From Salinibacterium sp. TMP30 (GTDB lineage Bacteria > Actinomycetota > Actinomycetes > Actinomycetales > Microbacteriaceae): a stretch of DNA of 64,000 bases. The stretch spans positions 806,001 to 870,000 of the forward strand of contig NZ_CP151642.1 in the NCBI RefSeq assembly GCF_038397785.1, in the 5' to 3' direction. This document shows positions 1 to 64,000 of the stretch, one piece after another; position 1 is the first letter of the stretch, and each line of letters begins with the position of its first letter. The notes beneath the pieces are model-generated. The model was not told the DNA's origin. It worked only from the letters and a program-made list of their open reading frames with translations, and ran no database searches. The position numbers were made by a program, and so were the translations under genes.

Positions 1-233
1 GTTTGCTCTAGCTCCATCCCTCGTCGAGCTTTGGCTAGCGCTGTGCTGCGGGGACTGGCTGTGCGGGGAATTTCTCCCGAAAAGGTGCCAAACAGATCGG
101 TGTTGAGCTGTTGGGCAGCGACGATGTTGGCGCCGAGCACATCCGCAAAGGCGTGGCGTGCCAGCACTTCCTTTCCATGCATGGTGGCAAATGTGATGGG
201 TTGGTTCTGATATCTGCCTTGCGGCGGCGTCAC
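1..233 (-). CDS. DUF6671 family protein, 3' part beyond window
   Basis: The reading frame is open from a GTG at 233 to the window edge, so at least 77 residues are present and the C-terminus is missing. The GTG overlaps the TGA of the upstream P-II-like gene (GTGA), which indicates translational coupling in the dab operon. The segment ATMHGKE followed by TDLFGTFSGEIPR and ALAKARRGMEL is what I recognise as the N-terminal signature of DUF6671 proteins, whose function is unknown. No signal peptide or membrane segment is seen, so it is probably cytosolic. Its place as the last visible gene of a bicarbonate-accumulation operon suggests a role in that process, but this is inference from position only. 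The family call is from memory of the motif, not from a search. Confidence 0.7.
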   Translation of the reverse strand, partial: MTPPQGRYQNQPITFATMHGKEVLARHAFADVLGANIVAAQQLNTDLFGTFSGEIPRTASPRSTALAKARRGMELEQ

Positions 234-547
234 TTGAAATACTCGGGTCGGCTGACGTAGGTTTCAGCAACGAACATGACGCCACTCGTCGAATCGAGCA
301 TTGCTCTGACTGCCTCAACCAATTGTTCGGCTTTGGCCTGGGGAAGCACAGTGATGATCATGGTCAAGGTGTCGTACTCGTTGAAGAGCAGATCTCCGGA
401 GCGTTGGCCATGATGCCCGATTCCTGAAACGCCCGATACGGAGGTGTAGCCGGTCGCTCCAGCGGACGCAATGAGTTCACGCAGATCGGGTGCTTGACGC
501 GCCGGAACGATGATTTCTATTCGAGTCATCTTGGTGAGGCCGTTCAT
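230..547 (-). CDS. P-II-like signalling protein of the DAB operon
   Basis: A 105-residue protein with a P-II-like ferredoxin fold pattern: a first strand TRIEIIVPARQ, a Gly-rich central stretch (GVSGIGHHGQR) where P-II proteins have the T-loop, and a second repeat LTMIITVLPQAKAEQLVEAV. The start at 547 is preferred because its ATG overlaps the dabA stop (ATGA) and a GAAGGA ribosome site lies about 9 bases upstream; a start at 586 would run 43 bases into dabA. P-II-like proteins are known next to bicarbonate transporters (SbtB, CPII) and next to some DabA genes, where they are thought to sense adenine nucleotides or bicarbonate. Regulation of the DabAB pump is therefore the likely job. The canonical uridylylation Tyr context of GlnB is not seen, so it is not a plain nitrogen regulator. 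Confidence 0.8.
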   Translation of the reverse strand: MNGLTKMTRIEIIVPARQAPDLRELIASAGATGYTSVSGVSGIGHHGQRSGDLLFNEYDTLTMIITVLPQAKAEQLVEAVRAMLDSTSGVMFVAETYVSRPEYFK

Positions 548-2982
548 GAGTGTGGTCCTTCCATTGTGGTTGTGTGTTTTTTCCATCCGACCGACGTGTG
601 CCGGTACCAGGGAGCGTCTGAGTCTTCACGCGCGGTCAGCGTGATCCAATCGTTGTCCAAAAGATCGCGCAGGACTTGGTTGCGGGAAACAATCCGACCG
701 ACTTTTGTGAGGGGAGCCTGCACGAGTACGGCAAGTCGCAGCGGTTCATGGAACGCGTGTTTACCGACACCGACAGACTGCCAGGGGAGGCCGCGGCGCA
801 GGTCACCTTCGTGGCCGGAAAGGACTCCGGTTACTCCGATCGCGTTGTGAATCGTCTTGGTTCCCGCACCCAGCGTTTCGGGGTTGAGGGTGGAGAAGTA
901 GTACTGGTGATTGATCCATTGAGCGACGACCATCGGTGCGGTCAGGATAGTTTCCAGCGCCAAGTCGCTCTCATCCAGCTCCGGCCGATAGGAGTGCAGG
1001 AAAACTCGACGTTTGAGGTCGACGCCGCGGGTCATTTCGCGTGGGCCGATAATCATGGCGGCGTTCCCGGCCAATCCGAGCTCTGGATAGACCTCGGACC
1101 AGTCGTGCGCTCGACGCCGGATGCTCGCGGGCTTTGATCGTGTGTTGGAACCAGGGAGATCTCGAGCCCGCTCCTGAAGCAGTTGGTCGGCTGCACACCG
1201 TTGGAGCAATCGGAAGTCGCGCACCCGCTCACTGTGGCTCTCGGGAATGAGGGAACTATCGAGAACCGTGATTGCATCGGTCACCGTGTTGTGTTCGGCT
1301 GCAACGAAGACGCAGTCTTCCGGAATCGCGATTCCGCGGCGCTGAAGAAGGGTTCGAACTTCCTGATCATTGAATAGTGCAACGGCGGCACGCGCATTGG
1401 CCGCTCCCGGATTGCCCCCACAGGCACCGCAGTCGAGCGCAGACTGATACAGGTTGTTCATTGACTCGGAGGTGTGTCCGGTGATCACGATGAGCGGTGC
1501 AAAGTAGGTGAGCCCCATCATCCGGATCGCAGTTTCGGCAAGCGACACACGTTCCTCGAGCGTGAACGCATCTGCGACGGTGACTGTGCTCTCGAGCGCG
1601 GGGATCTGTTGGGAGGCGAATTCGTTGAGTCGCCCGGTGAGAGCGGGCGCGAACGTGCGCAGGATGCTCCCTGCTCCGTAGAACCATCCCGCGATCTCGG
1701 CAAGCGCGAATGGGGTTGTAGTGTTCGTGTCGGCAGCGTGCAGTGCCCTGCGCAGCGCGTTCCGCCGTCGCCGTGACCGCATATTCTTCGCAGCGTTTTC
1801 GGGAGTGAATGGCCGCTCTGTGACGTGATGGCGTGGCTCAAGCAGCGCGGGCAATGAGTTGATCGCACCCCGAGCTTGGTACTGGGAGAAGCGAATGGGG
1901 ATGCCAAAAAACCCCGCGAACCCGACTGTTTCAACGGAAGTGTCTGACTCAAGGTGACGGCGCATTCCTTCAGACCTCGGATCGATGCACATCACTACCT
2001 GAACCTGAGCGCTATCGTGAGCTGGTGCACTCGGAACGAGCGACGTGATGAGTGAGTTGCGGTAGTTGAGTTCGTAGGCCTTCTGCCACGTGAACGGATG
2101 CTCACGAGTGCCGTGTGCCGCCAGTACACGAGCAACCATTGCGACATCGTGGCTGTGTGCGGTATCGCCGGTGACGCTATCCGCCACTCGACGCGCGCGA
2201 GCCCACACGCTCTCGTCACGTTGCGAGGGAGTGTTGTTCTCTTTAACAGAACGCGGCGGAAGGTCAAGGATCATACGGAGGCTCAGGCGCACGGCTAGGT
2301 AGCTGGTCAAATCGATGTCGCCATGTTTAGCTGCACGCCATTTGATGTGGGCAACCCAGCCCGGCAAGGATGTGAGCTCCCGTCGCAGCGTTGGCGTAGT
2401 CTCGTCACTTGCCACGGCGAAGTGTTTGAGGGCGTGCGCGAGAGCGCTATCTGGTTGGTCGAGAAGATCGGTGATTTTTCTGCGTGCCCGCTGCGGCAAA
2501 GATCGGTCGAACCGTGCCAGCCGCTTCCAGGACCGATAGAAACCTTCCTCACGGTGTGGCATCGGCCAGAGCGGATCCCGAATGAGGTAGGCGGCGACCC
2601 ACGCTGACACGCGGGCATCGACCGGGTCGATTGTCAACTCAGTCTCCGGTGAGCTCTCGCTCGGGGGAGAGAGTTGCATGTCGAGTGCGGCGAGGCCCAC
2701 TACCGGCACGTTGTATGCGCCGATTGTGGTGCGTCCTGCGAGTTCGGGGACCCTCTCCAAGAGTGCCAGCTCCACATCTTCCGGACGAATGCGTCCTCTC
2801 TCGAGGTCAGCTAAATACGCGTTGATAGTGCGGGTCGTGGTGGAGCCGGCCAGTTCGGCGGAGTCGAAGGGGATAGCTTCTTGGCCGGCCAGAGGGTTGA
2901 TGGCGATGAAGGACTCGAGCGGCCACGATGGCACGACCTCATGGGCCGCTGACGCTACGTTGGCGCGGAGAATTAAGCTCAT
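544..2982 (-). CDS. dabA: DabA, catalytic subunit of inorganic carbon accumulation system (DUF2309)
   Basis: 812 residues, the usual size of the DabA/UPF0753 family. DabA is a beta-carbonic-anhydrase-like zinc protein that, with the membrane partner DabB, is thought to hydrate CO2 vectorially to bicarbonate using the ion gradient. The expected zinc and active-site residues can be seen: Cys332 and Asp334 in MCIDPRSEG, His503 in ITGHTSES and Cys518 in LDCGACGG. The 15-residue His-to-Cys spacing matches that reported for Halothiobacillus DabA. The N-terminal PSWPLESFIAINPL is also typical. The ATG at 2982 shares one base with the dabB stop (TGATG), and the 3' end overlaps the P-II-like start (ATGA). 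No signal peptide is seen, so it is a peripheral protein on the cytoplasmic face. The family is best known in autotrophs; no carbon fixation genes are in this window. Confidence 0.92.
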   Translation of the reverse strand: MSLILRANVASAAHEVVPSWPLESFIAINPLAGQEAIPFDSAELAGSTTTRTINAYLADLERGRIRPEDVELALLERVPELAGRTTIGAYNVPVVGLAALDMQLSPPSESSPETELTIDPVDARVSAWVAAYLIRDPLWPMPHREEGFYRSWKRLARFDRSLPQRARRKITDLLDQPDSALAHALKHFAVASDETTPTLRRELTSLPGWVAHIKWRAAKHGDIDLTSYLAVRLSLRMILDLPPRSVKENNTPSQRDESVWARARRVADSVTGDTAHSHDVAMVARVLAAHGTREHPFTWQKAYELNYRNSLITSLVPSAPAHDSAQVQVVMCIDPRSEGMRRHLESDTSVETVGFAGFFGIPIRFSQYQARGAINSLPALLEPRHHVTERPFTPENAAKNMRSRRRRNALRRALHAADTNTTTPFALAEIAGWFYGAGSILRTFAPALTGRLNEFASQQIPALESTVTVADAFTLEERVSLAETAIRMMGLTYFAPLIVITGHTSESMNNLYQSALDCGACGGNPGAANARAAVALFNDQEVRTLLQRRGIAIPEDCVFVAAEHNTVTDAITVLDSSLIPESHSERVRDFRLLQRCAADQLLQERARDLPGSNTRSKPASIRRRAHDWSEVYPELGLAGNAAMIIGPREMTRGVDLKRRVFLHSYRPELDESDLALETILTAPMVVAQWINHQYYFSTLNPETLGAGTKTIHNAIGVTGVLSGHEGDLRRGLPWQSVGVGKHAFHEPLRLAVLVQAPLTKVGRIVSRNQVLRDLLDNDWITLTAREDSDAPWYRHTSVGWKKHTTTMEGPHS

Positions 2983-4496
2983 CAGATTAGTCCTTTCGAC
3001 AGGGAGCTTCGCGAGATTGTTGCCGAGAGTGACCGGGTATATACCAACTCGCGAAGGGTGGAGTTTCTCGTTCGAGCTCGCGCCAGAACTTCAACGCCGA
3101 TGAGTCCGACCGCGGGAATAATGAGGAGCCAGGAAGGTGCTCCGATGCCGCTGTTAGCGACGTCGAGCACTAGGCCGAACAGGTGAATGGCAACCGTGTA
3201 TCCAAAAGATACCGCGGAGGTGACTACGATTCCGAGGGTGAGGCTCTGGAGCGAGAAGTGGGTCAACAATCCGGCTCCGAGCGTGACACCAAGAGTCAGC
3301 GCGACGAACACGAAGAGACCAAGTTCAGCATCCGTGATGTTGGGAGCGAACATCGTTTTAGCTGCGATGAGGGATGCGACGGGCGCCAGGACCGCCACAG
3401 CCGTTGAGGCCACAACGACTACGCGACTGGTGGGCACCGTGACGGGAAGGTTGCGGTCAATGGTGTGTTCCCGCATGCCGGTGCCAGCGCTGAGGAAGAG
3501 TGTCGATTTGAAGAGCGAGTGAGCGACGAGGTGGAAGATTGCCGCGGCGTATAGGCCCAGACCGCAGGTCATTATCATGAAACCCATCTGGGCCATGGTG
3601 GAGAACACAAGCCGGCCTTTGACATCGGGTCGCACGAGCCGTACCGCGGAGGCGTAGACCACGGTGGCTGATCCGGCAAGGAAGATCACGATCATCACGG
3701 ATTGATGCAGGCTCACTGTTTCGGAGAACCGCAATAGCAGGATTGCGCCGGCGTTGACGACCCCAGCGTGCATCAACGCAGACACCGGTGTGGGTGCGGC
3801 AAGGGTAAAAGGTAGCCAGCCGTGAAAAGGGATCTGACTTGAGCGGGCGAGAGCGCTCACGACGAGCAACGCTGCCACAAGGAACTGCAGGGGCAGTGGC
3901 ATCTCGATAACCTGCGAGGCTACTTCGTTGAGTGGCACGTCTCCTCCTGCGGCGACGAGCACGATTGCCAGGCCGATCAGCAGTCCCGAATCGGCAATCC
4001 CGAATCGCAGTGCTGTGCGGCGAATTCCGTCTTGTGCCTGGTTCAATTGGCGGTAGGTCGCGAGAAGTGCCACAAGGGCGGCTCCTGCTCCAATCCATGC
4101 GACGACGAAAGCTGTCACAGTCGCTGCGCACACCAGGAAAATAGTGAACCCAGTGACGATGTTGGTGCACAGGATGAACCAGGTTTGCCGCGCGTCTCCG
4201 CGAAGGTAACGGAGCGCGAAGACTTGGATGAGCATGCTGAGACCGAGCACCAGCAGCGCCATGATGAGGGCTAGGGGATCCCATTGCAGCGCGCCAAATT
4301 CGATCGTACGGGTGTCCGCGCTCGTTGTGCTGCTGAAGATACTGAGCAAAGCGACAGCGAGCAGCCCCACCCCAGTGATCGCGCTTGCCGACACTCCCAC
4401 GGTGTGTGGGGTCAGCTTGGCCCGTGACAGAACTCCCGCAACAACTGCTGCTAACCACGGTGACACCATGGCGGCGCCCAGAATTACAACGTCCAC
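2982..4496 (-). CDS. dabB: DabB, proton-conducting NuoL-like membrane subunit
   Basis: 504 residues and strongly hydrophobic, with about 13-14 predicted membrane segments. It belongs to the NADH-dehydrogenase subunit 5/MrpA antiporter-like family. The conserved core PFHGWLPFTLAAPTPVSALMH (with the Lys/His relay region of proton-pumping subunits) and HLVAHSLFKSTLFLSAG are present. Because it lies directly before dabA, it is the DabB partner that couples ion flow to CO2 hydration rather than a complex I subunit; no other nuo gene is near. The ATG at 4496 has GAGGG 7 bases upstream. It is the first gene of the operon dabB-dabA-P-II-like-DUF6671. A TATAAC box lies 51 bases upstream of the start, inside a dyad that may bind the divergent regulator. 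Confidence 0.9.
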   Translation of the reverse strand: MDVVILGAAMVSPWLAAVVAGVLSRAKLTPHTVGVSASAITGVGLLAVALLSIFSSTTSADTRTIEFGALQWDPLALIMALLVLGLSMLIQVFALRYLRGDARQTWFILCTNIVTGFTIFLVCAATVTAFVVAWIGAGAALVALLATYRQLNQAQDGIRRTALRFGIADSGLLIGLAIVLVAAGGDVPLNEVASQVIEMPLPLQFLVAALLVVSALARSSQIPFHGWLPFTLAAPTPVSALMHAGVVNAGAILLLRFSETVSLHQSVMIVIFLAGSATVVYASAVRLVRPDVKGRLVFSTMAQMGFMIMTCGLGLYAAAIFHLVAHSLFKSTLFLSAGTGMREHTIDRNLPVTVPTSRVVVVASTAVAVLAPVASLIAAKTMFAPNITDAELGLFVFVALTLGVTLGAGLLTHFSLQSLTLGIVVTSAVSFGYTVAIHLFGLVLDVANSGIGAPSWLLIIPAVGLIGVEVLARARTRNSTLRELVYTRSLSATISRSSLSKGLI

Positions 4497-4534
4497 TCCA
4501 CACCCTCACTGTTGGCGAAAACTAATACGCGAAA

Positions 4535-4549
4535 AACGTAGCACACGTT
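4535..4549. promoter_or_regulatory. dyad AACGT-N5-ACGTT between dabB and its divergent regulator
   Basis: A perfect inverted repeat AACGT/ACGTT with a 5-base spacer (AGCAC) lies in the 108-base divergent gap. On the minus strand TATAAC, a plausible -10 box for dabB, covers 4552-4547 and overlaps the right half-site. The arrangement fits an operator at which the adjacent winged-helix protein could control dab expression. The assignment is inferred from position and symmetry only. Confidence 0.4.
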
Positions 4550-4592
4550 ATAAGTCCTGAATTGCAAGTGGTGCTAATTTTTTCGTCTGAGG

Positions 4593-4598
4593 TATGGT
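4593..4598 (+). promoter_or_regulatory. -10 box TATGGT, leaderless start of the winged-helix gene
   Basis: TATGGT is followed by 6 bases and then the ATG at 4605, the spacing expected if transcription begins at the start codon. No ribosome site precedes the ATG. Confidence 0.5.
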
Positions 4599-4604
4599 TG
4601 GGGC

Positions 4605-4889
4605 ATGGCAAAATGGACGTTCCTCACCAACCACGCGCATGTCCTCATGTGTGTGTCGGAGAACCCCAATGCACTGCTTCGGGATGTCGCCACTCAGGTG
4701 GGAATCACTGAGCGCGCAGCGCAGCGAATCGTCACGGAGCTTGAAGAAGCTGGGTACCTTGAGCGGCAACGTGAGGGTCGCCGAAACTCGTACCGACTCA
4801 ATACGTCGATGCCCTTGAGGCATCCGCTCGACACGGACTATCGCGTGGGGGAGCTGCTGGCGATGTTTGCTAAAGGTAAGGCTGAATAG
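4605..4889 (+). CDS. winged helix-turn-helix (MarR-like) regulator
   Basis: 94 residues, almost all one winged-helix domain. Helices at about 10-17 and 24-33 lead to the recognition helix ITERAAQRIVTELEEAGYLERQREGRRNSYRLN, whose tail is the typical MarR/ArsR wing (short hairpin with Arg-Arg-Asn). There is no ligand domain, so it probably binds DNA as a small dimer. It is transcribed divergently from dabB with a 108-base gap that contains a perfect dyad, which makes it the best candidate for the regulator of the DAB operon. The start is supported by a TATGGT box 6 bases upstream (leaderless). The effector is unknown. Confidence 0.75.
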   Translation: MAKWTFLTNHAHVLMCVSENPNALLRDVATQVGITERAAQRIVTELEEAGYLERQREGRRNSYRLNTSMPLRHPLDTDYRVGELLAMFAKGKAE

Positions 4890-4965
4890 TTCTGTTGTGG
4901 ATCCGCCTGAGCGGAGTCGGGAGCGACGTCGTTTGCGCGAATCATCGCCCCCGCGCCATCAGCGG

Positions 4966-5445
4966 TTAATCGAGCCCAAGCTTTTTGCGCAGTGACGTGA
5001 CATGCCCTGTGGCCTTCACCGCATACAAAGGCAGTGAAATGCTGCCGTCCTCGCCAATGACGAAGGTGGAGCGGATGACGCCAACAACCTGCTTGCCGTA
5101 CAAGTTCTTTTCGCCCCACGTTCCATATGCTTCGTGCACTTCGTGGTTGGGGTCGCTGAGGAGCGGGAAAGTAAGGCCCTCTTTGTCCCGGAATTTGGAC
5201 AGCTTCTCGGGAGTATCGCGAGAAACACCCAGCACGGCATAACCCTCAGACTGCAGGGCGCCAAGCTGATCTCGGAAGTCACACGCCTGTGTCGTGCATC
5301 CGGGAGTCATCGCTGCTGGGTAGAAATAGAGAATCACCTTCGTGCCAGAAAAGTCGCTTAACGACACCAGATTTCCGTCGTGATCAGGCAAAGAAAAGCC
5401 TGGTGCCGGGGTGCCTGCAGCAAGTCGAGTTGATTCCGTAGTCAT
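4966..5445 (-). CDS. bcp: thioredoxin-dependent thiol peroxidase (BCP/PrxQ type)
   Basis: 159 residues, an atypical 2-Cys peroxiredoxin that reduces hydrogen and organic peroxides with thioredoxin. The active site YPAAMTPGCTTQACDFRD holds the peroxidatic Cys in TPGC and the resolving Cys five residues later. The start is set at the ATG 5445 (MTTESTRL) because GGAG lies 5 bases upstream and the family begins near here; a longer frame to 5514 would overlap the tRNA-Lys gene on the other strand. It is a single gene, divergent from tRNA-Lys. Confidence 0.93.
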   Translation of the reverse strand: MTTESTRLAAGTPAPGFSLPDHDGNLVSLSDFSGTKVILYFYPAAMTPGCTTQACDFRDQLGALQSEGYAVLGVSRDTPEKLSKFRDKEGLTFPLLSDPNHEVHEAYGTWGEKNLYGKQVVGVIRSTFVIGEDGSISLPLYAVKATGHVTSLRKKLGLD

Positions 5446-5514
5446 TGTGCTCCTTGGTCGCTTTAACTCATGGTAACGTTGATCCTCGGTTGCCCGAGAG
5501 GTCAACCGCGCCAA

Positions 5515-5587
<73 letters not shown>

Positions 5588-5595
5588 CAAATTCG

Positions 5596-5636
5596 AAAAG
5601 CCTCACAATCACAAAGATTTGGAAGCTTTTTGTGTC
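5596..5636 (+). terminator. rho-independent terminator after tRNA-Lys
   Basis: AAAAGCCTC at 5596-5604 pairs with GGAAGCTTTT at 5621-5630 (one mismatch) and is followed by a T-rich run (TGTGTCTTTC). It lies 9 bases after the tRNA. The rest of the 243-base gap up to 5830 shows nothing else I can name apart from the ribosome site GAGGAG of the next gene. Confidence 0.55.
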
Positions 5637-5830
5637 TTTCTCGCGCAGCGTGCCTGCTCTACCTGAGTGTGCAAGCTAGCTATCAACCCCCGCGGCGCAC
5701 GATCGGCCTTGCGACGAACACCAGAGCCTTTGTGGGTCTGCGGTTAGTCTAGGCGTGACGACGTGCGTCTTCGCGAAGCTCGTTCTCTGACAGTACACAT
5801 TCTCTTACGGTACCTAGAGGAGCGCTAAAA

Positions 5831-6118
5831 ATGGATACCGCAGTTCCGCAACCGGTAATCGACGGGTCGAAGGCAAGGGTCACTAGGTGGGATCTCGCCC
5901 CAGGGGCAGAGACCGGCCATCATCGACACGAGCTTGACTACATCGTGATAGCGATCACGGACGGTGCGCTTCTTCAGAAGAGTGAAGATGCGGAGGTCTC
6001 GGTGCCGTTGTCACCGGGCAGCGCTTACTTTCGGGAAGCTGGCGTGGAGCACAACGTTTCCAATCAAGGCGACAAGACCGTGACGTTCGTCGAGGTGGAA
6101 CTCCATGATGCGACATGA
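5831..6118 (+). CDS. small cupin domain protein
   Basis: 95 residues forming a single cupin barrel. The first cupin motif is visible as ETGHHRHELDYIVIAITDG (metal-binding His residues in GHHRHE) and the second as GSAYFREAGVEHNVSNQG. Such small cupins bind a divalent metal and can be enzymes or sugar/small-molecule sensors; the substrate cannot be read from the sequence. GAGGAG lies 8 bases before the ATG. It is a stand-alone gene between tRNA-Lys and a surface protein. Confidence 0.8.
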   Translation: MDTAVPQPVIDGSKARVTRWDLAPGAETGHHRHELDYIVIAITDGALLQKSEDAEVSVPLSPGSAYFREAGVEHNVSNQGDKTVTFVEVELHDAT

Positions 6119-6459
6119 CTGAAGTTGCAGTGATTGGTCCAATCTCGGTTTTGTGATCCGGGCCCCTCTCTGGTTCACCTGAGGCAGCTTGCGGGCACGC
6201 GATCTGCGGCGTGAACTCAGACGAGTTTGTCTACTGCCCCCTGCATGGGGGACATGCTATTTTGTGGTCAGCACTTGACCGACCCGAATCGGTTACCCCG
6301 ACGGTGCTGAAGAAGGTGATGCCCGAATCTCACCCCAGCGGCGCGTTTTACCCCCGTGAATGCGCTCGCACTCCCCATCGTGCGCCAATGGTGATCACGA
6401 TTCTGCAGCTGCGTGCCGATGCGCCGAAAACGCAATCCCCCTGCAGAAAGCTGCCCATC
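6119..6459. other. 341-base gap before the LAxTG surface protein
   Basis: No convincing gene is seen. The frame of the downstream gene stays open back to a GTG at 6211, but that stretch lacks a ribosome site and would place 83 residues before a perfect signal peptide. CCCCCTGCATGGGGG at about 6238-6252 is a short palindrome followed by a T-containing run and could terminate the cupin transcript. The promoter of the surface protein must lie here but I cannot place it. Confidence 0.4.
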
Positions 6460-8220
6460 ATGTTCATGAAGAAACTGCTGGCGACGGTAGCCAGTATCGC
6501 CCTCACCGGTGGCGCACTCCTCGGAGTCTCCGCCCCCGCATTCGCCGATGAGGCTAGTGCACCCCCCAGCGCTCCCAACGTGTCCGCTCCGGGCGTGTCC
6601 GCTCTCGACGCAGAGAGCGTCGCCCCCACACCCGAACCCGCACAACAATCCACTTCCAGTGTCGCGGTCGCCAACGCTCCCGCGCCGGTCGCGAAAAAGT
6701 CTGCTCCTGTCGTTGACGCGCCGGCAACTGAAGTCGAAGCACCCGCATCCCCATCTCGCTCAACCACGAACACGGAAAAGAAGGTGTGGGTGTGCAAGTT
6801 TGTCTCAAGCGATAATTCACCCTCCGGCTACCGACTCAAGGACGGCGAACAACCGATCCATGTGAGCATCAACGCCCTTGGCGACGATGTTAACGACAGC
6901 GGAGACTTCAATGACAGCCAGCCGTCATTCGTCGTTCCCGATGACGATGCGAGCCTGTGTTCGTCTACTGAAGTAACTGTTGACGAAGAAGTCGAGTGCC
7001 CGACATACCAGTATGGCGGACGGGTCTACATGACGACCGCGACGAAGTGGTTCTACGGTGCGACTCAGGTTGACTTCACGATCACGCAGGGTACTCGTGC
7101 TCTCTCAGTAGGGGAGCGTGTAGCTTGTGACCCGCCCGAGGAGGTGTTTGTGTGCCAGTTTGTGGCGAGCGAGGATCATCCCAGTGGCTGGGTACTGACG
7201 CCGGGCGACCAGCCGGTTCTCACCCTGCGGAGCGAGCTCGGCGATGATGTCAACGACACCGGCGACTACGACATCAACCAGACATCCTTTATCGTCGCAA
7301 GTGACGACAGCGATTTGTGTACCTCGAATCTGGTGGAACGTTCCACCGAGGTGATCTGTGCCACCGTGAGCGCTGACGGGCGCGCAATCGTCACTACGGT
7401 GAGCAGCGTCTTCTATGGAACGGTCAAGGTCACAGAGACTAGGGCTGAGGAAGTTCGTGGGCTGACCGAGCGCGAGCTGCGCGACTGCTCGCCGGTGGAA
7501 CTAGCCAAAGCAACCGCAGAAGTGTCACTAATTGACGCATCCTGTAATGCTCCTCAGCAACTCATCCTCGGTGCCATCTCTAATGCCACGTGGGGGGCGG
7601 TGACCGACCCTGTGGGCCCTCAGGACTACCGCGTGACGGCGACAGCGAATCCTGGAGCTGAGTTCACCAGCGGTGGTCCCGCACTGATAGTCGCGGCCGG
7701 CACAACAACCCTCACGTTTGCCGGAACACTCAACCCACAACTGGATCCGGCGGATCCCGCGTGTGATCTGGAGACCCTGGGCCTTGTCATGCCCGCGGTC
7801 ACCTTCAGCCAGACCAGTTGCAATGTAGCCGGAAGCTACCGGCTCGGTGTTGCTCCTGGCTATGACCCCGCACTCGTCACGTTTACGGTGAACGGTGTTG
7901 CTGGGATCGTTGCTGGCACCTACACGGTCGCGGGCCCGGGATCGGTTGAAGTAACCGTCCAGGTGGTAGATCCGAATGGACTCGAGTTTGATTGGGTTGA
8001 TCCGCCAGCGTTCGCTTTCGTAGTTCCCGAGGGCACCGCGTGCGACCCTGATCTGCCGACGCTTGCTCTGGGGCTACCAACCCTTGCCCTAGGGCTGCCG
8101 ACACTCGCTTTCACCGGAAGCGGGGGAGCTGGGCCTCTCTGGTGGCTAGTGCCATCGGGGATGATCTTGCTCGGTGCCGCTGCCGTCTACGTGCGACGCC
8201 GATTGGATGCCGTGAGCTAG
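6460..8220 (+). CDS. LAxTG cell-wall-anchored surface protein with duplicated domain
   Basis: 586 residues. The N-terminus MFMKKLLATVASIALTGGALLG ending in AFA-DEA is a Sec signal peptide. A Ser/Pro/Ala-rich stalk of about 85 residues follows, then two homologous blocks of about 115 residues, each starting with VCxFV and PSG and containing LGDDVND(S/T)GD and a central FYG strand. Two further beta-rich segments follow. The C-terminus has LAFTG, the class E sortase LAxTG motif, a membrane helix and the positive tail YVRRRLDA, so the protein should be linked to the cell wall. The motif is the last of three tandem LPTLA-type heptads. The start at 6460 (or 6466) is chosen because of the signal peptide; the ribosome site is weak. 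Function unknown, possibly adhesion or a structural coat. Confidence 0.8.
   Translation: MFMKKLLATVASIALTGGALLGVSAPAFADEASAPPSAPNVSAPGVSALDAESVAPTPEPAQQSTSSVAVANAPAPVAKKSAPVVDAPATEVEAPASPSRSTTNTEKKVWVCKFVSSDNSPSGYRLKDGEQPIHVSINALGDDVNDSGDFNDSQPSFVVPDDDASLCSSTEVTVDEEVECPTYQYGGRVYMTTATKWFYGATQVDFTITQGTRALSVGERVACDPPEEVFVCQFVASEDHPSGWVLTPGDQPVLTLRSELGDDVNDTGDYDINQTSFIVASDDSDLCTSNLVERSTEVICATVSADGRAIVTTVSSVFYGTVKVTETRAEEVRGLTERELRDCSPVELAKATAEVSLIDASCNAPQQLILGAISNATWGAVTDPVGPQDYRVTATANPGAEFTSGGPALIVAAGTTTLTFAGTLNPQLDPADPACDLETLGLVMPAVTFSQTSCNVAGSYRLGVAPGYDPALVTFTVNGVAGIVAGTYTVAGPGSVEVTVQVVDPNGLEFDWVDPPAFAFVVPEGTACDPDLPTLALGLPTLALGLPTLAFTGSGGAGPLWWLVPSGMILLGAAAVYVRRRLDAVS
8053..8118 (+). repeat. 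three tandem 21-base repeats encoding LPTLALG before the sortase motif
   Basis: Codons for LPTLALG occur at 8053-8073 and 8074-8094; the third copy (8095-8118) reads LPTLAFTG and carries the sorting signal. The copies differ at third positions, so the duplication is not fresh. Confidence 0.85.
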
Positions 8221-8234
8221 ACGTCCACTAACAA

Positions 8235-8272
8235 GTTGTGGCCCCGCTGCTCGCAAGCGACGGGGCCACAAC
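8235..8272 (+). terminator. strong hairpin after the LAxTG gene
   Basis: GTTGTGGCCCCG (8235-8246) and CGGGGCCACAAC (8261-8272) form a perfect 12-pair stem with a 14-base loop, 14 bases after the stop codon. There is no T run. It lies between convergent genes and may serve both strands. Confidence 0.7.
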
Positions 8273-8283
8273 TATGCGCGAGG

Positions 8284-8305
8284 CGTGCGGGCTAAAGCCC
8301 GCACG
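8284..8305 (-). terminator. hairpin after the M23 peptidase gene
   Basis: CGTGCGGGCT (8284-8293) and AGCCCGCACG (8296-8305) form a perfect 10-pair arm set, 12 bases beyond the stop of the minus-strand peptidase gene. Confidence 0.6.
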
Positions 8306-8317
8306 AGCGAAGTAATT

Positions 8318-8968
8318 TCACGGCAGCCAAGGCATCGGGTCGACGCGTGTTTCGAATACGTAGACCTCGAAGTGAAGGTGCGGGAACGTGGAATAGCCGG
8401 TGTTGCCAACGGAACCCAAGAACTGGCCGGCAGCAACCCACTGGCCGGCGACAACAGCCTGTGAGCCTTCGATCATGTGGGCGTACAAGGTTTTCACTCC
8501 GCCGCCGTGATCGACAATAACGTGACGACCCCAGCCGCCACCGAAGGTGACGCTCTCGACCGTGCCAGCAGAGGCCGCAACAATTGCCGAAGCTTCTGGG
8601 GCCATGATATCGATGCCGCCATGGAACTCGGTGCCGCGGTAGCCGAAGAGGTCTTTGATGGGGCCGTTAGCAGGGGTGATGTCGAGGGAGCCAGTTGGCC
8701 CCGAGGCGGTGATAATGACTTCTTGCCGAACCTGTTCGACCGCAAACGTGTCGCGAACGATGGGTGCGGGGGCGGTGGTTGCGGGCGACGCGAACGTCTG
8801 AATGTCGTCGCGGCTGCCGGTAGCAGTGGCGACGCTGGGTGTGCTTGCGGCGGAATTTTCGGGGCCCGCGAGTACAACTTGGTTCGCCGAGTTCGAGAAG
8901 GCTGCGGCGGGTACTGTGCCGCCAATGAGGATCGCCCCGATGGCGAGCATAGTTAACGAGCGTTTCAA
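8318..8968 (-). CDS. secreted M23 (LytM-type) peptidoglycan endopeptidase
   Basis: 216 residues. A Sec signal peptide (KRSLTMLAIGAILIGGTVPAAA) and a low-complexity linker of about 60 residues precede a compact M23 domain. The zinc ligands are visible in FHGGIDIMAP (HxxxD) and in the closing HLHFEVY (HxH), with GRHVIVDHGGGVKTLYAHM between them. The family cleaves peptide cross-links in cell wall; a secreted single-domain form suggests a role in wall turnover. Start choice: AAGGA lies 6 bases before TTG at 8968, whereas the ATG at 8974 would have the same site only one base away, so TTG is preferred. The gene stands alone and has a long structured upstream region. Confidence 0.88.
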   Translation of the reverse strand: MKRSLTMLAIGAILIGGTVPAAAFSNSANQVVLAGPENSAASTPSVATATGSRDDIQTFASPATTAPAPIVRDTFAVEQVRQEVIITASGPTGSLDITPANGPIKDLFGYRGTEFHGGIDIMAPEASAIVAASAGTVESVTFGGGWGRHVIVDHGGGVKTLYAHMIEGSQAVVAGQWVAAGQFLGSVGNTGYSTFPHLHFEVYVFETRVDPMPWLP

Positions 8969-9240
8969 CAGCATTCCTTGGTTTGGGGCAGGGTGCGGTG
9001 CTGCGAAAGCGACAACAATCTGGTGTTGGCTCGGCGGCCACTAGGGTGAGCGCTCGAGAGCCAGATTGGTTCGCACTGCAGCACACTGGCCGAAACCGCT
9101 TCGATGCGGTTAGACAGGCGAGTAAGTAGACGAAGTTAGCGCAGATTCCTGAGAACCACTCTCAGGAAGCCACAATTCACTCACAGTTCCCTATATCCTT
9201 TGGATGCAAACGTTCTATTTGTTAACGGAGAGGAATCCGC
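8969..9240. other. structured intergenic region between M23 gene and GATase gene
   Basis: The 272-base divergent gap has no gene but holds three clear inverted repeats: CAATCTGG near 9015 with CCAGATTG near 9062; AACCGC (9094-9099) with GCGGTT (9106-9111); and TTCCTGAGA (9146-9154) with TCTCAGGAA (9160-9168). They could form an RNA leader of the peptidase gene or be protein sites. GAGAGGAAT just before 9241 is the ribosome site of the plus-strand gene. Confidence 0.5.
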
Positions 9241-9993
9241 ATGGGCACCAGTTCACGGCCAGTAATCGGGCTCACCTCGTACCTCGAACAGGCTCAAACC
9301 GGTGTCTGGGATCTCCCCGCGTCGTTCTTGCCGAAAATTTACTTCGAAGCAGTGACGGATGCCGGTGGTATCGCCGTTCTGTTGCCACCACAACCCGTAG
9401 ATTCCGAGATCGCATCGTCGATCATCCAGGGGCTTGACGGCTTGATCCTGACGGGCGGCAAAGACGTTGACCCGGCCCGATACGGCCAAGAAGCGCATCC
9501 GACCACCGACGTTCCCCGCAAAGATCGCGACGCTTTCGAAGATGCGCTCGTGAGGGCGGCTATTGAGCAAAACGTTCCGTTTTTAGGAATCTGCCGCGGT
9601 GCGCAGGTGCTCAACGTGGTGCTGGGCGGAACAATTATTCAGCACCTGCCCGACGTGATCGGCTCAAGTCGCTATAGCGCGGGGGGCGGCACCTTCTTAG
9701 TGAACGATGTTGCGGTTGAACGCGACACCACACTCAGCTCCCTTCTCGGCGGCGACGACAGCGTGGCAGTGAAGTCGTACCACCACCAAGCGATCGACAC
9801 ACTTGCCGACGGGCTCATCGTCTCCGGACGCAGCGACGACGGCGTGATTCAGGCCGTTGAACTGCCGAGCGTCGACTTTGGGGTTGCCGTGCAGTGGCAT
9901 CCAGAAGAGGATGCCAAACAAGACTTGCGTCTCTTTGACGGCGTTGTTAAGGCGGCAGCCCGCTATCGCGAGAACCGCTCGCAGCGCGCCTGA
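9241..9993 (+). CDS. class I glutamine amidotransferase-like gamma-glutamyl hydrolase (PuuD family)
   Basis: 250 residues covering one class I GATase domain. The nucleophile elbow is FLGICRGAQVLNVVLGG (Cys at the turn) and the catalytic His-Glu lies in VAVQWHPEEDAK. GLILTGGKDVDPARYG is the family's oxyanion-hole segment. Members hydrolyse gamma-glutamyl bonds, for example gamma-glutamyl-GABA in putrescine breakdown; no other puu genes are nearby, so the true substrate is open. The ATG has GAGAGGAA 6 bases upstream. Its stop directly abuts the end of the convergent small gene. Confidence 0.88.
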   Translation: MGTSSRPVIGLTSYLEQAQTGVWDLPASFLPKIYFEAVTDAGGIAVLLPPQPVDSEIASSIIQGLDGLILTGGKDVDPARYGQEAHPTTDVPRKDRDAFEDALVRAAIEQNVPFLGICRGAQVLNVVLGGTIIQHLPDVIGSSRYSAGGGTFLVNDVAVERDTTLSSLLGGDDSVAVKSYHHQAIDTLADGLIVSGRSDDGVIQAVELPSVDFGVAVQWHPEEDAKQDLRLFDGVVKAAARYRENRSQRA

Positions 9994-10185
9994 CTACTTT
10001 TCGAGGTCGTACGAGTCTTGAGCCTGTTTGGCGATGGTGCCGACGGCGATCGCGATGGTGAGGCCCCAACTGATCCACATAAGGATGAGACGCCAGTCTC
10101 GCGGGCCCTGTTTGGTGGTTTGGAAGACGCTCCAGCCGCCCGCGACTGCGCTGAGGAGACTGCCGTTGAACAGGTACTTGCGCAT
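9994..10185 (-). CDS. small membrane protein, unknown function
   Basis: 63 residues, MRKYLFNGSLL at the N-terminus, then a moderately hydrophobic stretch at 8-20 and one clear membrane helix at about 33-52 (ILMWISWGLTIAIAVGTI), ending in a charged tail. The start at 10185 is chosen because GGAGGA lies 4 bases upstream; a longer frame to 10299 would begin without a ribosome site and reach into the otsA promoter. I do not recognise a named family. It is divergent from otsA and tail-to-tail with the hydrolase gene with no gap. Confidence 0.65.
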   Translation of the reverse strand: MRKYLFNGSLLSAVAGGWSVFQTTKQGPRDWRLILMWISWGLTIAIAVGTIAKQAQDSYDLEK

Positions 10186-10307
10186 ATTTCCTCCGAGGTT
10201 GATGTCGTATAACGCTAGCGTGACATCCTGATTGCTGCCAGCGTAGCTATCTAATGGCGCGGGGAATTGCGCGTTCCTATCCTCAGCCTCAGTTGCCACC
10301 CCGCTGA

Positions 10308-10313
10308 TAATGT
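10308..10313 (+). promoter_or_regulatory. -10 box TAATGT, leaderless start of otsA
   Basis: TAATGT is followed by 6 bases and the otsA ATG at 10320. There is no ribosome site, so a leaderless transcript is likely. Confidence 0.5.
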
Positions 10314-10319
10314 CTATGC

Positions 10320-11825
10320 ATGGAAGCTCATAAGAATTCTTCTCCTTCCGAGTACGATTTCGTCGTTGTTTCCAACCGGCTGCCGGTCGATTGCATCGTC
10401 GGTGACGACGGAGCGATCAGTTGGAAGCGCTCGCCCGGTGGACTGGTTACAGCGCTCGAGCCGGTTATGAAGGCTGCAGATGGTGCCTGGGTCGGCTGGG
10501 CGGGGCGTCCCGATTTTGAGATCGAGCCGTTCCAGCACGACGGTATTCACATTGTTCCGGTGCCGCTGAATTCTCAAGATATCGAGGAGTACTACGAGGG
10601 GTTCAGTAATGACACCCTGTGGCCGCTGTATCACGACGTGATTGCGCCACCGGCCTACCACCGCGAGTGGTGGGATGATTACGTTACGGTCAATCAGCGG
10701 TTCGCGGATGCCGCAGCCGCCATCAGTGCCGAGAGTGCTGTTGTGTGGGTGCAGGATTACCAGCTGCAGCTCGTGCCGCGCATGCTGCGAGAAAAGCGTC
10801 CCGATCTCACTATCGGTTTCTTCAATCATATTCCGTTTCCGCCATACGGGATTTTTGCCCAGTTGCCGTGGCGCACGCAGATTATAGAAGGCATGCTCGG
10901 TGCTGACGTTGTTGGGTTCCAGCGTGCGTCTGACGCTTCCAACTTTTCGTCGGCGGTTCGTCGGCTCACGAATCATCCAACGAAGAACCCGGCGATTGAG
11001 GTGACCATTGCCGGGCAATCTACGCGCCGCGTGGTTGCTAAGGCGTTCCCGATTTCAATTGACTCCCACAGCTTCGAGGAGTTGGCGCGGCAGCCTGCTA
11101 TTCAGCAGCGTGCTCGCGACATTCGTAAGGGTCTCGGTAACCCGAAGACGATCATGCTCGGCGTTGATCGCCTCGACTACACGAAGGGCATCCGCCACCG
11201 TCTGAAGGCATATGGCGAGTTGTTGCGTGATGGCTTGATCGAGGTCGGCGATGTTGCGCTCATCCAGGTCGCGAGTCCGAGTCGTGGCCGCGTTGAGGCC
11301 TATATGCATTTGCGTGACGAAATCGAGCTCACGGTGGGTCGGATTAACGGTGACTACAGTACGCTGAGCCATTCCCCGATCAGTTATCTGCACCAGGGTT
11401 TTCCGCGTGAAGAGATGGTTGCGTTGTATTTGGCCGCTGATGTGCTGCTGGTGACGGCACTGCGCGATGGCATGAACTTGGTTGCGAAGGAGTATGCGGC
11501 GAGCCGTTTCGATAATGACGGTGTTCTGATTTTGAGTGAGTTTACGGGCGCCTCTGAAGAGTTGCGCAAGGCACTATTGATTAACCCGCACGACATCGAT
11601 GGGGTCAAGGAGTCGATGATGCGGGCCATCAACATGCCCAAGCCTGATCGCGCGACCCGTATGCGTTCCATGCGTAAACGTGTTCTCGAGCACGATGTTG
11701 CCCGTTGGTCGAATGCCTTCCTCAAGAATTTGGCTGCTACTCGATCTGACCGTCATCGTCGCATCGCGCCGCTGGAGATGGCGGAAGAGGTTGAGTGGAC
11801 CGTCGAGCGAAAGCGGGTCAAGTAG
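10320..11825 (+). CDS. otsA: trehalose-6-phosphate synthase
   Basis: 501 residues, a full-length GT20 enzyme that joins UDP- or GDP-glucose to glucose-6-phosphate. Visible family segments are VVSNRLPV at the N-terminus, WVQDYQLQLVPRMLR, FNHIPFPPYGIF, the VDRLDYTKGIRHR nucleotide-sugar segment, and the C-terminal LRDGMNLVAKEYAA plus GVLILSEFTGA. With otsB it makes trehalose, used in actinobacteria as osmolyte and for glycolipids. It overlaps otsB by one base (TAGTG), so the two are coupled. The start is supported by TAATGT 6 bases upstream. Confidence 0.96.
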   Translation: MEAHKNSSPSEYDFVVVSNRLPVDCIVGDDGAISWKRSPGGLVTALEPVMKAADGAWVGWAGRPDFEIEPFQHDGIHIVPVPLNSQDIEEYYEGFSNDTLWPLYHDVIAPPAYHREWWDDYVTVNQRFADAAAAISAESAVVWVQDYQLQLVPRMLREKRPDLTIGFFNHIPFPPYGIFAQLPWRTQIIEGMLGADVVGFQRASDASNFSSAVRRLTNHPTKNPAIEVTIAGQSTRRVVAKAFPISIDSHSFEELARQPAIQQRARDIRKGLGNPKTIMLGVDRLDYTKGIRHRLKAYGELLRDGLIEVGDVALIQVASPSRGRVEAYMHLRDEIELTVGRINGDYSTLSHSPISYLHQGFPREEMVALYLAADVLLVTALRDGMNLVAKEYAASRFDNDGVLILSEFTGASEELRKALLINPHDIDGVKESMMRAINMPKPDRATRMRSMRKRVLEHDVARWSNAFLKNLAATRSDRHRRIAPLEMAEEVEWTVERKRVK

Positions 11826-12625
11826 TGGTGCAGTACTCCTCGGATGCGGAGATCGCGGCGGCGATTGATGCTCTTGTCGTGGTGCCTACTTTGCTGATCG
11901 CTCTCGATTTTGATGGCACGTTGGCGCCAGAGGTTGATAACCCACTTGACGCTCGTGCGCTTCCTGAAGCCCAAGAGCAATTGATGCGGATGCTCGAACT
12001 CGCTGACACTCGTATGGCCCTTATTTCGGGGCGTGCACTCGACAGTCTCGAACATGTGGCGCACCTTCCCGGCCACGTGCTGTTCGGTGGCTCGCACGGG
12101 TTGGAATACCGGCTCGATGAGGGCGACTCAGCCCTACCAATGAGCGAAGGACATACCGCAGCGCTCATGAAACTTGACGTGCTCATGCACGAACTTGCCG
12201 CCAGCGCCGAAGGCGCGTGGGTGGAGCTGAAACCGGCGGGGCGCGCGCTGCACTTTCGAATGACAACTCCCGAAGACGCCGAACGGCTTCACGCGGAAGC
12301 TGTGGCTAGGGTCGCGGCTGAAATGCCGGGGCTGACCACTCGATTCGGCAAGAACGTTGTGGAGTTTGCGGTCCATTCCGCCACCAAGGGCGATGCGATC
12401 GACCGGTTGCGCGACTACGTGGGTGCTGACGCGATTTTCTTCGCCGGTGACGACACCACCGATGAAGATGCCATCGCCGTGCTCGGCGAGAATGACCTCG
12501 GCGTTCGAGTGGGAGATGCACCGTCAGCTGCGAGACTTCGTGTGGCGGGAACACGCGAAATTGCTGCAGTTCTGAAGGTACTCGCCGATGGGCGTGCAAC
12601 CGCAGTTTCGGCCCGGAAAAACTGA
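11825..12625 (+). CDS. otsB: trehalose-6-phosphate phosphatase
   Basis: 266 residues of the HAD superfamily, removing phosphate from trehalose-6-phosphate. Motif I is LDFDGTLAPEVD (nucleophile and acid Asp), motif II ALISGR, motif III Lys in SATKGDAI, motif IV GDDTTDEDA. The GTG at 11825 overlaps the otsA stop; a second GTG at 11828 is also possible, while the frame continues upstream inside otsA. The two genes form a minimal trehalose operon that ends before ilvD, which has its own promoter. Confidence 0.94.
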   Translation: MVQYSSDAEIAAAIDALVVVPTLLIALDFDGTLAPEVDNPLDARALPEAQEQLMRMLELADTRMALISGRALDSLEHVAHLPGHVLFGGSHGLEYRLDEGDSALPMSEGHTAALMKLDVLMHELAASAEGAWVELKPAGRALHFRMTTPEDAERLHAEAVARVAAEMPGLTTRFGKNVVEFAVHSATKGDAIDRLRDYVGADAIFFAGDDTTDEDAIAVLGENDLGVRVGDAPSAARLRVAGTREIAAVLKVLADGRATAVSARKN

Positions 12626-12640
12626 AGTATCGTAACGCCC

Positions 12641-12646
12641 TAAACT
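12641..12646 (+). promoter_or_regulatory. -10 box TAAACT, leaderless start of ilvD
   Basis: TAAACT is followed by 6 bases (CATAGC) and the ilvD ATG at 12653; no ribosome site is present. Confidence 0.5.
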
Positions 12647-12652
12647 CATAGC

Positions 12653-14356
12653 ATGTCTGAGAGCGATTCTATTGATATCAAGCCACGTTCCCGCACAGTA
12701 ACTGACGGGATCGAAGCAACAACTTCGCGCGGAATGCTTCGCGCCGTCGGTATGGGTGATGCTGACTGGGAGAAACCTCAGATCGGTATTGCGAGTTCGT
12801 GGAATGAGATCACGCCCTGCAACCTCTCACTCGACCGTCTCGCCCAAGCAGCGAAAGAGGGCGTTCATGCTGGTGGTGGTTATCCGCTGCAGTTCGGCAC
12901 CATCAGCGTCTCTGACGGCATCTCGATGGGTCACGAGGGAATGCACTTCTCGCTCGTTAGTCGCGAAGTCATTGCCGACTCGGTCGAGGTCGTCATGGAG
13001 GCCGAGCGCCTCGATGGTTCGGTCACGCTCGCGGGCTGCGACAAGTCGTTGCCAGGGATGCTCATGGCTGCGGCACGCCTCGACCTCGCATCCGTCTTCC
13101 TGTATGCGGGTTCGATCGCACCGGGCTGGGTCAAGCTCAGCGACGGCACCGAAAAAGACATCACGATCATTGACTCCTTTGAAGCTGTTGGCGCTGTCAA
13201 GGCCGGCCGGATGAGCGAAGCTGATGCCAAGCGCATCGAATGTGCTTTCGCTCCGGGCGAGGGAGCCTGCGGCGGCATGTATACGGCCAACACGATGGCG
13301 AGCGTTGCGGAAGCGATGGGTATGAGCCTTCCCGGCTCCGCAAGCCCCGCATCCGCCGACCGCCGCCGCGACTACTTTGCGCACCGCTCCGGCGAGGCCG
13401 TCGTCAACCTGCTGCGCAAGGGAATCACCGCGCGAGACATCATGACCAAGAAGGCGTTTGAGAACGCGATCACTATTGCGATGGCTCTCGGTGGCTCAAC
13501 AAACGTTGTGCTCCATATTTTGGCAATCGCTAATGAGGCTGAGGTCGAGATCACCCTTGACGACTTCAACCGCATCGGTGACAAGGTTCCCCATTTGGGA
13601 GACCTCAAGCCTTTCGGCCAGTACGTCATGAATGATGTCGATCGTCACGGCGGGCTACCGGTGCTGATGAAGGCGCTCATGGATGAGGGGCTCATCCATG
13701 GTGATGCGCTAACAGTGACGGGCAAAACTGTTGCCGAGAACTTCGCCGAGATGGACATTGACCCGCTCGATGGCGAAGTTCTTCGAAAGTTTGACAACCC
13801 CATCCACCCCACCGGTGGTCTCACGATTCTGACCGGTTCGTTGGCGCCCGAAGGTTCTGTTGTGAAGACGGCAGGCTTTGATCGCGCCGAGTTTGAGGGC
13901 CCTGCTCGTGTGTTTGAGCGTGAGCGTGAAGCGTTGGATGCTCTTACCGCCGGCACCATCGAGGCCGGCTCTGTTGTGGTTATCCGGTTCGAGGGCCCCA
14001 AGGGTGGGCCGGGTATGCGCGAGATGCTCGCGATCACGGCGGCCATCAAGGGCGCTGGACTCGGAAAAGATGTACTACTCTTAACGGACGGACGATTCTC
14101 AGGCGGCACAACCGGACTGTGCATCGGCCACATAGCTCCCGAAGCAGTAGACGCAGGTCCTATTGCATTCGTGCGCGATGGTGATCTGATACGGGTCGAT
14201 ATCGCAGCTCGCTCGCTCGATTTACTTGTCGACTCCGCTGAGCTCGAAGCCCGCCGAAAAGGCTGGGCCCCCCTACCTCCGCGTTACACGCGAGGCGTTC
14301 TTGCCAAGTATTCGAAGCTTGTGCAGTCCGCTGCCCGCGGCGCGGTAACCAGTTAG
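12653..14356 (+). CDS. ilvD: dihydroxy-acid dehydratase
   Basis: 567 residues. It dehydrates 2,3-dihydroxy acids to the 2-keto acids of valine and isoleucine synthesis with an iron-sulfur cluster. Cluster-binding cysteines are seen in [12 protein letters not shown] and in [14 protein letters not shown], and a conserved C-terminal block in [20 protein letters not shown]. Length and motifs are complete. It starts the ilv block; ilvB follows after 36 bases. The TAAACT box suggests its own leaderless promoter, separate from otsAB. Confidence 0.97.
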
Positions 14357-14392
14357 CGCCACGCTCACCAGTGAAATTTAAAGGATTTGTAC

Positions 14393-16177
14393 ATGTCCTC
14401 TGACCCCGTACCGCGGCCCAAGAGCACGACGCCGGAAATTTTGACCGGTTCTGGTGCGATTCTTCGCAGTTTGGAAAAGCTGGGGGTGAAGGACGTCTTC
14501 GGCTTGCCCGGAGGCGCAATCATGCCCTTCTACGACGAACTGATGGCATCCACGGCTATTCGTCACATTTTGGTCCGCCACGAGCAGGGCGCTGGGCACG
14601 CCGCTGAGGGCTACGCTTCGTCGTCGGGAAAACTTGGCGTGTGTATTGCAACGTCCGGTCCGGGCGCGACTAACCTCGTCACAGCAATTGCGGATGCCCA
14701 CATGGACTCGGTGCCGCTACTCGCGATCACCGGTCAGGTGTTTTCGACCTCGATGGGAACCGATGCATTCCAAGAGGTAGATATCTCGGGCATCACGATG
14801 CCGATCACGAAGCACTCGTTCCTCGTCACAAAGCCGGAAGACATTCCGGCGACACTGGCCGCGGCGTACCACATTGCAACGACGGGTCGCCCTGGTCCGG
14901 TGCTGGTAGACGTCACGAAAGACTGCCAGCAGGCATCCGCACCGTTCATTTGGCCACCCAAGGTTGATCTGCCCGGGTACCGCCCCATCACGAAGGCACA
15001 CGGCAAGCAGGTTCAGGCTGCGGCTCACATGCTGGCCGCGGCCGAACGCCCTGTCTTCTATGTGGGCGGCGGCGTCATACGCTCAGGCGCAGCCGCGGAG
15101 CTGTTGGAGCTCGCGACTCTCGTGGGGGCGCCCATCGTGACAACGCTGATGGCTCGCGGTGCGTTCCCTGACTCGAACGATTTGAACCTGGGGATGCCGG
15201 GAATGCACGGCACGGTGCCCGCTGTTCTCGCCTTCCAAGAATCTGACCTTCTTATCGCACTCGGTGCTCGTTTCGATGACCGCGTTACGGGCAAGGCGAG
15301 CGAATTCGCGCCTCTCGCCAAGGTTGTCCACGTCGACATCGATCCCGCCGAGATTGGCAAGATTCGTGCGGCAGAGGTGCCCATCGTTGGCGATGCTAAA
15401 GACGTAATCGTCGACCTGATTGCTGCCTTCACCGACGCGAGCAAGACAACGAAGCCTGACTACAGCGCCTGGTGGGAGCGGCTCAATTCTCTGCGCAATC
15501 AGTTCCCGCTCGGGTTCACCGAACCCGATGACGGACTGCTGTCACCGCAGTATGTGATCCAACGCATCGGTGAAATCACTGGCCCGGAGGGCATCTTTGC
15601 CGCCGGCGTTGGGCAGCACCAGATGTGGGCTGCGCAGTTCATCAAGTATGAGCGCCCCAACGCGTGGCTCAACTCGGGTGGTGCCGGCACCATGGGGTAC
15701 GGTCTTCCGGCGGCCATGGGCGCCAAGGTCGCAAACCCTGAGCGCGATGTGTGGGCGATTGATGGCGATGGATGCTTCCAGATGACCAATCAAGAATTGG
15801 CCACGTGCACGATCAACAAGATCCCCATCAAGGTCGCGATCATCAACAACTCGAGCCTCGGCATGGTTCGCCAGTGGCAGACCCTGTTCTATGACGGACG
15901 CCACTCGTTCACCGATCTCAACACCGGGCACGATACCGAGATGATCCCCGATTTCGTGAAGCTGGGGGAGGCCTATGGCTGCCTCGCTATCCGCGTCACA
16001 AAGAAAGAAGAGATTGATCCGGCCATTAAGCTCGCGCTTGAGACCAACGATCGCCCCGTCGTGATCGACTTCGTGGTGAGTCGAGATGCGATGGTGTGGC
16101 CGATGGTGCCCCAGGGCGTCGGAAATTCGAGCGTGCAGTACGCCCGCGACCACGCCCCAGAGTGGGAAGAGGAGTAG
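14393..16177 (+). CDS. ilvB: acetolactate synthase large (catalytic) subunit
   Basis: 594 residues, a thiamine diphosphate enzyme making acetolactate or acetohydroxybutyrate. The catalytic Glu is in [17 protein letters not shown], and the TPP/Mg motif runs from [15 protein letters not shown] to [13 protein letters not shown]. The AHAS-specific FAD domain region ([18 protein letters not shown]) is present. The ATG at 14393 has AAAGGA 6 bases upstream and is preferred to a TTG at 14387. It is followed by ilvH after 4 bases, the usual catalytic-regulatory pair. Confidence 0.97.
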
Positions 16178-16181
16178 AGCG

Positions 16182-16688
16182 ATGAGTCACGTACTTTCTC
16201 TGCTGGTAGAAGACAAACCAGGTCTGCTCACTCGCGTCGCAGGGTTGTTTGCGCGGCGCGGGTTCAACATCCAATCGCTGGCTGTGGGCTCAAGCGAGAT
16301 CGAAGGCCTTTCGCGCATCACCGTTGTGGTGGATGTCGAAGAGCTGCCGCTCGAGCAGGTCACCAAGCAGCTCAACAAGCTCATCAACGTCATCAAGATC
16401 GTCGAGCTTGACCCCGCGCAGTCGGTTACGCGCGAACACCTTCTGATCAAGGTGCGCGTCGATAACACGACGCGTTCACAGATTCTCGAAGCGGTAAACC
16501 TGTTCCGGGCCCGCGTGGTTGATGTTGCATCTGATGCGCTCATCATCGAAACCACCGGTGACTCGGGCAAGATTCAGGCACTCCTCAGAGTGCTCGAACC
16601 CTATGGGATCAAAGAAATTGCTCAGAGTGGACTGCTGGCCATGGGCCGGGGTTCGAAGAGCATCACTGACCGAGTTTTCAAGAACTAA
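16182..16688 (+). CDS. ilvH: acetolactate synthase small (regulatory) subunit
   Basis: 168 residues with an N-terminal ACT domain (MSHVLSLLVEDKPGLLTRVAGLFARRGFNI) and the C-terminal AHAS regulatory domain. It activates IlvB and gives valine feedback. The ATG at 16182 follows the ilvB stop by 4 bases, with GAAGAGGAG inside the end of ilvB as ribosome site; the frame extends upstream within ilvB but without meaning. ilvC follows 30 bases downstream. Confidence 0.96.
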   Translation: MSHVLSLLVEDKPGLLTRVAGLFARRGFNIQSLAVGSSEIEGLSRITVVVDVEELPLEQVTKQLNKLINVIKIVELDPAQSVTREHLLIKVRVDNTTRSQILEAVNLFRARVVDVASDALIIETTGDSGKIQALLRVLEPYGIKEIAQSGLLAMGRGSKSITDRVFKN

Positions 16689-17744
<1,056 letters not shown>

Positions 17745-17779
17745 CTTTCGCTAGTCGCTACCTCTGGCTAGACGCCATG

Positions 17780-17809
17780 ACGGCCGTTCCGCTACTGCGG
17801 GGCGGCCGT
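17780..17809 (+). terminator. hairpin after ilvC
   Basis: ACGGCCG (17780-17786) pairs with CGGCCGT (17803-17809), and inside it CCGC pairs with GCGG around a TACT loop. It lies between convergent genes, 36 bases after the ilvC stop. Confidence 0.65.
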
Positions 17810-17830
17810 TGTGCGTGGGCGCTCACTGAG

Positions 17831-18595
17831 TCATTGGGGTGGAAGTGTTGCGCCACGGTCGGGCCAGCGCAACGTCGGCTCTGCTTTGGGCGCAGGGCCG
17901 GGGGTTCCTGTACCCACCCAGATTGAGATCGCCAATAATTGTTCGAGGCGCGAACCAATAAATGCGGCAGCGACGAGTGGCGCATACAGGGCGCCCAAGT
18001 AGCTTGCGGCGAGAACAAGACCCATGTTCTTACCCCACGCCAGCGCAGCAATCGCGGGAACCACCCCGAGGAGAAGCCAGAGTGGATGCGCGATTATCCC
18101 CAGCACGACGGCAGCGATAATTGCAAGCACCCCAATGCTGAGTTGCGCGATGACCGCGATGGCGAGTGCCCCGGCATAACGGGCGTAGCGTTCCATACCC
18201 ACTGACGCCCACATCACGCGAGCCCGCAGCTGGTGCACTCCACTGTCGATGAGCGAGACCCGAAAGTCCTCGTCAGCGGTTCGTCTCAGTTCGAGGCGCT
18301 CGTCTGCGGGGGCGAGCCGAGCATCCTGGGTGAGAGAATCGTGCAGAATCGCGGGCAAGGTTTGTTTGCCGAAGCTGGCGATCAGTCCCCAGAGGAACGG
18401 AGGTACTGAGGCGAAATCGGTGCTATTTCCTTTGCCAGGGGGCAAGGCGAGGTTGTGCGCGGGAATCGTGAGCACGCGGTCGTTGTCGCGAGGGTCACGC
18501 CAACAGAATGATTCAGCAACCTGAAAGTCTCGACCCAGTCGGTACAGGAGAGGTAAGCGTCGTAGTTCGTTTCCGTTGTGGTCGGTGAACGGCAT
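17831..18595 (-). CDS. DUF1353 protein with membrane C-terminus
   Basis: 254 residues. The N-terminal half carries the DUF1353 pattern: PLLYRLGRDFQV, then NSTDFASVPPFLWGLI and the His-Asp of PAILHDSLTQDA. DUF1353 is known mostly from phage and prophage tails and from a few bacterial proteins, function unknown. From about residue 145 there are three or four membrane helices (IAVIAQLSIGVLAIIAAVVLG and following), an unusual addition. The ATG at 18595 has AGGGAG 6 bases upstream and is preferred to TTG at 18613. It is divergent from the Pr6Pr gene by 46 bases. Confidence 0.75.
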   Translation of the reverse strand: MPFTDHNGNELRRLPLLYRLGRDFQVAESFCWRDPRDNDRVLTIPAHNLALPPGKGNSTDFASVPPFLWGLIASFGKQTLPAILHDSLTQDARLAPADERLELRRTADEDFRVSLIDSGVHQLRARVMWASVGMERYARYAGALAIAVIAQLSIGVLAIIAAVVLGIIAHPLWLLLGVVPAIAALAWGKNMGLVLAASYLGALYAPLVAAAFIGSRLEQLLAISIWVGTGTPGPAPKAEPTLRWPDRGATLPPQ

Positions 18596-18629
18596 CGTGA
18601 ACTCCCTCATCAATCCGGCGTCTGCAGAC

Positions 18630-18635
18630 TAGTCT
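18630..18635 (+). promoter_or_regulatory. -10 box TAGTCT, leaderless start of the Pr6Pr gene
   Basis: TAGTCT is followed by 6 bases and the GTG at 18642, which supports this GTG as the start rather than the ATG two codons later. Confidence 0.45.
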
Positions 18636-18641
18636 GTCGGA

Positions 18642-19373
18642 GTGACGATGAACGCGCAGCGACGCTCCCCACAGCTCACATCTGCAGACGCCGCGTCCCC
18701 CGGGCCCACCTTCGACGGCGGCACCGCATTGCGCGTGTTTGGCCTGCTTCGCCTTGTGGCAGCAGCGTTGGTCTTTGCCAGCATCGCCACCCAGATTGTG
18801 GATGAGTCGATCCATAATGACTTCATCGCTGAGGAGTACTTCAGCTACTTCACAATCCAGTCGAGCCTGATCAACGTCGTAATACTTGCGCTGAGCGGGC
18901 TGGTGGCGTGGCGCCGTGAACGCGAATCGACGCTACTGGCGGTGCTGCGAGCATCCGTCGTCTCATATGCGGTAGTCACAGCGGTCGTATATAACGTGTT
19001 GCTTCGCGGGATTCCTGACGAAGGTTATGTAGGCATTCAGTGGCCCAACGAGGTCATCCACGTGTGGGTGCCACTGTTTTTGTTTATTGATTGGCTAGTG
19101 GCACCAGCACGGCCGGTGCTCCGAAAGCGCGACGTGCGCATTGTCGTCATCTACCCGCTGGCGTGGTTGGCGTTCACGTTCATTCGCGGATCGCTCGACG
19201 GGTGGTTCCCGTACCCGTTCTTGCAGCCCAACGGTCCAGACGGATGGGGCGGAGTCGCGGTCTATGTGCTCGGCATTGCGACATTCATTATCGCAATTGC
19301 GCTCGTGCTGATTGCGATCAGTCGGTCGCGATGGGCAAACACTGATCGACTGTGGGCGTCACGCAGCAACTAG
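18642..19373 (+). CDS. Pr6Pr family integral membrane protein
   Basis: 243 residues with about six membrane helices. The pattern FAEEYFSYFTIQSSLINVV-like segment (here EEYFSYFTIQSSLINVVILAL), WPNEVIHVWVPLFLFIDWLV and WFPYPFLQPN identify the actinobacterial Pr6Pr family, which resembles eukaryotic FAR-17a/AIG1 proteins. The role is unknown; the eukaryotic relatives hydrolyse lipids through a Thr/His pair, and His in VIHVW and Thr in FTIQSS are at suitable places, which is only suggestive. It ends 4 bases into the 3' end of the convergent ThiF-like gene. Confidence 0.78.
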   Translation: MTMNAQRRSPQLTSADAASPGPTFDGGTALRVFGLLRLVAAALVFASIATQIVDESIHNDFIAEEYFSYFTIQSSLINVVILALSGLVAWRRERESTLLAVLRASVVSYAVVTAVVYNVLLRGIPDEGYVGIQWPNEVIHVWVPLFLFIDWLVAPARPVLRKRDVRIVVIYPLAWLAFTFIRGSLDGWFPYPFLQPNGPDGWGGVAVYVLGIATFIIAIALVLIAISRSRWANTDRLWASRSN

Positions 19374-20158
19374 CTGGTGGGCCATTCGTCAGCTGGAGTG
19401 TAGCCGCAGAGATGCCGATAGTCCGAAAGCGCTGTGATGGGGGCGGCATCCGCGGCACGCTCATAGCGTTTTTCAGTGAACTCGCCCGTCAGGCCGTCGT
19501 AGCGGGTGACGCGGTTGAGCAGTGGTGTGCCAATCTGGGCTGCGATCTTGATCGCTTCGCTCGTCACAATTGACGCGATGACCAGCACAGCGCCCGGAAA
19601 AATACCGTGGAGCACATTTGTGTCGACCGAGCCCAGTGCGGGCGGTGTCGGGAAGAGGTCACGAAAACCTGCGCCCCGAGCAGGCCACGACACACTCGCT
19701 TCAGCGTGAAACTGGCACGCCCACCCCCACACCAACGGAATGCCGGTGATCTCTGCAGCATCCGCCGCCAAGTAGTGGGTGGGATAGTTGTCGCTGCCAT
19801 CCACAACAAGGTCATAGTCGGCAAAGAGAGTCAGAGCGTTCTCGGGCGTGAGCTTCTCGTCTATCGCCACAACCTGGGTTGCGGGGCTGAGATCTGCCAC
19901 CCGCTCAACAACAGAAACCACCTTCTTGTGGCCAACATCCAGCAGTCGGTGAATGTGCTGGCGGTGTAGGTTGCTGAGCTCAACCCGGTCATCATCGATC
20001 ACACCTACGGTTCCGACGCCGGCTGCGGCCAGCGACGGTATGACCGTGCTGCCGACGCCACCGGCGCCAATTACTAGCACGCGTGAGCGCGCCAAATTAT
20101 TTTGCGCCGTCTCGCCGAAGTGGGTTAGTGCGAGCTGGCGGCTAAACCGCTGATCCAT
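19370..20158 (-). CDS. ThiF/MoeB-like adenylyltransferase lacking zinc cysteines
   Basis: 262 residues of the E1-like superfamily that adenylates the C-terminus of ubiquitin-like sulfur carriers such as MoaD or ThiS. The start RFSRQLALTHFGETAQ, the ATP loop VLVIGAGGVGSTVI, the DDDRVELSNLHRQ segment and DLVVDGSDNYPTHYLAADAA are all there. In MoeB/ThiF two CxxC pairs hold zinc; here the first pair position reads GFRDLFPTPP and the second ALSDYRHLCG, so three of the four cysteines are gone. A catalytic Cys is also not evident near DTNVLHGIFPG. The protein may activate a carrier without a zinc knot, or have another substrate. A likely leaderless start: AACAAT lies 6 bases before the ATG. Confidence 0.82.
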   Translation of the reverse strand: MDQRFSRQLALTHFGETAQNNLARSRVLVIGAGGVGSTVIPSLAAAGVGTVGVIDDDRVELSNLHRQHIHRLLDVGHKKVVSVVERVADLSPATQVVAIDEKLTPENALTLFADYDLVVDGSDNYPTHYLAADAAEITGIPLVWGWACQFHAEASVSWPARGAGFRDLFPTPPALGSVDTNVLHGIFPGAVLVIASIVTSEAIKIAAQIGTPLLNRVTRYDGLTGEFTEKRYERAADAAPITALSDYRHLCGYTPADEWPTS

Positions 20159-20207
20159 GAATTGATTGTTCCACCGGCAGATGTTGGATTCCTCAGAAAA
20201 CGGGTTC

Positions 20208-20223
20208 GGCAGAGCGATCTGCC
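20208..20223 (-). terminator. short hairpin after the first MFS gene
   Basis: GGCAGA (20208-20213), loop GCGA and TCTGCC (20218-20223) form a perfect 6-pair stem between the MFS stop and the start of the ThiF-like gene on the same strand. Confidence 0.4.
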
Positions 20224-20266
20224 CGTGAACTGGGGGTTCTGCCGCCGTGCGCCCACCGTGTGATCG

Positions 20267-21847
20267 TCAGTGGGGTGACCGTACGGTCGACGCTTTAACA
20301 TGTCGCGGGCCGATGACCGCCGTCATAATCGCGGTGGCGATGAGCGCTGTTGCGGCAATGAGTAGGGATGCGGCGGTGGCATCAACGAATGCGGCGCGAG
20401 CTGCCACGGTGAGTGCATCCGCTGCCGGTCCCAACGCTGAAATCATGGGTGACTGTGTGAACGCGATTGACTCTTGCACCCTTTCTGCGATGTCGGCGGG
20501 CAATTGGGTCGTGGCGTCAGCGACAGACGTGCGGTAGACGGAGGTCAAGACCCCGCCGAGCACGGCGATGCCGAGAGCACTTCCCAACTCACGGGCGACG
20601 TCGTTCACCGCCGATGCGACGCCCTGCTTTTCTCGAGGCAAGGATTGCGTGATGGCGGTAGTGGATGGTGTGCCCGCTAAGCCCATTCCCGCAGCGAACA
20701 CGACGAGTCCAGATACGAAGTGAAGGTAGGTGAAATCCACGGTCAGTAACGACATGATTCCGAAGCCGACTGCCATGAGGGCGAGCCCTGCGGGAACCAC
20801 TTTTCGATAGCCGACGCGCGCTGCAATGGTGGGCGAGAGTCGTGCCAAGGGAACCATCGCCAGTGGCATGGGGAGCATGCAGATGGCGGCCAGGAGTGGG
20901 CTGAGATCGACCACGAATTGCAGATATTGCAGCATGGTGAAGAAGAAGCCGAACGCTGCGAAGAACTGGATCAGGATTGTGAGGCTGCCGGCTGAGAAAC
21001 CGCGAAGTGCGAAGAGCCGGGGGTCGAGCAGGGGATCGGGGTGGTGTCGCTCCCAGAGCACGAACAGTACAAGCGCGACGAGGCCGACGCCGAGAATGGT
21101 ATAGGGCAGTGCTTCTTCGCCCGAGGTATCGGCAATCTCGATAATTCCGTAGACGAGCGCGCTGACGGTGATTAACGAGAGGAATGCGCCGAACACATCA
21201 AACCGGCCGGTGTTAGCGTCTTTGCTTGGCGGGACGACCAGCATCGAACCAATGAGACCGAGGATGGCGAGGGTCACGTTGAGCCAAAAGAACGAATGCC
21301 ATTCGAAGAACTCGAGCAGTAGCCCGGTGCCGAAGAGGCCGAGTACGGCACCGCTGCCGGCGACTCCGACCCAGACGCCGATCGCCTTCGGGCGTTCCGC
21401 ATCGGGAAAACTTGTGGTGATCACCGAGAGCGTGGTTGGCATGATTCCGGCGGCACCGATCCCCATCACGGCGCGCAGGACGATGAGCGAGTTTGCGTCG
21501 GTGGTGAACGCGGCACCTGCTGCTGCGGCTCCAAAGATGATGAGGCCTACGATGAGGATGCCTTTGCGGCCGAGCCGGTCGCCGATAGCGCCTGCGGCGA
21601 GGAGTAATCCGGCGAACACCACGGTGTAGGAGTCCACGATCCAGGTCAGTTCGGTTTGAGTGGCCCCGATCTCCCGAGCGAGGCTGGGTAGTGCCACGTT
21701 GAGTCCGCTGACCGCCGAGACGACGGTCATGAGCGACAACGCCATGGTGACGAGTATTAGTCGCCGGCGCCGGGGGCTCAGTTCGGCGTGAGCACCGTGG
21801 ACCTGGTGGGGCGCGCTTGTTGTGGATGGTGCAGGGGTGTTGGTCAT
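20267..21847 (-). CDS. DHA2-family MFS drug exporter
   Basis: 526 residues with 14 membrane helices, of the QacA/EmrB (DHA2) type that expels lipophilic compounds by proton antiport. Motif A is GAIGDRLGRKG between helices 2 and 3, and the motif C region reads GVAGSGAVLGLFGTG. A cytosolic N-terminus of about 27 residues precedes helix 1. GGGAAA lies 6 bases before the ATG. A TetR-type gene is divergent with 100 bases between them, a common exporter-repressor pairing; the substrate cannot be told. Confidence 0.9.
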   Translation of the reverse strand: MTNTPAPSTTSAPHQVHGAHAELSPRRRRLILVTMALSLMTVVSAVSGLNVALPSLAREIGATQTELTWIVDSYTVVFAGLLLAAGAIGDRLGRKGILIVGLIIFGAAAAGAAFTTDANSLIVLRAVMGIGAAGIMPTTLSVITTSFPDAERPKAIGVWVGVAGSGAVLGLFGTGLLLEFFEWHSFFWLNVTLAILGLIGSMLVVPPSKDANTGRFDVFGAFLSLITVSALVYGIIEIADTSGEEALPYTILGVGLVALVLFVLWERHHPDPLLDPRLFALRGFSAGSLTILIQFFAAFGFFFTMLQYLQFVVDLSPLLAAICMLPMPLAMVPLARLSPTIAARVGYRKVVPAGLALMAVGFGIMSLLTVDFTYLHFVSGLVVFAAGMGLAGTPSTTAITQSLPREKQGVASAVNDVARELGSALGIAVLGGVLTSVYRTSVADATTQLPADIAERVQESIAFTQSPMISALGPAADALTVAARAAFVDATAASLLIAATALIATAIMTAVIGPRHVKASTVRSPH

Positions 21848-21863
21848 AGTATTTCCCTCTGGT

Positions 21864-21873
21864 GAATTAATTC
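21864..21873. promoter_or_regulatory. palindrome GAATTAATTC, candidate TetR operator
   Basis: A perfect 10-base palindrome with two further matching flanking pairs (GG and CC) lies 16 bases upstream of the MFS start, in the gap shared with the divergent TetR gene. Operator function is inferred. Confidence 0.35.
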
Positions 21874-21947
21874 CCCATGTGATGAAATACTACGGATGCG
21901 GTGACGATTCCGCAAAATCGTGAACTCTTCGACGACAAGGTGGCCCC

Positions 21948-22589
21948 ATGGCGGCTCAAGATCCCCCCAAACGCGCAGGGCGCCGACCTGCGGCGAGTGC
22001 GGCAGGTAGCGGCGCGCGCGAAGACATTGAAGCGGTTGCACGGCAGCAGTTCGCCGAGCTTGGCTATGAGCGGGTGAGCGTGCGCGGTGTAGCGCGAGAG
22101 GCAGGCGTTGACCCGAAACTTGTTCATCACTATTTCGGCGGAAAAGAGTCACTATTTGCGGCTGTGGTTGAGCTTCCGCTCACTCCCGGAGATGTGATTG
22201 CAGAACTTCGCGAGCCGAGCGAGGAGACCCTGGGCCATCGCCTCGCGCGAATCATCGTTCGGCTGCAGAGCAATGCGCTCTCCCGAATGACAATGTTGGG
22301 CGTCATCCGTGCGGCGACAAGTCAGCCGCTTGCTGCCGAACGGATCAGGGCACTCTTGACCACTCGACTACTGCTGCCGATCGCGCGCGAACTCACCGTT
22401 GATCAGCCCGATGTGAGGGCGGCACTTGTCGGAAGTCAGGTTGTCGGTCTCATGATGGCGCGCTACGTCGTGAAGCTTCCCGCATTGGCGAGGGCGAGCG
22501 ATGAGGAGATCATTGAATTGCTGGGGGCATCCCTCGATGCAGTTCTTGGTGTCGTAATTATCCCAGCGGCGGAGAGCTCGCCGGCATGA
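21948..22589 (+). CDS. TetR/AcrR family regulator
   Basis: 213 residues. The N-terminal HTH is ARQQFAELGYERVSVRGVAREAGVDPKLVHHYFGGKESLF, preceded by a basic tail (KRAGRRPAAS). The C-terminal part is an all-helical ligand domain of the TetR_C type. It is divergent from the MFS exporter, whose gene it probably represses. The ATG 21948 has AAGGTGG about 4 bases upstream. The 3' end overlaps the convergent META lipoprotein gene by 32 bases. Confidence 0.9.
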   Translation: MAAQDPPKRAGRRPAASAAGSGAREDIEAVARQQFAELGYERVSVRGVAREAGVDPKLVHHYFGGKESLFAAVVELPLTPGDVIAELREPSEETLGHRLARIIVRLQSNALSRMTMLGVIRAATSQPLAAERIRALLTTRLLLPIARELTVDQPDVRAALVGSQVVGLMMARYVVKLPALARASDEEIIELLGASLDAVLGVVIIPAAESSPA

Positions 22590-23100
22590 AGTTGAGGTTC
22601 ACGCCGTCGCCCTGCATAACGAGACTTCCCCCGGTCGGAATGGCGGCGGTAACGAGGCCTAGGGCGCTGAAGTAGCGGGTGTCAAAGTCCATGAGCGCGT
22701 TGTCGCACGCCCGTTTTGTTGAGGAGACGGCGCCAACCCTGAGCGCGCTGGGCTCGCCTGCAAGCGTTGCGGCATAGTTATTGCAGGCGGATGCTCCCAC
22801 AATGCTGCTGCCTGAGATCATCAGCGTGACGGTGACGTCTGTACTGAGCTCACCGGAACTGTCGGTGCCGTCGGCGTAGGTCCAGGACCCGTCGATGCCT
22901 TCAATGGGGATCGGGTCGCCGGGTGTTTCTTCTTCGCCAAGGCCGGGGCCGCTATCAAGCGGGGGCTCATCAGAGCCGGGAGTCAGCGCTGGGCCAGCGC
23001 ACGCTGTGAGGGCGAGCAGGCTGATCGCAAACAGCGGGGCAATTTTCTTGAACATCGTGGGTGTGGGCGTTGCATCTGTGGGAATTGTGTCTGTGGGCAT
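22558..23100 (-). CDS. META/HslJ domain lipoprotein
   Basis: 180 residues. The first 15 residues are three PT-rich pentads, then FKKIAPLFAISLLALTAC is a lipoprotein signal with the lipobox LTAC. A Pro/Gly/Glu-rich linker follows and then a META domain (GIDGSWTYADG, SGSSIVGASACNNYAATL, and TKRACDN with the usual conserved cysteines). HslJ-like proteins are linked to stress and motility in other bacteria but have no defined reaction. The start at 23100 has a perfect GGAGGA 4 bases upstream; the inner ATG at 23055 would give a more normal signal peptide but has no ribosome site. The odd N-terminus comes from a tandem repeat. Confidence 0.78.
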   Translation of the reverse strand: MPTDTIPTDATPTPTMFKKIAPLFAISLLALTACAGPALTPGSDEPPLDSGPGLGEEETPGDPIPIEGIDGSWTYADGTDSSGELSTDVTVTLMISGSSIVGASACNNYAATLAGEPSALRVGAVSSTKRACDNALMDFDTRYFSALGLVTAAIPTGGSLVMQGDGVNLNFMPASSPPLG

Positions 23101-23106
23101 TGTGTC
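23062..23106 (-). repeat. 15-base tandem repeat, three copies, over the start of the META lipoprotein gene
   Basis: On the plus strand the units are TGTGGGCGTTGCATC (23062-23076), TGTGGGAATTGTGTC (23077-23091) and TGTGGGCATTGTGTC (23092-23106). They encode PTDTI, PTDAT and PTPT-like pentads and the start codon lies in the outermost copy. Confidence 0.85.
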
Positions 23107-23164
23107 CTCCTACCTAGGTAGACGACGAGGTGCGCGATTTCGTTGTGCTGCAGTCGCAAATTTC

Positions 23165-23557
23165 TTAGATCGCGGCGAGCAGGCACAACGCTATGAGCAC
23201 GACTTGGCCGAAGTATCGTGGCCAAAAGGGGAGTGCGGCTTTGCCGAAGCGTTTCGTATGCTCAGCCGCGTACACATTGGCGGGGAACACGGCGATCAGA
23301 AAGAGTACAAGCGCGATTCCGGTAATAAAGCGGGTTGGTTCCCACAGCAGTCCGAGGCCGCCAGCGATTTCGCAGAGCCCGGTGATGGTGACGAGGGCTC
23401 TGGGGGCGGGCATCCACTTCTGGCGTAGAGCTGGGGGGATCATGGCCGCCATCGTGCGGGCGGGGGCGGCGACGAAATGGCTGACGCCCATCGCGATGAA
23501 GGCGAGTGCGAGCGCAATGCGCAGCACCCACTGGGCGATTTCGGCGGCATCCATCAT
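23165..23557 (-). CDS. DoxX family membrane protein
   Basis: 130 residues with four membrane helices; ALAFIAMGVSHFVAAP, MIPPALRQKW, GLCEIAGGLGLLWEPTRFITGIAL and FPANVYAAEH are typical for the DoxX-like family. Such proteins are linked to redox balance in actinobacteria, in complex with SodA and SseA in mycobacteria, but the small stand-alone members have no defined role. The start at 23557 has no strong ribosome site; a second Met is next to it. Confidence 0.85.
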   Translation of the reverse strand: MMDAAEIAQWVLRIALALAFIAMGVSHFVAAPARTMAAMIPPALRQKWMPAPRALVTITGLCEIAGGLGLLWEPTRFITGIALVLFLIAVFPANVYAAEHTKRFGKAALPFWPRYFGQVVLIALCLLAAI

Positions 23558-23690
23558 GGGGTCTATCGTCGCACCGAATCGTCACATGGCAGCGACGCCT
23601 TCCTGTCGCCGCTAAAGTTGCTGTAGTTGTGTACTCAAGCAGCCTTCGCTGTGTCAGCGCGAAGTCCCCGCGAATTGAAGGACCAGATCT

Positions 23691-25283
23691 GTGGCCAAGC
23701 CGATCGTTGTGATCGCCGAAGAACTTTCCCCCGCAACAGTTGATGCCCTCGGGCCCGACTTTGAGATACGAAACATTGATGGCACTGATCGTGCCGCTCT
23801 GAAGGCTGCGCTCGCTGATGCGCAGGCCGTTCTCATCCGTTCGGCAACCCACATGGATGCCGATGCTCTTGCTGCCGCGCCTGACCTGAAGGTCATTGCT
23901 CGCGCTGGTGTCGGCCTCGACAACGTTGACATTAAGGCGGCTACGGCTGCTGGTGTGATGGTTGTCAATGCCCCCACCTCCAACATCATTTCGGCGGCAG
24001 AGCTGACCGTCGGGCACATCCTGAGCTTGGCCCGTCACATTCCTGCCGCTCACGGCGCTCTTGCAGAGGGGCAGTGGAAGCGCTCGCAGTACTCGGGTAC
24101 TGAGCTTTTTGAGAAGACGATCGGCATCATCGGCCTCGGCCGCATTGGTGGTTTGATCACGGAGCGCATGCAGAGCTTCGGCACGAACATCATCGCTTAC
24201 GACCCCTATGTGACGTCTGCTCGCGCGCAGCAGATGGGCGTCACGCTCGTCTCGCTCGAGGAGCTGTTGGAGCGTTCAGACTTCATCACGATTCACATGC
24301 CGAAGACGCCAGAAACGACGGGAATGATTTCGACTGAGCAGTTTGCTCGCATGAAGTCGAGTGCGTACATCGTGAATGTTGCCCGTGGTGGACTCATTGA
24401 TGAAGACGCTCTCTACACGGCACTTAAGTCGCGCCGCATTGCTGGTGCCGGTCTTGATGTGTTTGTGAGCGAGCCGCCCACGGGCTCGCCGCTGTTGTCG
24501 CTCGACAATGTCATCGTTACCCCGCATCTGGGGGCTTCGACTGCTGAAGCCCAGGAGAAGGCTGGCGTTTCGGTCGCTCGTTCCGTGCGTCTTGCCCTCG
24601 GTGGAGAGCTCGTGCCTGACGCGGTGAACGTTGCCGGTGGAATTATCGATCCGAGCGTGCGCCCCGGCATTCCGCTCATGGAGAAGCTTGGTCAGGTGTT
24701 CTCTGGGCTGTGTGGCAGCCCGCTCACGGCGGTAGATATTGAGGTCCGCGGCGAGATAGTGGAATTCGATGTCAACGTTCTCAAGCTCGCCGCTCTCAAG
24801 GGCATCTTCACGAATGTGGTGTCAGAGACGGTCAGCTATGTCAACGCCCCGCTGCTCGCCGACCAGCGTGGACTCACGGTTCGTTTGATTACGGATGCTG
24901 TGAGCCCTGAATACCGCAACGTTTTGACCATCCGTGGTTCGCTTTCTGATGGCTCCCAGGTTTCGGTCTCGGGAACGCTTGTGGGCAACAAGCAGCTCGA
25001 GAAGATCGTGGAAATCAACGGATACGACATTGAGGTTCCGCTCGCGGATCACCTGATCGTGATGATGTACGAAGACCGCACCGGAATCGTTGCTGTCTTC
25101 GGTAAAGAGTTTGGCGACGCCAACATCAACATCGCGGGCATGCAAATCGCGCGTGAAAGCGAAGGCGGCAACGCGCTGTCGGTGCTCACTGTGGACTCGC
25201 AGGCCTCCGCTGAGGTGCTCGCCACTGTCGCGAAGCAGATCGACGCCCGCTACGTGCACGCGATCGACATCGTCGACGCCTAG
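23691..25283 (+). CDS. serA: D-3-phosphoglycerate dehydrogenase
   Basis: 530 residues, the long actinobacterial form. It oxidises 3-phosphoglycerate with NAD for serine synthesis. The Rossmann segment TIGIIGLGRIGGLI, the VNVARGGLIDEDAL block and the catalytic His in VTPHLGASTAEAQEKAG are visible. The C-terminal 200 residues hold the intervening (ASB) domain and an ACT domain (DRTGIVAVFGKEFGDANINIAGMQIAR) for serine inhibition. The GTG start has GAAGGA 9 bases upstream. Two strong hairpins follow the stop. Confidence 0.97.
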   Translation: MAKPIVVIAEELSPATVDALGPDFEIRNIDGTDRAALKAALADAQAVLIRSATHMDADALAAAPDLKVIARAGVGLDNVDIKAATAAGVMVVNAPTSNIISAAELTVGHILSLARHIPAAHGALAEGQWKRSQYSGTELFEKTIGIIGLGRIGGLITERMQSFGTNIIAYDPYVTSARAQQMGVTLVSLEELLERSDFITIHMPKTPETTGMISTEQFARMKSSAYIVNVARGGLIDEDALYTALKSRRIAGAGLDVFVSEPPTGSPLLSLDNVIVTPHLGASTAEAQEKAGVSVARSVRLALGGELVPDAVNVAGGIIDPSVRPGIPLMEKLGQVFSGLCGSPLTAVDIEVRGEIVEFDVNVLKLAALKGIFTNVVSETVSYVNAPLLADQRGLTVRLITDAVSPEYRNVLTIRGSLSDGSQVSVSGTLVGNKQLEKIVEINGYDIEVPLADHLIVMMYEDRTGIVAVFGKEFGDANINIAGMQIARESEGGNALSVLTVDSQASAEVLATVAKQIDARYVHAIDIVDA

Positions 25284-25290
25284 TTTGAGT

Positions 25291-25355
25291 TACTCGCGCT
25301 GTGATGGCGCGAGTACAACGAACGGCGCGCCCCGAATATTCGGGACGCGCCGTTC
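25291..25355 (+). terminator. two successive hairpins after serA
   Basis: TACTCGCGC (25291-25299) pairs perfectly with GCGCGAGTA (25307-25315). Directly after, GAACGGCGCG (25320-25329) pairs with CGCGCCGTTC (25346-25355) around the perfect palindrome CCCGAATATTCGGG. There is no T run. The pair lies between convergent genes. Confidence 0.75.
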
Positions 25356-25414
25356 ATGTTGTTGGCGGCTGCCGCACTCAGGGCGCTGGTAGCCGACGTT
25401 AGTTGTGCTGGTTA

Positions 25415-25672
25415 TTAGATGGTTTCGTCAGGGGTGGTGCTGGTGCGGCGTTCGCTTACCGAGCCGTTTGCTCCATCGGTGCCGTTGTGCACGGTGGTGA
25501 CAGAGGTGCGCTTACGCATCATGAGCACAAGGCCAATGATGAACACGACTACACCCGCAGCCATCATGATGTATCCCACGAGGTCGAGGTTTATCCCTTC
25601 CACTTGGAGGTCGAGCGCGAACGTAAGAATCGCGCCAATAACTACTAATACAATTCCGGTTCCAATACTCAT
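25415..25672 (-). CDS. DUF6458 family small membrane protein
   Basis: 85 residues. Two membrane helices (IGTGIVLVVIGAILTFAL and LVGYIMMAAGVVVFIIGLVLMM) separated by DLQVEGINLD, then a polar Ser/Thr-rich tail. This is the actinobacterial DUF6458 pattern, function unknown. TAAAAT lies 7 bases before the ATG on the minus strand, so the mRNA is probably leaderless. Confidence 0.85.
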   Translation of the reverse strand: MSIGTGIVLVVIGAILTFALDLQVEGINLDLVGYIMMAAGVVVFIIGLVLMMRKRTSVTTVHNGTDGANGSVSERRTSTTPDETI

Positions 25673-25679
25673 GAGGCCA

Positions 25680-25685
25680 ATTTTA
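25680..25685 (-). promoter_or_regulatory. -10 box TAAAAT, leaderless start of the DUF6458 gene
   Basis: On the minus strand TAAAAT is followed by 7 bases (TGGCCTC) and the ATG at 25672. Confidence 0.5.
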
Positions 25686-25793
25686 GCGCACTATTTTCAG
25701 CCAGCGTTCAGGTGACTTTCAGGAACACGATATTTGGGCCTTACCGGGGTGGCGGCAGCGTGAACTCTGCGGCCAGCGCGCGGTGCGCAGCGG

Positions 25794-25799
25794 TACTGT
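25794..25799 (+). promoter_or_regulatory. -10 box TACTGT, leaderless start of leuB
   Basis: TACTGT is followed by 6 bases and the leuB ATG at 25806; no ribosome site is seen. Confidence 0.5.
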
Positions 25800-25805
25800 A
25801 TTTGT

Positions 25806-26852
25806 ATGCCTTCTCAGATCAAGCTTGCAGTCATTCCCGGTGATGGTATTGGGCCCGAAGTTGTGGCCGAAGCACTCAAGGTGCTGAAGGCAACCGGGGT
25901 GGATGTTTCCCCCACCCAGTTCCCCTTCGGAGCGAGCCATTACCTCGAGTCGGGCACGATTCTCGAAGACTCTGACATTGATGAACTTGCTCAGCATGAC
26001 GCGATCTTGCTGGGTGCAGTAGGAGGAGACCCTCGCGACCCGCGACTGAAGGGCGGCATCATCGAGCGTGGTCTGCTGCTGAAGCTGCGTTTTGCGCTCG
26101 ATCATCACGTGAACCTGCGCCCGACCACGATTTTCCCCGGTGTGACGTCTCCGTTAGCTAATCCTGGCGCGGTGGACTTTGTGGTGGTCCGGGAGGGCAC
26201 TGAGGGACCCTACGTGGGCAATGGTGGGCGCATCCGCACCGGCACACCCCACGAGATTGCCACCGAGGTGTCGATAAACACGGCGTTCGGTGTCGAGCGC
26301 GTTGTTCGCTTCGCTTTTGCTCACGCGATGGGGCGGGAGCGCAAGAAGGTCACCCTCGTGCACAAGACCAACGTGCTCGTTCACGCCGGCGGCCTGTGGC
26401 AGTCGACGGTTGACCGTGTCGCCACCGAGTTTCCGGAGGTTAACGTCGACTACATGCACGTTGATGCGGCCACGATCTTTATGGTCACCCAACCGAGTAG
26501 ATTTGATGTCATCGTCACCGACAACCTTTTTGGTGACATCATCACTGACCTTGCAGCGGCCATCAGCGGCGGCATCGGTTTGGCCGCTTCCGGCAATCTC
26601 AACCCCAGCGGGGCATTCCCGTCGATGTTTGAGCCGGTTCATGGTTCAGCGCCCGACATTGCGGGCAAACAACTCGCTGATCCCACGGCGGCAATCCTGT
26701 CGATTGCATTGCTGCTGTCACAGTTCGGCGAATCGGATGCCGCGGCCCGTGTTACTGGGGCCATTGAGGCCGATCTCAGCACCCGTGGCACCACGGCACG
26801 GTCTACGTCGGAGATTGGCAGTGCAATTGCCGACGCTGTAGCGCAGAATTAA
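25806..26852 (+). CDS. leuB: 3-isopropylmalate dehydrogenase
   Basis: 348 residues. It oxidises and decarboxylates 3-isopropylmalate in leucine synthesis. Visible are the NAD-enzyme start [15 protein letters not shown], the substrate Arg region [22 protein letters not shown], the catalytic Lys/Asp block [16 protein letters not shown] and the NAD loop [21 protein letters not shown]. ilvE follows 39 bases downstream, so leuB-ilvE-FAH are probably one unit. The other leucine genes leuCD lie about 17 kb away. Confidence 0.96.
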
Positions 26853-26891
26853 CCCACCGCCATTGTGGCTGAACGTCATTAAGGACATCGC

Positions 26892-27998
26892 ATGAAGAAT
26901 CTGTTGGCTGATCGCCCCCTCACATTCATGGTTAAGAAGAACCAGGAGCCCCGCTCGGTCGAAGAGCGTGACGCAGTTCTCGCAAACCCCGGCTTCGGGG
27001 TGAACTTCACCGACCACATGGTCGACATTTGTTGGTCAGAGACTGGCGGATGGCACCGCCCCCGCGTTCAGCCCTACGGACCGATCAGCCTTGATCCGGC
27101 CGCAGCAGTGCTGCACTATGGCCAAGAAATCTTTGAGGGCTTGAAGGCGTTCCGTCACGAGGATGGATCGATTTGGTCGTTCCGGCCCGAAGCGAATGCT
27201 GCGCGATTGCAGCGTTCCGCCCGCCGCATGGCGCTGCCCGAGCTGCCCATTGACGCTTTCATCGATTCGCTCAAGCAGCTCGTTGCCGTTGATGGTGACT
27301 GGGTGCCCAATGCTCCCGAGACCAGCCTCTACTTGCGGCCATTCATGTTTGCCAAGGAAGCTTTCTTGGGGGTTCGCGCGGCGAAGAAGGTCAACTATTA
27401 CGTGATCGCTAGCCCCGCTGGTGCCTACTTCACCGGCGGTGTTGCTCCCGTATCGATCTGGATCTCCACGAACTACACGCGTGCTGGCAAGGGCGGTACA
27501 GGAGCCGCAAAGACCGGTGGCAACTACGCGTCGTCGCTGATTGCTCAGCAGGAGGCGGCAGCTCACGGCTGCGCCCAGGTGTTGTTCTTGGATGCCGAAG
27601 AGGGCAACTACATCGAAGAGCTCGGTGGCATGAACGTGGTTCTCGTGAAGAAAGACGGAACCCTCGTTACCCCGCACTCTGAGTCGATCCTCGAGGGCAT
27701 CACGCGCGACTCTGTTCTGCAGCTTGCGGAAGACCGCGGCCACAAGATCGAGCGCCGCCGCGTGACTCTCGACGAGTGGCGCGAGGGCGTCGAATCGGGC
27801 GAGATCACTGAGATGTTCGCGTGCGGCACCGCAGCAGTCATCACACCCATCGCCATGCTCAAGGGTGAGGGTGTGGAATTCGGCTCTGCGGATGCTCCAG
27901 CCGGCGAATTGACGATGTCGCTGCGCGAAGAGCTCACCGACATCCAATATGGCCGTCGCGAAGACAAGCACAGCTGGATGATGAGGCTCAACGCATGA
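26892..27998 (+). CDS. ilvE: branched-chain amino acid aminotransferase
   Basis: 368 residues, a fold-type IV PLP enzyme that makes the last step of valine, leucine and isoleucine synthesis. The PLP lysine is in AAKTGGNYASSLIAQQEA, and EELGGMNVVLVKKDG and ITRDSVLQLAEDRG are family blocks of the longer (BCAT type II) group. The ATG 26892 follows a short gap after leuB with AAGGACAT upstream. The 3' end overlaps the next gene by 4 bases (ATGA). Confidence 0.96.
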   Translation: MKNLLADRPLTFMVKKNQEPRSVEERDAVLANPGFGVNFTDHMVDICWSETGGWHRPRVQPYGPISLDPAAAVLHYGQEIFEGLKAFRHEDGSIWSFRPEANAARLQRSARRMALPELPIDAFIDSLKQLVAVDGDWVPNAPETSLYLRPFMFAKEAFLGVRAAKKVNYYVIASPAGAYFTGGVAPVSIWISTNYTRAGKGGTGAAKTGGNYASSLIAQQEAAAHGCAQVLFLDAEEGNYIEELGGMNVVLVKKDGTLVTPHSESILEGITRDSVLQLAEDRGHKIERRRVTLDEWREGVESGEITEMFACGTAAVITPIAMLKGEGVEFGSADAPAGELTMSLREELTDIQYGRREDKHSWMMRLNA

Positions 27999-28765
27999 AG
28001 GTAGCTCGTTTCAGTTCTGGCACGGGAGCCCGCTATGGCATCATCGACGGCGACGAAATTGTTGTTCTCACCGGTGACCCCATGTTCAACGGTTTCGAAA
28101 CCACCGATGAGCGTCTGCCGCTGTCAGAAATCAAGATTGTGGCGCCCGTGATTCCGCGCTCCAAGGTCGTGGCGATTGGCCGCAACTATGCCGAGCACGC
28201 GAAAGAGCTCGGCAATGAGACTCCTTCTGAGCCGATGATGTTCCTCAAACCCAACACCTCGGTAGTGGGCCCCGGGGATGCCATCATGCTGCCGCCGCAG
28301 AGCGAGCTTGTGAGTTTTGAGGGCGAACTGGCCGTTGTGATCGGCAGCATCGCCAAGAATGTGGCCGAGGCCGATGCTGACAGTGTGATCTTTGGGTACA
28401 CCATCGCCAACGATGTGACGGCACGCGACCTGCAGAAGAAAGACGGCCAATGGTCTCGCGCGAAAGGCTTCGATACGTTCTGCCCACTCGGGCCCGTGAT
28501 TGAGACCGAGTTCGAGGTGGCGTCGCAGAGCATCCGCACGACCGTGAATGGTGACCTGAAGCAAGACGGAACCGTCGACCAGATGGTGCACTCCGTGGCA
28601 TCCCTGGTGGCGTATGCGTCGAGCGTGTTCACGCTGCTGCCGGGCGATCTGATTCTCACGGGAACCCCCGCGGGGGTCGGGCCGATTGTGCACGGCGATA
28701 CTGTCGAGATCACGATTGAGGGAATCGGCACGCTGAGTAACCCGGTGCGCACGGCATCGAGGTAG
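27995..28765 (+). CDS. fumarylacetoacetate hydrolase family protein
   Basis: 256 residues with the FAH fold: [33 protein letters not shown], the metal-binding Glu pair in [12 protein letters not shown], the Asp in [12 protein letters not shown] and the C-terminal [14 protein letters not shown]. The family covers acylpyruvate hydrolases, oxaloacetate decarboxylases and 2-hydroxyhepta-2,4-diene isomerases, so the substrate is open. It is coupled to ilvE by an ATGA overlap, a conserved order in actinobacteria, which suggests a keto-acid housekeeping role such as oxaloacetate or acylpyruvate removal. Confidence 0.9.
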
Positions 28766-28816
28766 CGGCGACCCAGCCCGCTTCGGGCACCCTCAGCCAT
28801 TCAGGCTCACCTCGCA

Positions 28817-28822
28817 TAGAAT
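28817..28822 (+). promoter_or_regulatory. -10 box TAGAAT that sets the gltX start
   Basis: TAGAAT is followed by 7 bases and the ATG at 28830. The ATG at 28821 overlaps the box itself and so is unlikely to be the start. Confidence 0.5.
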
Positions 28823-28829
28823 GGGCTCA

Positions 28830-30320
28830 ATGTCTGCGCCATTTTCTACTGCTATCGCTTCCGACGTTCGCGTTCGGTTTTGTCCGTCACCTACGGGTAC
28901 GCCCCACGTTGGCTTGATCCGCACGGCCCTGTTCAACTGGGCCTACGCGCGCCACACGGGGGGCACAATGGTGTTCCGTATTGAAGATACGGATGCCGCT
29001 CGCGACAGCGAAGAGAGCTACTTGCAGCTTCTCGACGCGATGCGCTGGTTGGGTCTTGACTGGGATGAGGGCGTCGAGACGGGTGGCCCGAATGAGCCGT
29101 ACCGTCAGTCGCAGCGCAGCGATATTTACCGTGAGGTCATTGAGAAGCTGAAGGCTTCCGGTCACCTCTATGAGTCGTTTGCGACGGGCGAAGAGATCGA
29201 GGCCCGCAATGTGGCGAACGGCCGGGACCCCAAGCAGGGGTATGACAACTTTGAACGCGACCTCACGGCAGATGAGATTGCTGCCTTCACAGCGGAGGGC
29301 CGCCAGCCGGCACTGCGTTTGCGGGTGCCCGACACCGATCTGAGTTTTGACGACCTGGTGCGTGGCGAGATCACGTTCCCGGCGGGCTCGTTCTCTGACT
29401 TTGTTGTGGTGCGCCCGAATGGCGCCCCGCTGTATACGTTTGTGAACCCGGTGGATGATGCGCTGATGGGTATCACGCATGTGCTGCGTGGTGAAGACCT
29501 GCTCTCGAGCACCCCACGACAGATCGCCCTCTACACGGCGCTCATCGAGGTCGGTATCACGGAGGCGATCCCGCGTTTCGGTCACTTGCCCTATGTGATG
29601 GGGGAGGGCAACAAGAAGCTGTCGAAGCGTGACCCCGAGTCGAATCTGTTCTTGCACCGCGACCGCGGGTTCATCCCTGAGGGTCTCATCAACTATCTGT
29701 CGTTGCTGGGCTGGTCGTTGGCTCCCGACCGCGACGTGTTCTCCGTCGAGGAGCTCATTGCCGCCTTCGACGTTGAGAATGTGAATCCGAACCCCGCCCG
29801 TTTTGATGTGAAGAAGGCGGAGTCGCTGAATGGTGATCACATCCGTCTGCTGTCGGCGGAGGAGTTTGCGGGCCGTTTGGTTCCGTATCTGGTTGCTGCT
29901 GGCGTGATTTCGGCGGAGCCGACGGAGGCTGAGCTGGCGACACTCGCTGCTGCTGCGCCTCTCGTGCAGGAGCGCATGCAACTTCTGGGCGATGCGCCGG
30001 GGCTATTGCAGTTCTTGTTCACTCCGGATGCGGATCTCGTTGTTGAGGCGGATGCGATGCCGAAGGCTGAAGGCCCTGAAGTTTTGGATGCCGCGATGGC
30101 GGTGTTGCCGGCGGTGGAGCCGTGGACTCATGAGGCAATCGAAGCGGCTCTCCGTGCCGAACTTATTGACGTGAAAGAGATGAAGCCGCGTGTGGCGTTT
30201 GGTCCGTTGCGCAGTGCGATCGCTGGGCGTCGCATCAGCCCCCCGCTGTTTGAGTCGATGGAGCTGTTGGGCAAAGAGTCGACCCTGACCCGCCTGGGAG
30301 CGCTGCGCGCACAGCTATGA
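28830..30320 (+). CDS. gltX: glutamyl-tRNA synthetase
   Basis: 496 residues, class I synthetase charging tRNA-Glu. The HIGH-type motif is [22 protein letters not shown] and the KMSKS-type motif is [12 protein letters not shown]. The anticodon-binding C-terminal domain is complete. The start at 28830 is chosen because a TAGAAT box ends 7 bases before it (leaderless); a Met three codons earlier overlaps that box. The stop overlaps the start of the next gene (ATGA). Two tRNA genes (Gln, Glu) lie within 10 kb. Confidence 0.97.
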
Positions 30321-31216
30321 GCGAGCAGTTCGACTGGGAGGTTGTCATTGTCGGTGGCGGACCGGCCGGGTTGAGTGCTGCGCTGAATCTGGCGCGGGCT
30401 CGTCGTCGCGTCTTGGTGCTCGACAGCAATCGTCCCCGCAATTCGGCGACGTTCCATTCGCACGGCTTTCTGAGCCGTGACGGTATTTCGCCGTTGGAGT
30501 TGCGCAAGCTGGGCCGTGTGGAACTTGAGCGGTATCCGAACGTCGCGTTCGAGCGCACGATTGTTGAGAGCATTGAGCCGCTGGGCGGTGCGGGCTTCAC
30601 TGTTACCTATCGCGGGGAAGTCGCCACAACGCGCACGGTACTGATCGCGACGGGCCTGCGTGAGGTGCTGCCGGCTTTGCCGACGCTGCGTGCGTTCTAT
30701 GGCACGAGCATCCACTCCTGTATGGAGTGTGACGGCTACGAGTACGCGGATCGTCCGATTGCGTTGATCGGCGCCAGCGATGACCTGGCGGAGCGGGCGC
30801 TGTTGTTGTCGCAGTGGAGCCGGGATCTGATTGTGTTCACGCAGGGCGTGGGGCAGGTGAGCGAAGCTGATGTGGCGATGCTTACTGAGCGCGGCATCCG
30901 GGTGGATCGTCGTGTGGTGGCAGATGTTGCGGGCGACCGCGATGGGCTGACCGGTGTTGTGCTCGCCGACGGTGAGACGATCCCGCGTGAGGCCGCGTTT
31001 GTGCGCCCCGGCTATGAGACGGCGCTCGACTATGCGGTGGGCTTGCAGCTCACCCTCGACTCGGAGGGTTTGATCGTCGTTGACGCTGCCGGCCGCACTA
31101 GTGCGGCCGGTGCCTATGCGATCGGTGAGGCTACCCCTCCCGGCCCCCAGCAGCTCATCGTCGCGGCGGGTGACGGGGCTGAGGTTGCCGCCACCATCAA
31201 CCGCAATCTGCTCTAA
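30317..31216 (+). CDS. thioredoxin-reductase-like FAD/NAD(P) oxidoreductase
   Basis: 299 residues, close in length to bacterial thioredoxin reductase. [21 protein letters not shown] binds FAD, and [12 protein letters not shown] contains a CxxC (Cys-Met-Glu-Cys-Asp-Gly) at the place of the redox disulfide. The NADPH motif is altered: [16 protein letters not shown] replaces the usual GGGxSAxEEA. [26 protein letters not shown] closes the FAD site. It may reduce another small redox partner. It is coupled to gltX by a 4-base overlap, an arrangement without an obvious functional reason. Confidence 0.85.
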
Positions 31217-31320
31217 ACAGGAGGGTTTGTGGCGCGTTTGTGAAGCTGGCGGTGGGGTGAACCACAGCCCGCTCAGGATGCGCTAAAGTAGTAAATCGGT
31301 TCGGTTCCGGTCGAATCCTG

Positions 31321-31392
31321 TGGGGTATGGTGTAATTGGCAACACGGAAGATTCTGATTCTTTTGTTCTTGGTTCGAGTCCAGGTACCCCAG
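31321..31392 (+). tRNA. tRNA-Gln (CTG)
   Basis: 72 bases: acceptor TGGGGTA/TACCCCA, D arm GTGT/ACAC, anticodon stem GAAGA/TCTTT with loop TTCTGAT (anticodon CTG at 31354-31356), T arm CTTGG/CCAGG with TTCGAGT, discriminator G. The U1-A72 acceptor pair and G73 are usual for bacterial tRNA-Gln. Since gltX is of the bacterial type, Gln-tRNA may be made through GatCAB. Confidence 0.95.
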
Positions 31393-31403
31393 CAAAACTT
31401 CTA

Positions 31404-31445
31404 GGGAGCAACTCCCACCGCCCGACTCCGCCGGGTTTCTTGTTT
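31404..31445 (+). terminator. hairpins and T-rich tail after tRNA-Gln
   Basis: GGGAG (31404-31408) pairs with CTCCC (31412-31416) around CAA. A second short stem CCCG (31421-31424) / CGGG (31432-31435) is followed by TTTCTTGTTT. Confidence 0.5.
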
Positions 31446-31861
31446 GCCTTTGGATCCAATCCATTGCCCGTGCTTTGGACTTTCCCCTGATGCTAGAGAG
31501 CGCAGTTGCAATTGGCGTTTGCGTGCAGTCGCCTAGGGGATAGCACGGAAAAGCAAACTCGGACCAACCGGCGCAGTTCGAATGTGGCGGAACGCTGGTA
31601 ACCGTGTGGGTTTGAGATGCCGTATTTATCGCCACTACGGAAGAGGCTGAAGCAATCGCCGCCGGCGACCGTTAACGGTGTGGAGAAATTATGTTCGCTA
31701 CTTTTCGTGGCTGTCCGAATGAAGAAACAAAAGTGCTTTGGCCGCTGTGTAGCGCTGTGACCCTCGACGAAACGTCCGCAGGGATCTGCCCGCTATAGCT
31801 TCGACGGTCGCCGGAGCTCAGCCGCCGGAATTCTCCTGTTTCCGTTCGTTGTGTTGCGCGC
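31446..31861. other. 416-base region without a supported gene
   Basis: Neither strand has a frame with a ribosome site and believable composition. The codon pattern differs from the flanking genes, and the minus-strand frame at 31672-31953 is Ser/Arg-rich without any recognisable motif and overlaps the nuclease gene. It follows tRNA-Gln, a usual landing site for integrated DNA, but I find no copy of the tRNA 3' end nearby. Confidence 0.4.
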
Positions 31862-33259
31862 TTACTCGCAAGCCACCCCGTCACCGTCGCGGTCGAGACG
31901 CGGTGTTTCGTAGCCCGGCTGGCCTGCGTAGAGCGGAGCCGCACCGGCGGCACGCACCGCAGTGCAGTTTTTGTAATACGCGTAGGCCGGTGCTGCGGGG
32001 GCGGGCGCAGGTGCGGGTGCCGGTGCGGGTACTGGTGTTGGTGCTGCGACGACGGGCGGCGGTGCGGGCGCCGGTGTGAACGCCGAGGTTACCGCTCGCT
32101 GGTTAGGGCAAGTATCGAGCACACGTACCATCGCGTCGTATTCAGCTGTAGTCACCCACAGCCCGTATGTGGCTTTGACAGAAATCTGAGAAGCAACGTA
32201 TTCACAGCGGAAGCTCTTGTTAGATGGTAGCCAAGTCGCAGTGTCTCCTGAGCCTTTCTGGGCGTTCGACTTTCCATCGACCGCGAGAAGATTGATTGGG
32301 TCGTTGGCAAGAGAAATCCTTTGCTCTTGAGTCAATTGCTGTGCACCAGTTTGCCACGCATTGGAGAGCGACACGACGTGATCGATTTGCACTAGGGCTG
32401 ACGTAGTGTTTCCCCTAATAAAATCTATCTGCGCGTTAGTGAATGGTGAGATGAGCTGCCCGGTTAGCACCTTGCACATTCCGTTCTTGGTAGTCTGAGT
32501 CAGATCACGGTTCAGGATGTCGTTGCGCGTATCGCAGCCGTTGCGGTCCACATCCATCCAAGCAGCTCCGAATTTGGTTGTTCGGACGTAGCCGGTCTTC
32601 GGGGCTTTTCCCTTCACAGGGATTTTGGTCAAGAGTGCAAGTGCTGTCGTGTCAGTAATCGAAGTATCGGAAATGCTCACTGACGCTTCAGCGGATGGAA
32701 CAGTAACAGTCTCAGGATCGGCAGGCGCATCCACGGTGAATCGTGCGCTCGCAGCGGCAGTTGCTGTTGGAGTCGCAGTGGGCGAAGGAGACGGTGCGGC
32801 TTTCTCGGATATCTCCACACCGTCGGCGACTGGTTGCGCCGCGATGTTGCTGCCACCGACCGCACCACCGACAAACGTCGCGAACAGGCTCGCTGCAATA
32901 ACGATTCCGCCGACCTTTCGTGACGGCACTGAGGCCCACGAGCGTCGGCCGCTGACAAGCACATAAAGTCCAGTGAATACGCCGAAGAGCGCTATGAGAA
33001 TAAGCATTGAAGCAATGCCCTGGCTTACGAGCGCAACTAACGCGAATAGCGCGACACTCGCCCCTACGACCCAGGTGCTGATCGTTGGCTTAAACCATTC
33101 AGGCGAGTGACTCACTGCTGGCGTGTTTTTCGAGGCGAATTTATCACTCCACTCAAGCCCATCCCACCATCGGTTCTTCCCTGAGCCATCGTCGTACCAG
33201 CCGGCGGGTGCCAGAGGTGCATTGGGATTTCTCTTGTTTTTAGATCGTGGCCAAGCCAT
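31862..33259 (-). CDS. membrane-tethered HNH nuclease: DUF2510, TM helices, DUF1524, excalibur
   Basis: 465 residues in four parts. Residues about 18-45 are a DUF2510 domain (PAGWYDDGSGKNRWWDGLEWSD). About 60-135 contain three membrane helices. After a Ser/Pro/Thr-rich stretch comes an HNH/DUF1524 nuclease domain at about 205-370, with WMDVDRNGCDTRNDILNRDL, the HNH core VQIDHVVSLSNAW, NDPINLLAVDGKSNAQKGSGD and the Cys pair in FRCEY...DTCPN. A PAPAPA hinge leads to a C-terminal excalibur domain (YKNCTAVRAAG...DRDGDGVACE), a calcium-binding module. The nuclease and calcium domains should face outside. Secreted DUF1524-HNH proteins are usual in actinobacteria; the DUF2510 and membrane anchor are an uncommon addition. 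GGAGG lies 6 bases before the ATG. Confidence 0.88.
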   Translation of the reverse strand: MAWPRSKNKRNPNAPLAPAGWYDDGSGKNRWWDGLEWSDKFASKNTPAVSHSPEWFKPTISTWVVGASVALFALVALVSQGIASMLILIALFGVFTGLYVLVSGRRSWASVPSRKVGGIVIAASLFATFVGGAVGGSNIAAQPVADGVEISEKAAPSPSPTATPTATAAASARFTVDAPADPETVTVPSAEASVSISDTSITDTTALALLTKIPVKGKAPKTGYVRTTKFGAAWMDVDRNGCDTRNDILNRDLTQTTKNGMCKVLTGQLISPFTNAQIDFIRGNTTSALVQIDHVVSLSNAWQTGAQQLTQEQRISLANDPINLLAVDGKSNAQKGSGDTATWLPSNKSFRCEYVASQISVKATYGLWVTTAEYDAMVRVLDTCPNQRAVTSAFTPAPAPPPVVAAPTPVPAPAPAPAPAPAAPAYAYYKNCTAVRAAGAAPLYAGQPGYETPRLDRDGDGVACE

Positions 33260-33464
33260 GTGTGCCTCCGGTATCGGTCCAACCTTCCCAGAAGCGCTGG
33301 ATGCCCGTCAGCCCCACAACGGGGCTTCACGATTAGATTGACGACACTGTCTCAGCGCCATGAACTAGATCTGTTATCTAACGCCGCAAGACCTCAAGAA
33401 GGCTGGAATCGGTGGCGGTGAACTCTCAAAATCGTTGAGGGCCTCAAGCAGAGAACATCAGCAC

Positions 33465-35120
33465 TCAACCTTTGAGCCGGATGACCGCGACCTTGCCTTT
33501 CACTCCCGCCACAACCAGCACGTTGCCGGCCTCAATACCCTCGAGGGCAGCAACGATTTCCGCGACTTCCGGCTCCCGCTGAACGGCATCCGCTCGCATG
33601 AGCACGGTCACCCGCGCGCCGGTTGAGGCGCGTACGGCATCGACGAGTTCGGCGCTGTCGTTGGAGGTTACGAGCATCACCTGGTCGATGCGGCGAACCC
33701 GTTCCTCACGGACGTCTGAGACGCGATCCCGATTCCAGATCGCGAAATGGTACGTCGCGACGAGCACCGTCGCCGTGAGGAGCCCGAGTGCCTGGCGGGA
33801 ACGTTCGATGAAGCTCTCACCGCTGCCCCCATCAAGCAAGAAGGAGAATAGTTGGAACCCGATCACCAGCAACGTGATGAGTGCCACCAGAGCACTCACA
33901 CCGAAAATGATCACGAGGTAGATACGCCGCCCCGGAGTCGCTACGCGTTCGGGGGTTGACGCCTCCAGTGGACGCCACGTCATCCACCACAACACACCGC
34001 CGACGAGCAGCGCGCTCAGCCCACCAAGCAGCAGGCTGCGGATGTTGCCCTCGAGGATTGAATTGCTCGACGTTGCCAGCAGCGCATTCAGCGTCACGCC
34101 GACACCGGAAGCCGCATACGCCAACGCAACACCCGCGCTGGCCAACCTAGTCGCTGCTCGAACCCCAGCGGATTGCGCAGTGACAACACGGGCGTGATAC
34201 ACAAGCACCAGTGCACCGACGACCGCACTGGCAATCGCCATCCCTAGCGGATCAAGCGTGACAGCGATCGGTTGGTCGAGCCCCGTCACTAACTCGAGAA
34301 CTACAGAGAGAGTTAGCGTGAAACCCAACGCGAGCACGGCATACGAGGCAACCCCCGCAATGAAGACGAGGAGCACGTTAGTAAACCCGAACGACTGCGT
34401 TCGCACCCCCACCCGGAACCAATGCCACCACCACAGCAGCACGCCGCCAGCGGCCCACACGAGTGGCTGCAACACAAGCTGCCACACAGGATCGCCGACC
34501 ACGACACTGCCCAAGATGCTGTCGACAGCAGAGTCGATGAGTCGCCCCAGAGCAAAAGCCAGACCGCCGGCAAGATAAATCAGCCCGATGAGGGACGCGA
34601 TCGCAGGCGCGGCACCGGGCAACCTTGTTGGTCCCTTGCGGGGATGCCGCCACATCCAGTAATGCCACAGCCACACCAGCCCCCACACGATACCCACGGA
34701 GAGACCGTACGGATCCCAACCGGAGGTAATGGCATTAGCAGTCCACGAAAATAGCGCAATCGTGGAGGTAAGCAGAGCTGAAGTGGACAAAATCACCAGG
34801 TACACCGGCCAGACGACGGATGCCCGATCTCGCGCGCTCGCTGAGTCACGCCACGTCAACCACCACAACAGTGCAGCAAGCGGACCAGCGATGAGGGCGG
34901 AGGCCAACGACGTTGCCAGACCGAAGTTATCAAAACTCACCTCGACGAGGTTCACTGTGAGCAGTCGTTCTAGGAGACCGCTCAGTCCGCTCGCCGCGAT
35001 GATCACCGTAGTGGCGAGCAACAGATACGTGATCACTCGCCGCACTGTTTGCACACCGCCAACCGCAGGTGTCGTGCTGGGAGGAGGTGTGGCGCTGGGG
35101 CGCGATGTCGTTGAGGTCAT
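33465..35120 (-). CDS. large DUF5671-repeat membrane protein
   Basis: 551 residues with about 18 membrane helices arranged as six similar units of about 70-80 residues. Each unit starts with a basic residue and two helices and several close with a Trp-rich end: ALLWWLTWRDS, LWLWHYWMWRHP, VLLWWWHWFRVG, LVLVYHARVV, VLWWMTWRPL and ATYHFAIWNRDR. This is the DUF5671 pattern. A soluble C-terminus of about 85 residues (REERVRRIDQVMLVTSNDSAELVDAVRASTG to the end) looks like a small alpha/beta domain. No function is known. The ATG at 35120 overlaps the stop of the upstream gene (ATGA), so the two proteins are made together. Confidence 0.8.
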   Translation of the reverse strand: MTSTTSRPSATPPPSTTPAVGGVQTVRRVITYLLLATTVIIAASGLSGLLERLLTVNLVEVSFDNFGLATSLASALIAGPLAALLWWLTWRDSASARDRASVVWPVYLVILSTSALLTSTIALFSWTANAITSGWDPYGLSVGIVWGLVWLWHYWMWRHPRKGPTRLPGAAPAIASLIGLIYLAGGLAFALGRLIDSAVDSILGSVVVGDPVWQLVLQPLVWAAGGVLLWWWHWFRVGVRTQSFGFTNVLLVFIAGVASYAVLALGFTLTLSVVLELVTGLDQPIAVTLDPLGMAIASAVVGALVLVYHARVVTAQSAGVRAATRLASAGVALAYAASGVGVTLNALLATSSNSILEGNIRSLLLGGLSALLVGGVLWWMTWRPLEASTPERVATPGRRIYLVIIFGVSALVALITLLVIGFQLFSFLLDGGSGESFIERSRQALGLLTATVLVATYHFAIWNRDRVSDVREERVRRIDQVMLVTSNDSAELVDAVRASTGARVTVLMRADAVQREPEVAEIVAALEGIEAGNVLVVAGVKGKVAVIRLKG

Positions 35121-35593
35121 TCGCCCAACCCTTGGTCGTAGCACAGCGTCAGTTCGTAAGGACTAGTTTGGACCTTCCAGAGCCGGTCCTCTTGAACCAG
35201 AGAGAACGCCCCGTCGTAGCTGTAATTTGAGCCACCGAATGTTCCGCCGCCATACTCCATCGTCACCCGCACCACCGCGGTGTCGCCGTTGACCGTCGAC
35301 GAAGTGACGGTCATCCGCAGGCCTTCAATTGCGTTCGGCTCAGCCCGTTCACAATTCTCGCGAACATCAGAAGCGAGAAAATCCTGGGCCGTGTTGTAAT
35401 CGCTCGCGACCATCGCCCGCGAATAGGACTGCACGACACCTTCCGGTGTTGTGGGGTCTACATCCGCTGGCCCTCCGCGAGTGAACACCACCACGAGGGC
35501 GATCACCACAATGGCGGCAATGATGGAAAGGATCGCGATAAGTGTGCGATCTGGTCGAGCTGCGTGAGACTCCATGAGGACATCATCACTCAT
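35117..35593 (-). CDS. single-pass membrane protein with DUF4878-like extracellular domain
   Basis: 158 residues. After about 18 polar residues there is one membrane helix (LIAILSIIAAIVVIALVVVFT), then an outside domain of about 110 residues beginning TTPEGVVQSYSRAMVASDYNTAQDFLASDVRENCE, which resembles the NTF2-like DUF4878 type, with two cysteines (ENCER and LTLCYD) that could pair. The start at 35593 (MSDDV) is preferred over a TTG at 35605; neither has a good ribosome site. It is the first gene of a two-gene operon with the DUF5671 protein, so they probably form a complex. The family call is tentative. Confidence 0.7.
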   Translation of the reverse strand: MSDDVLMESHAARPDRTLIAILSIIAAIVVIALVVVFTRGGPADVDPTTPEGVVQSYSRAMVASDYNTAQDFLASDVRENCERAEPNAIEGLRMTVTSSTVNGDTAVVRVTMEYGGGTFGGSNYSYDGAFSLVQEDRLWKVQTSPYELTLCYDQGLGE

Positions 35594-35646
35594 TGAAGGC
35601 ACCAAGGGCTAGTGGCGGCAATCTGTGAGATCGCAGCCACCGAGAT

Positions 35647-37317
35647 CTACGGTTGGCTGCGAATAATGGACGTGGCGCCGGTATGGTCGCTGACGGTCGT
35701 CTGTTCGTGAGATTCAGCATCCGGATTCGCACCGACGCCTGTGTCGTCGGTACCGAGCACGTTGAGGGTTTCGGTGGGTTCGTCGCGCGTGATCGTTGTC
35801 GCCAGCGGAACCTCTTTTATGAACGCCAACAGCACCGCCGAGAGAAGCACCAGTGGCACCATATAGAGGAACACCGGAGTCAGGGAGTCGTTATAGGCGC
35901 CGACGATGATCCCGCGCACAGCATCCGGAAGGTCACGCACTGCCGCCGGCGTCAACGAGTTCGTGTTGCCTGTGGCACCCGCAGCGGCAGCCGGAAGTCG
36001 TGTGTCAAGGAGTTCGGTGAGGCGAGCGACAAACAGACTGCCGACAACCGCCGTACCCACGGAGGCGCCAATCTGGCGGAAGTAGTTATTCGACGCCGTC
36101 GCGGTACCCACCTGCGAATTCGGGAACGTGTTCTGCACAATCAGCACCAGAATCTGCATGCTCATACCGAGACCCAGCCCCAGCACCGCAAGGTACGAGC
36201 AGAGAATCCAGATCGGCAAATCGGGGGTCATTGTCGAGAGCGAGGAAAGCCCAATCGCGATGAAAATCGCGCCCGTAATCGGAACCCACTTGTAGCGACC
36301 AGTGCGGCTCACCAGCTGCCCAGAACCAACCGAGCTCACCAGCAGCGCAGCCATCATCGGGATCATCAACAGCCCAGCCTGGGTAGCATTCACACCCGTC
36401 ACCATCTGCAGGTAGGTCGGCATGTACGCGATAGCACCAAACATGGCGACACCCGTAATGAGACCGGATGCCGTAGTCAGCATAAAGTTGCGTTCCTTGA
36501 ACATGTGCAATGGCATGATCGGCTCTGCAGCAGCGCGCTCCACCATCACGAAGGAGAAGCCAGCGACGACCGCGAGGGCGCCCAGACCGATGATGATGAG
36601 TGAATCCCAGTCATACTGCGTTCCACCCCACGTTGTGACAAGCACAATCGCCGTCGAGGTGATAGCCAACAAGACCATGCCGGCAACGTCGATAGTGGGC
36701 TTGCGCTTACTCGACTTTGGCAACTTGAGCAGGGTCACGGCAGCGAAAATCGCGAGCGCACCCAGGGGAAGGTTCATCCAGAACGCCCACCGCCATCCGA
36801 TGGACTCCGTGAACCAGCCACCGAGCAGCGGGCCAGCAACACTGGCGAGAGCGAAGACACCGCCGATGGCACCCATGTAGCGGCCGCGCTCGCGAGCAGG
36901 AACCACATCGGCGATGATCGCCTGCGACAGGATCATGAGGCCACCGCCACCAAGACCCTGAACGGCGCGCCCAATTATCAGCCAGGTCATATCGGGGGCA
37001 AGGCCACCGACAACCGAACCAATCATGAAGATGCTGATGGCACCAATGAAGAGGCCTTTGCGACCAACGAGGTCACCAAGCTTTCCGTAGACCGGCATCA
37101 TGATGGTCGACGCCAAAATGTACGCGGTCGTCACCCACAGCATGTGGTTTACACCATTGAGCTCGCCCACAATCGTCGGGAGTGCGGTGCTAAAAATCGT
37201 TTGGTCGAGAGCCGAAAGCAACATGGTGACCATGAGGCCAGCAAACAGGAGCAGAATGCTGCGTTTAGCTGCCGGGTCACTCGTGGTCATGACTTCGGGT
37301 TCGTTCGTAGTTGTCAT
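35647..37317 (-). CDS. DHA2-family MFS multidrug exporter
   Basis: 556 residues, 14 membrane helices, of the EmrB/MDR type. The start LLLFAGLMVTMLLSALDQTIFSTALPTIVGEL and the motif A GKLGDLVGRKG are characteristic, as is GLGLGMSMQILVLIVQNTFPNSQVGTAT in the second half. The C-terminus is a charged, acidic tail of about 55 residues. It starts at 37317 with an ATGA overlap to the TetR gene, so repressor and pump are co-transcribed from the TetR promoter. Substrate unknown. Confidence 0.92.
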   Translation of the reverse strand: MTTTNEPEVMTTSDPAAKRSILLLFAGLMVTMLLSALDQTIFSTALPTIVGELNGVNHMLWVTTAYILASTIMMPVYGKLGDLVGRKGLFIGAISIFMIGSVVGGLAPDMTWLIIGRAVQGLGGGGLMILSQAIIADVVPARERGRYMGAIGGVFALASVAGPLLGGWFTESIGWRWAFWMNLPLGALAIFAAVTLLKLPKSSKRKPTIDVAGMVLLAITSTAIVLVTTWGGTQYDWDSLIIIGLGALAVVAGFSFVMVERAAAEPIMPLHMFKERNFMLTTASGLITGVAMFGAIAYMPTYLQMVTGVNATQAGLLMIPMMAALLVSSVGSGQLVSRTGRYKWVPITGAIFIAIGLSSLSTMTPDLPIWILCSYLAVLGLGLGMSMQILVLIVQNTFPNSQVGTATASNNYFRQIGASVGTAVVGSLFVARLTELLDTRLPAAAAGATGNTNSLTPAAVRDLPDAVRGIIVGAYNDSLTPVFLYMVPLVLLSAVLLAFIKEVPLATTITRDEPTETLNVLGTDDTGVGANPDAESHEQTTVSDHTGATSIIRSQP

Positions 37318-37940
37318 TTCAGGGCTTCTAGGGTTTCTCGTGTAAGTCCGACCGCGCGCAGGTACATGGAGTTGATGTCGGCAGTAGCGCCATCAGCGAT
37401 CCACTCCTTCACGGCGATTCGAACGGATGCGACGCAAGTCGCGACAGCAATCTCGGCGATATGTTCAGGGTCGCGGGGGAGCGTAGCTTCTTGCTTGGTG
37501 AGGAATTCAACAACGGCGGCAGCCATTGTGCTGTTCAGTTGCGTGAACTGGTGAACCTGTCTGCTCAGCAGACGGGGGTTCTCTTTGACGAGAAGCATCC
37601 GCTGAGCTTTGAGGTGAGTTTGTTTGGCCATGGGGCCAAAAATTTGGAACATTGTGGAGACGATCGCGGCAACCAAGTCGTCAGTTTCGGCGGCGGCGAC
37701 ACCAGACGCGATTGCGCGCTGCACTTCGCTCATCTCCTGGATGCCGAGAATGGCATCCTCTTTGCTTTCGAAATAGTTGAAGAACGTGCGCGGTGAGATT
37801 TTGGCGCGCTCGCTGATCATGTCAACAGTGGCGCCATCGAGACCCTCAGCGGTGACGATTTCGACAGCAGCAGTCTCAATACGCAGTCGCGTTTCGAGTC
37901 GTTTGCGGTCGCGAAGACCGAGGGGAACAGTAGCAGGCAC
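37314..37940 (-). CDS. TetR family regulator of the downstream exporter
   Basis: 208 residues. HTH: TAEGLDGATVDMISERAKISPRTFFNYFESKEDAILG. The rest is a helical ligand domain. A GTG start at 37940 lies 9 bases after a perfect inverted repeat, which suggests autorepression of this TetR-MFS operon. The gene overlaps the MFS start by 4 bases. Confidence 0.92.
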   Translation of the reverse strand: MPATVPLGLRDRKRLETRLRIETAAVEIVTAEGLDGATVDMISERAKISPRTFFNYFESKEDAILGIQEMSEVQRAIASGVAAAETDDLVAAIVSTMFQIFGPMAKQTHLKAQRMLLVKENPRLLSRQVHQFTQLNSTMAAAVVEFLTKQEATLPRDPEHIAEIAVATCVASVRIAVKEWIADGATADINSMYLRAVGLTRETLEALK

Positions 37941-37949
37941 TCAGCAATA

Positions 37950-37966
37950 TTTGCAGAGACTGCAAA
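37950..37966. promoter_or_regulatory. operator TTTGCAG-AGA-CTGCAAA before the tetR-MFS operon
   Basis: A perfect 7-base inverted repeat with a 3-base spacer, 9 bases upstream of the tetR start; a third half-site CTGCAAA lies at 37976-37982. An AT-rich AAATAT that could be the -10 box overlaps one arm. Length and symmetry fit TetR-family operators. Confidence 0.65.
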
Positions 37967-38004
37967 AATGCACAACTGCAAAAAGCTGTGAGGATGCTTT
38001 GAGG

Positions 38005-38640
38005 TTAAAGCGCGAGCGACTCGCCAGGCTGCAGCACCGTGAATTCGCCACCATAGCCAGCCATGACATCCGTAATGCGCGCCGCCGCCAGCGAGAGTCC
38101 CTTGTCAGAGAGCACAGCATCGTGGGTCTGAATCGCACGCTGCGGGGCAAGCTCGGCCACATAATCCATGACCTCACTGATCTTCAGCCACGGAGCGCCC
38201 GCAGGAATTGCCGCGCTTGCTACAGGCTTGGGCGGCACCGTGAATGAGTCGCCGCCATACCAAAACTCGCCGTTCACCAGCACCCCCAGATTGTCGATTA
38301 CCGGAATCGATTCGTGGATAACGGCATGCTCGCCACCAAAGAACTCGAGTGTCCACGCACCAACGGTTTCATTCGCGCCGTCGACGACTGTCGTGACGTT
38401 CCAGTCACTGGCAGCGGCCGCGACACCGGCGGGCCCGAAGATGGGCGCATCGGGATTGTTTTCGCGAATGCGCGCAAGTTGTTCGCCAGTCCAGTGGTCG
38501 GGGTGCTGGTGGGTGATCACAATCGCGGTCACGTTCTCGAGTGACGGCAGAGGCTCAGTGAAGCCGCCGGGGTCGATAACGAGGCGTTGGTTCTCGTGTT
38601 CAAGAACGAGGCAGGCGTGCTCATACTTGGTGACGTTCAT
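38005..38640 (-). CDS. MBL-fold metallohydrolase
   Basis: 211 residues. The metal-binding motif is AIVITHQHPDHWTGEQ (HxHxDH); a further Asp in WYGGDSF and His in QTHDAVLS complete the site. It resembles UlaG-type and Zn-dependent hydrolases that act on lactones or phosphodiesters; the substrate is unknown. The start is supported by TAGGCT 6 bases upstream on the minus strand (leaderless). It is divergent from the lipid kinase gene with 67 bases between. Confidence 0.88.
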   Translation of the reverse strand: MNVTKYEHACLVLEHENQRLVIDPGGFTEPLPSLENVTAIVITHQHPDHWTGEQLARIRENNPDAPIFGPAGVAAAASDWNVTTVVDGANETVGAWTLEFFGGEHAVIHESIPVIDNLGVLVNGEFWYGGDSFTVPPKPVASAAIPAGAPWLKISEVMDYVAELAPQRAIQTHDAVLSDKGLSLAAARITDVMAGYGGEFTVLQPGESLAL

Positions 38641-38646
38641 GCCACG

Positions 38647-38652
38647 AGCCTA
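38647..38652 (-). promoter_or_regulatory. -10 box TAGGCT, leaderless start of the MBL gene
   Basis: On the minus strand TAGGCT is followed by 6 bases (CGTGGC) and the ATG at 38640. Confidence 0.45.
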
Positions 38653-38707
38653 GACCGGTGTCGCAGCCGGTGCATCCGGGAGCGGGGTGGTGCGACATAC
38701 TGGGCAC

Positions 38708-39640
38708 GTGGAGTCGATCAAACCCCTTCGTCTTGTTGTTGCCATTAATCCGACTGCGTCTTTTGGCAAAGGCAAGCATGTGGGCCCTCAAGTTGTTGAG
38801 GCGCTGCGTGCGCTCGGCCATGAGGTGACCGCTCTTGAGGAGCCCAACTTTGCGCTGTTGCTGAAGCGCGGCCGTAAAGCTGTTGCCAAGAAGCCGGATG
38901 CTCTGCTCGTTGTTGGCGGTGATGGCATGGTCAATCTCGGCACCAATCTGGTCGCTAAAACGAAGGTGCCCCTCGGCATTATTCCGTCGGGCACCGGCAA
39001 TGATATGGCTCGCGGTTTAGGTATCCCGTTTGATGACACGGATGCCGCTATCGCCAGTATTGTGCGCGGTCTCGCTCGGCCGTCGCGAGCGATCGATGCT
39101 GGCAGTGTCGCCTACGTTGACGACGCTACCGGCACTGCCGCAACCCGCTGGTTTGCGAGCGTGCTATCCGCCGGTTTCGATGCGATTGTCAATGAGCGCG
39201 CCAACCTGATGTCCTGGCCGAAGGGCCCGAGGCGCTACACCGTCGCTCTCATCATTGAGCTGCTGCGTCTGCGCGCCATCAAGTACACGCTCACGATCGA
39301 TGACAGGGTCGTCGAGACCACCGGCGCTCTCATCAGCGTTGGCAATAACGTGTCGCTCGGGGGCGGCATGAAAGTAACACCGAATGCTCTGGTGGATGAC
39401 GGTCTTGCCGACGTTCTTGTTGTCGAAGCTCTCTCGCGGTTGGCTTTCTTGCGCGTCTTCCCGCGCGTATTTAGCGGTAAGCATCTTACTGATCCGCGCG
39501 TCACGGTGTACCGCGCAAAGAACATCCGCATCGAATCTGTGGGCATCACGGCCTATGCCGATGGGGAACGTTTTGCTGCGCTGCCGATCGACATCGAGAT
39601 GGTGCCCGGTGTGCTGAATATTCTCGACCAGAGCCCCTAG
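38708..39640 (+). CDS. diacylglycerol kinase family lipid kinase
   Basis: 310 residues of the DAGK catalytic family (YegS/DgkB-like), which phosphorylates diacylglycerol or related lipids. Visible are RLVVAINPTASFGKGK, the nucleotide loop LLVVGGDGMVNLGTN and IIPSGTGNDMARGLGIP, with the C-terminal YADGERFAALPIDIEMVPG. The start is set at GTG 38708 because a CATACT box ends 6 bases before it; frames reaching further upstream would cover that box. A role in recycling lipid head groups or phosphatidylinositol mannoside synthesis is possible. Confidence 0.9.
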   Translation: MESIKPLRLVVAINPTASFGKGKHVGPQVVEALRALGHEVTALEEPNFALLLKRGRKAVAKKPDALLVVGGDGMVNLGTNLVAKTKVPLGIIPSGTGNDMARGLGIPFDDTDAAIASIVRGLARPSRAIDAGSVAYVDDATGTAATRWFASVLSAGFDAIVNERANLMSWPKGPRRYTVALIIELLRLRAIKYTLTIDDRVVETTGALISVGNNVSLGGGMKVTPNALVDDGLADVLVVEALSRLAFLRVFPRVFSGKHLTDPRVTVYRAKNIRIESVGITAYADGERFAALPIDIEMVPGVLNILDQSP

Positions 39641-40105
39641 CTACGATTCAGGCGTTGGCGCATCTGTCGCGATGCAGGCGTAGTCCGTCATCAGCACACC
39701 CTCATCGGTGCTGCGTTCGGAGATGATGAACTCTTGGTCGGGGCGAGCGCCTTCAGTAACAGTCTCTTTGAAGGCGGCAAACGTCTCAGAACAGGATGAC
39801 GAGACAGCGTTTTGCACACCGCCAGCTTCGCTAATTCCTGCCTTCGTCAGTTCTCCCTTAGCAATCACGATGTGGGTGTGGTCGGCGGTGCAGGGGGTGA
39901 CTTCTGCTTCACTGAGGTTGCTGCCGTCAACAAAGCTGAAGCAGTCGCCAACAAGCAGTTCGGTCGAGCCGATGACGGTCGGCTCAAGAACCTGACCGTT
40001 GTCGTCACGGGGAATCTCCGGGTAGAGAAGCGAGCACCCGGCGACGGCGGCGAGCAGGGCCGTCGCGAGGAGTGCCGCACTGGTGGCACGCGTGGTAACA
40101 GTCAA
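39641..40105 (-). CDS. septum-formation-like lipoprotein
   Basis: 154 residues. Signal TRATSAALLATALLAAVAGC with a lipobox VAGC, so the mature protein is anchored on the membrane outside. The body has VGDCFSFVDG, VTPCTADHTHIVIAKGEL and a second cysteine pair (SSSCSETF, TDYACIAT), the layout of the actinobacterial 'septum formation' family domain; the name comes from one member and the role is unproven. TTG start at 40105 with AGGA 7 bases upstream. Its 3' end directly abuts the convergent lipid kinase gene. Confidence 0.75.
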   Translation of the reverse strand: MTVTTRATSAALLATALLAAVAGCSLLYPEIPRDDNGQVLEPTVIGSTELLVGDCFSFVDGSNLSEAEVTPCTADHTHIVIAKGELTKAGISEAGGVQNAVSSSCSETFAAFKETVTEGARPDQEFIISERSTDEGVLMTDYACIATDAPTPES

Positions 40106-40185
40106 GAGTGTTCCTGTGGTTCAGAATTGGTGGTGGTGGAAAAAAATGCCCCAAAGTTGTGGCATACTTTTCTAGTTGTTGTGAC

Positions 40186-40258
40186 GGCCCCATCGTACAG
40201 AGGCCTAGTACGCCGCCCTCTCACGGCGGTAACGCGGGTTCGAATCCCGCTGGGGTCA
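40186..40258 (+). tRNA. tRNA-Glu (CTC)
   Basis: 73 bases: acceptor GGCCCCA/TGGGGTC, anticodon stem CCGCC/GGCGG with loop CTCTCAC (anticodon CTC), T arm GCGGG/CCCGC with TTCGAAT, discriminator A. No CCA is encoded. Confidence 0.96.
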
Positions 40259-40265
40259 CAGTAGC

Positions 40266-40305
40266 AAAGTTCCGGTCATGTTCGTGTGAACAAGGCCGGG
40301 ACTTT
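40266..40305 (+). terminator. long hairpin after tRNA-Glu
   Basis: AAAGTTCCGGTC (40266-40277) pairs with GGCCGGGACTTT (40294-40305) with two G-T pairs, and inside TGTTC pairs with GAACA around GTGT. It begins 8 bases after the tRNA. Confidence 0.75.
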
Positions 40306-40394
40306 CGTCGTTAACGGGTGACCAATTCAGGGATCTGGTTCAGCGGTCTGGGCGCAGCGCTTGGCCGGGACAATACCCGGTCGCCGCTGGTGTT

Positions 40395-40936
40395 CTAGCG
40401 CGTGAGCGCTGCATCGATCGCAGCGGGCAAGTCCTCGAGTCGCTCAATCGCGACAGGTTGGTCGTTGACAAAAAACGTGGGGGTACTACTTACACCCAAC
40501 TCAACACCTGCGGTAAAGTCTGCTTCCTTGTGTTTCGAAGAGGTGCTGATACATGCCCTCAAATTGGCCCTGCTGGGCGGCAGCTTCTGCAGCAATTGCC
40601 GCATCCATCCCACTGCGATGAATGGGCAGCGGAAAGTAGCGCACGACATAATTGATCTCACCGTCGTACACGGCACGCAGTTCTTCAACGAAGGGGTGGA
40701 AGTAGGCACACGCTTCGCACTCGAAGTCGAGGAACTCGACCACAGTGACAGCAGCCGGCCCCACCTCGTCGATGTAGCGCGAGTCGCTGGCAACCGCGGA
40801 TGCGCGGGGTTGCGCCGCCGACCCATCGCTCGGCCTCTCACCGGCTGTCACTACCACCGTCGTTGACATAGACGAAGACGAACGCTGCGACGAGGGCAAA
40901 GAGCCCAAACGCGGCAAAAATGGGGAGAAAGCACAC
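40395..40936 (-). pseudogene. decayed DsbA/thioredoxin-fold protein with two frameshifts
   Basis: Three frames carry successive parts of one membrane-anchored DsbA-type thiol oxidoreductase. A membrane anchor (LPIFAAFGLFALVAAFVFVYVNDGG) runs from a GTG at 40936 to a TGA at 40838. The thioredoxin domain with VEFLDFECEACAYFHPF (CxxC) and YVVRYFPLPIH lies one frame over and stops at 40501. The C-terminal EADFTAGVELGVSSTPTFFVNDQPVAI lies in the third frame and stops at 40395. Compared with intact family members about 40 residues of the helical insert are also missing at the second junction, so real decay is more likely than a sequencing error. The cis-Pro loop (STPTFF) is intact. It sits between tRNA-Glu and the divergent riboswitch-terC unit. 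Confidence 0.78.
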
Positions 40937-40957
40937 AGCCCGCAGGAGTGCGTCGGT

Positions 40958-40963
40958 TATGAT
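40958..40963 (+). promoter_or_regulatory. -10 box TATGAT of the riboswitch-terC transcript
   Basis: TATGAT ends 8 bases before the first pair of the aptamer P1 stem (40972), which places the transcription start right at the riboswitch. A clear -35 box is not seen. Confidence 0.5.
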
Positions 40964-40969
40964 TGGGGA

Positions 40970-41078
40970 CGCGAAGGGGAGTATCCCACCTCGTTGTACT
41001 CGTCAATACGACCCACTCAGTAGTGGCTCCGGGGCAACGGCATCCATAATTCTTGCGGATGCGGGAGAGACTTTCGAT
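40970..41078 (+). ncRNA. yybP-ykoY manganese riboswitch
   Basis: The conserved yybP-ykoY features occur in order. CGAAGG with GGGGAGTA (40972-40983) forms P1 and the L1 loop, CGTCAATACG (41001-41010) is the L3 segment, CCAC/GTGG forms an inner stem, CTCCGGGGCAACG pairs through CAACG with the earlier CGTTG, GCATCC/GGATGC makes a further hairpin, and GGGAGAGACTTTCG (41063-41076) closes P1 (CGAAGG with CTTTCG). This class senses Mn2+ and switches on manganese exporters. The gene downstream, terC, is a frequent member of its regulon. Confidence 0.9.
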
Positions 41079-41112
41079 ACTTGCAGTGCCTCGAAACCGT
41101 GATTGGATTTCC

Positions 41113-42114
41113 TTGACTACCCTGCCGATCTGGTTTGAAGCAGCTTCCCTATCGGTTCTGCTGCTGATTCTTGCAGCGGACCTGATCCTGGCCTACAAAC
41201 GCCCGCACATTCCCAGCACTCGCGAGTCCGCACTGTGGGTGGGCTTCTACGTGAGCCTCGCGCTCATTTTCGCCCTCATGATGTTCCTGCTCGGCGACGT
41301 AGAGCAAGCCGGGCAATTCATTGCCGGTTGGGTCACCGAATACAGTCTCTCGATTGACAATCTCTTTGTGTTCGTGCTCATCATGGCTCGCTTCTCGGTG
41401 CCGCGAAAGTACCAGCAAGAGGTGCTGATGGTGGGTATCCTGATCGCGTTAGTGCTCCGCGGAATCTTTATTCTGCTCGGTGCACAACTGATCGAGAACT
41501 TCAGCTTCATCTTCTACATTTTCGGTGCGTTCCTGCTCTACACGGCGATTCGCCAAGTGTTTGAGGACCACGCCAGCATGGAAGAGACCGAAAGCGGAAT
41601 CATCCTGTTCTTGCGCAAGCACATCAACATTTCGCCGGAGTTCGACGGCGGCAAAATACGCACCGTGATCGACGGTAAAAAGATCTTCACACCGATCCTT
41701 GTCGTATTTGTGGCTCTCGGCATCACTGACCTCGTTTTCGCGATTGACTCGATCCCGGCGATCTTCGGCATCACCACCGACCCGTTCATCGTATTCACGG
41801 CCAACATTTTCGCCCTCATGGGCCTGCGCCAGCTCTACTTCTTGCTCGGTGACCTCATCGACAAACTCGAATACCTGCACTACGGCATCGCCTTCGTACT
41901 CGGGTTTATCGGTGTGAAACTGTTCCTGCACGCGCTGCACGTTAACGAACTGCCGTTTATCAACGGGGGAGAGCCAGTGCTGTGGGCGCCCGAAATCAGC
42001 ACGTGGGTGTCGCTCATCGTGATTCTTGTGTCGATGGCCGTCGCAGTGGTCGCGAGCCTCGCGAAGATCAGTCGCGACAAGAGGCGCACACCCGCCGACA
42101 TCGACAGCAAGTAG
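41113..42114 (+). CDS. TerC family membrane protein, probable Mn exporter
   Basis: 333 residues with nine or so membrane helices. The family hallmarks are the acidic membrane motifs EYSLSIDNLFVFVLIM and TDLVFAIDSIPAIFGIT, plus LFLRKHINISPEF in a long central loop and LEYLHYGIAFVLGFIGVKL near the end. TerC proteins (Alx, MeeF/MeeY) export manganese, in some cases to load secreted enzymes. The upstream yybP-ykoY riboswitch makes this role likely here. The start is taken as TTG 41113 (MTTLPIWFEAA), which matches the usual N-terminus; a frame from 41053 would begin inside the aptamer. Confidence 0.9.
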   Translation: MTTLPIWFEAASLSVLLLILAADLILAYKRPHIPSTRESALWVGFYVSLALIFALMMFLLGDVEQAGQFIAGWVTEYSLSIDNLFVFVLIMARFSVPRKYQQEVLMVGILIALVLRGIFILLGAQLIENFSFIFYIFGAFLLYTAIRQVFEDHASMEETESGIILFLRKHINISPEFDGGKIRTVIDGKKIFTPILVVFVALGITDLVFAIDSIPAIFGITTDPFIVFTANIFALMGLRQLYFLLGDLIDKLEYLHYGIAFVLGFIGVKLFLHALHVNELPFINGGEPVLWAPEISTWVSLIVILVSMAVAVVASLAKISRDKRRTPADIDSK

Positions 42115-42180
42115 CTGCCGTCGCGCGGTGCAGCGCCCCGAGCACTAGCTCACACTGCGAGCACCGCGCTCCCCTGAGCG

Positions 42181-43266
42181 TTAGACGGTGACGAGTCGCG
42201 ACTGGGCGAGACGCTCGGCCGCATCCAACGTCGTGATGCCCTGAGCGGCAGCATCGCGGAAGATTGCCGCAACAGTGTCGCCGATTGCTTCAACGCGCTG
42301 AGCAATAGCATCCGCATCCGCGTCAGGGGCTGATGCCATGTCGAGGTAGATCACACCGCCACCGTTCACCACAAAGTCGGGTGCCCACAGAATGCCGCGC
42401 TCGGCGAGTGCTTCGGCACCATCATTCTGAGCGAGCTGATTGTTAGCTGCACCCACCACACCGCTGACGTTGAGTTCACGGATGACGCGGGGGCTGAGAG
42501 CGCCGCCCATTCCACACGGAACGTAGATGTCGGCAACCACGCTGTGAGCCTCATCGGCGTCAACCCAATTGGCGTCAAGCTCGGCGGCGAGCAGCTTACG
42601 GTCGAGGTTCACATCGGTAACGGTGAGCACAGCGCCCGCTGCCGTGAGCGAGCGAGCGAGTCGTCCACCGACCTGGCCGAGTCCAGAAATGACGAGGTGA
42701 CGCCCGGCAACATCGCGAGTGCCGAACAAAGCTTCGCAGGTGGCAAGAATGCTTGCGTGCACCCCGGCGGCAGTAGCATCCGCAGGTTCACCGGCGCCGC
42801 CCTGATCGGCGGGCAGGCCACAGACGTGCTCGGTGCGCTCGGCGACGACAGACATCAGTTCGGCGCTCGTGCCCACATCTTCGGCGGTCATGTACGCGCC
42901 GTTGAGGCTTTCGATGGCGTCGCCGAGGTCGAGCATTGCGGCACGCTTCTGCTCGGCTGTGAGCACAACGCCCATCGGGATGTGGATGACCGACTTGCCG
43001 CCACCACGATTGAGCCCGGCGGCAGAGTTCTTGAGCGTCATCGCGGCAGAGAGTCGCAGCGAGTCTGCGACGGCATCCGTCCAGTGTGGGTAATTCCACA
43101 TCCGCGCACCGCCGAGAGCCTGACCGAGGACGGTGGAATGGACAGCGACACTAATAACGAGGCCGGAACGTTTACCCGTAGAAACGAGCACGTTCTCGTG
43201 GGTGAATTCCGCATTTTCGATTGCGGATACCGGTGCTTCCAACGTCGTTGACGGTTGCATGATCAT
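42181..43266 (-). CDS. Glu/Leu/Phe/Val-family amino acid dehydrogenase
   Basis: 361 residues. GQALGGARMWNY, the catalytic Lys in AMTLKNSAAGLNRGGGKSVIHIP, the Asp in TAEDVGTS and the Rossmann motif VISGLGQVGGRLARSL place it with the leucine/valine dehydrogenases rather than hexameric Glu dehydrogenase. It deaminates a branched or aromatic amino acid with NAD. ATG 43266 has GGAGAAG 5 bases upstream; a frame to 43314 has no ribosome site. It is divergent from leuC, which makes leucine, by 168 bases; leucine as substrate would fit but is not shown. The gap between them shows a TAGACT box at 43373-43378 that may serve leuC. Confidence 0.88.
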   Translation of the reverse strand: MIMQPSTTLEAPVSAIENAEFTHENVLVSTGKRSGLVISVAVHSTVLGQALGGARMWNYPHWTDAVADSLRLSAAMTLKNSAAGLNRGGGKSVIHIPMGVVLTAEQKRAAMLDLGDAIESLNGAYMTAEDVGTSAELMSVVAERTEHVCGLPADQGGAGEPADATAAGVHASILATCEALFGTRDVAGRHLVISGLGQVGGRLARSLTAAGAVLTVTDVNLDRKLLAAELDANWVDADEAHSVVADIYVPCGMGGALSPRVIRELNVSGVVGAANNQLAQNDGAEALAERGILWAPDFVVNGGGVIYLDMASAPDADADAIAQRVEAIGDTVAAIFRDAAAQGITTLDAAERLAQSRLVTV

Positions 43267-43434
43267 GGACTTCTCCTGCTTTTGGGCCTTGTGGGCAAAA
43301 CAACAAAATGGCAAGTGGTGGTAGCGCGAGGGTGGTGCGCTGAGGTCAGCCTACCGCCGAGTCATACAGAAGTAGACTAGAGAGATTGAGCCGCGCAGTT
43401 TACGGCGCGATCATTGATCTGAAAGAGGTGCGCG

Positions 43435-44895
43435 ATGGGCAAGACCCTGGCAGAGAAAGTGTGGGACGACCATCTCGTCGTCACGGGGGCAGACGGCACC
43501 CCAGACCTCATCTACATTGACCTTCACCTTGTGCACGAAGTCACAAGCCCTCAAGCATTTGACGGACTTCGGATGGCCGGCCGCCCTGTTCGCCGCCCCG
43601 ACCTCACCATTGCAACCGAAGACCACAACACCCCAACGCTGGCTATCGACAAGCCAATCGCCGACCTCACGAGTCGCACCCAGATCGATACTCTGCGCAA
43701 CAACGCGAAAGAGTTCGGCGTGCGACTGCACTCGCTCGGCGACATTGAACAGGGAATCGTTCACGTTGTTGGCCCGCAGCTGGGCCTCACCATGCCCGGC
43801 ATCACCGTCGTCTGCGGCGATTCGCACACCAGTACCCACGGTGCCTTCGGTGCGATGGCCTTCGGAATCGGCACGAGCGAAGTCGAGCATGTGCTCGCCA
43901 CCCAAACCCTTCCGCTCAAAGCCTTCAAGACAATGGCAATCACCGTTGATGGCGAGTTGCGCCCCGGCGTGACCGCAAAAGACATCATCCTTGCCGTCAT
44001 CGCGCAGATCGGAACCGGCGGTGGCCAAGGCTACGTGCTCGAATTCCGCGGCAGCGCCATCCGCTCCCTCTCTATGGAGGGCCGCATGACGATCTGCAAC
44101 ATGTCGATCGAAGCTGGCGCCCGTGCGGGCATGATCGCACCCGACCAGATCACCTACGACTACCTCAAGGGGCGCCCACATGCGCCAGAAGGTGCCGACT
44201 GGGATGCCGCCATCGAGTACTGGAACACGCTCGCCACTGATGACGATGCCGTCTTCGATGCCGAAGTCTTCCTCGATGCGAACACCCTTGAACCTTTCGT
44301 CACGTGGGGCACCAACCCCGGCCAGGGCGTTTCGCTCAGTAACAACGTTCCCATCCCCGCTGAGATCGCCGACGCTAATGAACGAGCCTCCGCCGAACGG
44401 GCAATCGAATACATGGCGCTCGACGCAGGCATGCCCATGAAAGACATCCGAGTGGATGCCGTCTTCATGGGGTCGTGTACCAACAGCCGCGTTGAAGACT
44501 TGCGTGCGTTCGCCTCGATCATTCAGGGCCGCAAAAAAGCCGACCACGTTCGTGTCATGGTCGTTCCTGGCTCAGCCCGTGTGCGCCTCGAAGCAGAAGC
44601 TGAAGGCATCGACAAGATCGTCGAAGAATTTGGTGCCGAATGGCGCTTTGCCGGCTGCTCGATGTGTCTCGGAATGAACCCCGACCAGTTGGCTCCGGGG
44701 GAGCGCTGCGCATCAACAAGCAACCGCAACTTCGAGGGCCGCCAGGGCAAAGGTGGGCGCACGCATCTCGTATCTCCACTCGTTGCCGCAGCCACCGCCA
44801 TCCGTGGGACCTTATCGAGCCCGTGGGATCTCGACAACAGCCCACTGCCTGAGCAAGTTGTTTCGACCAGCACTACCGCAGAGGAGTCGCGCTAA
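43435..44895 (+). CDS. leuC: 3-isopropylmalate dehydratase large subunit
   Basis: 486 residues of the aconitase family. The three cluster cysteines are found in [13 protein letters not shown] and [42 protein letters not shown] is the active-site signature. With LeuD it isomerises isopropylmalate. AGAGGTG lies 6 bases before the ATG. Its stop shares a base with the leuD start (TAATG). Confidence 0.97.
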
Positions 44896-45491
44896 TGGAG
44901 AAGGTCACCACCGTCAGCGGAATCGCTGTTCCGCTCAAGCGCAGCAATGTCGACACCGACCAGATCATTCCGGCGGAGTTTCTCAAACGAGTAACCAAAA
45001 CCGGATTCGACGACGCGCTGTTCTTTGCGTGGCGCCAAGACCCCGACTTCATTCTCAACCGCGAGCCATTCACCCACGGCAAAATCTTGGTAGCCGGTTC
45101 CGACTTCGGCACCGGCTCCAGCCGCGAACACGCGGTCTGGGCGTTGCGCGACTATGGCTTTCAGGCAGTACTCAGTTCGCGCTTTGGCGACATCTTCCGC
45201 GGAAACTCCGGCAAGCAGGGCCTCCTCGCCGCCCAGCTAACAGAAGAAGAAATCGAAACAATCTGGGCGCTCATTGATGCAGAACCGGGGCTCGAAGTGA
45301 CAGTCGATCTTGAGGCTCGCACTGTAACCGCAGGCACGACCCAGTTCACTTTCGAGATAGATGATTACACTAGGTGGCGTTTGCTCGAAGGGCTCGACGA
45401 CATCGGCCTGACTTTAAGAAACGAAACAGATATCACGGAGTTCGAAAGCCGCCGAGAAGCATGGCGACCCACAACTTTGCCAGCGAAGTAG
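44895..45491 (+). CDS. leuD: 3-isopropylmalate dehydratase small subunit
   Basis: 198 residues. The swivelling-domain pattern is [21 protein letters not shown], then [44 protein letters not shown]. It is translationally coupled to leuC and is followed after 5 bases by murA. Confidence 0.97.
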
Positions 45492-45496
45492 AGGTA

Positions 45497-46867
45497 ATGA
45501 TGAATTCTTTGGCTCAAGACGCAACATCGGCAGCCAAGCGAACCGGTTTGCTTTCTAACCAGATCGTTATTAATGGGGGAAAGCCCCTTCGTGGACGCAT
45601 CAACGTTCGCGGTGCCAAGAACCTCGCGACAAAAGCGATGGTTGCCGCGCTGCTTGCAGACACCCCCAGTGTGCTCAAAGATGTACCCGCCATCAGCGAC
45701 GTTCGCGTTGTTACCGGAATGCTCGAAGCTTATGGCGTAACCGTCACTGAGACCGGCGATGGTGAACTTACCCTTGACCCCAAAAACGTGCTCAAGGCCC
45801 ACTTCGCCAAGATTGATGCGCTTGCCGGCTCGAGCCGCATCCCGATCCTGTTCTGTGGACCACTGCTGCACCGTCTCGGCGAAGCTCTCATCCCCGACCT
45901 CGGTGGTTGCCGCATCGGTGACCGCCCCATTGACTTCCATTTGGATGCTCTGCGTGCGTTCGGTGCTGTCGTCGACAAGAGCTACGAAGGTATTCGCCTC
46001 ACCGCTCCCGATGGTCTGCACGGGGCCGACATCGACCTTCCCTACCCGAGCGTCGGAGCCACCGAACAGGTACTCCTCACAGCGGTGCTCGCCAAGGGCG
46101 TTACTGAGCTCAAGGGTGCGGCAATCGAGCCCGAGATCATGGATCTCATTGCTATCTTGCAAAAGATGGGCGCCATCATCAACGTTGAGCCCAACCGCGT
46201 CATCTTCATTGAGGGCGTAGAGAAGCTCAGCGGCTACAACCACCGCGCGCTGTTTGACCGCAACGAGGCCGCCAGTTGGGCATCCGCCGCTCTCGCAACC
46301 GGTGGCGACATCTTCGTTGAGGGTGCCAAGCAGCAAGAGCTGATGACTTTTCTGAATATCTTCCGCAAGGTCGGCGGCGCGTTCGATATTGCTGAAGACG
46401 GGATCCGTTTCTGGCACCCTGGGGGAAAACTGAAGCCCGTGGTGATCGAAACGGACGTGCACCCCGGCTTCATGACTGACTGGCAGCAGCCGCTAATCGT
46501 TGCGCTCACCCAGGCTGAGGGCCGCTCGGTTGTGCACGAAACGGTGTACGAGAACCGCTTGGGCTTCACTTCGGCGCTCATTGAAATGGGTGCAAACATC
46601 GAGGTCTTCGAGGAGGGGCTTGAATCGATCAGTCGCCGTGTTCCTCGTCGCCCCCTTGAGCAGGCAGCCGTCATCATTGGCCCGACACCCCTTCACGGTG
46701 CCGACGTCGAGATTCCTGACCTGCGTGGTGGGTTCAGCCACCTCATTGCCGCATTGACCGCTGAAGGGCAATCGACGGTGAGCAACATTGGCATCATTGC
46801 GCGAGGCTACGAGCACTTCATTGACAAGCTTGAGTCACTTGGCGCCGACTTCGTCTACGAGAGCTAA
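45497..46867 (+). CDS. murA: UDP-N-acetylglucosamine 1-carboxyvinyltransferase
   Basis: 456 residues, first committed enzyme of peptidoglycan synthesis, adding enolpyruvate to UDP-GlcNAc. GRINVRGAKNLATKAMVAALLAD and DLGGCRIGDRPIDFHLDALR are clear. The active-site residue is Cys (GGCRIG), whereas mycobacterial MurA has Asp there; Cys is the residue alkylated by fosfomycin. Start at ATG 45497 (or the adjacent ATG 45500, which has better spacing to AGAGG). It sits in the leuC-leuD-murA-plsC-gpsA-ddl operon. Confidence 0.95.
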   Translation: MMNSLAQDATSAAKRTGLLSNQIVINGGKPLRGRINVRGAKNLATKAMVAALLADTPSVLKDVPAISDVRVVTGMLEAYGVTVTETGDGELTLDPKNVLKAHFAKIDALAGSSRIPILFCGPLLHRLGEALIPDLGGCRIGDRPIDFHLDALRAFGAVVDKSYEGIRLTAPDGLHGADIDLPYPSVGATEQVLLTAVLAKGVTELKGAAIEPEIMDLIAILQKMGAIINVEPNRVIFIEGVEKLSGYNHRALFDRNEAASWASAALATGGDIFVEGAKQQELMTFLNIFRKVGGAFDIAEDGIRFWHPGGKLKPVVIETDVHPGFMTDWQQPLIVALTQAEGRSVVHETVYENRLGFTSALIEMGANIEVFEEGLESISRRVPRRPLEQAAVIIGPTPLHGADVEIPDLRGGFSHLIAALTAEGQSTVSNIGIIARGYEHFIDKLESLGADFVYES

Positions 46868-46873
46868 GGGCTT

Positions 46874-47644
46874 GTGTCGTCTATTCCGAAGCGGTCGGTG
46901 CGCGTGAAGTCTGAGAAGACGGCAGTATTTCGAGTACTCGCGTTCTTGATCTTGCCGACGATGACGCTGCTGTCGAAATATACGCTTCACGACGCGCACA
47001 ACGTGCCAGCGCAGGGTGCCTTCGTACTTTCACCGAATCACTACAGCAACATTGATCCTGTCGTGATTGGTGTTGCCATGTGGAAGGTCGGGCGAATGCC
47101 GCGCTACATGGCCAAGGCTTCGGTGTTTAAAGTTCCTGTAATGGGCTGGTTGCTGACGAAGTCGGGGCAAGTGCCCGTCGAGCGGGTACCGCGTGGCCGC
47201 GAGAGCGGCGACCCCCTGAAAGCTGCCCGCCAGATTGCTGATCAGGGCCTTGCCGTTGTCGTCTATCCCGAGGGTTCGTTGACTCGTGAACCCAACCTGT
47301 GGCCAATGCGGGGCAAGTATGGTGCCGTTCGCACGGCACTGGAGGCCGGAATACCGTTAATCCCAGTGGCTAGCTGGGGTGCTCAAAAAATTCTGCCGCG
47401 ATACTCAAAACGGATTAGTATTTTTCCCCGGAAGACTGTTCACATTCGTTTTGGTGAACCAATAGATCTGTCGCAGTATGCGGGCAGGCCATTGGATTCG
47501 CGGATGCTCGCTGAGGCTACGGAGAAGCTCATGACTGCAATCACTGCACTACTCGAAGAGTTGCGAGGCGAGACTGCCCCGAAGGGGCGCTACAACCCAG
47601 CCGACCACGGACAGAGCGAGATCGGCCGTTTTGAGCAACGCTAA
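46874..47644 (+). CDS. plsC: 1-acylglycerol-3-phosphate acyltransferase
   Basis: 256 residues. The acyltransferase motif is LSPNHYSNIDPVVIG (NHxxxxD), followed by VPVERVPRGRESGDPLKAA and VVYPEGSLTREPNLWPMRGKYG. One hydrophobic segment near residues 20-35 anchors it to the membrane. It adds the second acyl chain to glycerol-phosphate, next to gpsA which makes the glycerol-3-phosphate. GTG start with AAGGG 4 bases upstream, 6 bases after murA. Confidence 0.92.
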   Translation: MSSIPKRSVRVKSEKTAVFRVLAFLILPTMTLLSKYTLHDAHNVPAQGAFVLSPNHYSNIDPVVIGVAMWKVGRMPRYMAKASVFKVPVMGWLLTKSGQVPVERVPRGRESGDPLKAARQIADQGLAVVVYPEGSLTREPNLWPMRGKYGAVRTALEAGIPLIPVASWGAQKILPRYSKRISIFPRKTVHIRFGEPIDLSQYAGRPLDSRMLAEATEKLMTAITALLEELRGETAPKGRYNPADHGQSEIGRFEQR

Positions 47645-48665
47645 CGTCGACCCCGACCACGCTCCGGCCCGCCGTGTTGCGGTTCTCGGTGCAGGCTCCT
47701 GGGGCACAACGTTTTCGAAGATCCTTGCGGACGGCGGTAACGACGTAGCACTGTGGGCAAGACGCCCTGAGTTGGCGCGCGAAATCACGCAGTCGAAGCG
47801 CAACAGCGACTACCTGCCGGGAATCAACCTGCCGCGGTCCCTCTGGGCCAGCGACAAGCTGCATGAGGTTCTCGACGGCGCGGAGCAGGTGTACCTCTCT
47901 GTTCCTAGTCAATCGTTGCGGGAAAACCTTCGCATCGTTCGTGAGTTAATCCCCGAGGATGCGCTCATCGTCTCGCTCATGAAGGGTGTCGAAAAGGGCA
48001 CCGGGGCGCGCATGAGTGAAGTCATCTTGCAAGAACTCGGCATCGACCCCAACCGTGTTGCTGTGGCATCCGGACCCAACCTCGCTCTAGAAATCGCCAA
48101 GGAGCAGCCCACCGCTGCTGTCATGAGCAGCGAAAGCCTCGAAACGGCGACCACGGTTGCTGTCACTGCGCGCAACCGCTACTTCCGCTCATTTGTGAAC
48201 ACGGATGTTATTGGCACCGAATTTGGTGGTGTGCTGAAGAACCTCATCGCCGTTGCGATCGGCATCGTCGATGGTGTGGGCTATGGCGAGAACACTAAAG
48301 CGTCGATTATCACCCGCGGGCTCGCCGAAATGACCGACTTCTCGGTTGCTTTTGGTGCGCGGGCCGAGACTCTTGCTGGTCTTGCGGGGCTTGGCGACCT
48401 CATCGCCACCTGCGAATCATCGCTGTCGCGCAATAATACCGCCGGCCGCCTACTCGGTCAGGGGTACAGCTTCTCTGAAGTGATCAAGCAGATGAACCAG
48501 ACGGCAGAGGGGCTTTCCTCTGTCGCACCGATTCTCGAATTGGCGCTGTCTAAGGGCGTCGACATGCCCATCGTCAGCCAAGTGGCCGAAGTGTTGGCGG
48601 GTACGCTCGCCCCGCGGGATATTGCGCCGCATCTGACAACTGACGATCTTCCTCAGGGGGAGTAA
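47631..48665 (+). CDS. gpsA: NAD(P)-dependent glycerol-3-phosphate dehydrogenase
   Basis: 344 residues. VAVLGAGSWGTTFSKILADGGNDVALWARR binds the nucleotide; the catalytic Lys is in FGGVLKNLIAVAIGI and a C-terminal Arg/Asn segment is SRNNTAGRLLGQG. It reduces dihydroxyacetone phosphate to glycerol-3-phosphate for lipids. The TTG start at 47631 overlaps plsC by 14 bases; no other start fits the conserved N-terminus better. The ddl gene starts directly after its stop. Confidence 0.93.
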   Translation: MSNANVDPDHAPARRVAVLGAGSWGTTFSKILADGGNDVALWARRPELAREITQSKRNSDYLPGINLPRSLWASDKLHEVLDGAEQVYLSVPSQSLRENLRIVRELIPEDALIVSLMKGVEKGTGARMSEVILQELGIDPNRVAVASGPNLALEIAKEQPTAAVMSSESLETATTVAVTARNRYFRSFVNTDVIGTEFGGVLKNLIAVAIGIVDGVGYGENTKASIITRGLAEMTDFSVAFGARAETLAGLAGLGDLIATCESSLSRNNTAGRLLGQGYSFSEVIKQMNQTAEGLSSVAPILELALSKGVDMPIVSQVAEVLAGTLAPRDIAPHLTTDDLPQGE

Positions 48666-49823
48666 ATGATGACGGACCAGCCCTCCACAACGGTCACGTC
48701 CACCGTGACGTCCCAGCCCACGACCGCGGCGAAGTCCACGATCACGGTTGCTCTGCTGTTCGGTGGTCGCTCGTCGGAACACAGCATCAGCTGTGCCACC
48801 GCGGGTGGTGTGCTCTCGGCGATCGATCGAACCAAGTACACGGTCATCCCGGTGGGAATCACGCGCGACGGTGCCTTCACTCTGCAGCGCGATGATGCCG
48901 ACATGTTCACGCTGAATCCGGATGCCATGCCCACGGTGGTCGACAACGGCACGCGTGTTCGCTGGCCCGAGTCTTCGCTCTCCCGAGAACTCACCGTCAC
49001 AGACGCTGAGGGAGCTACCCGTAGCCTTGGCGATGTTGACGTGGTCTTCCCTATTCTTCACGGACCTTTCGGGGAGGACGGCACCATTCAGGGGCTCATT
49101 GAGCTCACCGGTCTGCCCTACGTCGGCAATGGGGTGCTCGCATCATCACTGGGCATGAACAAACACTTCACGAAGCTCGCGCTCGAAGCTGCCGGAGTTT
49201 CCGTTGCCCCCTGGGTGACGGTCTCTGCGCTCCAATGGGAACGCGAACCTGCCGTCTGGCGCCACCGAGCGTCAAGCATCGGCTATCCCGTTTTCGTGAA
49301 GCCGGCTCGGGCCGGTTCCTCGGTGGGCGTCACCAAAGTAACAACCCCTGACGAGCTCGATGCAGCCTTTGCGAGAGCCTTTGCTGAAGACTCAACGGCG
49401 CTCGTTGAACAAGCAATGACGGGGCGCGAAATCGAATGCGGTGTGCTCTCCGGTCGTGACGGCGGCGAAACTCGCGTGAGTGTCGCAGGCGAGATCGTGG
49501 TTACTGGTCGAGACTTCTACGACTTCGAAGCCAAGTACCTTGATGTTTCTGCTGCCCAGTTGATCTGCCCGGCGCCACTGCACGACGGTGAACTGTGGCA
49601 AATGCAGCGCACCGCAGCCCGCGCATTTGAGGCAATTGGTGGTGCAGGTCTCGCCCGGGTCGACTTCTTCTTCGACGGAACCGAGTTCGTGGTCAACGAA
49701 ATCAACACCTTGCCCGGCTTCACACCAATCTCGATGTTCCCCAAGTGTTGGGCGGCGAGTGGAATGAGCTACCCCGAACTGATCGACGAACTCATCGAAC
49801 TCGGACTCGAGACCGTTCGCTAG
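48666..49823 (+). CDS. ddl: D-alanine--D-alanine ligase
   Basis: 385 residues, ATP-grasp enzyme making D-Ala-D-Ala for peptidoglycan. VALLFGGRSSEHSISCATA, FPILHGPFGEDGTIQGLIEL, FVKPARAGSSVGVTKV and EFVVNEINTLPGFTPISMFPKCW are all present. The Tyr-to-Phe switch seen in D-lactate-using ligases cannot be judged with certainty by eye. The ATG follows the gpsA TAA without a gap, and GGGGGAG lies just upstream. It ends the operon; a convergent gene starts its 3' end 10 bases later. Confidence 0.95.
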   Translation: MMTDQPSTTVTSTVTSQPTTAAKSTITVALLFGGRSSEHSISCATAGGVLSAIDRTKYTVIPVGITRDGAFTLQRDDADMFTLNPDAMPTVVDNGTRVRWPESSLSRELTVTDAEGATRSLGDVDVVFPILHGPFGEDGTIQGLIELTGLPYVGNGVLASSLGMNKHFTKLALEAAGVSVAPWVTVSALQWEREPAVWRHRASSIGYPVFVKPARAGSSVGVTKVTTPDELDAAFARAFAEDSTALVEQAMTGREIECGVLSGRDGGETRVSVAGEIVVTGRDFYDFEAKYLDVSAAQLICPAPLHDGELWQMQRTAARAFEAIGGAGLARVDFFFDGTEFVVNEINTLPGFTPISMFPKCWAASGMSYPELIDELIELGLETVR

Positions 49824-49833
49824 GCGCTAGTCA

Positions 49834-50364
49834 CTACTCCGAGCCTTCGTCGGGCGGTGTGGTGTCTGACAGTGCCACACAGAAGCGATCTGGGGTGATC
49901 TGGCTCACCGCGGCCGCTAATTCTGTCAGAGCATCGAAACCTGATACCTCATCGCCCTCGACATCGGGATCACCATCACTGTCGATGATGACCTGCACGG
50001 CAGGATCGCGGCCGTAGGTGGTGAAGACATAGTTGGGCGCATCGCTATCGTCGCGCAGCCAATCGATGCCGTCAGTGGGCGCTGTGACACAGGCCAGCGC
50101 GGCGGTCGGCTCAGGCACTGCGACACCGCACCGCAACAGCACGTTGGCGGGTTCTCCCCACGCTCCCGTGCCCTGCGCATTGGTTTCGCGCAGATCGAGC
50201 CCAGCAACGGTATCGGGTAGTCGAACGATAACCTCGGCGCAGGTAGGATTCGCGGCATCATCGGCAGGTTCGAGAGGAACAGTTGCCGCGCATCCAGCCA
50301 GTGAAGCAAGCAACGGAACCACTGCAAGCATGGCGAAAACGGGGGTGCGGGTCGTCGATCTCAT
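49834..50364 (-). CDS. DUF3515 family lipoprotein
   Basis: 176 residues. N-terminal signal FAMLAVVPLLASLAGC with lipobox LAGC. The body matches DUF3515: PTCAEVIVRLPDTVAGLD, GAWGEPANVLLRCGV and CVTAPTDGIDWLRDD, with conserved cysteines. Function unknown, restricted to actinobacteria and usually beside ddl and thiL as here. On the minus strand TAGCCT lies 7 bases before the ATG, so the mRNA is probably leaderless; this box overlaps the thiL -10 box. Confidence 0.9.
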   Translation of the reverse strand: MRSTTRTPVFAMLAVVPLLASLAGCAATVPLEPADDAANPTCAEVIVRLPDTVAGLDLRETNAQGTGAWGEPANVLLRCGVAVPEPTAALACVTAPTDGIDWLRDDSDAPNYVFTTYGRDPAVQVIIDSDGDPDVEGDEVSGFDALTELAAAVSQITPDRFCVALSDTTPPDEGSE

Positions 50365-50371
50365 CAGCTTC

Positions 50372-50381
50372 AGGCTACCGT
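50372..50381. promoter_or_regulatory. overlapping divergent -10 boxes of the DUF3515 gene and thiL
   Basis: TACCGT (50376-50381, plus) ends 6 bases before the thiL ATG at 50388. TAGCCT (50377-50372, minus) ends 7 bases before the DUF3515 ATG at 50364. The two boxes share a TA step, and only 23 bases separate the start codons. Confidence 0.55.
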
Positions 50382-50387
50382 GAGAAT

Positions 50388-51380
50388 ATGACGATTGACC
50401 GCGAGAGCGACCACCGTGACACGCTCGGCGAGGTTGGCGAATTGAATGCCCTCACGCGCATCTTTCCGCGCCTGCCTTCGGCCGCGGCCGAACTTATCGG
50501 GCCGGGAGACGACGCTGCGGTACTTGCTGCCCCAGACAAGCGCATGGTAATCACCACCGACATGATGATTCACGGCCCCGACTTTCGACTTGCCTGGTCG
50601 AGCCCCTACGATCTTGGCTGGAAAGCAGCAGCCACCAACCTGTCGGATGTCGCAGCGATGGGTGCGGTTCCCACCGCTCTCGTCGTTGCTATTGCCGCCC
50701 CCGCTGACACGCCGGTCTCGTCACTCGAGGCGATCGCTGACGGGCTACGAGAAGCATGCGAGGCACTCGCTCCCGGCAGCGGAGTGATCGGTGGCGATCT
50801 TTCGGTATCGACAGTACTGACCATTGTGATCACGGCCTTCGGCGACCTTGAGGGTCGAGCACCCGTCTTGCGTTCCGGCGCTCGCGTGGGTGACGTTGTC
50901 GCCGTTTCTGGCCCCCTCGGTCGTGCTGCCGAGGGGCTTCGCCTTCTCTTCAACGAGGGAGTCGTTGACGGGGAACCGGATGCCGCTGCCGCCGCAGAGG
51001 TCGCTGCACAGCATCCCGAAGCTGTCGCCGCCCAGCTCAGGCCCGCACCACCCATCGCCGACGGAAAGACAGCATCGCTCGGGGGAGCCACGGCCATGCT
51101 CGACCTCAGCGATGGGCTTGCGATTGATGCCCGCCGCGTTGCTACCGCCAGTGGTGTCGCTCTTGATCTGTCATCCGAGGCGGTCGGTGGTCGAGCGCAA
51201 CTCGATGGCGGAGAAGATCATTCGCTGCTGGCGACGTTCCCACAGTCGGTTGAGCTGCCGGTGGGCTTCCGCGCGATCGGTCGTGTCGTTGACGGCGAGG
51301 GCCTGCTCGTTGATGGTGTTGCGTACACCGAGCGCGGCGGCTGGGATCCTTACGCCGGGTGGAATGGCGCGGCAGGCTGA
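50388..51380 (+). CDS. thiL: thiamine-monophosphate kinase
   Basis: 330 residues, phosphorylating thiamine phosphate to the diphosphate cofactor. The AIRS-type fold shows in IGPGDDAAVLAAPDKRMVITTDMMIHGPDF, NLSDVAAMGAVPTALVV, VIGGDLSVSTVLTIVIT and LDLSDGLAIDARRVA; GGEDHSLLATFP near the C-terminus is the usual GGEDYEL motif. The ATG at 50388 is chosen by the TACCGT box 6 bases upstream; earlier starts would lie in the neighbouring gene. The 3' end overlaps rsmD by 31 bases. Confidence 0.94.
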   Translation: MTIDRESDHRDTLGEVGELNALTRIFPRLPSAAAELIGPGDDAAVLAAPDKRMVITTDMMIHGPDFRLAWSSPYDLGWKAAATNLSDVAAMGAVPTALVVAIAAPADTPVSSLEAIADGLREACEALAPGSGVIGGDLSVSTVLTIVITAFGDLEGRAPVLRSGARVGDVVAVSGPLGRAAEGLRLLFNEGVVDGEPDAAAAAEVAAQHPEAVAAQLRPAPPIADGKTASLGGATAMLDLSDGLAIDARRVATASGVALDLSSEAVGGRAQLDGGEDHSLLATFPQSVELPVGFRAIGRVVDGEGLLVDGVAYTERGGWDPYAGWNGAAG

Positions 51381-51934
51381 AGCCAGTAGAGCGCGGTGTC
51401 GCCGTAGTCTTTGCGCCGATCGAGCTCTAGTCTGGTGGGCCACACGGGTTCGGGGTCGCGAGAGCTGCGTTCGATGACAATCAGCGCATCGGGGCTGAGC
51501 TGTGTCGCAAGCAGTTCGAGAGCGACAAGCAGTTCGTCATTGCCGAGTTCGTATGGCGGGTCGATGAACACGAGATCCCACTGATCGCCGGATGTCTCCA
51601 AGAAGGTGTGAACGGCACGTGCGGCGGTCAGGATGATGGGCTTCGACCCGCGCGGAGCCTTCGCCGCGATGAGATTCGCGTTTTTACGGCAGGCGTCGGC
51701 AGCCCGAGGATTTTTTTCTACGAGGGTGACGTGTGGCGCTCCGCGGGATGCTGACTCGAGCCCTAACGCACCAGTGCCGGCGTAGAGGTCGAGAACTCGG
51801 GCGCCGGCGATCGCATCGCGCGCTTCGAGGGCGGAGAAGATGGCTTCGCGCAGGCGATCGCTCGTGGGTCGAGTGCCCGCGCTCGGTACGGCGATGGTGA
51901 GGGAGCCGGCATATCCGGCGATGATGCGAGTCAT
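51350..51934 (-). CDS. rsmD: 16S rRNA (guanine966-N2)-methyltransferase
   Basis: 194 residues. The start MTRIIAGYAGSLTIAVP, the SAM-binding VLDLYAGTGALGLESASRGA and the catalytic DLVFIDPPYELG (DPPY) identify RsmD. It methylates the small-subunit rRNA. It is divergent from recG by 106 bases and overlaps the thiL 3' end. In relatives rsmD is often next to recG and coaD, as here. Confidence 0.94.
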   Translation of the reverse strand: MTRIIAGYAGSLTIAVPSAGTRPTSDRLREAIFSALEARDAIAGARVLDLYAGTGALGLESASRGAPHVTLVEKNPRAADACRKNANLIAAKAPRGSKPIILTAARAVHTFLETSGDQWDLVFIDPPYELGNDELLVALELLATQLSPDALIVIERSSRDPEPVWPTRLELDRRKDYGDTALYWLQPAAPFHPA

Positions 51935-52028
51935 AGCGTGTCGAGCCTAGCCGGGGTGAGCGGCTCAGTGGGCTGGGCATCTCACTGCACTGAGCCTCGA
52001 ACGCGGAGTGAACGCCGGTGGCCACCGG

Positions 52029-52034
52029 TACTCT
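52029..52034 (+). promoter_or_regulatory. -10 box TACTCT, leaderless start of recG
   Basis: TACTCT is followed by 6 bases and the GTG at 52041, which sets the recG start 11 codons inside the longest frame. Confidence 0.5.
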
Positions 52035-52040
52035 TCTTAT

Positions 52041-54215
52041 GTGACCTCGCCCCTCGATCAAAAACTCAGTGCCGTGCTGGGCGGGCGCACCGCTACCTCG
52101 ATACAGCGCGGGCTTGGACTGCTGACGGTTGGCGACCTCATGACTCACTTTCCGCGGCGCTATGCTCGGCGGGGTGAGTTGACGGCTCTTGCCCAGTTGC
52201 CCCTCGATGAGGCGGTGACGATTGTGGCGGAAGTGCGCGAAGTGCGCAATCGCCCCATGCGCAACAAGCGTGGCTCGATTCTTGAGGTGTCGATTAGCGA
52301 TGGCACGGGCATCCTGACCCTGACTTTCTTCAATCAGGCGTGGCGCGCCAATGAACTGTCGCCGGGAGTGCGCGGAATCTTTGCCGGCAAAGTGGGCCAA
52401 TATCGTGGCACCCGCCAGCTTGCCCACCCCGACTACGAACTTTTCGACCGCGATGCGCTTGAGCTGAAGAAGCCCGAACAGGCAAAGGCCTGGGCCGAGC
52501 AGCCCATCCCGATTTACCCGGCGACCTCATCCGTCGCCAGTTGGCAGATCCAGAAAGCGGTCGAGGTCGTGCTCGACACTCTGGGTCCTCTAGATGACCC
52601 CGTGCCGGATGCCGTCCGTCGCGATCGTGAGTTGTTGCCGTTTGCGAAGGCGCTTGAGCTTGTTCATCGCCCCAAGGTCGACTCTGAGTGGCGTGCTGCT
52701 CGTGACTCCCTGCGTTTTCAGGAGGCCTTCGTCTTGCAGGCGGCCCTGTTGCAGCAGCGTCAGAAGCAGCGTGAGTCGGAGGCGACTGCGCGCACAGCAG
52801 GGTCGCTACTTGAGGGTTTCGATGTGGCCCTGCCGTTTGTGCTCACGGGCGACCAGCAGTCGGTTGGTGAGCAGATATTCCACGATATGGCTGAGCCGGT
52901 GCCGATGAACCGGCTCGTTCAGGGTGAGGTTGGTTCGGGCAAGACGCTGGTGGCGTTGAGGGCGATGCTCGCGGTGGCCCAGTCGGGCGGGCAGTCAGCG
53001 CTGTTGGCCCCCACGGAAGTTTTGGCCCATCAGCACTTCCGCTCGATCGTGCGCACGCTCGGCCCCGATCTGGCGGCAGAGTTGCGCCCGACGATCATCA
53101 CTGGTCAGTTGCCCACGGCAGTGCGCAAGAAGGCGCTCTTGGCGACTGTTTCTGGCGCATCGCGCATTGTCATTGGCACCCATGCGTTGCTGGGCGAAAG
53201 TGTCACTTTCATAGACCTTGGTCTTGTTGTCGTGGATGAGCAGCACCGGTTTGGCGTTGACCAGCGTGAAGCACTGCGCTTGAAGGGGTCCAAGCCGCCA
53301 CACGTTCTGGTGCTCACTGCTACGCCCATCCCGCGCACGGTGGCGATGACGGTGTTTGGCGACCTCGACATCTCATCAATTGCCGAATTGCCGGCGGGCC
53401 GGCAACCCATCAGCAGCCATGTTGTGCCTCTTGCCGAGAAGCCGGGCTGGGTGTCGCGAGTGTGGCAACGACTGGCAGAAGAACTCGCGATCGGCAGACA
53501 GGGTTTTGTTGTGTGCCCCGCGATTGATGCCAAGACTGAAGAGCCCGGCAGCGAGCCTGCGCTCGCCGTATCCGACGATCCAGATGCCGGACCACCTCGA
53601 CCGATAGCGAACGTCACCGAGGTGCTGGCATCGCTTCGCAGCAATGAGGTTCTCGCCGGAAAGCGGATAGAGGCGCTCCATGGCAAGCTCTCGAGCGACG
53701 AGAAAGACGAGATCATGCGGGCGTTTGCCGCCGGAGATATCGATGTTCTGGTGGCGACGACCGTGATCGAAGTTGGTGTTGACGTGCCGAATGCTTCGGT
53801 GATGGTTGTGTTAGACGCCGACCGTTTCGGGGTGTCCCAATTGCACCAGCTGCGTGGTCGGGTTGGTCGTGGTGGCGTACCAGGGCTGTGCCTGTTTGTG
53901 ACGGCGGCAGAGGTGGAGTCGTTGGCTCGCGAGCGAGTTGAGGCCGTGGCATCCACTCTCGACGGTTTCGAACTTGCTAACAAAGACTTGGAGTTGCGTC
54001 GCGAGGGCGACGTGCTTGGCGGGGTGCAATCTGGTGGGCGTTCGAGCCTGAAGCTGTTGCGGGTCGCAAACGATGGGCAGCTCATCACGGAAGCACGCGA
54101 AGCAGCGCAGACAGTGTTGGCTATGGATCCGTCGTTGGCTGAGCATCCAGCGCTCGCTGAAGCACTTAAGCGCCGGCTCGATGAGAGCGCCGAAGCATTT
54201 CTCGGCAAGAATTAA
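52041..54215 (+). CDS. recG: ATP-dependent DNA helicase RecG
   Basis: 724 residues. The wedge/OB domain lies at about 60-160. Walker A is [17 protein letters not shown], motif [17 protein letters not shown] (DExH-like DEQH), motif [15 protein letters not shown], and motifs [25 protein letters not shown]. It remodels stalled replication forks and Holliday junctions. An insert of about 30 residues in the helicase region between motifs III and IV ([21 protein letters not shown]) is a linker often longer in actinobacteria. The start is GTG 52041, supported by the upstream TACTCT box. Confidence 0.96.
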
Positions 54216-54285
54216 CCGGCAGCAGTGTGCTGCGCCGAGTTTTCCTGTACAGCGAACTCTCACGTGGCGGTCAGCCCTCAACCAC

Positions 54286-54291
54286 TATCGT
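54286..54291 (+). promoter_or_regulatory. -10 box TATCGT, leaderless start of coaD
   Basis: TATCGT is followed by 7 bases (TGAAGTC) and the ATG at 54299. Confidence 0.5.
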
Positions 54292-54298
54292 TGAAGTC

Positions 54299-54787
54299 AT
54301 GAGTCGGATCGCTGTTGTTCCTGGGTCCTTTGACCCTGTCACTTTGGGCCACCTAGATGTGATTGAGCGGGCAGCGAAAACCTTTGACGAAGTGCACGTT
54401 GTTGTCGTGCACAATCCCGGAAAGACCGCACTCTTGCCTATTGCACAGCGCGTCTCCCTCATTGAGCACGCGATCGCTGACGCTCGACTCGCCGGCAACA
54501 TCCGGGTCACGAGCTGGAGCATGGGGCTGCTCGTCGATTACTGCACCGAGGTTGGTGCGAGTGTGATTGTCAAGGGCATCCGTTCGCAAGTGGATGTCGC
54601 CTATGAAACGCCCATGGCGATCGTGAACCGCGATCTTGCTGCAGTCGAGACCATTTTCATGTTGCCGAATCCGGCTCATGCCTACGTCTCGAGTTCGCTT
54701 GTGAGGCAAGTTGCAGCGCTTGGCGGCGATGTTGCCCCTTACGTTCCTCGTGCCGTTTCTGATTTCTTGCAGGCGCCTCGCGAATAA
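54299..54787 (+). CDS. coaD: phosphopantetheine adenylyltransferase
   Basis: 162 residues. [21 protein letters not shown] carries the nucleotidyltransferase TxGH-like motif, [12 protein letters not shown] the Arg for pantetheine, and [22 protein letters not shown] the C-terminal ATP site. It makes dephospho-CoA. The ATG at 54299 is fixed by the TATCGT box 7 bases upstream; the frame continues upstream to 54227 without a ribosome site. Confidence 0.96.
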
Positions 54788-54805
54788 CACCGGCAGAATG
54801 GGTCT

Positions 54806-55822
54806 ATGACTCTTACTCTCGGATACAAAGCCTCAGCCGAACAGTTCGCCCCGCGTGAGCTTGTAGAGATTGCTGTCGCCGCTGAAGCCCACGGCATGGA
54901 AAGTGTCGCGGTCAGCGACCACTTTCAGCCGTGGCGTCATGAGGGTGGCCACGCACCATTCTCATTGAGCTGGATGGCGGCAGTGGGGGAACGCACGTCA
55001 ACAATTCGTATTGGTACGAGTGTGATGACCCCGACCTTCCGCTACAACCCTGCCGTGTTGGCGCAGGCTTTCGCCACGATGGGGTGCCTCTACCCGGGCC
55101 GAATCATGTTGGGGGTGGGAACGGGTGAGGCGCTCAATGAGGTCGCGACCGGATTCCGTGGTGCTGGGGCACAGGACTGGCCAGACTTCAAAGAACGATT
55201 CGCTCGCCTGCGCGAATCAGTGCGCCTCATGCGTGCGTTGTGGAGCGACGACCGGGTGTCGTTCGAGGGAGACTACTACTCCACTCAGGACGCGAGCATT
55301 TATGATCGACCCGATCAGCCCATCCCGATCTACATTGCTGCAGGTGGGCCCATGGTTGCGCGGTATGCGGGGCGTGCGGGTGATGGTTTCATTTGTACCT
55401 CGGGTAAGGGCATGGCGCTCTACAACGATCAGCTCATCCCCGCAGTCAAGGAGGGGGCCGAGAAGATGGATCGAAAGTTCGAAGACATCGATCGGATGAT
55501 CGAAATCAAGCTCTCCTATGACACCGATGCTGAGCTCGCGCTTGAAAACACTCGATTCTGGGCGCCGCTTGCGCTCTCCAAAGAGCAAAAGCACGACATT
55601 ACTGACCCGATGGAGATGGAGCGGACGGCGGATGCGCTGCCGATCGAGCAGATTGCCTCACGATGGATTGTGGGCAACGACCCCGACAAGGTTGTTGAGG
55701 AAATTCGCCCCTATGTGGATGCAGGACTCAACCATTTGGTATTTCATGGGCCGGGTGGCGACCAGCGTCGCTTCCTCGAACTCTTCGAACGCGACATCGC
55801 GCCGCGATTGCGGGCGCTCTAG
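54806..55822 (+). CDS. fgd: F420-dependent glucose-6-phosphate dehydrogenase
   Basis: 338 residues, very close in sequence to mycobacterial Fgd1. It oxidises glucose-6-phosphate with coenzyme F420 and is the main source of reduced F420. The start [17 protein letters not shown], the catalytic His39 in [10 protein letters not shown], Trp43 and Glu108 in GTGEALNE, and the Lys/Arg phosphate site region are conserved. A CAGAAT box ends 6 bases before the ATG (leaderless). A second F420 enzyme and cofE lie just downstream, so the host makes F420. Confidence 0.95.
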
Positions 55823-55857
55823 CCCATCCTCGGTGCGCTTGCCGGTGCAGAGCACAA

Positions 55858-55888
55858 CGACCGCCGCCGGGTGTTTCGGCGACGGTCG
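55858..55888. terminator. bidirectional hairpin after fgd
   Basis: CGACCG-C-CGCCG (55858-55869) pairs with CGGCG-A-CGGTCG (55877-55888), 11 pairs with one mismatch. It lies between fgd and the convergent small gene. Confidence 0.65.
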
Positions 55889-55898
55889 CGTAGGGCGC

Positions 55899-56093
55899 TC
55901 ATCGGATGATGAAGCGCGGGTAGCTCTGTTCCTCGAGTGCTCTGGCATTCGTCAGGCGTTCACGGCGGAGCTGATGTTCGGCCCGAGCGGCAACCGAGAG
56001 GGTGGAGCGTGGGTGCCGAGGGCGCCTGCTCCAGGTGATGAGGGCGACACCGAGATGTAGCGCGATTCGGTCGATTGCTCCGACTCGGCGCAC
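55899..56093 (-). CDS. small basic protein, possibly N-terminally frameshifted
   Basis: 64 residues from a GTG at 56093: IDRIALHLGVALITWSRRPRHP followed by a charged helix rich in Arg, Glu and Gln (AARAEHQLRRERLTNARALEEQ). Small proteins with this one-helix-plus-basic-coil layout are frequent in Microbacteriaceae; no function is known. The GTG has no ribosome site. A second frame starts at ATG 56176 (MNDTMTTKPGRRYH) with a weak GAGAAAA upstream and would supply a normal N-terminus, so a single frameshift may separate the two parts. The bidirectional hairpin beyond its stop supports a real gene. The remaining bases up to 56377 appear to be promoter region only. Confidence 0.5.
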   Translation of the reverse strand: MRRVGAIDRIALHLGVALITWSRRPRHPRSTLSVAARAEHQLRRERLTNARALEEQSYPRFIIR

Positions 56094-56377
56094 ACGGCGT
56101 TGCGGTTTTGGCGATCAGTTGACTGTTCAGGTGGGTGGTACCGGCGACCAGGTTTGGTCGTCATCGTGTCGTTCATGAGTTTTCTCTTTCACTAACGATG
56201 TGCGGCGTGTGGGCGCACTAAAGTGCGACCGGTGTACGCAAAAACTTGACTTCTCGGGTGTGTCGAGCCGGGTGGTGCTCCGTGAGCGCCGCCACCGCCA
56301 GAATCGGTCGGCGGAAATCGCTAACCAGTTATGCGGAGAGAGCGCGCGCACGGTGTCGTCCGCGCAACAATAGACAG

Positions 56378-57391
56378 ATGTCTGCATCCGTTTCTGCGCC
56401 CCACATTGGTTATGCGGCAATGCTCGAGCGGTTTCATCCGCTCGAGGTGCTGGAGTTTGCTCAGCACGCAGAGTTGCGCGGATTTCGCGGAGTGATGGCC
56501 GCCGACCACTATCAGCCGTGGATTCCACAGCAGGGGCAAGCGTCGTTTGTGTGGAATGTGCTGAGCGCGCTTGGCCAGACCACGAGTGGAGACTTGGGCA
56601 CGGGGGTGACGGCACCGACGTTTCGGTGGCACCCGGCGATGGTCGCGCAGGCATCGGCGACGCTTTCGGCAATGAACCCGGGGCGGCACTGGCTGGGGTT
56701 GGGCAGCGGCGAGGCCATCAACGAACATGTGGTTGGTCAGTACTGGCCCGAAGCGCCCGAACGCATCAACAGGATGTTCGAAGCGGTCGACATCATCAAG
56801 AAACTATTCGCCTCGGGTCTTTCTGGCAAAGATGTTCGCCATGATGGCCAGTTTTATCGGCTCGAGTCGACCCGGCTGTGGACGATGCCAGAAGTAGCCC
56901 CCGAAATCTTGGTGGCTACAGCGGGCCCGGTTGCAGCGAAACGCGCGGGCAAGACTGTCGATGGGCTCATTACGGAGGCCGCGCCGCTGGAGAAAATCGA
57001 TGTACTCCTCAAGCGATTTGCCGAGGGTGCGCGTGAAGCGGGCCGCGACACCTCCCAGCAGAGCCGTGTGCTGCGGTTGCACCTCAGTTGGGCCGAGACT
57101 GACGAACAGGCGATGACGAATGCCCTCACCGAGTGGCCCAATGGCGGCCTGCGATTCGCAAAGAACGACATCCGATCGCCTTTTGAACTCGAACAACTCG
57201 CCCGTATGGTGCGCCCCGAAGATTTTGAGGGCCGGATGCCCGTGAGCGCCGACCCCGACGTGCACCGACGGTACATTCAGGGGTATCTCAACGCGGGCTT
57301 TGACCGCATCTACCTTCACAATGTTGGCCGCAATCAACGCGAATTTCTGGATGTGTTCGGTCGCAACGTGCTTCCCGCGCTCGTCAAGTAG
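56378..57391 (+). CDS. LLM-class F420-dependent oxidoreductase (TIGR03557-like)
   Basis: 337 residues, a bacterial luciferase-like barrel. [22 protein letters not shown] (His at the F420 site), [23 protein letters not shown] and [15 protein letters not shown] align with Fgd, but the sugar-phosphate site is not conserved, so the substrate differs and is unknown. The ATG at 56378 is chosen as AACAAT ends 6 bases upstream and the family begins here; a longer frame reaches 56246 with poor composition. It is followed by cofE after 32 bases. Confidence 0.88.
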
Positions 57392-57423
57392 TGACGGTGG
57401 CGGCAATGCCGCACACTAGTAGC

Positions 57424-58227
57424 GTGAGAATGAGCGTATGGGCTGTGCCCGGCATCCCCGAGATTGTGGCCGGAGTCGACCTCGTCGAGGTGATCGCGAC
57501 CGCACTCATTGCCGACTCTGGCGACGCCAAGTCTGGTGGTCTTGAGGATGGCGACATCCTGACGGTGACCTCCAAAATCGTGAGCAAAGCTGAGGGCCGC
57601 ACAGTGCAGGCTGCCGATCGCGAACAGGCCATCACCGACGAGACAGTGCGTGTAGTTGCGTCACGTGAGCACCCGAATGGTGTGACGCGCATCGTTGAGA
57701 ACCGGCTCGGTTTGGTGATGGCGGCTGCCGGCGTCGACTCAAGCAATACCCCCGATGGCATCGTGTTATTGCTTCCGCTCGACCCGGATGCGACTGCGCG
57801 TCGCCTGTGCGCAGGCCTGAGAGACCGTTTTGGCGTTCGCGTCGGTATCGTCATCACTGACACTGTTGGTCGCCCCTGGCGCAGAGGGCAGGCTGATATC
57901 GCAATCGGAGCGGCAGGCATCCGTGTGCTTGACGATTTGCGAGGCACTGTTGATGCATCGGGACGGCTGCTCGCAGTGAGTGTGACGGCAGTTGCTGACG
58001 AGCTTGCCGCAGCGACCGATCTGGTCAAAGGGAAGGCGGGCGGATTGCCCGTTGCGGTCGTCCGTGGTCTTGGCCATCAACTTGCCGACCTTGATGCTGC
58101 TGGTGCGCGTTCACTGGTGCGGATCGGCCCAGACGATATGTTCAGCATGGGCACGAAGGAGGCGTGGATGGCGGGTTTCGATGAAGCCTACGACGACGTT
58201 CCGCTAGCGAAAGACACAGCTTTCTAG
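57424..58227 (+). CDS. cofE: coenzyme F420-0:L-glutamate ligase
   Basis: 267 residues, single-domain CofE. It adds gamma-linked glutamates to F420-0. [68 protein letters not shown] and [26 protein letters not shown] are the conserved blocks. In mycobacteria the same activity is the N-terminal half of FbiB, fused to a nitroreductase-like domain; that domain is absent here. Start at GTG 57424 (CACACT 6 bases upstream) or ATG 57430. Confidence 0.92.
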
Positions 58228-58262
58228 GAACATTAACAGGCGACCGTCGAGAGACTTGGCCT

Positions 58263-58268
58263 TACTCT
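58263..58268 (+). promoter_or_regulatory. -10 box TACTCT, leaderless start of the PLDc_N gene
   Basis: TACTCT is followed by 6 bases (GAGCAG) and the ATG at 58275, the same hexamer as at recG. Confidence 0.5.
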
Positions 58269-58274
58269 GAGCAG

Positions 58275-58631
58275 ATGGGCATGACGATCACATTTGCGAT
58301 CTTCGCGATGATGGTCTTCGTGCTGGTCGACCTCGCGCTGATCCCTGAATCGCGGATACAGAATCTCGGTCGAGTCAAGTGGATTCTTGTCGTGATCTTC
58401 TTGCCGCTCCTCGGCAGCATTTTCTGGTTGACGATGGGGCGCGAATATGGCCGTCCCGTTGCGGCCACCAGTTCTGATTCGCCCCATAGTGGCGAAACAC
58501 TCGTGACATCCGACACGAGTGAGACACCAGCGGAGCCTAGCCAGCTCGCCGCCGAGGCCGAGTATTTTCAGAAACAAGAGATGATTCGCGAACTCGAAAG
58601 GAAGCTGCGCGAGCGGAAGCAATTGCCGTAG
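58275..58631 (+). CDS. PLDc_N domain membrane protein
   Basis: 118 residues with two membrane helices (ITFAIFAMMVFVLVDLALI and ILVVIFLPLLGSIFWLTMG) that form the PLDc_N domain, named from the N-terminus of cardiolipin synthases but here free-standing. A Ser/Thr-rich linker and a coiled-coil tail (EAEYFQKQEMIRELERKLRERK) follow. Members of this type are frequent in actinobacteria without known function. TACTCT ends 6 bases before the ATG. Confidence 0.85.
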   Translation: MGMTITFAIFAMMVFVLVDLALIPESRIQNLGRVKWILVVIFLPLLGSIFWLTMGREYGRPVAATSSDSPHSGETLVTSDTSETPAEPSQLAAEAEYFQKQEMIRELERKLRERKQLP

Positions 58632-58657
58632 TGCACGAGCGCTGACAGACTCGATGA

Positions 58658-59653
58658 ATGGATGATGTGAGTTCCACACCAATGCCCGATGATGTGTTCC
58701 ACTATCACTGTGCTGCAATCGTGCGCAGCGTTTCCACTGTGATCGACGGTAAGGCTGATGCCGTTCGACTGGCGCTCACCGTTCTGCTCGCGGAGGGCCA
58801 TCTTCTCATTGAAGACGTTCCCGGAGTGGGTAAGACGATGCTTGCTCGGGCGCTTGCCCGCAGTGTCGACTGCTCGGTGTCGCGAGTTCAGTTCACGCCC
58901 GACCTGCTGCCTGCTGACATCACCGGGGTCTCGGTGTACAACCAGAACACGCGGGAGTTTGAGTTCAAGAAGGGCCCAGTTTTCGCGAACATTGTCATCG
59001 GTGACGAGATCAACCGCGCGAGCCCTAAGACTCAGTCTGCGCTTCTCGAGTGCATGGCGGAGTCGAGTGTCACCGTCGATGGTCACACCTATGAACTCAC
59101 GAGCCCGTTCATTGTTGTTGCAACGCAAAACCCGATCGAGATGGAGGGCACGTATCCATTGCCTGAGGCTCAACGGGATCGCTTTATGGCACGAATTTCG
59201 ATGGGCTATCCGGATGCCGACGCTGAGTTGGCCATGCTGCGCTCACGCGAACTCACAAGCCCACTCGATTCGGTCACTCCGGTGGTGACGGTAGAGCAGT
59301 TGCGCGAGCTGATCGCTACGGTGCGCCGGGTGTTCGTGAGCACTGCGGTTGAGGAATATGCGGTGGCGATTGCTCAGGCCACACGTCGTGACCGTGAAGT
59401 GCGTGTTGGTGCAAGCCCCCGAGCGACGCTTCACTTGGTACGCGCGGCCAAGGCACGCGCCGCGATCGATGGCCGTGATTTCGTGCTGCCCGACGATATC
59501 GACGCGCTAGCTGTCACTGTTTTGGCGCACCGAATGATTCCTGCTCGACACACGGGCGACACTGCCGCGGTGTTGTCGGGGCATTCAATCGCTGACATAG
59601 TTGAGCGAATTGTGGCGGAGACTCCAGTCCCTGTCGTCGCTGTCGCCTCTTAG
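58658..59653 (+). CDS. MoxR family AAA ATPase
   Basis: 331 residues. Walker A GHLLIEDVPGVGKTMLARALA, Walker B VIGDEINRASPKTQSALLE, sensor VVATQNPIEMEGTYPLPEAQRDRFMARI, and the C-terminal lid with ASPRATLHLVRAAKARAA. MoxR proteins act as chaperones for partner proteins; DUF58 and transglutaminase genes directly downstream form the usual three-gene unit. CAGACT ends 6 bases before the ATG, suggesting a leaderless transcript. Confidence 0.95.
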   Translation: MDDVSSTPMPDDVFHYHCAAIVRSVSTVIDGKADAVRLALTVLLAEGHLLIEDVPGVGKTMLARALARSVDCSVSRVQFTPDLLPADITGVSVYNQNTREFEFKKGPVFANIVIGDEINRASPKTQSALLECMAESSVTVDGHTYELTSPFIVVATQNPIEMEGTYPLPEAQRDRFMARISMGYPDADAELAMLRSRELTSPLDSVTPVVTVEQLRELIATVRRVFVSTAVEEYAVAIAQATRRDREVRVGASPRATLHLVRAAKARAAIDGRDFVLPDDIDALAVTVLAHRMIPARHTGDTAAVLSGHSIADIVERIVAETPVPVVAVAS

Positions 59654-59663
59654 GGCGCATCTG

Positions 59664-61034
59664 ATGCCCCGCGCACGACTGTGGCGATCGATCCGTGTTG
59701 TGGTTGGCAGTGCGCGCCTTACGCGTCGTGGTGGTGTATTTATGGCGCTCGGGGGAGTTGCAATTGTCGCCGGCTTTGCGGCGGGTATGCCGGTGTTGTT
59801 ATATGTCGGCTGCTTCGCCATCGGACTGCCCGCTGTTGCCACATTTTTTGTTCGTACGCGAGAGTCGGCGCTCACCGTGTCTCGTCGGTTTTCGTTCCCG
59901 GTGGTTGAGGCGGGAAGCACTACGGCGGTCACGTTGCGCGTCGACAATCACTCGCGGCGTGCCACTACGAGGGTGCAGTGGCGGGACGGTCTCCCGTGGC
60001 GTCCCTGGGTGACAGCCAGTGGGTGGCTTCCCCGGTTGTCGGTGAAAACCCGATTGGCCAGTGATCGAAGTGCTGCACAACTCTCGTACTCATTGACACC
60101 AACAAAGCGGGGCATTTTTGAGATCGGCCCGCTCGTTGTTGAGGCCACTGATCCGTTCGAACTGGCGTGGGGGGCGTGGAAGGTTGGCTCTGTTACCTCA
60201 CTAATTGTGACGCCTCGGGTGGTACCGCTGGCGACTACGGCGCTCATTGCGCAGTCGGGTGATGGCGAGGCACGCGTTGTGCAGCGCCGATCAGCGGGCG
60301 ACGACGATGATGCGATGACGCGGGAGTATCGTCGGGGCGACGCCATGCGTCGGGTGCATTGGAAGGCATCCGCACGGCACGGCAGCCTCATGGTTCGCCA
60401 AGAGGAGCAGCACAGCTATCCCGAGGCGCGCATCATCGTGGATACCCGGCTCGAAGGCTACCCGGATGCCAGTAGGGCTACCGCGCTGCGCGAGGTCGGC
60501 GGCACTGTCGTCTCTCCCGCGCACAGTGCGCGCTTCGAGTGGGTCGTGACCATGCTGGCATCGGCGGCAGTTCAATTGCGTCGTGAGGGATTCCTTGTCC
60601 AGATCATTGAGACCGGCCAGTCACAACTGACGGATGCCGCCACGTTGCACCGCAGGTCGTCTGCTGAGCAAGAGCTCCTCACCAGGCTCGCGGCTCTGGC
60701 CCCGATCGAGATTCCCGCTGAGTGGTGGGGTGAACCGTCTTCGCGTTCGTTTGCACGCGGTCCAGTGATTGCTCTGGTTGCTAATCCTGAGCCGGCGACC
60801 GTCGATTTTTTGCTGAGTCAGACGACGAGCAATGTAGTCGCGGTTGCGTTTGTGGTTGAGACCACGTCTGGCTTTGGTGATCGAGAACGTTTTGGCTCGG
60901 CACAGCGCCCACCTCTGGCGGAGGAGCTGCGCGCAGCAGGCTGGAAGGTCATTTCGGCGCAGTCTTTCGACGATGTCGCGGATGTGTGGAACCTGTTTGT
61001 CGCGGAATCGAGGGTAGCCCGTGAGCGCCACTGA
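59664..61034 (+). CDS. DUF58 domain protein
   Basis: 456 residues. Two membrane helices near the N-terminus (VFMALGGVAIVAGFAAGMPVLLYVGCFAIGLP) precede an immunoglobulin-like beta region, and the DUF58 core shows in EYRRGDAMRRVHWKASARHGSLMVRQEEQ and AVQLRREGFLVQIIE (von Willebrand-A-like end). It is the standard partner of MoxR, and its role in wall or surface assembly is presumed. Start at ATG 59664, 10 bases after moxR; the 3' end overlaps the next gene by 14 bases. Confidence 0.9.
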   Translation: MPRARLWRSIRVVVGSARLTRRGGVFMALGGVAIVAGFAAGMPVLLYVGCFAIGLPAVATFFVRTRESALTVSRRFSFPVVEAGSTTAVTLRVDNHSRRATTRVQWRDGLPWRPWVTASGWLPRLSVKTRLASDRSAAQLSYSLTPTKRGIFEIGPLVVEATDPFELAWGAWKVGSVTSLIVTPRVVPLATTALIAQSGDGEARVVQRRSAGDDDDAMTREYRRGDAMRRVHWKASARHGSLMVRQEEQHSYPEARIIVDTRLEGYPDASRATALREVGGTVVSPAHSARFEWVVTMLASAAVQLRREGFLVQIIETGQSQLTDAATLHRRSSAEQELLTRLAALAPIEIPAEWWGEPSSRSFARGPVIALVANPEPATVDFLLSQTTSNVVAVAFVVETTSGFGDRERFGSAQRPPLAEELRAAGWKVISAQSFDDVADVWNLFVAESRVARERH

Positions 61035-63243
61035 GGTAGCACGGTCGACGAGTGTCGAACGTCACACTGAAGGGGTGCGTGCGTGGTCCTTGGCGGGCGT
61101 CATGGCGCTGGCGGTAGGAGTTGCAGCGAGCAGCCTGGGTGCAGTACTCACTGAGGGCGCCTGGTGGTTTCCCTTCATGGCCGTAGTTCTGGTGACATTG
61201 GCAACAGCCACCGCTGTTCGGCGCATCCGACAGCGGGCGATTCTGGGTTCAGTGGCCGCATTCGTTGCCGCAGCAATCCTCCTTGTGCTCATGTTTGCCG
61301 CCGATACGGCCGTTGCAGGCGTCGTGCCCACGGGGGAGACCTTTGCTCGTTTTGCGCAGCTTGTGCGCGATGGTGACGAGTCGATCGTGAATCAGCGTTT
61401 TCCTGCGGATGCTGAAACCGGGATCGTATTTCTTATCTGTTTGGGTGCTCTGGCCGTGACACTCGCGATGGATGCCGCGGCGTTCGTGCTGCGCAAACCG
61501 GCGCTTACCGGCATCCCGTTGTTGATTTTGTTACTCGTGCCCAGCTTTGTGCGCAGCGAGCTGCATGATGCGTTTGTTTTTGCTGTGACCGCACTGGCCT
61601 ATGTCGCAATTTTGTTGGTCGCGTCAGAGCGGGCCGGGGCGCGGGTGGCGTGGCCGCTCGTGTCGGCAGCACTGGTGATTTCTCTCATTGTTCCGGTGCT
61701 CCTGCCGAGTGCTGAGCTTGCGGCAGAAGTGGGCAATCGTCCGGGTCTGATTTCGACCGGCGTGAATCCGATTATCAATTTGAGTAGCGACCTCCGTCGC
61801 AACGCACCGCTGCTGGCTCTGAGATACATGACCGAGGGTACTGGCGAGTATTTGCGGGTTGCCGTGCTCGACGAGTTTGGGGATGACACCTGGAAGCCAT
61901 CGGAGGGCGAAGATCTCCGCAGCGGCGAAATTGAGACTTTCGCGGCGCCTACTGGCCTCACTGCGGAGGTGCCCCGCACCGAAAACGTCATGCAGGTCGA
62001 GATTGCGCGCATCCGCGGCAAGTATCTGCCGGTGCCCTACGCGTCGACAGGCATCTCGGGGTTGCAAGGTAGTTGGAGTTGGGAGCCCGAAGGCCTCACA
62101 GTTTCTACCACAAACGCTAACTCGAAAGACCAAGAGTATGAGGTGTCGTACATCACGCCGGCACCATCGATCGAACAGCTCGAGGCAGCCCCCACGTCAC
62201 TTCCCGAAGGATTCGAGAAGTACTTAGCGCTGCCCGAAACGTTGCCGGATGTCGTGGCCGAAACGGCGCAACAAGTGGCAGGCGCTGCACCTACTCGGTT
62301 TGATCAGGCGCTTGCGCTGCAATCCTTTTTCAAGGACGGCGACTTTGCGTACTCCGAGAATGCGCCGCTGACCGAGAACTATGACGGTTCTGGTGCTGCG
62401 GTGCTCGGTGAATTTCTGAGCGCCAAGAGCGGATACTGCGTGCACTTTGCTTCAGCGATGGCGGCGATGGCGCGCACACTCGACATCCCTGCGCGCGTCG
62501 TGGTTGGTTTTACGCCAGGGCAAAAGAAGGCTGATGCGGAGACCGATGAGGTCAATTTCGTGGTCTCGACCGACAACCTGCATGCGTGGCCAGAACTGTA
62601 TTTTCCGACGATCGGATGGATCCGCTTCGAGCCGACGGTGTCGGTCGGTTCCGAACCACGATTCGCGCAGAGTATTGCCGACGACCCCAGCACTCCTGAT
62701 GTCGACGAGTCACAGCCGGAGCCCGCCGCGACTCCCGCACCGACATCCACGGCCACATCCGGAGCGCGCCCTGATTTGCCACTCGACGAGCAACCGACAA
62801 CTCCCTCTACAGGTCCGCTAGCGGCATCCCCATTCTGGTGGTTGCTGCTCGCGCTACCGGTTCTGTTGTTTATTCCCGCGCTCGTGCGGGTGGTTCGTCG
62901 GGGGCTGCGTCTCGCGGCAGTCTCACGAGGAGCCGTAGCTCCCGCGTGGCGTGAAGTGCGCGATACAGCAACAGACCTGGGCTTCGATCTCAGCGCCACC
63001 GCAACGCCACGGCAGCAGTATGAGCACTTAGCTGCCGGCTTGGGAGCATCGGGTGCTAAAACGCTCGCGGCGCTTCTGGCCAGTGTGGAGACCGCAGCAT
63101 TCAGTCCACGAGATACCCGCGTGCGCCCGGGCGCGGTGGCGGCCGCACTGACATCGCTGAGAGCATCCGCAACGTGGCGAGCTCGGGTGCGTGCTCGCTG
63201 GGCGCCACGCACGGCCTTCGGTCCGGTGGACCGGAGATCCTAG
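61021..63243 (+). CDS. membrane transglutaminase-like protein (TgpA type)
   Basis: 740 residues. About six membrane helices lie in the first 230 residues, followed by an outside domain with the transglutaminase core: catalytic Cys in AKSGYCVHFASAMAAMARTLDIPARVVVGF and His in NLHAWPELYFPTIGWIRFEPTV. A Pro/Thr-rich linker, another membrane helix (FWWLLLALPVLLFIPALVRVV) and a cytosolic helical DUF4129-like tail close the protein. In this three-gene unit the enzyme is thought to act on cell-surface proteins or wall. GTG start at 61021, overlapping the DUF58 gene. Confidence 0.9.
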   Translation: MSATEVARSTSVERHTEGVRAWSLAGVMALAVGVAASSLGAVLTEGAWWFPFMAVVLVTLATATAVRRIRQRAILGSVAAFVAAAILLVLMFAADTAVAGVVPTGETFARFAQLVRDGDESIVNQRFPADAETGIVFLICLGALAVTLAMDAAAFVLRKPALTGIPLLILLLVPSFVRSELHDAFVFAVTALAYVAILLVASERAGARVAWPLVSAALVISLIVPVLLPSAELAAEVGNRPGLISTGVNPIINLSSDLRRNAPLLALRYMTEGTGEYLRVAVLDEFGDDTWKPSEGEDLRSGEIETFAAPTGLTAEVPRTENVMQVEIARIRGKYLPVPYASTGISGLQGSWSWEPEGLTVSTTNANSKDQEYEVSYITPAPSIEQLEAAPTSLPEGFEKYLALPETLPDVVAETAQQVAGAAPTRFDQALALQSFFKDGDFAYSENAPLTENYDGSGAAVLGEFLSAKSGYCVHFASAMAAMARTLDIPARVVVGFTPGQKKADAETDEVNFVVSTDNLHAWPELYFPTIGWIRFEPTVSVGSEPRFAQSIADDPSTPDVDESQPEPAATPAPTSTATSGARPDLPLDEQPTTPSTGPLAASPFWWLLLALPVLLFIPALVRVVRRGLRLAAVSRGAVAPAWREVRDTATDLGFDLSATATPRQQYEHLAAGLGASGAKTLAALLASVETAAFSPRDTRVRPGAVAAALTSLRASATWRARVRARWAPRTAFGPVDRRS

Positions 63244-63290
63244 GCCAGGGTCGTGAAGCGCGCGGGCTAGGCCGGGTTTGCGAACCGAAC

Positions 63291-63310
63291 GCTTTAGGCC
63301 GGGCTAAAGC
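63291..63310 (-). terminator. hairpin at the end of the ABC ATPase gene
   Basis: GCTTTAG (63291-63297) pairs perfectly with CTAAAGC (63304-63310) around GCCGGG. It covers the stop codon of the minus-strand gene and lies in the short convergent gap with the transglutaminase gene. Confidence 0.4.
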
Positions 63311-64000
63311 CGATGAGCGGCCTGCCGGTGACGGGGTTCCGCAGAATGGATGCTCGCACCCCATACACCTCGGCGATCAGCGCCTCCGTGAGCACGGTTT
63401 CGGTCGCGCCCGCCGCCACAACGCGGCCTTGGGACAGCACAATGATGTGGTCGCAGTAGCTCGCGGCAAGAGAGAGATCGTGTAGCGCAGCCAGTACCGT
63501 CACGCCGGTCGTGCGCAAGTGCGCCAGTAGGTCAAGAACCGAGAGTTGTGCGGCAATGTCGAGGTGGTTTGTTGGCTCGTCGAGGGCGAGCAATTGGGGT
63601 TGTTGAGCAAGAGCTCGCGCGAGCATTACGCGCTGCTTTTCGCCTCCGGAAAGGCTCTGGAACTCGCGTTCGCGAAACGCTGACATCCCGACGGTAGCGA
63701 GACTTTCGGCAACCACCGCTGCAGATTCTGCAGAATCCGCTTCCCACATCGACTGGTGGGGGAGCCGGCCCAATTGCACAACCATGTCCACGGTCAGAGC
63801 AGAGTCTGTTGTGGCATCCTGCTCCACGAATGCTGCAAGGCGAGCGCGTTGTCGCCGCGGCATCCCGAGCAGATCGTCGCCGTCAAAGTGAACTGAACCA
63901 GATGCCGGCGACTGCACTGCCGTGAGTGCGCGCAGCAGGGTGGACTTTCCGGCACCGTTGGGGCCCACGAGCGCACTCAGCGACCCGCGAGAAACTGTGC
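63294..64000 (-). CDS. siderophore/heme-type ABC transporter ATPase, N-terminus beyond window
   Basis: 235 residues are visible and the frame stays open to the edge, reading SLSALVGPNGAGKST, so about 25-30 N-terminal residues are missing. Walker A GPNGAGKST, signature SLSGGEKQRVMLARALAQQP, Walker B LLALDEPTNHLD and the H-loop LAALHDLSLAASYCDH are complete. The order and the C-terminal ETVLTEALIAEVYGVRA match the FecE/FhuC/HmuV group that drives uptake of Fe-siderophores, heme or cobalamin. Its permease and binding-protein genes should lie outside the right edge. Confidence 0.93.
   Translation of the reverse strand, partial: TVSRGSLSALVGPNGAGKSTLLRALTAVQSPASGSVHFDGDDLLGMPRRQRARLAAFVEQDATTDSALTVDMVVQLGRLPHQSMWEADSAESAAVVAESLATVGMSAFREREFQSLSGGEKQRVMLARALAQQPQLLALDEPTNHLDIAAQLSVLDLLAHLRTTGVTVLAALHDLSLAASYCDHIIVLSQGRVVAAGATETVLTEALIAEVYGVRASILRNPVTGRPLIGFSPA

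Follow-up and report, generated by a model that had tools for sequence, protein, structure and literature searches.

The stretch of DNA analysed here (the window) comprises 64,000 nucleotides of the genome of Salinibacterium sp. TMP30, and its first lines hold dabB, dabA, a PII-like gene and the 5′ part of a DUF6671 gene, read in this order, together with a regulator gene and the region between it and dabB (Table 1). The preliminary description had these four genes joined by short overlaps, and the sequence bears this out, with 1 base shared by dabB and dabA, 4 by dabA and the PII-like gene and 4 by the PII-like and DUF6671 genes. The larger share of the DUF6671 gene is beyond the window's left edge, since the gene runs leftward from window base 233 to genome position 805388. 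The operon was likewise rightly described as having its own regulator, a divergent gene for a MarR-like winged-helix protein.

Table 1. Genes and intergenic region of the dab operon, in window positions unless marked otherwise
Feature	Position	Strand	Description
dabB	2982-4496	-	NuoL-like membrane subunit, 504 aa, GTG start; Proton_antipo_M 115.6 bits
dabA	544-2982	-	812 aa; PF10070 724.9 bits, profile 1-747 of 747
PII-like gene	230-547	-	105 aa from ATG overlapping the dabA stop; P-II domain 73.8 bits
DUF6671 gene, 5′ part	1-233	-	Remainder left of the window; whole gene at genome 805388-806233 (L002:9388-10233), 281 aa
Regulator gene	4605-4889	+	94 aa, MarR-like winged helix, divergent from dabB
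dabB/regulator intergenic, divergent promoter region	4497-4604	n/a	Short dyad AACGT-N5-ACGTT at 4534-4548

Profile searches of the host genome returned a single match for DabA and a single match for DUF6671. The earlier remark that no carbon fixation genes are seen agrees with a search that covered RuBisCO among the fixation pathways and found no large subunit in the host genome, and the host is presumably a heterotrophic actinobacterium. RuBisCO matches of any strength occurred in 13 of 51 DUF6671 genomes and matches above 400 bits in 8, leaving 43 with no strong match. In the host, as in 39 of the 51 DUF6671 genomes searched, a beta-carbonic anhydrase is also encoded, and the pump therefore cannot be read simply as a replacement for this enzyme.

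Four zinc/active-site residues of DabA had been reported as conserved, and alignment with DabA2 (9rd0) upholds them and adds an arginine: Cys332, Asp334, Arg336, His503 and Cys518 of the window protein align with Cys351, Asp353, Arg355, His524 and Cys539 of DabA2, respectively, the DabA2 residues being numbered as in a section of PMC13144422. The features by which a DAB pump is recognized, namely a full-length DabA, its zinc/active-site residues and an adjacent NuoL-like DabB, are all present. The DAB/DAC pumps (DabAB of Halothiobacillus, MpsAB of Staphylococcus and the COG3002-COG1009 operons) likewise have a full-length DabA with all zinc/active-site residues, and DabB stands ahead of DabA in them as in the window operon. 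A PII-like gene lies behind DabA both here and in clade B as presented in part of PMC5700660. MpsAB, proposed to be a Na+/HCO3- symporter in a passage of PMC13144422, is known from non-autotrophs according to an excerpt of PMC8552792, and the window host likewise has no RuBisCO. Earlier publications already cover DAB pumps in heterotrophs as well as the gene order dabB-dabA-PII. Two points set the window operon apart from the DAB/DAC pumps: DUF6671 stands in it as a fourth overlapping gene, and its regulator is MarR-like instead of LysR.

The PII-like protein matched only two PDB entries at E up to 0.01, 5d4n and 5d4l (61 bits, residues 6-104 of 105), which are named only P-II/GlnB in the PDB records and which we take to be CPII, a carboxysome-associated PII-like protein. 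CPII would then be the nearest solved relative; CPII is associated with carboxysomes, whereas the window host is devoid of RuBisCO. The PII-like partner is not new, as the dabB-dabA-PII arrangement was already described in 2017 (PMC5700660, in part) and also in Halothiobacillus (PMC4633670, in part).

The window DUF6671 protein scored 119.3 bits against PF20376 (curated cut-off 23.8) and forms a long branch, with at most 38-39% identity to any relative compared. The present PF20376 model omits the N-terminal quarter of this protein. Four C-terminal CxxC pairs are invariant in 54 of 54 aligned DUF6671 proteins, and the cysteine-rich end reads as a double zinc ribbon, which would bind zinc. Among the best 80 of at least 555 relatives, seven proteins have an incomplete cysteine set or no CNP end, and contig edges truncate at least two of these seven. 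Two structure models (pLDDT 86.5 and 93.0) gave RdgB, YjjX, Maf and HAM1-type proteins as top Foldseek matches (E 2.3e-4 and 8.5e-5), with TM-scores of at most 0.54 among the matches listed, indicating a divergent match. Pfam and PDB profile searches with DUF6671 returned no ITPase family, and hhalign gave no match to one YjjX and a weak in-register match to three (P 0.045). These sequence comparisons do not establish homology to ITPases, and the claim is therefore kept as a structural one, the predicted fold being closest, though distantly, to the ITP/Maf pyrophosphatases. DUF6671 is thus most like RdgB, YjjX (DUF84), Maf and HAM1 in predicted fold, and in our reading the order of its motifs T-x-H-x-K, K-A, E-G and [ST]-R resembles that of these proteins. 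DUF6671 differs from YjjX in having H in place of N, and from the whole group in its extra C-terminal CxxC-rich part. Such a predicted fold, joined to a four-CxxC end, suggests nucleotide binding or hydrolysis as the likeliest action of DUF6671.

The distribution of DUF6671 was compared with that of the bicarbonate pumps DabA and SbtA in genomes of the host's phylum and in a separate sample, the second class; genomes with SbtA below the cut-off (G122, G209 and G327) were not counted as SbtA. DabA or SbtA was present in all seven DUF6671 genomes of the phylum sample (DabA in 5, SbtA in 2) versus 28 of 289 others (Fisher 1.8e-7; 1.5e-6 without the host). The second-class figures, with the seed G346 left out and a genome with a broken, stop-containing DUF6671 match (G491) included, were 8 of 11 versus 73 of 277 (Fisher 0.0023), neither pump being found in the other three DUF6671 genomes. 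Both pumps occurred in 11 second-class genomes, one of them G491, so DabA and SbtA are not mutually exclusive everywhere. The preliminary description set absence of the PII-like and DUF6671 genes from most related dab loci as its refuting condition, and in the survey most dab loci do not have them: DUF6671 was found in 5 of the 20 DabA genomes of the phylum sample and in 6 of 36 of the second class (seed left out), and of the 20 in the phylum sample 6 showed PII-like genes at their DabA loci (flanks up to 1.5 kb). In both samples the majority of DabA genomes and of SbtA genomes have no DUF6671, which is therefore optional and needed for neither pump. The association is strong in the opposite direction: where DUF6671 occurs, it is nearly always accompanied by a Ci pump.

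The locus set consisted of the best 80 of at least 555 DUF6671 relatives, many of them from related MAGs and two (L052 and L060) from one genome; DAB genes or SbtA were found in the locus or genome for 70 of the 80, and neither for 10. The flanks of 34 loci contain dabA and/or dabB (only dabB was seen at L048 and L071, and only a dabA piece at L085 and L097). Whole-genome SbtA counts cover the other 46, and here DabA lies elsewhere in the genome for 19, SbtA exceeds the cut-off for 17, both occur for none and neither for 10, of which nine are labelled MAG and one (L114) is an isolate. After clustering at 60%, 37 of 39 DUF6671 clusters had a genome with DAB or SbtA. The density of dabA, dabB, SbtA and regulator genes in the best 80 of at least 555 loci decays with distance from DUF6671, and that of ABC ATPases and SDRs does not. 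SbtA-SbtB bicarbonate transport shares with the window both DUF6671 and the window's type of regulator, which also adjoin SbtA (e.g. at L062, L063, L075, L080 and L086), whereas no SbtA was found in the window's host genome. The DAB/SbtA label has to change 10 times or more across the tree of DUF6671 proteins, 6 of these changes being forced by starred branches; L007 was left out (same genome as L082), the locus of the seed G346 stands three times as identical entries (L090, L131 and an unlabelled L149), and L135 was left unlabelled (SbtA elsewhere in its genome).

DUF6671 also occurs on twelve plasmids, two of them from one strain, with DAB on eight and SbtA on four; that of Pseudomonas hygromyciniae carries an SbtA gene and then a PII-like gene, 6.2 kb from DUF6671. 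Plasmid carriage and the ITPase-like predicted fold would both fit a nucleotide pyrophosphatase with a routine house-cleaning role, linked to pumps through common plasmids or islands. We consider this very unlikely: the link persists although the pump label changes so often on the tree, and it holds in genome samples drawn regardless of pumps and also with pump and DUF6671 apart in the genome (G080, G463 and G643).

DUF6671 had been put forward as a possible undescribed component of the DAB system. It is a real partner, but the notion of a strict DAB component or subunit was rejected because DUF6671 is found with SbtA too and is missing from most sampled DabA genomes. A full-text search by name, with supplements outside its range, found no paper on DUF6671, and we noticed no mention of it as a partner in the DAB/PII and DabA/SbtA literature, the original DAB paper lying outside that scope; its partnership with Ci pumps looks new. 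Since many bacteria carry DUF6671 alongside one or the other of two unrelated bicarbonate pumps, the family probably assists carbon supply in general.

Neighbours other than pumps also cluster around DUF6671, and it could instead belong to a wider low-CO2 response, acting not on pumps but on enzymes that use or release CO2 or bicarbonate or require a carbamylated lysine, such as isocitrate dehydrogenase (IDH), PurE, acyl-CoA carboxylase beta, PyrC and IlvD, the last of which has such a lysine. Densities per 100 kb at 0-1.5 versus 5-8 kb (best 80 of at least 555 loci) are 5.5 versus 0.4 for IDH, 3.2 versus 0 for PyrC, 2.7 versus 0.4 for each of IlvD and PurE and 1.8 versus 0 for carboxyl transferase, with ABC (1.4 versus 2.1) and SDR (0 versus 0.4) as controls, but the counts are small and come partly from close relatives, with Methylocystis-like loci supplying most or all of the PyrC and carboxyl transferase counts. 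A carbamylated lysine is described for dihydroorotase in part of PMC8659124. On the plasmids, PyrC lies within 1.5 kb of DUF6671 in 2 of 12 loci and IlvD in 5 of 12, although two of these five are from one Arthrobacter strain. Against such a response, the density of Sua5, an enzyme that uses bicarbonate, is flat with distance and beta-carbonic anhydrase is in none of the loci (both for the best 80 of at least 555), and no such enzyme gene is seen among the ORFs beside the window operon. We regard this explanation as unlikely. That the PyrC and IlvD copies are CO2-independent spares was not supported, since the presumably carbamylated residues are kept in every aligned copy (E. coli numbering): Lys103 in 6 of 6 PyrC, of 9 found, and Cys122-Asp123-Lys124 in 8 of 8 IlvD, of 14 found. 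DUF6671 might also be a low-CO2 effector, nucleotide-using and cysteine-rich, common to DAB, SbtA and CO2-dependent enzymes (IDH, PurE, PyrC, IlvD and biotin-dependent carboxylases), which could for example sense bicarbonate through a nucleotide or hold CO2-derived lysine carbamates in place; this we find decidedly unlikely.

Another possible role for DUF6671 is that of a metal-supply or metal-stress protein, in islands that would respond to a toxic metal or to a lack of zinc, given its four CxxC pairs and the zinc dependence of DabA, PyrC and carbonic anhydrase. The invariance of the pairs and the TerC genes near DUF6671 in 6 of 12 plasmid loci are consistent with this, but TerC shows no decay over distance in the best 80 of at least 555 loci, and the associates include the pump SbtA and the enzymes IDH, PurE and carboxyl transferases, none of which is, to our knowledge, a zinc enzyme. 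We consider a role in metal supply or stress highly improbable.

Homologues of the window regulator are frequent neighbours of DUF6671 (39 of the best 80 of at least 555 loci). Motif scans for a common operator covered the upstream regions of 43, later 46, regulator genes. Some actinobacterial loci form a group with a TTCACGA/TCGTGAA element, and an ACGAT-N6-ATCGT dyad occurred in 4 loci versus a shuffle maximum of 3, but the element is absent from the window.

On balance, we favour with reasonable though far from full confidence a reading of the locus as a regulated inorganic-carbon supply operon, with DUF6671 as a nucleotide-acting accessory of such supply in general. By analogy with DAB2, DabB would couple an ion gradient to DabA, which would hydrate CO2 to bicarbonate in one direction, and the bicarbonate would feed ordinary carboxylases. 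The PII-like protein may sense adenine nucleotides and/or bicarbonate and tune the pump, and the winged-helix protein would control transcription. DUF6671 would serve inorganic-carbon supply with either DAB or SbtA, often with the same regulator alongside, and may bind or hydrolyse a nucleotide that signals low CO2 or is required when CO2 is low. Part of PMC8438413 considers both DAB and SbtA as bicarbonate systems with which carbon fixation could be engineered, and DUF6671, common to the two, may be an overlooked general part of bicarbonate supply, which would give the Pfam family DUF6671 its first functional handle.

The host genome is one contig of 2,685,429 bases, of which the window comprises bases 806001-870000. 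The preliminary description had dabB, dabA, the PII-like gene and the DUF6671 gene joined by overlaps of 1-4 bases, which was borne out (1, 4 and 4 bases, respectively) and gives the set the appearance of a single translationally coupled operon. It is flanked on one side by a WhiB-like gene, a sensor kinase and secA and on the other by a peroxiredoxin and a tRNA-Lys (protein names read from translations), all of which look unrelated to the operon.

Coordinates of the dab operon and the adjacent regulator gene, in window positions unless stated
Feature	Position	Strand	Remark
dabB	2982-4496	-	window left edge
dabA	544-2982	-	window left edge
PII-like gene	230-547	-	window left edge
DUF6671 gene	start in window, runs to genome position 805388	-	
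MarR-like winged-helix gene, 94 aa	4605-4889		divergent from dab operon

The PF10070 match of the window DabA spans the profile end to end, and alignment to DabA2 (9rd0) confirmed the earlier reading that Cys332, Asp334, His503 and Cys518 are kept, Arg336 likewise being aligned to its counterpart. Replacing those residues in DabA2 significantly altered growth yield, according to a figure legend in PMC13144422. With these residues kept, the DAB pump appears intact on paper. Neither the RuBisCO large chain nor SbtA, a bicarbonate transporter unrelated to DAB, was found in the host genome, which has one beta-carbonic anhydrase; this enzyme is present in 39 of 51 DUF6671 genomes. The window PII-like protein belongs to the P-II family, and its PDB relatives at E values up to 0.01 are 5d4n and 5d4l only, which we take to be CPII. 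A PII gene downstream of nuoL-ybcC was reported in 2017 in a passage of PMC5700660, and a passage of PMC4633670 places one behind nuoL-ybcC in the Halothiobacillus carboxysome region as well. The PII-like partner of DAB genes is already known, and the window operon is itself a DAB-type operon that includes this PII variant.

A scan of GTDB contigs gave 80 DUF6671 loci (the best 80 of at least 555) from Actinomycetota, Bacillota, Pseudomonadota and others. In 34 of these best 80 of at least 555, dabA and/or dabB lie in the flanks, and whole-genome searches for the other 46 revealed DabA in 19, SbtA in 17, both in none and neither in 10, the last being nine MAG records and one Methylocystis isolate (L114). 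An independent set of 12 plasmids, whose annotation was read and which were searched again with pump proteins, has DAB in eight and SbtA in four. DAB lies ~11.6 kb from DUF6671 on the Methylocystis rosea plasmid, and SbtA, absent from the distributed gene table, 6.2 kb from it on Pseudomonas hygromyciniae pSDM007, where TerC, DUF6671, pyrC, an unlisted ilvD and the unlisted SbtA and PII-like genes share a single strand (L181:7944-16296). The Nocardia and Mycolicibacterium plasmids carry a PII-like gene after dabA, as the window does. On the Mycolicibacterium plasmid (23.7 kb) a carbonic anhydrase gene (L174:4920-5507) follows dabB, dabA and the PII-like gene beside DUF6671, a set that is a compact mobile carbon-supply island. 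Two Mesorhizobium plasmids have a gene annotated as cysD separating dabA from DUF6671, and two further plasmids have one no more than ~9 kb from DUF6671 (L175, L184, L176 and L181 in all).

The tree of 99 DUF6671 proteins, built by a quick method with long branches flagged, that of the window's protein among them, needs at least 10 changes of the DAB/SbtA label, six of them forced by well-supported branches; clustering at 60% identity gave 39 groups, 37 of which include a genome with DAB or SbtA. Since the link has re-formed with two unrelated transporters, function accounts for it better than common descent does.

The association was also seen in two genome samples. Among 296 genomes drawn from the host's phylum, Actinomycetota, DUF6671 was found in 7 and DabA in 20, while 15 had an SbtA match above the cut-off, with no genome having both pumps. 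All seven DUF6671 genomes have a pump (DabA 5, SbtA 2) versus 28 of the 289 others (Fisher 1.8e-7, or 1.5e-6 without the host, shared ancestry uncorrected), and DUF6671 and DabA share a contig, at most ~3.5 kb apart, in 4 of 5 (exception G080). The second sample, 289 genomes from the class of an Afipia strain, this seed being excluded from association counts, contains DUF6671 in 12, DabA in 37, SbtA in 56 and both pumps in 11. DabA or SbtA is present in 8 of the 11 non-seed DUF6671 genomes versus 73 of 277 (Fisher 0.0023, seed excluded, shared ancestry uncorrected), and in 6 of 6 where the DUF6671 match reaches position 215 or beyond of 217, a subset picked post hoc. Two of the three pump-less genomes (G392 and G456) have a degenerate or absent CxxC region and the third (G429) keeps four CxxC pairs and lacks the CNP ending. 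SbtA is present in G523, whose DUF6671 has two CxxC, and DabA in G643, whose DUF6671 lacks CNP. At three loci of this sample (L134, L135 and L137) the CxxC region is degenerate or absent; as two of the three genomes lack both DabA and SbtA, the cysteines may mark a subfamily linked to inorganic carbon.

Homologues of the window's regulator, the MarR-like protein, occur in 39 of the best 80 of at least 555 loci and within 1.5 kb of DUF6671 in 30, their density dropping away from DUF6671, from 14.6 per 100 kb to 0.7. The gene directly precedes DUF6671 at SbtA loci (L062, L063, L075, L080 and L086) and DAB loci (L083 and L107) alike. These positions and the decay in density define a recurring module of regulator, DUF6671 and pump, of which the window holds a version with the regulator divergent from the operon. 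Upstream of the winged-helix gene, L040, L044, L045 and L056 carry an ACGAT-N6-ATCGT dyad and TTCACGA/TCGTGAA elements, a possible operator; the window instead has AACGT-N5-ACGTT at 4534-4548.

At the best 80 of at least 555 loci, genes for isocitrate dehydrogenase (16 loci; NADP-type), IlvD (9), PurE (8), PyrC (7) and carboxyl transferase (4) cluster within 1.5 kb of DUF6671. ABC ATPases, SDRs, TerC and Sua5 show no such clustering, and beta-carbonic anhydrase was not found at these loci. IlvD and PyrC are also within 1.5 kb on plasmids (L173-L184). IlvD bears a CO2-derived lysine carbamate. The enriched neighbours use or release CO2 or bicarbonate, follow a bicarbonate-using step, or bear such a carbamate, and dependence on CO2 or bicarbonate may be their common theme. 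For dihydroorotase, the carbamate is described in the abstract of PMC8659124. The idea that the neighbours are CO2-independent spares failed when checked.

The PF20376 model covers only residues 68-281 of the 281-aa window protein, so that two conserved motifs near the N-terminus, T-x-H-x-K and T-D-x-x-G-T-F, fall outside it. H19, K21, T45, D46, G49, T50 and F51 are invariant in 54 DUF6671 sequences, as are the four C-terminal CxxC pairs, which occur with the CNP end in 73 of the best 80 of at least 555 loci. An ITPase-like guess was drawn from motifs ahead of the structure search. AlphaFold2 models of the window protein (pLDDT 86.5 with 7 sequences, 93.0 with 54) have YjjX, RdgB, Maf and HAM1-type proteins as closest PDB structures, with TM-scores of at most 0.54 among the matches listed; sequence methods gave no confirmation of the ITPase link. 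Nucleotide processing is our best guess at the chemistry, as suggested by the models. DUF6671 had been proposed as an undescribed component of the DAB system: as a partner of the DAB operon it does appear undescribed in the literature searched, but it goes with SbtA as well, and this pairing with both pumps likewise appears to be new.
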